From: an uncultured Chlorobiaceae bacterium
Lineage (GTDB): Bacteria > Bacteroidota > Chlorobiia > Chlorobiales > Chlorobiaceae
Assembly (NCBI GenBank): GCA_903942355.1
Contig: CAJAOR010000114.1
Coordinates: 1 to 35,848 of the forward strand
Direction of reading: 5' to 3'
DNA length: 35,848 nt
Below the pieces are notes generated by a model, which searched no databases, was not told the DNA's origin, and saw nothing but the letters and a program-made list of their open reading frames with translations. Numbering within the stretch: the stretch's first letter is position 1; every line of letters begins with the position of its first letter. Shown piece by piece: positions 1-35,848 of the stretch. The translations under genes were made by a program, and so were the position numbers.

Positions 1-1
1 A

Positions 2-127
2 CAGGAATTGACACGAATGATCGCCGCAGTCGTCATGGAGCAGCGCCTGTTGATCGATATTTTATCTCTCAAAGAACAATCGCTCAAAAAGGTGAGGGAT
101 CCGGTCCTTCAACTGGCTTTATTTTAA
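2..127 (+). CDS. C-terminal fragment of an unidentified protein (5' end outside window)
   Basis: Open frame from base 2 (QELTRMIAAVVMEQRLLIDILSLKEQSLKKVRDPVLQLALF*) ending with TAA at 125-127; no family recognised. Confidence 0.4.
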   Translation, partial: QELTRMIAAVVMEQRLLIDILSLKEQSLKKVRDPVLQLALF

Positions 128-134
128 CCGGACA

Positions 135-572
135 CTACTGATCCTTGACAATAATACCGCTTTTTTCGAGTTGTTCAACAAGCAGCTTTGGCGTAGTTTT
201 TGCAACCAGAGCGATGGTTTCAAGCGATGATGACTCGAGGAGCTGAACAGCAATTTTTCCAGACTTTTCTCTTTCCTCAGTTTTGCCCTCTTTTTCTTCA
301 CCAAAGATTGGCAGCATCGATGTTATTGTAACGATGAGTGCGGCCCCAATGATACCTATTGCAGGCTTTTTTGAAAAATATCCGGTGAATTGCTTCCAGT
401 TCGAGGCCAGATGAAGCACAACTCCTGCGACAAAAAGCCAGCTCAACCACTTGTGAACAGGCTCGATGATACCGAGTTCGATTTCAAAAAAAATAAGGAG
501 GCCGGTGATTCCGGAAATAATAAATGCCCCAACGGCAAGCGGTGTGGCCCATGATTTAAGCGTTTGTGCCAT
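135..572 (-). CDS. DUF4405-like small membrane protein (cytochrome b-like helical bundle)
   Basis: Translation MAQTLKSWATPLAVGAFIISGITGLLIFF...HKWLSWLFVAGVVLHLASNWKQF resembles DUF4405 membrane proteins. Confidence 0.7.
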   Translation of the reverse strand: MAQTLKSWATPLAVGAFIISGITGLLIFFEIELGIIEPVHKWLSWLFVAGVVLHLASNWKQFTGYFSKKPAIGIIGAALIVTITSMLPIFGEEKEGKTEEREKSGKIAVQLLESSSLETIALVAKTTPKLLVEQLEKSGIIVKDQ

Positions 573-799
573 AGTATCTTAATTGATTTGTCCGTCGGTT
601 TCTGTTTGCGTATTTGTTTCAACAGCTCTTAATGTAGCTGGCGGATTCTTAAAGAAACCTAAGACAAAGCTTAATTTTTGCTTAAAATAAGGCGTAAGGA
701 GAAAGGTCATGCGCTGGGAAGTTGACGAACGAACTGCTTTTCAAATGAGTTACTTGAAATGTTCCACGCAATTACCATTTTTAAAAGTGGTTATAAAAT

Positions 800-1678
800 A
801 TGAAGATGCCTTTTGATCATAATGCTCTCTGTATTCGTCAGGGTGAACAGGTTGATCTCGGCAAGCGTCCGACGCTCATTGAGCCGGTATACCGTTCAAA
901 AAATGAGTATAAGGAGATGCTGGCTGATCATGTGGCGCAGTTGAGCAAACTGCAGCAGGTTCATTATGCCGATAACCGCTATGCGGTATTGCTGATTTTT
1001 CAGGCAATGGATGCTGCCGGTAAAGACGGTGTTATCCGCCATGTGATGTCCGGCGTGAATCCACAGGGGTGTCAGGTGTTCAGTTTCAAACATCCTTCAG
1101 CCCAGGAGCTGGATCATGATTTTCTCTGGAGAAGCAACCATTGCCTGCCACAGCGGGGGCAGATCGGGATCTTTAACCGATCCTATTATGAAGAGGTGCT
1201 TATTGTTCGCGTGCATCCGGAAATACTTGTTAAGCAGGGTATTCCGGATGAGCTGATCAATGGTGGGAAAGTATGGGAACATCGTTATCAGTCAATTGTC
1301 GATATGGAAAATCATCTCTATCGAAACGGAACAAGAATTGTGAAAATTTTTCTTCATTTGTCGAAAGAAGAGCAGCGTAAACGATTTCTGGACAGGATTG
1401 ACTCACCGGCCAAGAACTGGAAATTCAGTGTTGCTGATATTGAAGAGCGAAAGTACTGGAAACAATATATGCACGCCTATGAGGCCTGCCTCAGTGCAAC
1501 AAGCAGCAAACATGCGCCATGGTACGTTGTGCCCGCCGACGACAAACAAAATGCCCGCCTGGTGGTGTCAAAAATAATTTTTCATACCCTGAGCGCTCTT
1601 GATTTGGCCTATCCTGAAGCCACTCAAGAACGCCATAAAGAGTTGACAAATATCCGCAAGCGGCTGATGGAAGATTAA
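800..1678 (+). CDS. PPK2-family polyphosphate:nucleotide phosphotransferase
   Basis: Walker A-like [73 protein letters not shown]: typical PPK2 motifs. Confidence 0.93.
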
Positions 1679-2430
1679 ATCCGGACTGGGATTCCTCTTT
1701 CTCGCAGGTACTCCTTTGCCTCAAGGATTGAGTGTTGCCGGAAGTGGAAAATTGATGCTGCAAGGGCTGCGTCAGCATGGCCTTTGGTAAATCCTTCGTA
1801 AAGGTGCTCTAGAGTTCCTGCTCCCCCGGATGCAATGACGGGAATATGCACTGATGTTGATACTTTGCAGAGAATGTCATTGTCATACCCCTCTTTTGTG
1901 CCGTCCCGGTCCATGCTGGTAAGAAGAATTTCTCCAGCGCCGAGCTCCTGTACTTTATGAGCCCATTCAAGCGCTTCGTATGGGGTCGGATTTTTCCCTG
2001 AATGGGTATAGACCAAATAATCGTCACCTGTTTTCTTGATATCGATGGCAACGACAACGGCCTGCGAGCCATATTTTTCTGCTATCCTCGAAATCAGGAA
2101 GGGGTCGTTGACCGCTGCGGTATTGACGGAGACCTTGTCGGCACCATGCAGAAAGACCTCCCGGGCCCGTTCAACCGAACTGATCCCGCCACCGACCGTG
2201 AGGGGAATAAAAACCTCTCCGGAGACTTTCAGAACCTCTTCAAGTGTCGTTTTGCGCGATTCAAGCGATGCTGAAATATCAAGAAAGACAAGCTCGTCGG
2301 CCAGTTCATTGTTGTAGAAGCGTGCCTGCTCAAGGATAGAGCCCGCATCTCTCAATCCTTCAAAGTTTATTCCTTTTACCACCCTGCCGTCGCGAACATC
2401 GAGACAGGGTATGATCCGCTTCGCTAACAT
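1675..2430 (-). CDS. hisF: Imidazole glycerol phosphate synthase subunit HisF
   Basis: [23 protein letters not shown]...VGGGISS...SVNTAAV...[12 protein letters not shown]...ASGGAG. The ORF track start (2481) is upstream; the conserved start [11 protein letters not shown] is at 2430. Confidence 0.97.
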
Positions 2431-2594
2431 TGATGTATAGAGCTGAAATGCATTGTTAAAAACCGTGACACAAGAAATCAATAAAGTTCGAACTCTACAA
2501 CAATATTTTTATCGGTTCCGAACTCTGTTCCTTTTTTTCTGAATGCGGAAAATGGCATGATGTCGGGGTGTACTGACATTTCCCTGCTTAAAGT

Positions 2595-3107
2595 TTACTC
2601 TATCATATCCAGCGAAGAGCCCATTTTGGAAAACATGCCCAATATTTGGTCTTTTTTCCACAGATAAAGGGCCCACAAAATCACAAAAAGCTCGAGAAAG
2701 CCTTCATCCCATGGGAAATAGTGAGCCAATGTGACCGGCTTATTCATATCAGCAAATGGAGCAAAGATGAGTACATAGCCTGCAATGGTGTCCAACAGGG
2801 TGTGAATGAATCCATTGAACGTGAAGATAAAAGCGAGAGCTGTAGCCTGTCCGCGATGAAAGTCAAGAAGCCAAGCGAGGAGCGACAACAATAAGAGAAC
2901 AAGCCAGACAAGGGGAAAGTGAGTGAAGTATTGGTGATGGTGATGTTTGCCATGATCGACAAAATAATAGATAAAATCAAGGTCAGGAGCAATTGCACCG
3001 AACATACCCCAGCTTATAAACGTCTTGGCTCTTACCTTACTTATTTCAAACTTTTTGACAAAGAGTTTCGAAGTAATATAGCCTGCAGGCAGATGGGCGA
3101 AATACAT
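2595..3107 (-). CDS. YdjM/DUF457-like integral membrane protein (metal-dependent hydrolase-like)
   Basis: MYFAHLPAGYITSKLF...GAIAPDLDFIYYF..HGKHHHHQYFTHFPLVW; PDLD and HxxxTH-type motifs; likely start at internal Met 3107. Confidence 0.65.
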   Translation of the reverse strand: MYFAHLPAGYITSKLFVKKFEISKVRAKTFISWGMFGAIAPDLDFIYYFVDHGKHHHHQYFTHFPLVWLVLLLLSLLAWLLDFHRGQATALAFIFTFNGFIHTLLDTIAGYVLIFAPFADMNKPVTLAHYFPWDEGFLELFVILWALYLWKKDQILGMFSKMGSSLDMIE

Positions 3108-3121
3108 TTGCTTTAATGATA

Positions 3122-3844
3122 CTATGTTAGTTTGCCTATCCACGTAAAACGGGATAGAGCTGACCGGTCAGGTCTCAGGTTCGAACCACTTGTATTCTGT
3201 TGGATATACATATCTTCGAATGAGAGCAACAAATAGGGGCTGTCTGGAGCCACATATTCCACCACGTGATTGAAGCCGTCAGGGTTTGCCGAGGCGGTGG
3301 TAGAGAATACATTCGTTCCGCCATGCATCCCATTAGAAATCAGAAAAAAATTAAGTATTGTGCCTGCCTGCATTGTGCCGAGGTCAACAAAGCTTCCAGG
3401 GGATGGTGATTGTGAACTCGGGAAAATGATCTGTGGATTTCCTGAAATAACACTCGTACCACTCGTGTTGATCCCCAGAGTGTTTTGATAACCGCCATAA
3501 TTGCCGACAAAAAAGACCTGTACATCCTGTGTCGTTCGAAGGGTTAACAGAGATGGATTCAAACTCGTCGTGGTAAATTGATTTTGTGCTTGGTATTTCG
3601 GCAGATTGGTTTGCAGCCAGGCGTTCAACGTTGGGAGAGTATTGTTCATGAACAGGGCTGCCTGCGGATCTGATGCTGGCGGAGAAATAATCGGTGCAGT
3701 TATGTCAAGGGCAGCAAACTGAGGGGCTAATGCGGCAGATGCAGGTGACACACTAAATAATAAAAAAAGAGATGCAAATATGGCAGGAGGAATCAATTTC
3801 CGTATACCAATACGCACTAAGGATTGTCTCTTTGAGTGTTTCAT
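3122..3844 (-). CDS. Secreted DUF4114-like protein
   Basis: N-terminal signal peptide (IPPAIFASLFLLFSVSPASAALA); ILNFFLISNGMHGG...NPDGFNHVVEY...YLLLSFEDM resembles DUF4114; start chosen at Met 3844. Confidence 0.6.
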   Translation of the reverse strand: MKHSKRQSLVRIGIRKLIPPAIFASLFLLFSVSPASAALAPQFAALDITAPIISPPASDPQAALFMNNTLPTLNAWLQTNLPKYQAQNQFTTTSLNPSLLTLRTTQDVQVFFVGNYGGYQNTLGINTSGTSVISGNPQIIFPSSQSPSPGSFVDLGTMQAGTILNFFLISNGMHGGTNVFSTTASANPDGFNHVVEYVAPDSPYLLLSFEDMYIQQNTSGSNLRPDRSALSRFTWIGKLT

Positions 3845-4070
3845 GATATCCAATTTAAGGTTACTGTGGATGATGTCCACCTTAGTCCAGTGCTTGCCAA
3901 ATGTATGCCATATGACTTTTTAATGCAATAATCTTGTATGTTAAGCTGGCAGTGCTTGAGTGTCTCTTTATGCCCAGCCTATTGACTTGCATAATGAGAG
4001 GGGAGTTTGTTGAAAGCTTTCATAATAGAGTATAACAATAATCGTTAATGTCTTATTTTTGATCGATCAA

Positions 4071-5213
4071 TTATTTTTTATCGTTTATGTGAGCACGATA
4101 ATGCTGAAGCAACATTTTTGCTTGTGCCTTTGATGAAAGATGTGTTACAACAAACTCACGTGCGTAAGCGCGCATTGGTAAAAGTTGATCAGGGTTTTTG
4201 AGTATAGGCATCAGTATATCAACAAAATCGGTTATGTCAGTTCCACAACAGAACCCGTTTTTTCCTTCAACAATCATCTTTTCTGCTCCACCAGTGCGCG
4301 AGCGTATAACAGGCAGGCCTGTTGCCAAGGCTTCAAGAGCCACTAATCCAAAACCTTCATAAAGGCTTGGCATGACAAGTAGGTCTGCGGCAAAGTATGC
4401 CTCAAGCGGGTCCATCCATTCGTACAATTTACAGATGTCTTGAACGCCAGCGACCTCAATCTCTCGACGTACCTGTTTTTCAAGTTCGCCATCGCCGACA
4501 ATCGCAAAACGAATATCATTGAGACCGAAAGCTCTGGCGGATTTAGCAGCGGCAATAAGAGCCGTTGGTTGCTTAGATGGGTGAAGCCTGCCAATGAAGA
4601 GTACAAAAGTCTGGTTATCACTAATCTTAAATTGAGCACGTGCTTTTTGCCGTTCTTCGAGGGTCGGCTCACGATAATGATTGCAGTCAACACCATTGTT
4701 GATTACTTCAATTTTTGACGGGTTAATTCCCATCGATTGACATAAGTAAGTTTTTGCTTTTTCATCCAAAACAAAAAAACGGCGAGCAGTTGGAGAAAGC
4801 ATGCGTCGCAATGGGCCGATATCCATAGCTCCAACCTGCCCAGTGAAATGGGTATTATGTAAGGTGAACCAGTCCGGAAAATGGCCTGACAGGTAGCAAA
4901 GCAAGGAGGGAGCTCTACCATGGACGTGAATGACATCGGGACGAAATTGACGTATTGCTTTGTTGACAGCAATTGTTCCGCGAAGCACAGAAAAGATTTT
5001 TGGAAAAAAATCAGTAACAACGCATTGAATGCCCTGTGAGAGAAGCACGTCAAGATTACCGCCATCACATATGAGCATTACTTCATGCCCTTCTTGATGC
5101 AGAGTGGAGCATATTGTCGTAATGGCTGTTGTAACACCACCACGATAAGCAGTTGAACCCATTTGCAAAATTCGCAAGGGTGGATTTTTACTTGCTTCTT
5201 GTTGCATAGTCAT
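4071..5213 (-). CDS. Glycosyltransferase family 4
   Basis: LRILQMGSTAYRGGVTTAI...VLFIGRLHPSKQPTALIAAA...VMPSLYEGFGLVALEALATGLPVIRSRTGGAEKMI. Confidence 0.93.
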   Translation of the reverse strand: MTMQQEASKNPPLRILQMGSTAYRGGVTTAITTICSTLHQEGHEVMLICDGGNLDVLLSQGIQCVVTDFFPKIFSVLRGTIAVNKAIRQFRPDVIHVHGRAPSLLCYLSGHFPDWFTLHNTHFTGQVGAMDIGPLRRMLSPTARRFFVLDEKAKTYLCQSMGINPSKIEVINNGVDCNHYREPTLEERQKARAQFKISDNQTFVLFIGRLHPSKQPTALIAAAKSARAFGLNDIRFAIVGDGELEKQVRREIEVAGVQDICKLYEWMDPLEAYFAADLLVMPSLYEGFGLVALEALATGLPVIRSRTGGAEKMIVEGKNGFCCGTDITDFVDILMPILKNPDQLLPMRAYAREFVVTHLSSKAQAKMLLQHYRAHINDKK

Positions 5214-5258
5214 CTGTTAGATGTCAAATTTAAAAAAACAAGAGATAACGTGTTCTTA

Positions 5259-6530
5259 TTACGTGTATGACTTAATCAAGCGTGATCTCTCCTCAAAAAC
5301 AGCTTTGCTTGTAAATTGAGCTCCATCCTCTAAAGCAGACTTCTTGAGCTTTCTCAGAAGGTCACGGTCCTTGATTACAGATTCTACAGCAACTACGAGG
5401 GCGGCAATATCACCGACTGGAACCAAAATACCACCACCATTTTTGTTTATTAAATCACGAGCAAAATCGCTCTCATAGCCAACAATGGGTACACCAAACC
5501 GTAAAGCCTCCAAAAGGCACCTTGGTGATTCAGGAGTGATGTGGGTAAAAAGAAATATATCGGCTGATCGATAGTATTGCGCGACTGTAGTGCGATCATT
5601 TATAAAGCCAGGTGTTTTTACAACAGAACGGAGGTTTAATGTTTCTGCCTGCTGTTCAAATTCTTTACGGACATCTCCATCACCTAACCAAATAGCTTGA
5701 ATATAATAATTATTCATAATGATATTATGAATAACCTTTAACCATTGTAAAGGAGCTTTAGTTGCATCAAACCGGCCAGCATATAAAATTGATAAATCGT
5801 TAACTTTATTCGGATTCAGATTTGTATTATCGTGGGTATCAATTGAAGTTTTTGATTCTGAGTGCAGTCCTTCATCATGAATATTGTGGATGCAATAGGC
5901 GTGATTTTTATTGCCTTTTTTATTCATCCATTTTTGATAAACATTATAGGTATCCATTCCGTGAAAAAGGCCAAGATTGCAATTCCTAATAATTATCCAA
6001 TGCCAAGACTTCATCAATTGAGACTCAATTGCTATTCTTGCGCGACGCAGATATCCACTTTCGCGTTCAATTCTTACAATGACTTCGTGCTCCACACGAT
6101 CAGTATGGATCGCATACTTGCGTTTTTTTATTTGTGCAACTATAGCCCCGACAGCAGCCCAGTCACCCCACAATCCTCCAATAGCGAATTGTAAATAGTT
6201 GCAATCATCAATAAGCTTGTTTAATAAGGACGCTGTTTTCAAAAAATTCCAAATGTATTTGTCGATACGGTATGCCCATGGTAAGGTCACAAATTCTACT
6301 CGAGAAGAGAGGTCGTCAACAGGTAACCATGCCATCTCAGTAAGATTTAATGCAATAAATTCCGGAACGACAGCAGCGGCAATAATCAAGCGATCAAAAG
6401 AGTCGAGCCATCTTCTTATGCCATGATGTGCCTGAAATTCAACATGAATTTTACCATTTATAATCCTGAATGGGACAGGAAGTACTAACAGCATTTTGTT
6501 AACTTCGGGCATTTTTATAAAAGAATTCAA
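5259..6530 (-). CDS. Glycosyltransferase family 4 / group 1
   Basis: LSILYAGRFDATKAPLQWLKVI...ADIFLFTHITPESPRCLLEALRFGVPIVGYESDFARDLI. Confidence 0.88.
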   Translation of the reverse strand: MNSFIKMPEVNKMLLVLPVPFRIINGKIHVEFQAHHGIRRWLDSFDRLIIAAAVVPEFIALNLTEMAWLPVDDLSSRVEFVTLPWAYRIDKYIWNFLKTASLLNKLIDDCNYLQFAIGGLWGDWAAVGAIVAQIKKRKYAIHTDRVEHEVIVRIERESGYLRRARIAIESQLMKSWHWIIIRNCNLGLFHGMDTYNVYQKWMNKKGNKNHAYCIHNIHDEGLHSESKTSIDTHDNTNLNPNKVNDLSILYAGRFDATKAPLQWLKVIHNIIMNNYYIQAIWLGDGDVRKEFEQQAETLNLRSVVKTPGFINDRTTVAQYYRSADIFLFTHITPESPRCLLEALRFGVPIVGYESDFARDLINKNGGGILVPVGDIAALVVAVESVIKDRDLLRKLKKSALEDGAQFTSKAVFEERSRLIKSYT

Positions 6531-6531
6531 A

Positions 6532-7245
6532 TTATTGGGAGATTTTTTTTGCCGTGTTTTTAGCTTTTCTTATAAATGCTATAAATGGGCTCAGTAGAGG
6601 TGATTTATCCCAGTATGACAATGCATGCAAGTCTGTACGTGAACTTCTCTGGTACCCAAGGCTTGGGTTTACAATATAGGTGTTAATATCAGGATTTTGA
6701 ATTCTGAACGTTGATATCGCTGCATCATAGTGCATTGGCCCACCCAAAGGATCACCGGGTTGTCTTTTAAGCAGTTCTTCTAAAAAAAGTATAAACCTGT
6801 CAAATACACATCCATTTACGGCATAACAATGGGCAAGTCTCATGGGCTCAGTTATTTTAATGATTTTATTTGAAGAATTTGCGCTGATGGGATATTCATG
6901 GCCAAAGTATATGAAATCCCATTTAGTGCGACTTATTTCCTCTAATACATCATCGCATTTATTATTGATATCTTTTATAAAAGCCACGTCATCTTCCATA
7001 ATTAGCACGTTCTTTTTGTGCTCCTTTTTGGCCTCACGTATTGCGCTTAAATGGCTTAAAAAACATCCTTTGACCCCTGGGTTCTCAAATCCGGCGGAAT
7101 CATCCGGACGAATAGCTCTAAAAAAAGCTGTGTTCTCAATAGGCCATTTTTGGCGTTTAAATTCTTTAATTGTTTCGTTTTTTCTATCCAATCTTTCCGG
7201 AAGATTGATGATAAGTACTTTATCAAAAAATTCGACTATCTTCAT
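6532..7245 (-). CDS. Glycosyltransferase family 25 (LPS glycosyltransferase-like)
   Basis: KVLIINLPERLDRKNETIKEF...GCFLSHLSAIREA...VLIMEDDVAFI: GT25 signatures. Confidence 0.85.
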   Translation of the reverse strand: MKIVEFFDKVLIINLPERLDRKNETIKEFKRQKWPIENTAFFRAIRPDDSAGFENPGVKGCFLSHLSAIREAKKEHKKNVLIMEDDVAFIKDINNKCDDVLEEISRTKWDFIYFGHEYPISANSSNKIIKITEPMRLAHCYAVNGCVFDRFILFLEELLKRQPGDPLGGPMHYDAAISTFRIQNPDINTYIVNPSLGYQRSSRTDLHALSYWDKSPLLSPFIAFIRKAKNTAKKISQ

Positions 7246-7487
7246 AAAAAATGATTTATATATGAATTATTCAAAATGAAGCCAATAATTACTCATATAA
7301 CAATGGTTCTGTAAGCGAGATTCATTGTTATAAGTGCCCGACTACCTCATTCCAGCCATGTAAGCCCCATGAGCATAATCATTGCTATGCCAGTTAATAC
7401 AATTCTGATCCAATCAAGCCAAAGGTAATAAGTTATATTATTGCTCGATTTTTCTTATGGCTTTGACACAACTATTATAATTTGTTT

Positions 7488-8807
7488 TCAATGTGCTTTT
7501 GACTCTAATAATTTGCTGTAAATATTTACTATCTTCTCGGCCTTTGCACTCCAAGAGAAATCCCTGGACCGCTGTATAGCATTCATTGACATGCCATTGC
7601 GCAGGTCGTCATTCTGAACTAATTTTGCAATACACTCTGTTAATTCTTTAACTACAAAATCTCTCGATATTGGGTCGATTTTAAAGCCCGTCTCTTCGGT
7701 AACATATTCTGCAATTCCGCCATTATTAATCACAATGCAAGGGAGGCCATTTGCCATGGCTTCCAATACCACGGCTCCGCCAAATTCACGGACTGAGGGA
7801 AAGCAGAATATATCACTATCTCTGTAGTAGCTTACCGTTTCCTGTTGCTCTACCCATCCGGTAAAATTCACTTTATCGTTAAGGCTCAACTTGCTAACCT
7901 GATTTTTAAGGGCTTTATGTTCAGGTCCATCCCCAACGATGGTGAGTTTAATTATTTCCTGTATGGATAGGTTCAGATTGCTTATGGCTTCGATGAGAAT
8001 ATCTGCACCTTTATAGGGTACCAGGCGCCCAACAAAGAGAAGATTTATTGTTTTCTTGTAGCTCTTATCAATCCGGCTTGTTTTCGTTTCGTGTTTTATA
8101 AATAAATCATCAATTCCATTTTCATAAAACAGTTCAATCTTTTTGGTTTTAATCTCAAAGAGATTTTTAATAAGGTTCATGGTATACGTAGAGCCGGAAA
8201 GAATGTAGTCGGCTTTCTCGTAGGTTTCTCTATAGCCCGGGATGATGTATCGGCCAATAAGGCGGAGAAAGTTAAAATACGAGAACTCCTGACGTGCTAC
8301 AGCTTGAAACCCTTTCGGAAAAGGAACCCCGCCATTTACCGGTCCCAAAATGAATGGCGTGTTTTTACATGCTCTAATAGCCTTTACAGGATAACGGGGC
8401 AGAATAGGGGTTAGTGCATGAACAATATCATATTCACCACCAAGAATCGAATTTTTAAACTTAGCGTATACCTGATGATTAAACTCCGCATAAATTGGAT
8501 AGGTAAGCGTATTGTATAAAGGCCAAATTATCTTCCCCTTTATCTGGCTTAATTTAGCGGCTATTTTGTAGTAGCTCTTGATAAATTTACTTTCGGGGAT
8601 GTATACAATATCTCTCTCCGGGTGAGCTTTATCCATTGCGGCTTTGTTCCTCTCATGAGTGACCAGTGTTGTGTCTACGAGTTGGCTGATGTGTTTATAG
8701 AATGAATATCCTACAAGCGGTACCGATGGCCACTCAGGATTACATTGCTCTATAATTAAGAGTACCTTTACGTTATTCTTCATAATTCCCTGTTTTTTTA
8801 TCAGCAA
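7488..8807 (-). CDS. Glycosyltransferase family 4
   Basis: LLFVGRLVPYKGADILIEAI...LTIVGDGPEHKAL...FCFPSVREFGGAVVLEAMANGLPCIVINNGGIAEYV. Confidence 0.93.
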   Translation of the reverse strand: MLIKKQGIMKNNVKVLLIIEQCNPEWPSVPLVGYSFYKHISQLVDTTLVTHERNKAAMDKAHPERDIVYIPESKFIKSYYKIAAKLSQIKGKIIWPLYNTLTYPIYAEFNHQVYAKFKNSILGGEYDIVHALTPILPRYPVKAIRACKNTPFILGPVNGGVPFPKGFQAVARQEFSYFNFLRLIGRYIIPGYRETYEKADYILSGSTYTMNLIKNLFEIKTKKIELFYENGIDDLFIKHETKTSRIDKSYKKTINLLFVGRLVPYKGADILIEAISNLNLSIQEIIKLTIVGDGPEHKALKNQVSKLSLNDKVNFTGWVEQQETVSYYRDSDIFCFPSVREFGGAVVLEAMANGLPCIVINNGGIAEYVTEETGFKIDPISRDFVVKELTECIAKLVQNDDLRNGMSMNAIQRSRDFSWSAKAEKIVNIYSKLLESKAH

Positions 8808-10003
8808 TTGCTGCTCTTATTGCTGGTTTCCCGAGTCGTTCTGACCCATTCATTGGTTTTGTTTTTCAGCATCATCCCCATATAAATCGGAATTTTCCAA
8901 AGCACATAGAGCGGTGCTGTTGCAAGATAGAGCCAGGTGGAGAGTGACGCTCTGCGTTGAATTTGGCCTGATGCCAGATAGACAAGAAGTATTGCCCAGA
9001 ATGAGGCCGCTAGAAATTGCCAAACGGCATCAAGTGCTATGCTCCCTACTGTTGCAAGAGTAAAGAGCATAACCAGAATTGAGAGGGGTGGTATGGCAAG
9101 TTCAGCAAGGGCGTAGAGGTACCTGAAGTCGCGTGACTCTTTAAATAGTCGGAGAAGGGGAAGTGACATATTTTTTACAAGCATGAAGCGCCCACCTTCC
9201 CAGCGATTTCTCTGGCTTGAGGCGTTTTTGGCGGAGGTTACCATTTCACTTCGAATAACAGCATCCGGATTGTAGTGTATATTGATACCGTCTTTGAGCA
9301 GAATCAGTGTAAATTCTATGTCCTCAACTATAGAGTGTGAGGGCCATCCATAGTGCTCCAGCAGTTCTGTACGAAACCCCATGCCATTGCCCCTCAGAAT
9401 AGCGCTTCCGGACATGCGGAATGATCCGGCCATCCTCAGATGATTAAAGACATTGAAAGCCGCATCAATGAGTGCCGTGCGCCATCCAGCCTGCGGGTTG
9501 CTGACACCGTTAAACGCCTGAACAGCTTCTATTTCAGGGTTGCTGAGCGAAGCACTGATCTCGCGCAGGTAGTTTTTGTCGGGGCAAACATCCGCATCTA
9601 TGATGGTGATGGCGTTGGTTGCCTGATAGTTTTCCTTGCAGTTTTTGAGAAACCAGTCGAGAGCCTCTCCTTTTCCGCGCTTCAGCTCGTTAAAGCGCTC
9701 AAAAACCTGTGCGCCAGCTTCTCGTGCATTTGTTGCTGTAGAGTCAGTGCAGTTATCTGCTATAACAAAGAGCTCAAACCTGTTCGCGGGATAATCACTT
9801 GCCAGAATATTTTCAATAGTTCGTTTTATTCCCTCTTCTTCATTATGGGCGGGAATCAGTACTCCTATATTGAGAAATTGGTTACTGATTGGTTCCTCTT
9901 TTTTGAAGAAGTATGAGGCTATTGTGCTCATAAGCAGATATCCTGCAGGCAAGGCCAGCAGGATAAGCAGGCTTTTAATGAGAAGAAATCCAACGATCAT
10001 CAT
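8801..10003 (-). CDS. Membrane glycosyltransferase family 2
   Basis: IGVLIPAHNEEEGIKRTIENILASDYP...IDADVCPD...SIVEDIEFTL...SQRNRWEGGRF plus C-terminal TM segments. Confidence 0.92.
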   Translation of the reverse strand: MMIVGFLLIKSLLILLALPAGYLLMSTIASYFFKKEEPISNQFLNIGVLIPAHNEEEGIKRTIENILASDYPANRFELFVIADNCTDSTATNAREAGAQVFERFNELKRGKGEALDWFLKNCKENYQATNAITIIDADVCPDKNYLREISASLSNPEIEAVQAFNGVSNPQAGWRTALIDAAFNVFNHLRMAGSFRMSGSAILRGNGMGFRTELLEHYGWPSHSIVEDIEFTLILLKDGINIHYNPDAVIRSEMVTSAKNASSQRNRWEGGRFMLVKNMSLPLLRLFKESRDFRYLYALAELAIPPLSILVMLFTLATVGSIALDAVWQFLAASFWAILLVYLASGQIQRRASLSTWLYLATAPLYVLWKIPIYMGMMLKNKTNEWVRTTRETSNKSSNC

Positions 10004-11220
10004 GATTGTGCTGCTGCCTTGTTAAGTAAATCTACCATCTGGAGGTTGTTAACGTGCTGGTTGTAGTTCGCCCTTACTTTATTTCGTCCGGCTTTTCCAA
10101 ATTGCTGTCGCAACTCTGGATGATTGAGCATGGTCAGTATTTGGCTTGCAAGGTCTTCGGCATCTCCAGGCCTTGCAAGCAGACCGTCCTGGCCGTGCTC
10201 AATCAGCTCCGGTATACCGGTGATTCTTGTGGATATGACGGGGATCTCTTTAGCCATTGCTTCCATCAGCACCACAGGAACACCCTCAGCAAAACTAGCA
10301 AGCACAAAGAGATCAGCCTTGTCATAATGCTGACGCACCTTATCCTGACCAAGTACTCCGGTAAAGGTGACCATCTCCTTGAGGTTGTTCATAGCGACGA
10401 ACTTTTCAAGGGATGGCCGATCCGGTCCGTCACCGATCATGGTGAGATGAAACAATATTCCCTCTTTTTTAAGCAGCGAGCAGGCCTCAAGGAGGATGTG
10501 CTGTCCTTTAGCAGGTACCAGTCTTCCGACACAGATGATGCTGGGTACCTGGTTGCAAGGGTCAGGCCTCACGACATACAGGTCAGGATCTACACCGCAA
10601 CGCACAATGTGTTGACGGTTCCAATTTTCTGAATCACTGATACGCATGATTTGGCTTCTGCAGTAGTGGCTTATGCAGCGGACAAAACTTGCTTTTTGGA
10701 TCTTTTCGGCAAGCAATGCTGAATCGACGACATAAAAAATATCAGGTCCATGGATGGAAGTACTGTAGCTCACGCCACCATAGGTTTTCATCAGCATCGC
10801 AACTATTGCAGTGGGATTTCCGAAGTGCTCATGTATATGGGTGATCCCGTTGCGGTGCATCCACTCTAAAAGAATTCCGGCCTCAACAAAATAGGCAATC
10901 GCCTTCACAGGACTTTTTGGTCCTTTGAAGAGCAGTTTTGATGCTTCAAAAGCCATTCGAAAGTAACCGGCAGGGTTTTTGAAGAGAGAGTGGAGATGTG
11001 CTTTTGCGATCAACGGTGGCGGTGTGGCGAGTACCATCAGAGTTTGAGTGGCCTCATCTTGTTCTGCCGCGGTCATGAACTGAAGGTTCGATGGTTTACG
11101 GATAGATGCCGTATGGACCGTCATCCCGGCCTTCCTCAACGACTCAATTTCCCTGTATATAAACGTATGCGAGACTGCCGGGTACTCACTACAGAGATAT
11201 GCTATGGGTTGTTTGATCAT
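10000..11220 (-). CDS. Glycosyltransferase family 4
   Basis: IAYLCSEYPAVSHTFIYREIESL...IICVGRLVPAKGQHILLEAC...LFVLASFAEGVPVVLMEAMAKEIPVISTRITGIPELI. Confidence 0.94.
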   Translation of the reverse strand: MIKQPIAYLCSEYPAVSHTFIYREIESLRKAGMTVHTASIRKPSNLQFMTAAEQDEATQTLMVLATPPPLIAKAHLHSLFKNPAGYFRMAFEASKLLFKGPKSPVKAIAYFVEAGILLEWMHRNGITHIHEHFGNPTAIVAMLMKTYGGVSYSTSIHGPDIFYVVDSALLAEKIQKASFVRCISHYCRSQIMRISDSENWNRQHIVRCGVDPDLYVVRPDPCNQVPSIICVGRLVPAKGQHILLEACSLLKKEGILFHLTMIGDGPDRPSLEKFVAMNNLKEMVTFTGVLGQDKVRQHYDKADLFVLASFAEGVPVVLMEAMAKEIPVISTRITGIPELIEHGQDGLLARPGDAEDLASQILTMLNHPELRQQFGKAGRNKVRANYNQHVNNLQMVDLLNKAAAQS

Positions 11221-12275
11221 ATTTCAGAGACAGAGAGTCCGGTTGTGAGAGTGTTCCGTTTGTTTTTTAATGGGTTATTGGTGATGAGACCCACATAAAA
11301 ACGGATTAACCCAAAGAGTTGAGGGATTACGACAAGAGAGCAGTGCCAGGCATAGGTCCTGGCCTCTTTCTTATTCAGATTGTTTTCACGCATAAATTTC
11401 TTGACCTTAAAGAGGCGGGGATTGAGGAGTAAGGCGGTACCGGGAACTACTGTCAGAAGCGCAAGCGCAATGGTGGCTGACGATTGGTGGATCAAGAGTA
11501 TCAAGAGGGAAAAAATCAGGCAGAAAAAAAATCCCCCCCCCTTAATAACTATTTTCTGAAATTCATATTTCCAGAAATCACTGCCAGCCTCGGCTTCGCG
11601 TTTTCGAACGGCGGCAAAACCATACCCTGAACGGAATGCTCTGGCCATGTATTGACGAACTGTCTTCATGGCCAGGTCATGCTGTGTCATCAGAGCATCG
11701 AGCCGGATAATTTTCCAGCCTGCCCGTATAATCCGCCTGCTTAGTTCAGGATCTTCTCCACCGACCAGGAGTTCGTCATAGCCAGCCATTTTCTCCAAAA
11801 CTTTACGTCGCATAAGCACGTCACCGCCAAAACAACTGGACTCACCGACGGGTCCATTCCACTCTATGTTTCCTATCCAGTTATAGATGGTGTGTTCTGG
11901 ATGCATCTCTTTGCGAAATCCCATCACGGCACCGATTTCCTCTTCATCCATGGCCTTAACTGCAATTTTCAGCCAGTCAGGGTTTAGAATCGTATCAGAA
12001 TCAAGAAAATGTACTAATTCCGAAGAGCCTTGTTTCCAGCCCTGGTTTCTACCAAGACCAGGCGTAGGATACTCTGGATTGATGGCTATCACCGTAACGG
12101 ATTCATAACCCTTAGCAACCTCAATGCTCCTGTCTTTGGAACCACCGTCAACGTAATAGAGATGGATTTTTTCTTTTGGGTAATCTGATGCAAAGACAGA
12201 ATCAATGCACCTGCCAAGTGTTTTGCTGGAGTTAACGCCTATAAGGACGCAATCGATATCTGACAGATGCGACAT
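11217..12275 (-). CDS. Glycosyltransferase family 2 with C-terminal membrane segment
   Basis: DCVLIGVNSSKTLGRCIDSVFASDYPKEKIHLYYVDGGSKDRS...HFLDSDTILNPDW...GGEDPELSRRI. Confidence 0.9.
   Translation of the reverse strand: MSHLSDIDCVLIGVNSSKTLGRCIDSVFASDYPKEKIHLYYVDGGSKDRSIEVAKGYESVTVIAINPEYPTPGLGRNQGWKQGSSELVHFLDSDTILNPDWLKIAVKAMDEEEIGAVMGFRKEMHPEHTIYNWIGNIEWNGPVGESSCFGGDVLMRRKVLEKMAGYDELLVGGEDPELSRRIIRAGWKIIRLDALMTQHDLAMKTVRQYMARAFRSGYGFAAVRKREAEAGSDFWKYEFQKIVIKGGGFFFCLIFSLLILLIHQSSATIALALLTVVPGTALLLNPRLFKVKKFMRENNLNKKEARTYAWHCSLVVIPQLFGLIRFYVGLITNNPLKNKRNTLTTGLSVSEI
11524..11541 (-). repeat. Homopolymer tracts G9-A-T8 (coding strand) inside the GT2 coding sequence
   Basis: + strand aaaaaaaa t ccccccccc; coding strand AAGGGGGGGGGATTTTTTTTC encodes KGGGFFF. 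Confidence 0.95.
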
Positions 12276-12319
12276 TCTTAATTTTTCTTAGAATTTGCTA
12301 ATCCAACTCATCATTTATT

Positions 12320-12335
12320 TGCAAATTGAATGCCA
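12320..12335 (-). promoter_or_regulatory. Candidate sigma-54 (-24/-12) promoter upstream of the GT operon
   Basis: Minus strand TGGCAT-TCAAT-TTGCA versus consensus TGGCAC-N5-TTGCW; 45 nt upstream of the ATG at 12275. Confidence 0.6.
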
Positions 12336-12473
12336 AAGGCAAGAGAAGATATAAGTTATTTATTTATAGTCGATTGAGTGCGTATGAAGGAAATAGGGTC
12401 TCTTTGTGCATAGCATCTAGAGAGGCTTTTTGGAGGCAGGGCTCTCTAATTGATAGAGTCAGGGAGAGGGGTA

Positions 12474-13691
12474 TTATTCAGTGAGGTTGAGGGTTATAAC
12501 AATATTTCCCTGTTTGTTGATAAATCCACAGGTGTTTTTATTGCCTTCGTTGATCATTACTTTTGCGAGACCTTCAGAAAAACCTTGTGCTGCGCTAAAT
12601 TGGGGCTTGATGACCATTGCGCCGTATCTATCGATATAACCATAGAGATTTCCTACCTTAACAAAGGCCATACCCTCTGAAAAAGGAGATGCCTCAACAA
12701 ATTGAGGTTTGATCACCATTCTGCCTTTTTTGTCGATAAACCCATATTGCCCGTCCGTTTTGACTGCAGCCACTCCTTCTGAAAAAGCACTCATGTCATC
12801 AAAGGCCAGGTTAAAGACATTTTGACCTCGACTATTGATAAACATAGAGTTCTTTCCAGTTTTTGCTGCCGCAAATCCCTCTGAAAAAATACCTATAGCA
12901 TCAAAAATCGGGTTGATAACCAGTCTGCCTTGCCTGCCTATTACTCCCCATTTGCCAGTCAGATTATCTCCAAACCTCACAGCAGCAAGACCATCAGCGA
13001 ACCTGTTGACCGCATCAAACTGAAAGCCAATGACCATTTTTCCCTCGGTGTCAATAAACCCGAACTTGCCGGTACGTTCATCACCCATTCTAACCGCAGC
13101 AAGTCCATCAGAAAAGTCCTGCACAACATCAAATTGTGGGAGAACGATCAATCTTCCTTTTCGGTCAACAAATCCGAACTTGCCGGCACTAAATTCCCCA
13201 ATATCGACTCGGGTCATATTTTTTTTAAAACCAGGTGTTGCGCCAAACTGCTGATTGACAAGAAGTCTGCTATGGTTGTCAACATAAAAGTGATTTTCTC
13301 GAGTGTCGCCTATTACTATAGCGGCCCGACCGTTGGAAAAGTCATGTGCAGCAAAAAATTGCGGCACAAAGGCCATGTTCCCCTCTTTATCAATAAATCC
13401 ATAGCGTCCGCTGATTTTAACGACAGCAACTCCTTCTGAAAAGTCGTGCGCCTCATCGAATTGCGGAGTGATTACAATCTTACCTCGTTTGTCAATAAAT
13501 CCATAGTGGTTGCCTATCCTTACGGCAGCAAGACTATCAGAAAAGAGATGCGCACGAGTAAACTGCGAATTGAACCCGTCACCTATCATAGGTTCTGCTG
13601 AGCCAATGGCAGGAGCCTCAATAAGCAAGAAAAAAAATAAACCTATAAGGACGTTCAAGATTGTGCGTTTGTGACTAAATTGAGGATTCAT
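12474..13691 (-). CDS. Exported WG-repeat protein (about 10 repeat units)
   Basis: Repeating YGFIDKxGxxVIxPQFDxAxxFSEGLAAVxxG units; signal-peptide-like N-terminus from Met at 13691. Confidence 0.88.
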   Translation of the reverse strand: MNPQFSHKRTILNVLIGLFFFLLIEAPAIGSAEPMIGDGFNSQFTRAHLFSDSLAAVRIGNHYGFIDKRGKIVITPQFDEAHDFSEGVAVVKISGRYGFIDKEGNMAFVPQFFAAHDFSNGRAAIVIGDTRENHFYVDNHSRLLVNQQFGATPGFKKNMTRVDIGEFSAGKFGFVDRKGRLIVLPQFDVVQDFSDGLAAVRMGDERTGKFGFIDTEGKMVIGFQFDAVNRFADGLAAVRFGDNLTGKWGVIGRQGRLVINPIFDAIGIFSEGFAAAKTGKNSMFINSRGQNVFNLAFDDMSAFSEGVAAVKTDGQYGFIDKKGRMVIKPQFVEASPFSEGMAFVKVGNLYGYIDRYGAMVIKPQFSAAQGFSEGLAKVMINEGNKNTCGFINKQGNIVITLNLTE

Positions 13692-14046
13692 TGCCGTAAT
13701 GCAATTTAATACGAATGATTGCTGCAACAATAATTCCAATAGTGATTCCGATATTGTTGTAGAATGCGTCCAGATTCAGATTTTCGAATCCATCACCGGT
13801 AATTGTTCCGTGCAGTATTTCAAAAAGAAAGCCTATCGGTGCTATGGAAATGGTGACCATAAATGCTATGATCCTCTTCCTGAATAAGAGTATGGGCACA
13901 AAAGCGAGAATGGAATAGATGGATATATGAAAAAGTATGTTGAATACATTCCCGGCTGAACTCGCTGTGCTTCTTGAAAAACTCGCGGCCACAAGTCCAA
14001 TAAAGACTATAATCCAGATTATTATCAGTTTTGTGGAAAGTTGCAT
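13675..14046 (-). CDS. VanZ-like small membrane protein
   Basis: Four predicted TM segments with ...FLFEILHGTITGDGFENLNLDAFYNNIGITIGIIVAAI, VanZ-family-like (E..Q/H..R-D..D...N..G pattern). Confidence 0.6.
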   Translation of the reverse strand: MQLSTKLIIIWIIVFIGLVAASFSRSTASSAGNVFNILFHISIYSILAFVPILLFRKRIIAFMVTISIAPIGFLFEILHGTITGDGFENLNLDAFYNNIGITIGIIVAAIIRIKLHYGNESSI

Positions 14047-14068
14047 TTTTAGGCAAAGTTAATAGTTA

Positions 14069-15502
14069 TTAGCGAATAAATGTTGAGTTTCGAGAAGGTG
14101 AAGCTCCAATGAAACGAGTCCCTTGAGCAATTACTCTCTCTATCATATCTGAAATATTGTTATCTGAAGGAGCTAAAAAAGAGTCTGGGTTTTTTATGAA
14201 CAACCCGATCAAACCACCAATAATGACCATATAAATGGGATTGAACATCGCATTAAGAAGGTTGTCTATCTGCGTTATGGATGAAAAGACAGCCATAACA
14301 GCCGGCGCTCCATAGGTTTCGGTTTTCCATAATTCAGGCTTTAGACGGAAAAGAAAAATTAATACCGGCAACTGAATCATAATAAAAAATACGGACAACC
14401 CGTAAATGCCATTGACACCGTAGACTATAATCCAGCCTCCATCAGTTACTGCGATATCTTTTCCTTGATCATCAAAGACTCTTGAACGATTCCAACCTCC
14501 TAATCCAAAAAAAGAGCCTTCAAATGCCTTCTTGAGAAGTATGGTTTCATTGTCGAATCTGAATTGTAATGATGCAGCTCGCGATGGACTGAGTTTTTCG
14601 GAAATATAGTCAGTAAAATTTCTGCCATCCCATGAATAGCCGATTCTTGCAACCATGTAGAGATAGGGACAGAGCAGTAATATTACAACAAGAATAAAAT
14701 TCTTATATCTGCTTGAAATATAGAGCACGCCAAGACCAATGAGTAAATATGCAATTGCACCGGCAGACTGCATCATCATGGTCGTAAAGACAAGCATAAG
14801 GAGCAGGTAAAGAGAGGGTATCTTTAATATTTTTTGAGGGAGTGCTTTGCAGTAATAGAGCCAACTCCCAAGCAAAGAAGCCAACATCATCCACATGGAA
14901 GTCATAAGACCATGGTCCATGTAGACTGATGGCCTGTACCCACCGTTTTCGCGCAAACTCTGAGCAAAGCTTGTTTGGGAAAACCCGTAGGTCAGACGAT
15001 GCATCTGGGGGCTGATGATCATTTCAATCCAACAAAAGGGCACATAGATAATGCCACCGATAAAAATAGTTAAGGCCAGGGTTTTTAAGGCATCGGTATC
15101 AGTAAAATAGATTCTGCCAATATAGTAGGGGAGGCCATATTTTATGCCCGAGTACAAAATTGTCGAAAGACCGTCATAAACCCCTAAACCATTGAACACT
15201 GAAGAAAAAAACGAGGCGGAACACCACAGCACAATCAGTATATCGGCGATATGAAACTTGAAGTTTAAAAGTCGTGCTTTATCACAAAAATAGGCTCCGG
15301 CAAAAATGCCGAGACCGAGAACAGTTGATTTTGTGTTTTTAAGCAAAAAAATGTCATAATTAGCAACCGGCAGGAACATCCATCCACCCACATAGGCTAT
15401 GACGGGCACAAGGCGCGCATCAATCTTTTTGTAGAGAAAGATGACGATTGGCGTCCATGCCAAAAAAGCAAGCGGCACCAATATGTTTCCCGGGGCACTC
15501 AT
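14069..15502 (-). CDS. O-antigen ligase/polymerase-like (Wzy-type) membrane protein
   Basis: Polytopic membrane protein with a large periplasmic-loop-like region (LRFDNETILLKKAFEGSFFGLGGWNRSRVFDDQGKDIAVTDGGWIIVYGVNGIYGL) in EPS context. Confidence 0.72.
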   Translation of the reverse strand: MSAPGNILVPLAFLAWTPIVIFLYKKIDARLVPVIAYVGGWMFLPVANYDIFLLKNTKSTVLGLGIFAGAYFCDKARLLNFKFHIADILIVLWCSASFFSSVFNGLGVYDGLSTILYSGIKYGLPYYIGRIYFTDTDALKTLALTIFIGGIIYVPFCWIEMIISPQMHRLTYGFSQTSFAQSLRENGGYRPSVYMDHGLMTSMWMMLASLLGSWLYYCKALPQKILKIPSLYLLLMLVFTTMMMQSAGAIAYLLIGLGVLYISSRYKNFILVVILLLCPYLYMVARIGYSWDGRNFTDYISEKLSPSRAASLQFRFDNETILLKKAFEGSFFGLGGWNRSRVFDDQGKDIAVTDGGWIIVYGVNGIYGLSVFFIMIQLPVLIFLFRLKPELWKTETYGAPAVMAVFSSITQIDNLLNAMFNPIYMVIIGGLIGLFIKNPDSFLAPSDNNISDMIERVIAQGTRFIGASPSRNSTFIR

Positions 15503-16005
15503 TGTTGTTTATTATGAACTATAGCGGGTATACCAACGGCTGTAGATGCCTCGGGGACATCATTCAAGACAACAGCGTTAGCCCCAATGCGAGCGTGAGC
15601 TCCAATGTGAATATTTCCGATTATTTTGGCTCCCGCTCCGATATCAACATGACCATCAATAACGGGAAGTCCTGGCTTGAATCCCTTTCCGATGGTAACT
15701 TGCTGAAAGATAAGGCAGTTTGGGCCGATTTCAGCATCAGGATGAATAACGATACCGTTTGGATGAGGAATCATCAGACCGCCACCTATTTTGGAATTCA
15801 AAGGGATATCAGCACCGCTTACAGCACTCCAGAAGCGGTGCCGCAAAACAAGAAAAGGAGATATCATTTTTGAAAGAAAGTCATTATTTGCCTTCAGACG
15901 TTGGTAACTCCTGATTGTTAATAAAAGGTGTTTTCCTGGATCATATTTTCCCGGGATTATTTTTTCTCGCTTCCAGTCAGGCTGTGTAGATGAAATAATC
16001 ATCAT
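15499..16005 (-). CDS. Serine acetyltransferase-like LbH (hexapeptide) acyltransferase
   Basis: ADIPLNSKIGGGLMIPHPNGIVIHPDAEIGPNCLIFQQVTIGKG...IDGHVDIGAGAKIIGNIHIGAHARIGANAVVLNDVP. Confidence 0.9.
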   Translation of the reverse strand: MMIISSTQPDWKREKIIPGKYDPGKHLLLTIRSYQRLKANNDFLSKMISPFLVLRHRFWSAVSGADIPLNSKIGGGLMIPHPNGIVIHPDAEIGPNCLIFQQVTIGKGFKPGLPVIDGHVDIGAGAKIIGNIHIGAHARIGANAVVLNDVPEASTAVGIPAIVHNKQQ

Positions 16006-16008
16006 TCT

Positions 16009-17148
16009 TTAACTCCAGATTTCAGGATATCTATTTTGGAGGAGTAACGCTCTTTGTTCAGCAACCCTTTCCCAAGTAAATTGTTGCGCTCTTAGCTTTG
16101 CGTTCTTACCAAGTTGACTTCTTTTTTCAGGGCTTTCCGAAAGCTCTGTTATTGCTGCAGCCCATGCATCAACATCCTTATCTGAAAGCACCAGGCCATT
16201 TATTTTGTCTTGTACGATTGCGCCGCCTCCCATTGCGCTAACAATTGGGGGTATTCCGTGAGCCATTGCTTCGTAGGTGACCATTGGACCACCTTCTTCA
16301 ATACTTGGAAAGACAAAAACGTCAGCCATGTTGTAAATTTCCCCAATATTATTGGTATAGGTAATAAGCCGTATATTTTTTTTATTCAGATTTTGAGCAA
16401 AAACAGTTGCAATATAATTATCAATATTGCCACAAAGAATTAAATCGCCGTCAATATCAGCACGACTCCAAGCCTCAAGAAGAAGAGGAATCCCTTTGCG
16501 CATACAGAGTTTTCCTACAAACAAAAATACTGGACGGGAGTTTTTTTTGCGAGGTTCATCTACCAGGGGGAAACGATCAGGTTCCCATCCATAGCTTGAA
16601 GAGAGTATTTTGGCTCCAGGAACATTATTTTCGAGCAATGAACTCTTAACCATCGGACTTGGGGAAAAAATTGCATCGGCAAGTGCAAGTTTTTTGTTTT
16701 CCTCAGCAATGTCTTCATCGGTTATTGTGATCACCGGTGTTATACCTAATATATTAGCAGCATCAGTTACTAATCTACGGGAAGTAGCGCGATGACAGTT
16801 TATCCGTTCAGTAATAATTTTAACGCCTTTATCACTAAAAAAAATAAAGACATCAAGTGATAATCCTGCCCAGAGGTAAACATGGGAAGAAAGAATTTCT
16901 TGTTTGCAAAATCGTTTTTCAGTAATACTTCTTATCTGATTAGTTGTATAAAATTTATAGAAAATTTTTTTATTCGAACCTTTTAACGCTGGTTTGATCC
17001 ATGTATAAGTTAAAGAGTCATCAGTTCCCGCAACAGAAAGAGTTGCTTTCTTCCCTTTTTTGTTCCAGTATCGACAAAGGGAAATCGGTACATGACTATT
17101 GCCAAGATTTGAGGCATGATAACCAAAAAGAACTGGTAATGGGCTCAT
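16009..17148 (-). CDS. Glycosyltransferase family 4
   Basis: FLFVGKLCMRKGIPLLLEAW...DVFVFPSIEEGGPMVTYEAMAHGIPPIVSAMGGGAIVQD. Confidence 0.92.
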   Translation of the reverse strand: MSPLPVLFGYHASNLGNSHVPISLCRYWNKKGKKATLSVAGTDDSLTYTWIKPALKGSNKKIFYKFYTTNQIRSITEKRFCKQEILSSHVYLWAGLSLDVFIFFSDKGVKIITERINCHRATSRRLVTDAANILGITPVITITDEDIAEENKKLALADAIFSPSPMVKSSLLENNVPGAKILSSSYGWEPDRFPLVDEPRKKNSRPVFLFVGKLCMRKGIPLLLEAWSRADIDGDLILCGNIDNYIATVFAQNLNKKNIRLITYTNNIGEIYNMADVFVFPSIEEGGPMVTYEAMAHGIPPIVSAMGGGAIVQDKINGLVLSDKDVDAWAAAITELSESPEKRSQLGKNAKLRAQQFTWERVAEQRALLLQNRYPEIWS

Positions 17149-17169
17149 AAAGAATTTGTGGTGATAAAT

Positions 17170-19428
17170 TTATTGCTGTTTCTTATTCAAAATTATATTA
17201 TTTAAAGTCTTAAGCAATTTATCAATGTTGTTGTTTTTTGATGTAGGATTCTTTATAAAATTAATAATTCTCTGAGGTAAGACTTTCTTTATAAATTCCG
17301 GAGGATTATCAAAAAGTTCTTCAATAGAAAGAGTCTGTCTTACACCGCCAAAGTTCAGAATAGGAGCAATTCCAGGAACTCCAAGACGAATAAGCAGTTC
17401 TGCAGAATGCCTCAAGTCTTTGAATTTAGAGCTATCACCAAGACAAACCAATGCGACTATATCACTGTAAATTGCAAGCTGTTCCGTAAGGTGGCTTTTT
17501 AATAATGACGGACTGTCGATACAGATAAAGTCATACTCTTTTTTGACTTCATCAAGCAGGGTTTTTATTAACTGCCGAGGTATAGGATTTGCCGTTATAT
17601 TGCCTGCATACATCATATCAATATTATCACCCGGGGTGGAAATAATGTAATCTTTCCATGACACGCCATTATAGAGATAATCGCATAGTCCTGGTAAATT
17701 AAGCTGAAAATCAGAGTCATTATCAACCACAGGAACCTCAATGTCACCATCTATCATGAGGACTTTTGGAGCAATTCTGGAAAGTGCTTTGGCGCAACTG
17801 AATGCAATTGCTGATGAGCCTACACCTTTTTCAATTCCAGTAAAGAGAATTGTTCTTGTATTATCGCGGTCTTTTTCGCGACAGAACTTTATGGCTAGAC
17901 TGCCTATCTGATGGGCCTTAAAATCATCCGGAGCAATACTCAGATGTTGCTCGTTATCTCTTTGTTTGTCAATATCTGAAATTGTCTGTGTAGGAGGATA
18001 ACCAAGAGCGTGCTCAACGTCAATCGGTCGACGGATGGTATCATCAAAATATTCATAGAGAAAAAACGCACCGCCGACTACGGCGAACGCGCCGAAAAAG
18101 AACATCGTCAAGAGGTTTTTTGTATTTGATTTAAGAGGAGCGCTTGGTGTTCTCGCCAGAGATTCTATGGATATACGTAACGGGGCCTTGTTTTCAATCT
18201 CTATCTCCGTTATTCGAGTATCAAGCATATCGAGAACACCACGCTTATGTTTTACAAACTCAGAGAGACTTTCTCCTTTATGAATCCCTATTGAGACGCG
18301 TTTTGACTCTTTTAAGTTTTTATCGAGTTCATCCTGAATTTGCAACTCAGTTTTTTTAGTTTTTTCTAAATCAGTTTTTGCATGTACCAATTGTGTATTT
18401 ATATCAAGATTTCTCTTGCCATTCAGTACTGATTTTGCCGTAGTCCTAATCTCACTGTGCAACTTGGTTGCGTATTTTTTCATGGCATCCATGCGTTGTT
18501 CAACATAGATCCGGTCTGGATTCTTCGGCGTCAGTCCATCTGTTGTGCTTCTCATTTCCTGGAGTTGCTGATATGTCCAAGAATCTGTTGAATAAAGTGA
18601 TTGGTTATTCATCACCAACTCATCAATAAGAGGGTCTAATGAAAACGAAGATATTTCTTTGCCTTCAGTTTTTATTTTTTCATAATTTGTTTCTGCTTTT
18701 ATTCTTTCAAACATGGCATTGTCATATATGCCTAAAAGTGATATGCTGTTTTTGGCTGCAATGTTAAACTCTTCGGAATATGCTGCGGTCGAAATATCCT
18801 TAGTAAGACTGTCAAGATTTCGCTCATACATAGACATTTGATCTTCAATAGACTTTTTTTGACCGTAAAGATATTTTAGCTTATCTAAATCGATGGTATT
18901 GTTTTTTGTTCGATTGTCGTTAATGTAGACATTCATGAGCTTGTTCACTATTTCTGCAAGCCCCTGTGGTTTGCTTCCGGAAATTATGATCTCCAAGAGA
19001 TGTGTTCCTGGAAACGGCTTGACCGTAATGATATGATCAAGAATATCAGCGCAAACATCTGGCGATTTGATGCCGGGAAACATCGCGCTTCTTTCGCTGG
19101 AACTAAGTTGCTCGACAGTAAGCTTTAGAATATCAAATGATTTTATAGAGTGCGCTTGAGTGTTGGCGTAATCTTTATAATAGTTGACTATAGAGGACTC
19201 ATCAGATGTTGCAATTAATTTGGATATAACCGGGTCAAGCTTTAGAAACGCGTGGACTTCATAGTATGGGTTTTTTATCAAAAAAATTAACGGCGTTAGC
19301 ATTGCGAACAGAAACGAGCCTAAAAAAAGAATAAACAGTCCGTATCGCTTTAAAAAACCGATGATATCGAATGATTTAGAACGATTTCCATAAGGGAGTA
19401 CCTCTCTTACGGCATTTTCTTTAAGCAT
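17170..19428 (-). CDS. Wzc-like polysaccharide copolymerase with degenerate BY-kinase-type ATPase domain
   Basis: N-terminal Wzz-like TM/periplasmic coiled-coil region, second TM (TMFFFGAFAVVGGAFFLYEYFDDTIRRP), ATPase domain ILFTGIEKGVGSSAIAFSCAKAL...VLMIDGDIEVP. Confidence 0.88.
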   Translation of the reverse strand: MLKENAVREVLPYGNRSKSFDIIGFLKRYGLFILFLGSFLFAMLTPLIFLIKNPYYEVHAFLKLDPVISKLIATSDESSIVNYYKDYANTQAHSIKSFDILKLTVEQLSSSERSAMFPGIKSPDVCADILDHIITVKPFPGTHLLEIIISGSKPQGLAEIVNKLMNVYINDNRTKNNTIDLDKLKYLYGQKKSIEDQMSMYERNLDSLTKDISTAAYSEEFNIAAKNSISLLGIYDNAMFERIKAETNYEKIKTEGKEISSFSLDPLIDELVMNNQSLYSTDSWTYQQLQEMRSTTDGLTPKNPDRIYVEQRMDAMKKYATKLHSEIRTTAKSVLNGKRNLDINTQLVHAKTDLEKTKKTELQIQDELDKNLKESKRVSIGIHKGESLSEFVKHKRGVLDMLDTRITEIEIENKAPLRISIESLARTPSAPLKSNTKNLLTMFFFGAFAVVGGAFFLYEYFDDTIRRPIDVEHALGYPPTQTISDIDKQRDNEQHLSIAPDDFKAHQIGSLAIKFCREKDRDNTRTILFTGIEKGVGSSAIAFSCAKALSRIAPKVLMIDGDIEVPVVDNDSDFQLNLPGLCDYLYNGVSWKDYIISTPGDNIDMMYAGNITANPIPRQLIKTLLDEVKKEYDFICIDSPSLLKSHLTEQLAIYSDIVALVCLGDSSKFKDLRHSAELLIRLGVPGIAPILNFGGVRQTLSIEELFDNPPEFIKKVLPQRIINFIKNPTSKNNNIDKLLKTLNNIILNKKQQ

Positions 19429-19437
19429 ACGTGGAAA

Positions 19438-21198
19438 CTATTTCTTTATAAAGAGCGATGGAGTTCCGTGTGACTCAACTTTTCCATTCTGGAGATTGTA
19501 AACGGTGTCACATTTTTCGATTGTACTTAGTCTGTGGGCAACGATGATGATTGTTTTTGATCCTTGCAGGGCATTTACGGCTTCCATAACCTCTTTTTCA
19601 GTTGCGATATCCAGAGCACTTGTCGCTTCGTCAAGCACGAGTATAGAGGGATTGTGATAGAGTGCGCGAGCGATGCCGATCCGTTGACGTTGGCCGCCCG
19701 AGAGGCGAACGCCCCTCTCACCCACAATGGTATCAAGTCCTTCCGGGAGTTCCTCCACAAATTCTGTAAGATATGCGGCAGAAATCGCCTTTTTTACAGA
19801 CTCTTCATCAATATCTTCGGTTGGCAATCCGAATGCTATGTTTTTCCGAAGCGTATCATCAGTCAAATATATTGATTGTGCTACATAACCGATCTGGTTC
19901 TGCCATCCACGTATGTTTTCTTGAATATCAAGACCGTCTACTTCAATAGAACCAGAATCAGGTTTCAGTAATCCCAGAAGGATATCAACAAGCGTGCTTT
20001 TGCCAGATCCACTTTTTCCGATAAAACCTACAGAGGTCCCCTGCTTAATGGTAAGAGAGATATTGTTGAGGGCAGGAGATGGAGCTGTGGGATAGGTATA
20101 GGAAATATTTTGAAGGACGAGTTGGTTGTTGAATGATTTCGACGCTGTTTCAGGTTTATTTGTTTCATCAACCGGCAGTGCAAGCTCCTTTTGCAGGATA
20201 TCAATGACCGGCGAGCAATATTTTAGCGCCTGTGATGCACCGAGAATCCTGTTTATGGATGGTATTAGGCGGAACGCAGCTACAGCAAAAAGGCCCATCT
20301 TGGGGATGATGTCTCCAATTGCACCTCCCTGAGCTAACGTTGTAATGACAAGCAGTGCAAAAGCGGCAATTGTCAGCAACTCCATGAGCAGGCGGGGTAA
20401 CTGCTGCACGGTTGCGTTTAATTGTACAACACTTGCACGTGCATTGGTATGAACTTTATATCGATGTAAAAATTCAGAATCTCGTCCCAGTAATTTAACA
20501 TCTTTGGCACCACCAAGCCCTTGCTGGAGGTGAAGGAGCCTCATCCCATCATGTAGCTGACGAATTTCACCCCAGTGGGTCATCCTTTTTTTTGTCAGGC
20601 TCATAAATCCAAAACCTGTCAAGCCAAATATGCTGATGATGATAATGCTGCCCACTGGATCGACCAACACGACCATAATGCATATAGCAACAATAACGAG
20701 AGACTCCGTAATGAGTTGTAATGTTGGGGTTACAACGTTATTGGTAAACACCCCAACTTCAGTAATCACATTTTGGATTAACAGAGCGGAGTTTTGCTGC
20801 AGGTGAAATGCGTATGGCTGACGCAGGTAGATAGTGAAGAGGCGAAGCGAGAGCCTTGCCTCTACATTGGAGATAAAGCGATTTTGGGCCCAGGCCAGCA
20901 AGCCTAAATAAACAGCCTTGCAGAGATAGACACAAAACAGCAGCAGGACGCCACCGATCAAGAGTGTATTAGGATCCGGGTTCCCTAAAAATTGGAGCAG
21001 CGGACGGATAGCCGGATATTTTTCGGCGATATTATGTGCAGAAAAAATTGCAAGCGTCGGTATCACTAAACCGATACCAAGCGTTTCAAGACAAACACCG
21101 ATAAGCATTAAAAAAAGCAATATCGTAATGTTTACTCGCTCTTTTGGTAGCAGGAACAGCTTAGCTTTTTTATGTAACGACAGGAAAGAGAGAGTCAT
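19438..21198 (-). CDS. ABC transporter, fused permease/ATPase (MsbA/PglK-like exporter)
   Basis: Walker A GFIGKSGSGKSTLVDILLG, signature LSGGQRQRIGIARAL, Walker B ILVLDEATSALD. Confidence 0.95.
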   Translation of the reverse strand: MTLSFLSLHKKAKLFLLPKERVNITILLFLMLIGVCLETLGIGLVIPTLAIFSAHNIAEKYPAIRPLLQFLGNPDPNTLLIGGVLLLFCVYLCKAVYLGLLAWAQNRFISNVEARLSLRLFTIYLRQPYAFHLQQNSALLIQNVITEVGVFTNNVVTPTLQLITESLVIVAICIMVVLVDPVGSIIIISIFGLTGFGFMSLTKKRMTHWGEIRQLHDGMRLLHLQQGLGGAKDVKLLGRDSEFLHRYKVHTNARASVVQLNATVQQLPRLLMELLTIAAFALLVITTLAQGGAIGDIIPKMGLFAVAAFRLIPSINRILGASQALKYCSPVIDILQKELALPVDETNKPETASKSFNNQLVLQNISYTYPTAPSPALNNISLTIKQGTSVGFIGKSGSGKSTLVDILLGLLKPDSGSIEVDGLDIQENIRGWQNQIGYVAQSIYLTDDTLRKNIAFGLPTEDIDEESVKKAISAAYLTEFVEELPEGLDTIVGERGVRLSGGQRQRIGIARALYHNPSILVLDEATSALDIATEKEVMEAVNALQGSKTIIIVAHRLSTIEKCDTVYNLQNGKVESHGTPSLFIKK

Positions 21199-21222
21199 CT
21201 TTTTGTTTTTTCGATTGTTTAT

Positions 21223-22287
21223 CTATTTGCCGAAGGAGTTGATTATCGTTGAATTTCCTTTGATGAGATTCATATCTCCTATGCCCATACTCATTATTTG
21301 CAACGAAGGCATAAGTTTTTCGAGGGTATAGTTGAACTTTGCCATACCTGTTGCACTGATATAGACAATATCATTAGGCAACAGCGTGAAGTTTTGACTG
21401 AAGTCTCCATGGGCGATAAGTTTATTGAGATTAACCGTAATGACGTCGCCCTTCACTTCCTGTTGCCTGACAATAAATACTTTTTCGGGGTTTGCATCTT
21501 TGTTCAACCCTCCTGAAAGCATGATTGCTTTCAGGACGTTCATACCATCTTTCAATTGCACGGCGCCTGGATTTTTTACCTCTCCCATCACATAGACAAT
21601 TTCATCATTCAGTTCAGGAAGGAAAATCACATCATTGTTTCTGATCGGTGCATTCAGGCTCATATTGCCGTTTTTAAGGAGATCCTGAAGATCGATCCAT
21701 ATAACACTGTTATTGCCTCGGATGATCGAGCATCTTGTCATTTTGCCCTGATCAGGAAGTCCCCCAGCAAGAGCAAGGCCTTCAAGCAAGGTCCCATTGC
21801 CAGGGAAGTTTATGACACCAGGCTTAGCAACCCGGCCAAGTACAAAAGCCTTGTTGTTATGAAACTCTTTGATCTGTACCGTTACTTCAGGCTCTGTATA
21901 GAGTACCTCAAGTTTTGACGTTAACAATTTTTGCACCTCTTCGGAGGTGTAGTTGATGACATTGAGATTGCCTACTCTGGGCATAGCGATAAAGCCGTCA
22001 GGTGAGACCAGTATATTCTCCTGCGAAAGCTCAGGCCTCCGCCAAACCTTGATAGTGACTAGATCACCCGGGCCCAAACGATACTGATAGGTCTCCTTGG
22101 GTCTTATAGCTTCTAACTGCTCTTTGGTGGCAAACTTCTGGTTTTTTTGGGGAAGTTCAATACTGAAATCTCTCTCAGGAGGAGCAGGGACACGGGTGGG
22201 TTTTGGCGAAATGCCACTGCATGCACTTATCATCACTGAGAGCATAATGCCGCATAGTATGGTAATTATATGTTGTTGTAACCTCAT
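21223..22287 (-). CDS. Polysaccharide export outer-membrane lipoprotein (Wza-like, SLBB)
   Basis: Lipobox ISACSG; YRLGPGDLVTIKVWRRPELSQENILVSPDGFIAMPRVGNLNV; SLBB repeats. Confidence 0.95.
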   Translation of the reverse strand: MRLQQHIITILCGIMLSVMISACSGISPKPTRVPAPPERDFSIELPQKNQKFATKEQLEAIRPKETYQYRLGPGDLVTIKVWRRPELSQENILVSPDGFIAMPRVGNLNVINYTSEEVQKLLTSKLEVLYTEPEVTVQIKEFHNNKAFVLGRVAKPGVINFPGNGTLLEGLALAGGLPDQGKMTRCSIIRGNNSVIWIDLQDLLKNGNMSLNAPIRNNDVIFLPELNDEIVYVMGEVKNPGAVQLKDGMNVLKAIMLSGGLNKDANPEKVFIVRQQEVKGDVITVNLNKLIAHGDFSQNFTLLPNDIVYISATGMAKFNYTLEKLMPSLQIMSMGIGDMNLIKGNSTIINSFGK

Positions 22288-22457
22288 GGAGCCATCAAAA
22301 AAAAATGTTGCCGAGTGTATCGTTTAAAATAATACAAAAAAATTGCCGATAGCTCGGTTGAATTAAATTTTTATCCTATAGGTGATTACGGTGAATCTCG
22401 TTTTTGTTCTGCCAGTCATATAGCAAGCTTTAGGGCTCTTCTCTCTGATGTTGTGAG

Positions 22458-22991
22458 TCAGGCGGTGACCGAAAGGGAGAGACGCTCTTTATGGGGAATA
22501 ACTTTTGCTGGAATACCTACGGCAAGGCAGTTGTCGGGGACTGAGGTTATTACTACGGCATTGGCGCCGATATCGACATTGTTGCCGATAGTGATATTGC
22601 CGAGGATTTTTGCCCCGGTGCCGATATTGACATTGTTGCCGATTGAGGGGGCGACTTTTTGGTCAATATTTTTCAGGCCGATTGTTACTCCGTTTCGGAT
22701 AATGCAGTTATCGCCGAAACTGGCATAACCGCTGACAATGATATCACCAAAATGCTCAATACGGAAATTTGCTCCAACCGGAACCTCACAGGGAAGTTCT
22801 ATACCCGTAAGCACCTGTACGATTTTATAGAGAAATTTGTAAAGGAGAGAAAAGGGGCGCCGGATAATCCCGTTTTTTAAGGTGTAACGCCAGCGTCCGA
22901 ACCTGTAGACGATCATTACCCAAAAGCCTTGTGAGCTCCAGACTCCATTATAGGTTGCTAAATCAGCTCGAATGTTCGAAAAGAGAGTCAT
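22458..22991 (-). CDS. Serine acetyltransferase-like LbH acyltransferase
   Basis: IRADLATYNGVWSSQGFWVMIVYRFGRW...IRNGVTIGLKN...IGNNVNIGTGAKILGNITIGNNVDIGANAVVITSVP. Confidence 0.92.
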   Translation of the reverse strand: MTLFSNIRADLATYNGVWSSQGFWVMIVYRFGRWRYTLKNGIIRRPFSLLYKFLYKIVQVLTGIELPCEVPVGANFRIEHFGDIIVSGYASFGDNCIIRNGVTIGLKNIDQKVAPSIGNNVNIGTGAKILGNITIGNNVDIGANAVVITSVPDNCLAVGIPAKVIPHKERLSLSVTA

Positions 22992-23004
22992 AAGTGACAG
23001 GTGA

Positions 23005-23982
23005 TTACCAGGGTGTCGGAGGTGAAAGAGTGCCTAAACGGGTATCAGAAAGCGACTGGAGAATCAGCTTGCTTATTGCCATGGCTGCAGCTCGTTTTTT
23101 AGCAGCATCTTTTGAGGGCAGCAGATTTTTTATGTATCGGGCGACATACCAGAGCAGTTCGACGCCTGTGGCCAATAACATAGAGATAAGGCCTTTGTTT
23201 TTGCGGTAATAGAGGCACTCACCGCGCATCCTGAAGGAGAGAACCTGTGCTGCTCTCACATCAATCGTTTTGTCTTTTCTTGTTTTACTGCTCGCCCCGC
23301 CTATGTGTATCACCTCGGCATCCGGAGTGAAATAGACTTTCCATCCTGCTTTTTTGGCACGAAGGCAGAGGTCGGTCTCCTCATAGTAGAGGTAGAAGCG
23401 ATTGTCGAAAAATCCGATTGCGTCGAGCATCTCCTTACGAACAATGGTATAGGTGCCTGGTACCCAATCGACTTCTATAGGCCTGTCGTGAGCAAATCCG
23501 CCGAATTCGTGGTGGTTCAGGATAGGGGATGTTGGGAATTTTCCGCTGATTCCCGAGAGTGTAAGCAGCTTGTAGAGTGCATTAGGAAACCGGCGCGCCG
23601 ATGGCTCAATATGGCCTTCCGGTGAAATTATTTTGCCTCCGCAAAGGCCGCACTGCGGGGTGCGATCCATAAACTCTATGCAGTGTTGAATTGATGAAGG
23701 CCTGATATAGGCATCGGGGTTGAGCAGAATGATATATCGGCCGGTTGCGTGCTCGAACGCCTGATTATTCGCTGCGGCAAAGCCAACGTTTTGAGTGTTT
23801 GCAGTCAGGCGCACAGAAGGGAATTCACTCTGCACCATAAGGGCTGAATCGTCGGTGGAGTTGTTGTCGACAACAAAAACCTCGAGATCAATACCCGTAC
23901 TATGGGTAAAAAGGGCCTGGAGGCAGTTACGGAGGATATCCTTTGTGTTGTAACTGACAATAATTACTGATACCATGTGCAT
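23005..23982 (-). CDS. Glycosyltransferase family 2 (rhamnosyltransferase-like)
   Basis: VSVIIVSYNTKDILRNCLQALF...VFVVDNNSTDDS...NVGFAAANNQAFEHATGRYIILLNPDAYI. Confidence 0.95.
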   Translation of the reverse strand: MHMVSVIIVSYNTKDILRNCLQALFTHSTGIDLEVFVVDNNSTDDSALMVQSEFPSVRLTANTQNVGFAAANNQAFEHATGRYIILLNPDAYIRPSSIQHCIEFMDRTPQCGLCGGKIISPEGHIEPSARRFPNALYKLLTLSGISGKFPTSPILNHHEFGGFAHDRPIEVDWVPGTYTIVRKEMLDAIGFFDNRFYLYYEETDLCLRAKKAGWKVYFTPDAEVIHIGGASSKTRKDKTIDVRAAQVLSFRMRGECLYYRKNKGLISMLLATGVELLWYVARYIKNLLPSKDAAKKRAAAMAISKLILQSLSDTRLGTLSPPTPW

Positions 23983-24001
23983 CCTGAGGTAGTTTGGTTG
24001 G

Positions 24002-24445
24002 TTATGAATGTATCGGTCTAGCCACGTCCACCTGTTTGGTCATCAACAGAGTGTTTTTGCCGTTACTTCTGGAGTAGGAGACCTTATCCATAAGGTGATT
24101 GATAAGAAACAGTCCGTACCCTCCCTCCGGATAACTGGATATCACAGGGCTGTGTGTTTGAGGGTTGAACTGCGAATTAGAGTCAATCATGGTTGCTGTA
24201 AGCTCTTGCTTATTGGTGGTTAAGGTGATTGTGACCTCTTTTGCCTTATTGGAAGGGTCAGCATATCGTACAGAATTTGTAAAAGATTCGCTGATGGAGA
24301 GTTCGAACGCATGAGCAAATTCGGAAATGTTGCTGGTAGCGCGTGTTTCATGAGCAAAAATTTCAGCGATATTGCGAGCTATAACCGAAACTAACTTGAC
24401 ATAGATTAAATCGCCCTGCAGGGTAAGGGTGAGTATCTTTTTCAT
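24002..24445 (-). CDS. RsbW-like anti-sigma/HATPase_c regulatory protein (copy A)
   Basis: FELSISESFTNSVRYADPSN...MIDSNSQFNP...YPEGGYGLFLINHLMDKVSY; close paralog of 29985-30422. Confidence 0.85.
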   Translation of the reverse strand: MKKILTLTLQGDLIYVKLVSVIARNIAEIFAHETRATSNISEFAHAFELSISESFTNSVRYADPSNKAKEVTITLTTNKQELTATMIDSNSQFNPQTHSPVISSYPEGGYGLFLINHLMDKVSYSRSNGKNTLLMTKQVDVARPIHS

Positions 24446-24471
24446 ATAAGAGCTATAAAATTTTTGACTGA

Positions 24472-24599
24472 TTACATAGCTGTCGCTGCAACGTCATCAT
24501 ATAAAGCAACTGACTCTCCGGTGACTGCTCGATATGGCTAAGAATGCCTTGCAGTGAGACAATCGGAACGTTATTGCTGTTTTTTTCAATGACAGTCAT
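24472..24599 (-). pseudogene. Remnant STAS anti-sigma-factor-antagonist gene (internal deletion plus frame change)
   Basis: N-terminus MTVIEKNSNNVPIVSLQGILS aligns with STAS MNISEKTINNYIILSIQGILN at 30784; another frame gives ALYDDVAATAM* aligning with DIYDDVSAAAEA*; STAS core with DSSGLG absent; ATGA overlap with upstream stop. Confidence 0.8.
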
Positions 24600-25972
24600 A
24601 CGGTATCTTCTTGATGTATTCTGTTGAAAAGAGCTTTTTGTGTCATTGCTATATCCTTAAAAGGATTGCTGTGAACCGCATAGTAATGATTGACGATATC
24701 TGAATCAATATCATTTTGCGGCCAATCTTCAGCTTCGGCATAACTGAAAACGCCAGGTCTGAGATGCGCTTTGCTCTCCTGAGTCACCTCAACCGGTCGG
24801 CTTCCGATAAGATCAAGATGGCCACTCAGTACCTTAAAAAGCCACATATAGCGATCCAGGGAAAAAAAAGCAGCCAGAGCACTCAGCATGCCCTTTTTTC
24901 TTAGAGTCGTCACTGGCAGAGCCACCTTGCACCGTGGTTTCGCGGAGTGATAGATTGTTGTTTTTGTCGACCAGGAGCCTCGTAACTCAAGTATCGGTCT
25001 TAAAAGAAGATAAGGAAGCAATAGGAGAGTAATGAGCGATATCGCAATACAGCCGTGCACGATCCTTAGGAAGAGAGTTGCTGAACCGCCGGTTTGGCTT
25101 ATGCTACTTAAAAGATGCGGGTCTTCCATTGTTAGCGATTGCCCGCTTTCGGGGTCAATAAGAACATTGCCGGAGGCAATTTTTCTTTCAACTTCAAGCT
25201 GTTCACCAATAAAGGTGTTATCCATAACTATGCTTGATGCAACAGTGCTTTTCCTGTCGACAATCACATTGTTGCCAATGATTGCTGCCGGCCCGATTAC
25301 TGAACCGGCAAGTATCTGGACGTTGTTGCCGATAATGACCGGTTTAACAATTTTCGCGCTTTTTTGAATGACAACATTTCTGCCAATGTAGCATCCCGCC
25401 TCATTGTTATACCCCGGTAGCACGTAGTGTAACAATCTGTTGTGCAGCAGATCTTTGGCGAGTTCATAGTACTGCCCTGCAGAGTCAAGAACAACAGTCG
25501 ATAAGGGAGGAGTCTCGCGGCTGTTTTCTGAAGCGACAGGCGAGCCGGTCAGGCTGAGGGTTTTTTGGTCGAAACCCAAAACATCGCCTGATGGAAGGGA
25601 CGCAAAAAAAGAGCGGTAGTCAGCATTTTTATTGTAATGAAAAAAAAGAATGTTGTTGATAATCATAATCCGTTCATTCGAACAGAATTTGCTGTTTTTT
25701 TCCAGGATTTTATTGAGGCTGTCCGATGGCAGAGAGTTCGCATAACTGATATCAATGCCCCATCTATCGCCTTTTTCGCAAAAGTCTGCAACATCGTTGA
25801 TTGTTTCATCACTTATAATCCTGATAGCGGTGCTGCCAGCCAGGATAGAAAAATCAATGAAAAACTCGATAAACGGCTTGTTGCACAGGGGAACGAGCAG
25901 CGGATGATGGCCGGGCAAGATATCGTGCAACCAGGGATAATCGACCCCTTTTGTGATAATTATTGTTTTCAT
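24596..25972 (-). CDS. Three-domain chimera: nucleotidyltransferase-like + LbH hexapeptide + degenerate polyprenyl-phosphate sugar-transferase-like domain
   Basis: MKTIIITKG...PLLVPLCNKPFIEFFID (NTase-like), YIGRNVVIQKSAKIVKPVIIGNNVQILAGSVIGPAAIIGNNV (LbH), TM helix then FFSLDRYMWLFKVLSGHLDLIGSRPVE...LRPGVFSYAEAED (PGT-like). Confidence 0.8.
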   Translation of the reverse strand: MKTIIITKGVDYPWLHDILPGHHPLLVPLCNKPFIEFFIDFSILAGSTAIRIISDETINDVADFCEKGDRWGIDISYANSLPSDSLNKILEKNSKFCSNERIMIINNILFFHYNKNADYRSFFASLPSGDVLGFDQKTLSLTGSPVASENSRETPPLSTVVLDSAGQYYELAKDLLHNRLLHYVLPGYNNEAGCYIGRNVVIQKSAKIVKPVIIGNNVQILAGSVIGPAAIIGNNVIVDRKSTVASSIVMDNTFIGEQLEVERKIASGNVLIDPESGQSLTMEDPHLLSSISQTGGSATLFLRIVHGCIAISLITLLLLPYLLLRPILELRGSWSTKTTIYHSAKPRCKVALPVTTLRKKGMLSALAAFFSLDRYMWLFKVLSGHLDLIGSRPVEVTQESKAHLRPGVFSYAEAEDWPQNDIDSDIVNHYYAVHSNPFKDIAMTQKALFNRIHQEDTV

Positions 25973-25981
25973 GGTCCCAGC

Positions 25982-26338
25982 TTATTGTCCTGCTGTTGCT
26001 GCATTGAATGAAGCTACAGCGGAGGCGGCGTCGGGGTATATAGAAAAAAGCTGTTTAGCTTTGGTAAGCTCAAAAATTAAAGAGACCTTTGGCCCAAGAG
26101 CAGCAAGCCTGAGATCACCCTTATGCTCAAGCGCCTTGCGCAGACAGGAGACTATAGTACCCAAACCGCTGCTGTCGATAAAGTCCAGAGCGCTGCAGTC
26201 AAAAACAATATTGGCACTTTGCTGTAGCCAGAGTGAAAATGCTTTTTGAAGTTCATTGCAGTTACTGGCATCAATGCGGACCTGCAGTAAAGCAATGCCA
26301 ATTGTTGTATCGGTAGATGTATCGAGTTGAAAGATCAT
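25982..26338 (-). CDS. STAS-domain anti-sigma factor antagonist
   Basis: IVFDCSALDFIDSSGLGTIVSCLRKALEHKGDLRLAALGPKVSLIFELTKAKQLFSIYPD; conserved DSSGLG phosphorylation site. Confidence 0.9.
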   Translation of the reverse strand: MIFQLDTSTDTTIGIALLQVRIDASNCNELQKAFSLWLQQSANIVFDCSALDFIDSSGLGTIVSCLRKALEHKGDLRLAALGPKVSLIFELTKAKQLFSIYPDAASAVASFNAATAGQ

Positions 26339-26352
26339 ATTGTTATCGTGTT

Positions 26353-27072
26353 TTAGTATGCACCTTTGCCTGTCAGCACGGCCGGGATAGTTTTTAGAAG
26401 CAAAAGAAGATCATTGAGAAAACTTGCGCTTTTGATATACTGCATATCAAGCATAACCTGTTCATTAAAGGGGATATCGCTTCTGCCGCTTACCTGCCAA
26501 AGACAGGTAATGCCGGGTATGACGTGCAGTCTTTTACGCTCTTCAAGGGTATATTTTGCCACCTCCGACGGGAGTGGCGGTCTGGGCCCAACAAGACTCA
26601 TGTCGCCAATGAGGACATTGAGAAGTTGCGGCAGTTCATCGATGCTGAGCTTGCGGATTACCCTTCCAACCCTTGTGATTCTGGGATCTTTTTTAATTTT
26701 GAAGATAACACCTGCTGTCGACTCGTTCTTCGCTGCCAGTTCTGCTTTTAAATGGTCGGCATTAAGAATCATCGACCTGAATTTGTAAAACTTGAAATGC
26801 TTGCCATTTCGGCCCACCCTTGTCTGGTAATAGAGGACAGGGCCGGGATTTTCAATCCAGATGCAGAGCGCTGTCAAGAGACAGAGAGGAAGAAAAAATA
26901 ATCCACCAACTATTGCGACTGTTATATCCAACACTCTTTTCAGGAGATAGGAAAACATTACCGTCACCTCCCATGAAGTGACCTTCACGGAGCGTCTGAA
27001 GCGGACCTTTGGATTGATCGACTCGCTGACTTTCTCTATCAGCTCTTTTCGGACTGTTGGATCAAGTTCCAT
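26353..27072 (-). CDS. Undecaprenyl-phosphate sugar phosphotransferase (bacterial sugar transferase)
   Basis: FSYLLKRVLDITVAIVGGLFFLPLCLLTALCIWIENPGPVLYYQTRVGRNGKHFKFYKFRSM...LSIDELPQLLNVLIGDMSLVGPRPPLP...IPGITCLWQVSGRSD. Confidence 0.96.
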   Translation of the reverse strand: MELDPTVRKELIEKVSESINPKVRFRRSVKVTSWEVTVMFSYLLKRVLDITVAIVGGLFFLPLCLLTALCIWIENPGPVLYYQTRVGRNGKHFKFYKFRSMILNADHLKAELAAKNESTAGVIFKIKKDPRITRVGRVIRKLSIDELPQLLNVLIGDMSLVGPRPPLPSEVAKYTLEERKRLHVIPGITCLWQVSGRSDIPFNEQVMLDMQYIKSASFLNDLLLLLKTIPAVLTGKGAY

Positions 27073-27078
27073 ATAAAT

Positions 27079-28305
27079 CTACCGTGTAGAGTGCCGATTA
27101 ATTGCGTTGGTGGATCTTTCCCGAATCCTTGACGAATAAGCGCTAGAGATCGATTTTGAGATCTCTTTCCATGCTAATGGTATAAATTGGCTGTCCCTTA
27201 TCAGATAACGCCTCCACATTCGTGTCGGTTCGCTTGCCAGACGCCAGATCCATTCACAGCCTGATCTCTGTATCCACAGGGGAGCCCGATGAATAACACC
27301 TGCAGCAAAATCAAACGCTGCGCCAACACAGAGTATAGGACCAACCTGTAGTCGATCACTATGTTTTGCGGCCCATTTTTCCTGTTTTGGAGCCCCAACA
27401 CCAATAAAAAGGATGTCGATATTTCGGGTGTTTATATCATTAATAATCCAATCGGTCTCTTTCGGCGTATTCTCAAATCCAAAAGGGGGGCAGTAGATAC
27501 CTGATATTTTCAAGCCAGCAAATTTGCCTTTGAGTTTTGCTGCTGCCTGTTCGGCAATACCAGGATTGCCTCCGAGGAAATAGATATTCAAGTCGGCTTT
27601 TGCAGCTTTTTCACACACGGCTATCAAGAGGTCGGCACCGGTTACCCGCTCCGGAAGACTTCCGTCCTTCACTATTTTGCTCAACCAGACAATAGGCATT
27701 CCATCAGCATATCTAAAGAGCGCATTGTCATAGATTTGCTTCATGTCGCTATCCTCTTGCAGCATAACGACATGGTCTACATTTGGCGTGACAACAAGGC
27801 CCTTTTTCTTTTCCTTGCCCGCGTTAATGATTTGAGTAACCGCTGAGGAGAGTGTTGCCCGTTCAAATGAAATGCCTAAAAGTTCTGTTTGCATTTTTTC
27901 TGGTACCTTTGGCTCATGGTTGATTATTTTTTCGGCAACAACTAAAAAGCTTTGATAGCTTCCGAAAAAAATCAGTCCTAACGATCGAAGCAAACGCTCA
28001 TTCTCTTCATCTTCATTTTTTGAGAGGCAGATGATTTTGCATGGATTGAGATGCTGTTTAATATAGCTGAGCAGTTTTGCATCAGGAGCCTCAGAGAAGC
28101 TGTCAGTCATCACAATTAGCTCAAAGTGGTGCCTTTGCGTGCTTATCAATTCAAGTTCTTCAGTGCTCTCGGCCAGGCTAATATGGTAATTGGTATTTTG
28201 AAGCAAAGAGCAAAGCGAAGGGACCTCTATTTTTTTTCCTAAAATCAGTGCGTTAATCACTCGGGGGATATGTGTCTTTGTTTTTAAAAGCCCTGTGTTA
28301 ATCAT
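27079..28305 (-). CDS. WecG/TagA/CpsF-family glycosyltransferase with N-terminal receiver-like domain
   Basis: C-terminal: VTPNVDHVVMLQEDSDMKQIYDNALFRYADGMPIVWLSK...ERVTGADLL...LGGNPGIAEQAAAKL...IGVGAPKQEKW; about 140 extra N-terminal residues with receiver-like beta/alpha pattern. Confidence 0.9.
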   Translation of the reverse strand: MINTGLLKTKTHIPRVINALILGKKIEVPSLCSLLQNTNYHISLAESTEELELISTQRHHFELIVMTDSFSEAPDAKLLSYIKQHLNPCKIICLSKNEDEENERLLRSLGLIFFGSYQSFLVVAEKIINHEPKVPEKMQTELLGISFERATLSSAVTQIINAGKEKKKGLVVTPNVDHVVMLQEDSDMKQIYDNALFRYADGMPIVWLSKIVKDGSLPERVTGADLLIAVCEKAAKADLNIYFLGGNPGIAEQAAAKLKGKFAGLKISGIYCPPFGFENTPKETDWIINDINTRNIDILFIGVGAPKQEKWAAKHSDRLQVGPILCVGAAFDFAAGVIHRAPLWIQRSGCEWIWRLASEPTRMWRRYLIRDSQFIPLAWKEISKSISSAYSSRIRERSTNAINRHSTR

Positions 28306-28354
28306 TTCCGGCCCCGTTTATCGCAGTAGTTTTTTTTAATACACTTTTTATAAA

Positions 28355-28370
28355 TACAATTACAGTGCCA
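28355..28370 (-). promoter_or_regulatory. Candidate sigma-54 (-24/-12-like) promoter upstream of the WecG fusion gene
   Basis: Minus strand TGGCAC-TGTAA-TTGTA; -24 element perfect, -12 element GT instead of GC; about 50 nt upstream of the ATG at 28305. Confidence 0.45.
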
Positions 28371-28475
28371 GAACGTGATAGAGTCGAGAACGCTATATGA
28401 AAAAATATTTTACGGGTCAATAGGGTGGTCTGGACGCATCGATTGACTGTCACAATGCGAGATATTCTTTTTTCT

Positions 28476-28494
28476 CTCTCTCATGGCGAGAGAG
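28476..28494. repeat. Short perfect inverted repeat CTCTCTC-ATGGC-GAGAGAG
   Basis: 7 bp arms, 5 nt loop, in the intergenic region between the sigma-54 activator and wecG-like genes. Confidence 0.75.
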
Positions 28495-28534
28495 GGAAGA
28501 TGCATAGAGGAGGAGAGCTGTGTGAGAAAGGAGA

Positions 28535-29872
28535 CTATAAGTTGTAGATTTTCAGGCGGCGGTAGAGTGTTGCTTCGCTGATACCAAGAAGTTTGGCTGC
28601 GGCGCGTCTGTTGCCGGTTGTCTGATTGAGGGCTTTACGGATTGCGTCTTTTTCGTGAGAGGCAATACTTGCTGGTTGTTGGTTGTCAACTCTTTCGTCA
28701 TTTGTTGCCGGATAGGGGTTGAAAGAGAGGCTATCGCGCTCCATAATATCGCCATGGGAGATGGTTATGGCTCCACGGACGACGTTTTCGAGTTCACGGA
28801 TATTGCCTGGCCAGTCAAAAGCCATGAGGGCGTTCATGGCACTTTCGGAAAATTGCTTGGCTGGGTATCCTTCCTTGATGAGCTTGTCAATAAAGTAATT
28901 GCAAAGAAGAGGGATATCAAGCCGTTGCTCACGCAGTGGCGGGGCAAAAATTGTGATAGCATTCAGGCGGTAGTAGAGGTCCTGGCGAAAGGTTCCTTTT
29001 TTGACGGCTTCGGTAAGATTGCAGTTTGTAGCGGCAATGATTCGGATATTAACGGGATAAATTTTTGTTTCTCCAACTGGTTTTACTGCTCGCTCTTGAA
29101 GGGTGCGGAGCAATTTAGCCTGCATCGAGAGAGGCAGTTCAGCTATTTCGTCAAGAAAAAGAGTGCCTTTATCCGCAGAGCGTATCATGCCAAGCGTGTT
29201 TCGGTCGGCACCGGTAAAGGCACCTTTTGAGTGCCCGAAAAGTTCGCTCTCAATAATGCTGTCGTTGATTGCGGCACAATCGACAGGGATAAAGACTTCG
29301 TTGCTTCTTGCGCTTTGAGCGTGTATGGCACGGGCAATAACTTCCTTACCGGTGCCGCTTTCGCCCTGAATGAGAATTGTTGTTCCGGTCGGGGCTATTT
29401 TAAGCAGCAGCTTTTTGAGCTTTTGCATTTCAGGTGACTCACCTATAAGGCCCTTAAAATCAAAGGCACCGGAAGGAGAGTGCAGTGCAACAGAAGTTGT
29501 CTGTTCCGCAAATTTATAGAGGGATCGGTTTGTCCCGACTAACGGGGTATTTGACGCGAGAATGGATAAGAGCAGTTCTGAAGGTAGTTGAGTTAAGGCG
29601 GTTAAGGTGTTGCCTAACTCATCCTGATTGCTGACAAGAATCACTTTTTTTGCCGGGTGCTTTTCGAGATTATGCTGGATAAAACATAGCCCTTCTTGTG
29701 CCTTCTCATGCAGTGCCATAAGGATTATGTCGATATCGTCAGCAAGGATATGATGCTCGGCATCGGTAATGTTGTCACAGTTTATGATCTTTAGATGCGG
29801 ACGTTCCCTGTCTATCAAGCCTTGGTGAGCTCTCTTTTTTTTTTCATTTATTACGAGTATTGTCGAAGACAT
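28535..29872 (-). CDS. Sigma-54-dependent transcriptional activator (AAA+ and Fis-type HTH) with degenerate N-terminal receiver
   Basis: GESGTGKEVIARAIH (Walker A), ESELFGHSKGAFTGADR (GAFTGA), GTLFLDEIAELP, RRAAAKLLGISEATLYRRLKIYNL. Confidence 0.96.
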   Translation of the reverse strand: MSSTILVINEKKKRAHQGLIDRERPHLKIINCDNITDAEHHILADDIDIILMALHEKAQEGLCFIQHNLEKHPAKKVILVSNQDELGNTLTALTQLPSELLLSILASNTPLVGTNRSLYKFAEQTTSVALHSPSGAFDFKGLIGESPEMQKLKKLLLKIAPTGTTILIQGESGTGKEVIARAIHAQSARSNEVFIPVDCAAINDSIIESELFGHSKGAFTGADRNTLGMIRSADKGTLFLDEIAELPLSMQAKLLRTLQERAVKPVGETKIYPVNIRIIAATNCNLTEAVKKGTFRQDLYYRLNAITIFAPPLREQRLDIPLLCNYFIDKLIKEGYPAKQFSESAMNALMAFDWPGNIRELENVVRGAITISHGDIMERDSLSFNPYPATNDERVDNQQPASIASHEKDAIRKALNQTTGNRRAAAKLLGISEATLYRRLKIYNL

Positions 29873-29984
29873 AAACCTTACCTATTATTTAGTGATGCTT
29901 TTTCCTCGACCTATGACCATACGGGCCAAATCGTCATTTAAGGTCTTGCGGGACTGTAAGGAGAGCATGCAAAACTCGGGAAGG

Positions 29985-30422
29985 CTAATAATATAACGCA
30001 TTATTACATGTTATTTTTGGTTGTTTTGTCATGGTCAGTATGTTTGAGTCATCTTCCCTTGTGTAAGCAACCTTGTCCATTAGCCGGTGGATCAAAAAAA
30101 GTCCATATCCGCCTTCAGGATAACTGTTTATGTCTGGAGCCTCAGTAATCGGGTTGAATTGCGGATTCTTGTCAATGATGTTTACCGTGAGGGTGCCGTT
30201 GTCGGACCAGAAGCATATCTTAACCTGTTTTTCCTTTTGTGAAGGTTCCGCATATCGGACCGAGTTTGTAAATGCTTCACTAACGGAGAGCTCATAGGCA
30301 TGACAGAATTCAGCTACGTTGGCACCATCGGCAAAAATTTCAGCAACATTACCGGCCATAATGGAGACAATCCGGAGATAACGGAGATCAGCCTGCAATG
30401 TTAAGGTGGCTATCGGGTTCAT
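29985..30422 (-). CDS. RsbW-like HATPase_c regulatory protein (copy B)
   Basis: YELSVSEAFTNSVRYAEPSQ...IIDKNPQFNP...YPEGGYGLFLIHRLMDKVAY; start at Met 30422 by alignment with copy A. Confidence 0.85.
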   Translation of the reverse strand: MNPIATLTLQADLRYLRIVSIMAGNVAEIFADGANVAEFCHAYELSVSEAFTNSVRYAEPSQKEKQVKICFWSDNGTLTVNIIDKNPQFNPITEAPDINSYPEGGYGLFLIHRLMDKVAYTREDDSNILTMTKQPKITCNNALYY

Positions 30423-30460
30423 AAGTAAGATGATTTGCCTTTTCTTGTGCATCTTTTTTA

Positions 30461-30784
30461 TTATGCCTCAGCCGCAGCCGACACATCATCATAAATATCA
30501 AACAGCGTATAGGCCTGTGTGATTTCAAATACTTTTTTTACTCGTTCATTCATTCTTGCCAGTTTGACCACGGCATTGCTTGTCTTTTTTTTCCGGGCAA
30601 TCCCTACCAGCACTCCGAGACCGCTACTGTCAAGAAATTCAATATTTTCCAGGTCAACGACAATAGATTGCGTATCCGGCAACCCTGCTACGTAGGATTT
30701 CAGCATTGGAGCAGAGGAGGCATTGAGGATACCCTGAATCGAGAGAATTATATAGTTGTTGATGGTCTTTTCGCTGATGTTCAT
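30461..30784 (-). CDS. STAS-domain anti-sigma factor antagonist
   Basis: IVVDLENIEFLDSSGLGVLVGIARKKKTSNAVVKLARMNERVKKVFEITQAYTLFDIYDDV. Confidence 0.94.
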   Translation of the reverse strand: MNISEKTINNYIILSIQGILNASSAPMLKSYVAGLPDTQSIVVDLENIEFLDSSGLGVLVGIARKKKTSNAVVKLARMNERVKKVFEITQAYTLFDIYDDVSAAAEA

Positions 30785-30837
30785 GCGGGTTCATTTTTAT
30801 GTGTTTTGTTGAAAATGGCTTTTTGTGTCATGGAAAT
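30781..30837 (-). pseudogene. C-terminal remnant of a second copy of the chimera gene (24596-25972)
   Basis: ISMTQKAIFNKTHKNEPA* aligns with DIAMTQKALFNRIHQEDTV*; about 46/60 nt identical by hand alignment; both end in an ATGA overlap with a STAS start. Confidence 0.8.
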
Positions 30838-30848
30838 ATTTCATTGAA

Positions 30849-32534
30849 CTACTCTCTCTTCGTTGATTGCTTGTTGCCAGAAAGCTTCATGACGATGTCA
30901 CTCCGGGATCCGATACGGATAACAATGCAGGTGGCATCATCATCAAAGGTACGCCTTCCGGTAGCCTCAAAAAGCTGCGTGCTGATTTTTTCTATCAACG
31001 CATCAGGCTGGAGCCTGTGATGCTCAACAATTAAATTACGCAACCGTTCTGTCCCGAACATGGTATTGTCAGGCAAGAGGCTTTCGGTAATGCCGTCGGA
31101 GTACATGACAAAGATATCGTCCTCTTTGAGCGGGAAGCAAACCATTTTGTATTGCTGTTCTTCAATCATGCCCACAGGAAGGTTTTTTCCCTTGAGCATT
31201 GTGCAGGTTCCATCATCGGCATGAAAATGGATGGTAGGGGTGTGGCCACAGTCAATCATGGAAAACTCCCTTTTTTCCAGATCAAGGCGTATAAATAAAA
31301 GTGTTGCATAAATACCGATATCAAGAAGCTCAAAAATGCATTGTGCATGCAACTGGGTGGCAATATCCTCCAGTTCAGGGAGTTGATGGTTCTGGTGTTT
31401 TTTTTGTGCGACGGTTTTCAGAAAAAGCGACTTTAAACCCGCACCAACCAGAGCCGACAGTATGCCGTGTCCCATGACATCGCCAATGAACATATCAGCA
31501 TGCTTGTTGTCGTAAAGGATAAACTCTGTAAAATCACCGTTCAGATGACCTGAAGAGATGGTAAACTGGCTCATTGAAGTCCCATCAAGGGATTTGGGGA
31601 TCGTACTTTGCAACAGTTTCTGCTCAATTTGTGTCTCAAGTTCCTGCTGCAGGTGTTCATAACGTGCCCGGCTTTTTTCTTCCTCAATCCGCGAAGAGAT
31701 ATTCCTTGCAATGATGACGGTATGGAGAACAGAATCAAGGATGAGGGTTCCTGTCGTGACCTCAAGCGGTATTGAACTGCCATCTTTTTTAATCCCGTCT
31801 ATTCGTCGAACATTCCCTTCTCTGAGCGATGCAAGGTTGTTTGCAGGATCTTGGCAGGCACTATACAGGGCGCACGAATTGTTTAGCGGAATGATAAAGT
31901 CCGTAAAACTTTTCAAGTGGAATTCTTGCTCAGTTAGTCCAAAAATGGTTTCAGCAGCCAGATTATTATAGACAATAAATCCCTGCTCATTGAGCAGAAA
32001 AATGGGGTCAAATGCGGAATCGTTCATTGTCCGGAATTGCGTTTCACTCTGACGTAATTCTGCGGACATGATGTGAAGCGTATTATTGACCTTCAACAAC
32101 TCCTCGTTTTTTGTTTCAAGCTGACTGAACAGCATCTGCCGTTCCTCTTTCAGTTGAAAATAATCAATGGCATCCTTTATGACTTTCTTGAACCCCTCCG
32201 GCTCGATTGGTTTTGGGATAAAGCGGAAGACTTCACCAGTATTGATGGACTCAATAATCTGGTCGATATCATGAATGCCGCTGAGAATAACGCGCACAAT
32301 ATCAGGATGGCTTATTTTTACCCGGTTGATGAGCTCCATGCCCGTCATCTCCGGCATGCGCAGATCGGTTAACAGAATCGTTATATCATGAGTTTCAAGC
32401 AACTCCAAAGCCTCTTTACCGCTTGCTGCAAAGTATTTTATATAAGGTTCCTTGCGTAAAAAACGGTTCAATGAACCAAGTGTATCCTGCTCATCGTCAA
32501 CAAAAAGGATCGCAATTTCAGAGAGGGCTTTCAT
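30849..32534 (-). CDS. RsbU-like response regulator: REC + PAS + SpoIIE/PP2C serine phosphatase
   Basis: REC: ILFVDDEQD...ILLTDLRMPEMTG...FIPKPI; PAS: FRTMNDSAFDPIFLLNEQGFIVYNN; PP2C: MFIGDVMGHGILSALVGAG...VMYSDGITES...DDDATCIVIR. Confidence 0.95.
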   Translation of the reverse strand: MKALSEIAILFVDDEQDTLGSLNRFLRKEPYIKYFAASGKEALELLETHDITILLTDLRMPEMTGMELINRVKISHPDIVRVILSGIHDIDQIIESINTGEVFRFIPKPIEPEGFKKVIKDAIDYFQLKEERQMLFSQLETKNEELLKVNNTLHIMSAELRQSETQFRTMNDSAFDPIFLLNEQGFIVYNNLAAETIFGLTEQEFHLKSFTDFIIPLNNSCALYSACQDPANNLASLREGNVRRIDGIKKDGSSIPLEVTTGTLILDSVLHTVIIARNISSRIEEEKSRARYEHLQQELETQIEQKLLQSTIPKSLDGTSMSQFTISSGHLNGDFTEFILYDNKHADMFIGDVMGHGILSALVGAGLKSLFLKTVAQKKHQNHQLPELEDIATQLHAQCIFELLDIGIYATLLFIRLDLEKREFSMIDCGHTPTIHFHADDGTCTMLKGKNLPVGMIEEQQYKMVCFPLKEDDIFVMYSDGITESLLPDNTMFGTERLRNLIVEHHRLQPDALIEKISTQLFEATGRRTFDDDATCIVIRIGSRSDIVMKLSGNKQSTKRE

Positions 32535-32927
32535 TATTTAAAGGTCTTCATTGTCAAGCAGTTAAGAGATGTTCTGCTGTAAAAAAACGGAGAGATGTGT
32601 TCCTGAAATCTCAAGTTACTGTCGATAAATTTCGCCCGGCGTTGGAGATTACGCAATTTCTTTTGGTAATATAATGAATAATACTCTTTTCAGTCAGTAA
32701 TGGCCTATGGACAGGAAGGAACTGTGCGATGTAACCAGTTTTTTCCATCCTGACATTTCAAGATATTTTCAGCACTTGGGCGGGTCGTAAGTTGATGACA
32801 ACAGTGTTATCGATGAGTTCTGCCATGTCGGTGGGGTGGTGTAATCTGCTCAAGTGTGTACATAAGTTGGAAATGTGTTATATTGGCGGGCTATTGTTAT
32901 AAGGAAGATAAAAATGATGGTAAGATT

Positions 32928-33278
32928 ATGAAATTTCCTGTTTGTGAATTTGCGGAATCAGAGGCGGGGTTTTACTCGCAGTGCGCATCCTGCCCGATAG
33001 ACTCATCTTCTTCAGGTTGCGCTCTCGATGCGCTTCAAGACGGTACCTACCAGTTTGAAGGAATAACTCCCCATGGCGGAGTCAGGGCTCTTTTTTGTTT
33101 CAGGGATAACGAGGGTAATCGAGTCACAAAGCGGGATGCCCTGCATGTTGAAATTCATGAGCTGGATGATCAGGGCCATCTTATAACGATTCTTTACGGT
33201 ATGGTTGACCCTGAAGGAATGATTTATCTGAAAAGTTCGGACACTGAACAAGCTCATAGTCAGAAAAATATACAGTAA
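32928..33278 (+). CDS. Small Cys-containing protein of unknown function
   Basis: ORF 32856-33278; likely start MKFPVCEFAESEAGFYSQCASCPIDSSSSGCALDALQDG at 32928; Cys pattern C..CxxC..C. Confidence 0.6.
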   Translation: MKFPVCEFAESEAGFYSQCASCPIDSSSSGCALDALQDGTYQFEGITPHGGVRALFCFRDNEGNRVTKRDALHVEIHELDDQGHLITILYGMVDPEGMIYLKSSDTEQAHSQKNIQ

Positions 33279-33295
33279 TCCAGTACCCCCCTTAG

Positions 33296-35255
<1,960 letters not shown>

Positions 35256-35269
35256 TCACCTGTTCCGTT

Positions 35270-35848
35270 ATGCATTCCGAAATGGTTCCGATAGCGCTTG
35301 TTCAAGCCTCTTGCACAAGCGACCCGGTTGAGAATCTTGTAAAAGCCTGCAATAAAATACGGGAGGCTGCTGCTCAAGGCGCCCGTATTATCTGCCTGCA
35401 GGAGCTTTTTCTCACTCGCTATTTCTGCCAGACGGAGGATTATGAGTCATTTAACTATGCTGAATCCATTCCTGGCCCATCAACACTCGTCATGCAGGAA
35501 CTTGCCCGTGAGCTTGAGGTTGTCCTTGTCGTCTCCTTGTTTGAAGCAAGAGCGAGAGGGCTCTATCACAATACGGCCGTCGTGATTGATGCTGACGGGA
35601 GCTATCTTGGCAAGTACCGCAAAATGCATATTCCTGACGATCCCGGTTTTTATGAAAAGTTTTATTTTACGCCGGGCGATCTTGGCTATAAGGTTTTTAA
35701 AACACGGTATGCCACCATTGGCGTTTTGATCTGCTGGGATCAGTGGTACCCTGAAGCAGCAAGGCTGACAGCTCTCAAGGGTGCGGAGATTCTTTTTTAT
35801 CCAACGGCTATCGGGTGGTCCGCAAGTGAACGTTCCGCCGAAGTGCGT
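35270..35848 (+). CDS. Carbon-nitrogen hydrolase, N-carbamoylputrescine amidase-like (3' end outside window)
   Basis: MHSEMVPIALVQASCTSDPVENLVKA...IICLQELFLTRYFCQTEDY...LGKYRKMHIPDDPGFYEKFYFTPGD...VLICWDQWYPEAARLTALKGAEILFYPTAIGW; Glu/Lys/Cys triad visible. Confidence 0.92.
   Translation, partial: MHSEMVPIALVQASCTSDPVENLVKACNKIREAAAQGARIICLQELFLTRYFCQTEDYESFNYAESIPGPSTLVMQELARELEVVLVVSLFEARARGLYHNTAVVIDADGSYLGKYRKMHIPDDPGFYEKFYFTPGDLGYKVFKTRYATIGVLICWDQWYPEAARLTALKGAEILFYPTAIGWSASERSAEVR

Follow-up and report, generated by a model that had tools for sequence, protein, structure and literature searches.

A probable recent STAS pseudogene beside an intact HATPase gene in Chlorobium

In partner-switching modules, the loop serine of a STAS protein is phosphorylated by its partner, a HATPase kinase, and dephosphorylated by an input phosphatase (PMC8256260). 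Modules of this kind serve motility and polysaccharide in Nostoc (HmpU/HmpV/HmpW) and biofilm in Vibrio fischeri (SypA/SypE) (PMC8256260). The locus considered here raises the question of what occupies positions 24472-24599 (minus strand), between a chimera gene and a HATPase gene termed HATPase A, where a STAS gene would be expected, and what the answer means for the HATPase. The window, the whole stretch of 35,848 nt that was analysed, is contig 114 of a draft genome of the genus Chlorobium (G000; 2.19 Mb, 258 contigs, estimated 77% complete). Its species is represented by this one draft assembly, and its named relatives are Chlorobiaceae/Chlorobium. Literature searches returned no paper on this locus in Chlorobium.

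The most probable answer, to which we give a probability of about 0.88, is that 24472-24599 is a recent pseudogene of a STAS gene, here called STAS-A, produced by two deletions. Gene loss of this sort is an ordinary kind of event; what the locus adds is the two-deletion anatomy, the apparent hybrid origin of the cluster and a scar of the chimera gene before a second STAS gene, STAS-B.

The remnant and its intact counterparts

The chimera gene (24596-25972, minus strand), encoding hexapeptide repeats and a sugar-transferase-like C-terminus, served as the synteny marker and is present in 27 of the 65 genus genomes, the window's counted in. The C-terminus of its protein resembles a truncated bacterial sugar transferase, and across the 27 Chlorobium genomes identities of the protein range from 46 to 88%. 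Base-level alignments were made with the closest species, G010 (locus L034) and G026 (L036), whose chimera is 88% identical to the window's; L035, from G079, was aligned too.

The earlier note had proposed a check of related genomes for orthologs with a full-length STAS at this spot, and these were found in all 26 other chimera-bearing species. In 26/26 of their genomes the STAS-A gene is intact, encodes about 106-115 aa with no internal stop and lies directly behind the chimera, and a HATPase_c_2-type gene follows it. Among the 27 chimera-bearing genomes, only the window has a remnant in its place. The assignment as a STAS pseudogene is based on these syntenic full-length orthologs together with base-level homology of the surviving pieces.

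Two reading frames had been singled out in the remnant. The first, opening at the ATG at 24599, resembles the N-terminus of the intact STAS protein encoded at 30461-30784 beyond chance (score 53; the best of 2000 shuffles reached 50), and a protein profile of genus STAS finds it with E 0.0033. The second, ending in ALYDDVAATAM* with its TAA at 24474-24472, is present as described, but its protein match is weak when taken alone: the score is reached by 23 of 2000 shuffles, and the same profile gives a non-significant E of 5.8. This C-terminal piece is secured by DNA similarity and synteny. A DNA profile of three relatives, searched with nhmmer against the whole 35.8-kb window, recovers both parts in collinear order, with E=8.8e-17 for the 5' and middle pieces jointly (24599-24509) and E=0.0012 for the 3' piece (24508-24476). 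When its DNA was aligned directly with the STAS gene at 30784, the remnant scored 18 and nothing useful emerged, because the 30784 copy is of another lineage; the proper comparison is the syntenic gene in G010 and G026. A search of the G000 genome for a second copy of the remnant or of STAS-A found none.

Anatomy of the loss

Aligned with its closest relatives, the remnant resolves into three pieces, all on the minus strand. The 5' piece (24540-24599) keeps 20 codons, MTVIEKNSNNVPIVSLQGIL, in alignment with L034, L036 and L035, and stops at the deletion 1 junction (24539..24540), where 27 nt were lost in frame; the relatives read NASSxxQLK here. The retained middle piece (24510-24539) has 10 codons, SHIEQSPESQ, and is identical in protein to G010 and G026. 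At the deletion 2 junction (24509..24510), the exact breakpoint of which is ambiguous by a few nt, about 166 nt were lost, the frame was shifted and the DSSGLG stretch was removed. The 3' piece (24472-24509), carrying ALYDDVAATAM*, follows in a different frame from that of the ATG. The net deletion that separates the N- and C-terminal pieces is 193 nt, which leaves a remainder of 1 when divided by three, hence the shifted C-terminal frame.

The central loss that the earlier note described, DSSGLG included, is confirmed by the alignment and amounts to about 64 residues. STAS proteins (PF01740) have a whole domain of about 100 residues in one frame, with a conserved phosphorylatable serine (D-S-S-G-L-G); the remnant has two deletions and a shifted frame, and its serine went with deletion 2. 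As the missing residues include the phosphorylatable loop, no STAS domain is made. The retained pieces show few differences from the relatives, and the middle piece no amino-acid change at all, which argues that the loss of STAS-A is recent.

An internal deletion in a once-intact STAS gene had been proposed. The loss is real, but it comprises a 27-nt in-frame deletion and a frameshifting one of about 166 nt, not one deletion. The net 193 nt missing between the terminal pieces is what a single simple internal deletion would also leave, but that reading is scarcely credible and was rejected, as the alignment shows a retained middle piece, 30 nt (SHIEQSPESQ) matching the middle of the relatives' gene, between two gaps. 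It is possible that one complex event, instead of two deletions, removed both parts. A draft of 258 contigs and 77% completeness invites the suspicion that both deletions are an artefact of assembly or binning, with the sequence misassembled. This is very improbable, however: the two distinct junctions stand 30 nt apart, the retained pieces carry the genome's own substitutions, and the junctions share at most about 1 nt of sequence, so no repeat there could have misled an assembler.

The second STAS-HATPase pair and the history of the cluster

Elsewhere in the window, three component types are encoded together on the minus strand and form a predicted partner-switching module: a receiver-PAS-SpoIIE phosphatase of PP2C type, the presumed STAS phosphatase (30849-32534), the intact STAS-B (30461-30784) and its partner gene HATPase B (29985-30452). 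Pair A alone is left without its STAS. Pair B beside the phosphatase gene, and with it STAS-B, is confined to the window (G000), G026 and G010. The STAS of G012, G020, G024, G081 and G086 shares 83-89% identity with STAS-B, and the sister species' STAS-A only 63-69%; in the tree STAS-B groups with the G012/G020/G024-type STAS. For HATPase A, a grouping with G026, G010 and G079 is strongly supported. The surrounding genes also divide: outside the clade, the window's PP2C gene is closest to that of G012 (84%) and its sigma-54 activator to that of G024 (89%), and in the second half of the cluster WcaJ, the chimera and STAS-26 (25982-26338, minus strand; intact, with DSSGLG, and kept in relatives) are closest to G079.

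The gene order of G024 (L054 1916-10077) is phosphatase, WcaJ, STAS-26, chimera, STAS, HATPase, sigma-54 activator and WecG, differs from that of all other relatives and is likely to be the donor type for the window's pair B. Taking WcaJ, STAS-26 and nearly all of the chimera out of a G024-like order gives exactly the order around pair B and predicts a scar, which was found. Positions 30785-30831 (minus strand), before STAS-B, encode a chimera C-terminus (MTQKAIFNKTHKNEPA, compared with MTQKALFNRIHQEDTV), about 16 codons from the very end of a chimera gene that has been lost. When the scar DNA was aligned with each of five chimera 3' ends, the score was reached by 0 of 1000 shuffles. The scar occurs in all three pair-B species: in the window it is open with an ATGA overlap, in G026 it is shortened, and in G010 its frame is broken; in relatives it lies at L036:5459-5530 and, in L077, between STAS and PP2C.

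In neither the STAS nor the HATPase tree are the three B copies united with support, these short proteins being poorly resolved, so that the case for a single arrival of pair B is made by the identical position and the shared scar and not by the tree. On the simplest reading, the cluster would be a hybrid of two Chlorobium lineages formed before the three species split, and STAS-A would have broken later and only in the lineage of the window; which event came first is read from their distribution among species. It seems fairly probable that the spare pair B made STAS-A dispensable and in this way permitted its loss. The locus is a clean example of a partner-switching circuit in a polysaccharide cluster that gains a second pair of another lineage type and afterwards loses one part.

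Two further features of these clusters were noticed. The WecG-type glycosyltransferase gene of the window (27079-28305) has an additional N-terminal stretch of about 190 residues that is weakly receiver-like (response regulator), below the Pfam cut-off, and the two parts of the gene match separate segments in several relatives. In G079 (L035 638-5980), at least two receiver-PAS-SpoIIE phosphatase-like genes stand in tandem upstream of the cluster.

HATPase A and the reading frame before it

The residual ORF described in the earlier note (24453-24599, minus strand) reads as reported, 48 codons with the translation MTVIEKNSNNVPIVSLQGILSHIEQSPESQLLYMMTLQRQLCNQSKIL. Its start overlaps the chimera stop (ATGA), 7 nt separate its TAG from the HATPase A ATG at 24445, and a Pfam scan of it gave no match at E up to 1. 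It owes its existence to the shifted frame, which is closed by a TAG that the intact relatives G010 and G026 already carry in their spacer; with the TAG at the same spacer position there, the closeness of the ORF to HATPase A is inherited by chance. Roughly half of the relatives have an overlap between STAS stop and HATPase start (ATGA or TAATG), and elsewhere the start follows within about 45 nt, which makes coupling plausible for the operon; the 48-codon ORF may couple translation to HATPase A.

A stronger claim, and an unlikely one, is that the ORF has been retained because it functions for HATPase A, as a leader for translational coupling or as a micro-protein. The ATGA overlap at its start, the 7 nt at its end, the habit of coupling suggested by the overlaps in about half of the relatives, and the lack of an obvious Shine-Dalgarno sequence before HATPase A all speak for it. 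The terminating TAG, however, is the chance inheritance just described, no second genome has the ORF, and the sister species, with 28-29 nt from STAS stop to HATPase start, presumably manage without one. The ORF would rather be a by-product of the deletions, with no effect beyond helping ribosomes on to the HATPase A start, and the pseudogene status of the region warns annotators against calling it a gene.

HATPase A itself (24002-24445, minus strand) is intact despite the loss of the adjacent STAS and belongs to the HATPase_c_2, RsbW/SpoIIAB-like serine kinase family (Pfam PF13581, E=1.6e-20). It keeps every column that is invariant among 29 relatives and paralogues, which suggests that pair A may not have lost all function. 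On this evidence HATPase A may still be active and be partnered in trans by STAS-B; its control would then fall to STAS-B or to STAS-26. Alternatively, it would now be an unopposed kinase or binder heading for decay. On the window branch, HATPase A has 10 changed and 7 silent codons, compared with 31 and 86 in four neighbour genes (p=0.011); against HATPase A of two sister species the excess has p=0.068. This mild excess of amino-acid changes is weak and only suggestive; it fits early relaxed selection, which is as good a reading as continued function.

Full decay of the A pair, with function moved entirely to pair B and no rescue of HATPase A by STAS-B, is compatible with STAS-A being a pseudogene and deserves serious consideration, at somewhat less than even odds. 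The relative excess of amino-acid changes on the window branch and the presence of an intact pair B beside the phosphatase agree with it; the intact ORF of HATPase A, with all its invariant residues, and the lack of significance against the sister species' HATPase A do not. The converse proposal, that STAS-B serves both HATPase B and HATPase A and that two partner-switching circuits became one around a shared antagonist when STAS-A was lost, is possible and rather doubtful. The locus is a natural test of cross-talk between STAS-HATPase pairs that are about 60% identical.

Judged by its orthologs, STAS-A would have been an anti-sigma-antagonist-like partner of HATPase A, part of a partner-switching module in a Chlorobium polysaccharide gene cluster. 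The relatives' intact copies resemble SpoIIAA/RsbV (PF01740) in having a full STAS domain with DSSGLG, in being paired with HATPase_c_2 and in lying near a SpoIIE-type phosphatase gene, whereas the window copy, a pseudogene, is missing the phosphorylatable serine and about 64 residues from its centre. As in the Hmp and Syp systems of Nostoc and V. fischeri, STAS, HATPase kinase and phosphatase functions are tied to polysaccharide genes (PMC8256260); in SypE, however, kinase and phosphatase are joined in one protein (PMC8256260), and the predicted Chlorobium system differs from both in having, in one cluster, two STAS-HATPase pairs of different lineage type, one with a broken STAS. More than one antagonist per module also gives redundancy in mycobacterial RsfA/RsfB and chlamydial RsbV1/RsbV2 (PMC8256260), but in the window it is the kinase gene that has outlived its adjacent antagonist gene. 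Outside the window, G000 carries a further STAS-HATPase pair (C248:18648-19355) and a further HATPase_c_2 gene (C190:1031-1372), both of which are possible partners in cross-talk.

Follow-up and report, generated by a model that had tools for sequence, protein, structure and literature searches.

A 458-aa protein encoded on the minus strand of a Chlorobiaceae MAG contig (24596..25972) combines a sugar-nucleotidyltransferase (NT)-like domain, a left-handed beta-helix (LbH), and a domain related to monotopic phosphoglycosyltransferases (PGTs), and both of its active sites are destroyed. The gene was intact and under purifying selection in 34 Chlorobiaceae orthologues and lies in a fixed order among partner-switching genes and beside the gene of an intact PGT. 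We consider it marginally probable that the protein acts as a membrane-anchored effector of the partner switch, gating the adjacent PGT at the start of EPS synthesis. The window, i.e., the whole stretch of DNA analyzed, was 35,848 nucleotides long. The source MAG is 77% complete, and its close relatives are labelled uncultured Chlorobiaceae. The open reading frame picked out in the first-pass annotation is real; it is on the minus strand, as are all window genes described below.

Domain architecture and homology

The protein starts with a degenerate NT-like domain (residues 1–165, 25478..25972), recognized by hhalign comparison with the homologues L155 and L097 and shorter in the alignments than in intact relatives. 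It is followed by the LbH of hexapeptide repeats (residues 193–275, 25148..25396), a re-entrant-type membrane helix (residues 298–330, 24983..25081), and a pseudo-PGT domain with an invariant VFxY.E.E.W motif (residues 331–458, 24599..24982). The central LbH, already recognized in the first-pass annotation, was matched by Pfam Hexapep as tandem repeats with 43.2 bits (cut-off 27).

Both ends of the single sequence were too diverged for a firm call, and comparisons were therefore made at the family level. The N-terminus of the window protein matched TIGR01207 RmlA in NCBIfam (E=6e-5) and RmlA in the PDB (0.0019–0.003), and NTP_transferase was matched by Pfam in two of 17 orthologues. The NT-like character proposed for this end was thus weak from one sequence and became firm through intermediates: the family profile aligned by hhalign with the intact NT-LbH-PGT protein L155 (99.3%, E=1.9e-20, 378 columns) and with L097 (99.7%, E=2.5e-25, 422 columns). 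On these alignments, homology establishes the domain order NT-LbH-PGT. The PGT-like layout suggested for the C-terminus was borne out as well, and the family is homologous overall to the monotopic PGTs: Bac_transf (PF02397) was found with E≤0.01 in 15/17 orthologues (best 1e-7) and in L097 with 49.8 bits, the window protein alone staying below the cut-off (20.3 bits; cut-off 27). Since hhalign gave only a weak match (22%) when the family was compared directly with the adjacent PGT by itself, the PGT assignment was based on L155, L097, and Pfam.

Structure prediction from six sequences was too poor for use, with a mean pLDDT of 37 for the full length and 51.6 for the C-terminal part; the LbH was among the better-scored stretches of the full-length model. 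Foldseek with these low-confidence models gave no significant fold match.

Loss of both active sites under purifying selection

In the NT-like domain, GxGTRLxP...PKP is replaced in the alignments by TKGVDYPWLHDILPGHHPLL (residues 7–26, 25895..25954). The loss of this signature had been claimed in full; the loop and the catalytic Lys are indeed gone, but a downstream KP is retained as CNKP in 34/34 orthologues. The GxGxRxxP nucleotide loop with the catalytic Lys, as defined by PF00483, was found in none of the 34 orthologues and is intact in the homologues L155, L099, and L142. The first metal Asp site (residue 107, GD motif) is occupied by G, N, or K (Asp in 0/34), and the second aligned site holds Asp in only 25/34, so that no orthologue has both metal-binding Asp.

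In the pseudo-PGT domain, SxDE reads SLDR (residues 371–374, 24851..24862), with Arg where the catalytic Glu of the Asp-Glu dyad belongs. The loss of the dyad had been seen earlier, and across the orthologues Asp373 is kept in 33/34 and Glu is replaced by Arg in 33/34. The KFRSM motif is absent as proposed, and it is present in the adjacent PGT (26353..27072) in 30/30 loci. The active-site residues of PglC are K59, R88, D93, E94, and R111 (PMC12802240). By our own alignment, which sets the equivalence of positions, only the D93 equivalent is conserved among the orthologues; for K59, R88, and R111, the KFRSM region is absent and the positions aligned with R88 and R111 (368 and 392) are variable.

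The DX12P motif of the re-entrant helix is incomplete. Pro320, the presumed kink of this helix, is invariant (34/34), with no Asp 13 residues before it and a near-invariant His306 (33/34) 14 residues before it. Because this Asp is lost, the membrane topology is not certain. In PglC, roles have been described for the helix kink Pro and for a C-terminal Asp that stabilizes the re-entrant helix (PMC12802240); Asp440, present in 34/34 orthologues, aligns with the latter.

Median pairwise dN/dS (Nei-Gojobori, 34 orthologues, pairs with dS between 0.05 and 2.5) was 0.22 for the NT part, 0.17 for the LbH, and 0.28 for the membrane and PGT part. The low values, together with the invariant Pro320 and Asp440, argue well for a maintained, fold-keeping pseudoenzyme rather than a pseudogene. 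The pseudogene reading was rejected, as 34 intact frames and low dN/dS were found in all domains. The first-pass annotation had called the protein a pseudoenzyme from one sequence, and destruction of both sites under purifying selection extends this to the 34 Chlorobiaceae orthologues.

Gene neighbourhood and homologues

Upstream of the pseudoenzyme gene are STAS1 (25982..26338, 118 aa, STAS 60.7 bits), which carries the phosphoacceptor motif FIDSSGLG, and a small monotopic PGT (26353..27072, 239 aa, Bac_transf 217.5 bits) with all catalytic motifs intact; KFRSM, S[IV]DELP, GPRP, and VSGR are kept in 30/30 loci. Downstream is a decayed STAS2 remnant with internal deletions (24472..24599), identified by DNA alignment with L027:10404-10724. 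Its start codon overlaps the stop of the pseudoenzyme gene, and its ends align with L027 across the deletions. The next intact gene encodes an RsbW-type HATPase, a candidate STAS kinase (24002..24445, HATPase_c_2 73.9 bits, ExxTN box). The location between two STAS genes, as first described, therefore holds for the upstream side, but in the window the downstream STAS is a remnant only. Two STAS genes immediately flank the pseudoenzyme gene in 29/29 relatives, often with overlapping ends, and the order PGT, STAS1, pseudoenzyme, STAS2, and HATPase was found by tblastn mapping in 29/29.

A second pair in the window consists of an intact STAS2 homologue (30461..30784, 85% identical to L027:4566-4889) and an RsbW-type HATPase (29985..30452). 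It adjoins the gene of a response regulator-PAS-PP2C (SpoIIE) protein, a candidate STAS phosphatase (30849..32534, SpoIIE 136.4 bits), and the STAS2 function of the window genome may for this reason have passed to the pair at 29985-30784. Both STAS-HATPase pairs are carried by L027. In the relatives, the PP2C gene is located upstream; only in two fragments, L026 and L112, was no such gene detected. In a motif scan of the loci, the STAS phosphoserine motif was conserved. By gene content and motifs, the gene set of a partner switch (STAS with phosphoacceptor Ser, RsbW-type HATPase, and PP2C) is thus encoded together.

Of 37 genus genomes, 15 carry a close PGT (at least 71% identity), and it is precisely these 15 that carry the pseudoenzyme gene; because all genes are in one locus, this counts as one observation on the locus and not as phylogenetically independent support for each link. 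Fixed gene order may reflect co-transcription only. Taken together, 34 intact orthologues, fixed gene order, and purifying selection in all three domains are more than chance. The tie to a partner-switching module and a live PGT, as first suggested, is strongly supported by gene order and co-occurrence, and it is extended by intact or half-way homologues beside STAS and PP2C genes in other families.

Further upstream, the window encodes a WecG/TagA glycosyltransferase (27079..28305) and a sigma-54 activator related to the PEP-CTERM response regulators (PrsR) (28535..29872, TIGR02915 352 bits, below the cut-off of 502.6). The WecG/TagA protein has a pseudo-receiver-like N-terminal extension (approximately residues 1–130, Response_reg only 12.7 bits) and lacks a PGT-like domain. 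In relatives, the WecG/TagA beside the PGT has its own N-terminal degenerate PGT domain (L029:7392-8774, L034:5886-7655, L036:6480-8192, L101, L103, and L108), sometimes preceded by a pseudo-receiver-like region; in the L029 fusion, Bac_transf scored 40.9 bits and the dyad was lost.

The in-depth search for homologues covered plasmids and phages as well as genomes of this phylum. The architecture and its association with STAS/HATPase genes, for which a database check had been proposed, were found in the Chlorobiaceae relatives and, outside this family but within the phylum, in homologues of three kinds. The first is a 601-aa NT-LbH-PGT protein with all motifs intact (within L155:5195-10041, genome G398; NTP_transferase 187.6 bits, LbH, Bac_transf 121.6 bits), which has a STAS gene directly upstream and a response regulator-PP2C gene two genes before the STAS. 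The second is a 518-aa NT-LbH-PGT protein with a shortened NT part and intact motifs (within L099:8269-12470, genome G057), located between STAS on one side and PP2C and response regulator-HATPase on the other. The third, from one genus (L097 and L098; genomes G098 and G270), is 563 aa long and has lost the motifs at both ends; PP2C is close by in both, and in L098 a STAS gene was called near the degenerate NT-LbH-PGT gene. A separate PGT (56–58% identity) is encoded nearby in L097 and L098. In the L099 and L155 stretches examined, the fusion was the PGT that was found, and a free PGT accompanies the fusions that are dead.

Likely, the homologues form a series from the intact fusion through a trimmed one with intact motifs to one dead at both sites and accompanied by a separate PGT. 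In our reading, an active STAS-linked fusion enzyme would have become inactive where its task was assumed by a free-standing PGT. Because the linker between the LbH and the membrane helix can be aligned, a single origin of the NT-LbH-PGT fusion is favoured, convergent fusion in L099 being the alternative. The ancestor of the Chlorobiaceae protein was probably a bifunctional NT-LbH-PGT enzyme, in which an NDP-sugar synthase was joined to an initiating sugar-phosphate transferase. Within one regulatory context, the family allows comparison between an enzyme that has every motif and a pseudoenzyme.

Possible role in EPS initiation

The pseudoenzyme has lost the chemistry of both ends and keeps the LbH core (oligomerization) and the re-entrant helix with its stabilizing residues. 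In the mechanism proposed here, it would be placed on the cytoplasmic side of the inner membrane, beside or hetero-oligomerized with the active PGT, whose gene is the second one upstream. The NT-LbH part of the pseudoenzyme, in the cytoplasm, would be the effector bound by the STAS protein or proteins. The HATPase would phosphorylate STAS at the serine of DSSGLG, and the response regulator-PAS-PP2C phosphatase would remove the phosphate. The phosphorylation state would set whether STAS partners with the pseudoenzyme or the HATPase, and this choice would decide whether the PGT is licensed to charge the lipid carrier with the first sugar-phosphate, so that EPS synthesis starts. Binding, membrane placement, the direction of regulation, and PGT activity as the output are all inferred, leaning on the precedents of EpsW-EpsZ, SypA, and the Anabaena STAS-glycosyltransferase fusion. 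Further points against the effector model are that the window genome has lost the downstream STAS2, though another STAS2-HATPase pair is kept, and that the need for two STAS proteins is not accounted for.

In Myxococcus xanthus, the PGT EpsZ is activated when EpsW~P binds to it directly (PMC12802240). As there, a signalling protein would regulate an initiating PGT post-translationally; EpsW, however, consists of a receiver domain and acts on a large PGT without an intermediary, whereas in the chlorobial loci the signal would pass through STAS proteins and a dead relative of the PGTs. STAS/HATPase/PP2C signalling proteins are found inside a polysaccharide locus also in the SypA-SypE system of Vibrio fischeri and the HmpU/V/W system of Nostoc; the present loci differ from these in having a pseudoenzyme gene at a constant place between the STAS genes. 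Unphosphorylated SypA promotes biofilm, and its direct target is not known (PMC8256260; PMC4517449); Anabaena all4160 joins STAS to a glycosyltransferase (PMC8256260). For STAS proteins of polysaccharide loci that, like SypA, are without a known direct target, the pseudoenzyme family offers a candidate whose gene has a constant place, with STAS genes and the gene of an active initiating PGT as neighbours. With the enzyme-like homologues as controls, it is directly testable whether the partner switch acts on EPS initiation itself or on a sigma factor.

In Bi-PGTs, the catalytic domain of a PGT carries fused functional domains at either end (PMC10942596). L155 and L099, with enzyme-like domains fused to the monotopic PGT fold, have such an architecture; unlike in Bi-PGTs, both sites are destroyed in the Chlorobiaceae proteins and L097/L098, whose genes have that of a separate active PGT in their vicinity. 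The NT fold followed by a C-terminal LbH is shared with the RmlA-long, GlmU, GMPPB, and eIF2B-epsilon types, but the Chlorobiaceae protein lacks their nucleotide-binding loop, catalytic Lys, and GD metal Asp, its NT part is shortened, and a PGT-like membrane domain is added. The possible novelty raised in the first-pass annotation holds in that no account of the architecture was found in the open-access literature; a PNAS 2021 survey of PGT fusions, outside this coverage, may already list the intact fusion. More tentatively, the proteins may represent a new effector class, in which a fused dead NT and dead PGT with STAS input, possibly joined by metal or redox input via four Cys, gates a PGT by pseudo-heterodimerization at the membrane and derives from an already STAS-controlled active enzyme.

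The main rival to the effector model is a constitutive scaffold, which we regard as possible but rather unlikely. The dead PGT would then be no more than a membrane anchor or dimerization module gathering EPS-initiation enzymes around the PGT, and STAS, HATPase, and PP2C would regulate another target, i.e., transcription via the PrsR-like sigma-54 activator of the cluster or a distant sigma factor. It gains plausibility because, in many relatives, WecG of the same clusters carries another degenerate PGT domain; apparently, dead PGT domains also serve as anchors where they have neither an NT nor a STAS partner. The close flanking by STAS genes with often overlapping ends in 29/29 relatives speaks against it, as does STAS adjoining the homologues L155, L099, and L098 although their other neighbours differ.

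Conversion of the NT-like domain into a metal or redox sensor, its signal being fed into the PGT and/or the partner switch, is improbable. Cys30, Cys65, Cys97, and Cys194 (codons 25883-25885, 25778-25780, 25682-25684, and 25391-25393) are invariant in 34/34 Chlorobiaceae orthologues and may form a metal or Fe-S site; Cys308 and Cys348, the remaining two of the window protein, are not conserved, and the alignments of L097, L099, and L155 contained no Cys at the four invariant sites. Cys conservation can, however, have other causes. That the protein is still an enzyme is very unlikely. LbH folds are often acyltransferases, His286 and His306 are conserved, and Asp373, at the position of the nucleophile, could leave residual transferase activity, but KFRSM is missing, as are the residues that orient the substrate in PGTs. 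The hexapeptide acyltransferase reading was judged unlikely, as the LbH matches LbH domains of nucleotidyltransferase families (EIF2B, GMPPB, and GlmU-like) as well as generic hexapeptide models. A decaying gene or assembly artefact, for which the neighbouring STAS2 decay and the incomplete MAG might speak, is hardly conceivable given the low dN/dS of every domain and the intact orthologues, which include that of the isolate Chlorobium phaeovibrioides BrKhr17.

In the phage search no homologue was found, and in the plasmid search only the LbH of one Vibrio matched. On a plasmid of Streptomyces sp. NBC_01022, a STAS gene overlaps a large NT-LbH-type nucleotidyltransferase gene (L143:4624-7505); this pairing was absent in SAT1 and Sulfuricurvum and was set aside as incidental. 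No description of a PP2C-STAS-NT-LbH-HATPase cluster of the L142 type was found in the open-access literature. On the Vibrio sp. THAF190c plasmid NZ_CP045339.1 (L142:6461-9632), response regulator-PP2C, STAS, NT-LbH, and HATPase genes are in a row, followed by cellulose-synthase-like glycosyltransferase and DUF3131 genes. The row resembles the chlorobial locus in these signalling genes and the glycosyltransferase gene beside them; unlike the chlorobial protein, its NT-LbH protein has intact motifs, is seemingly active, and has no PGT domain.
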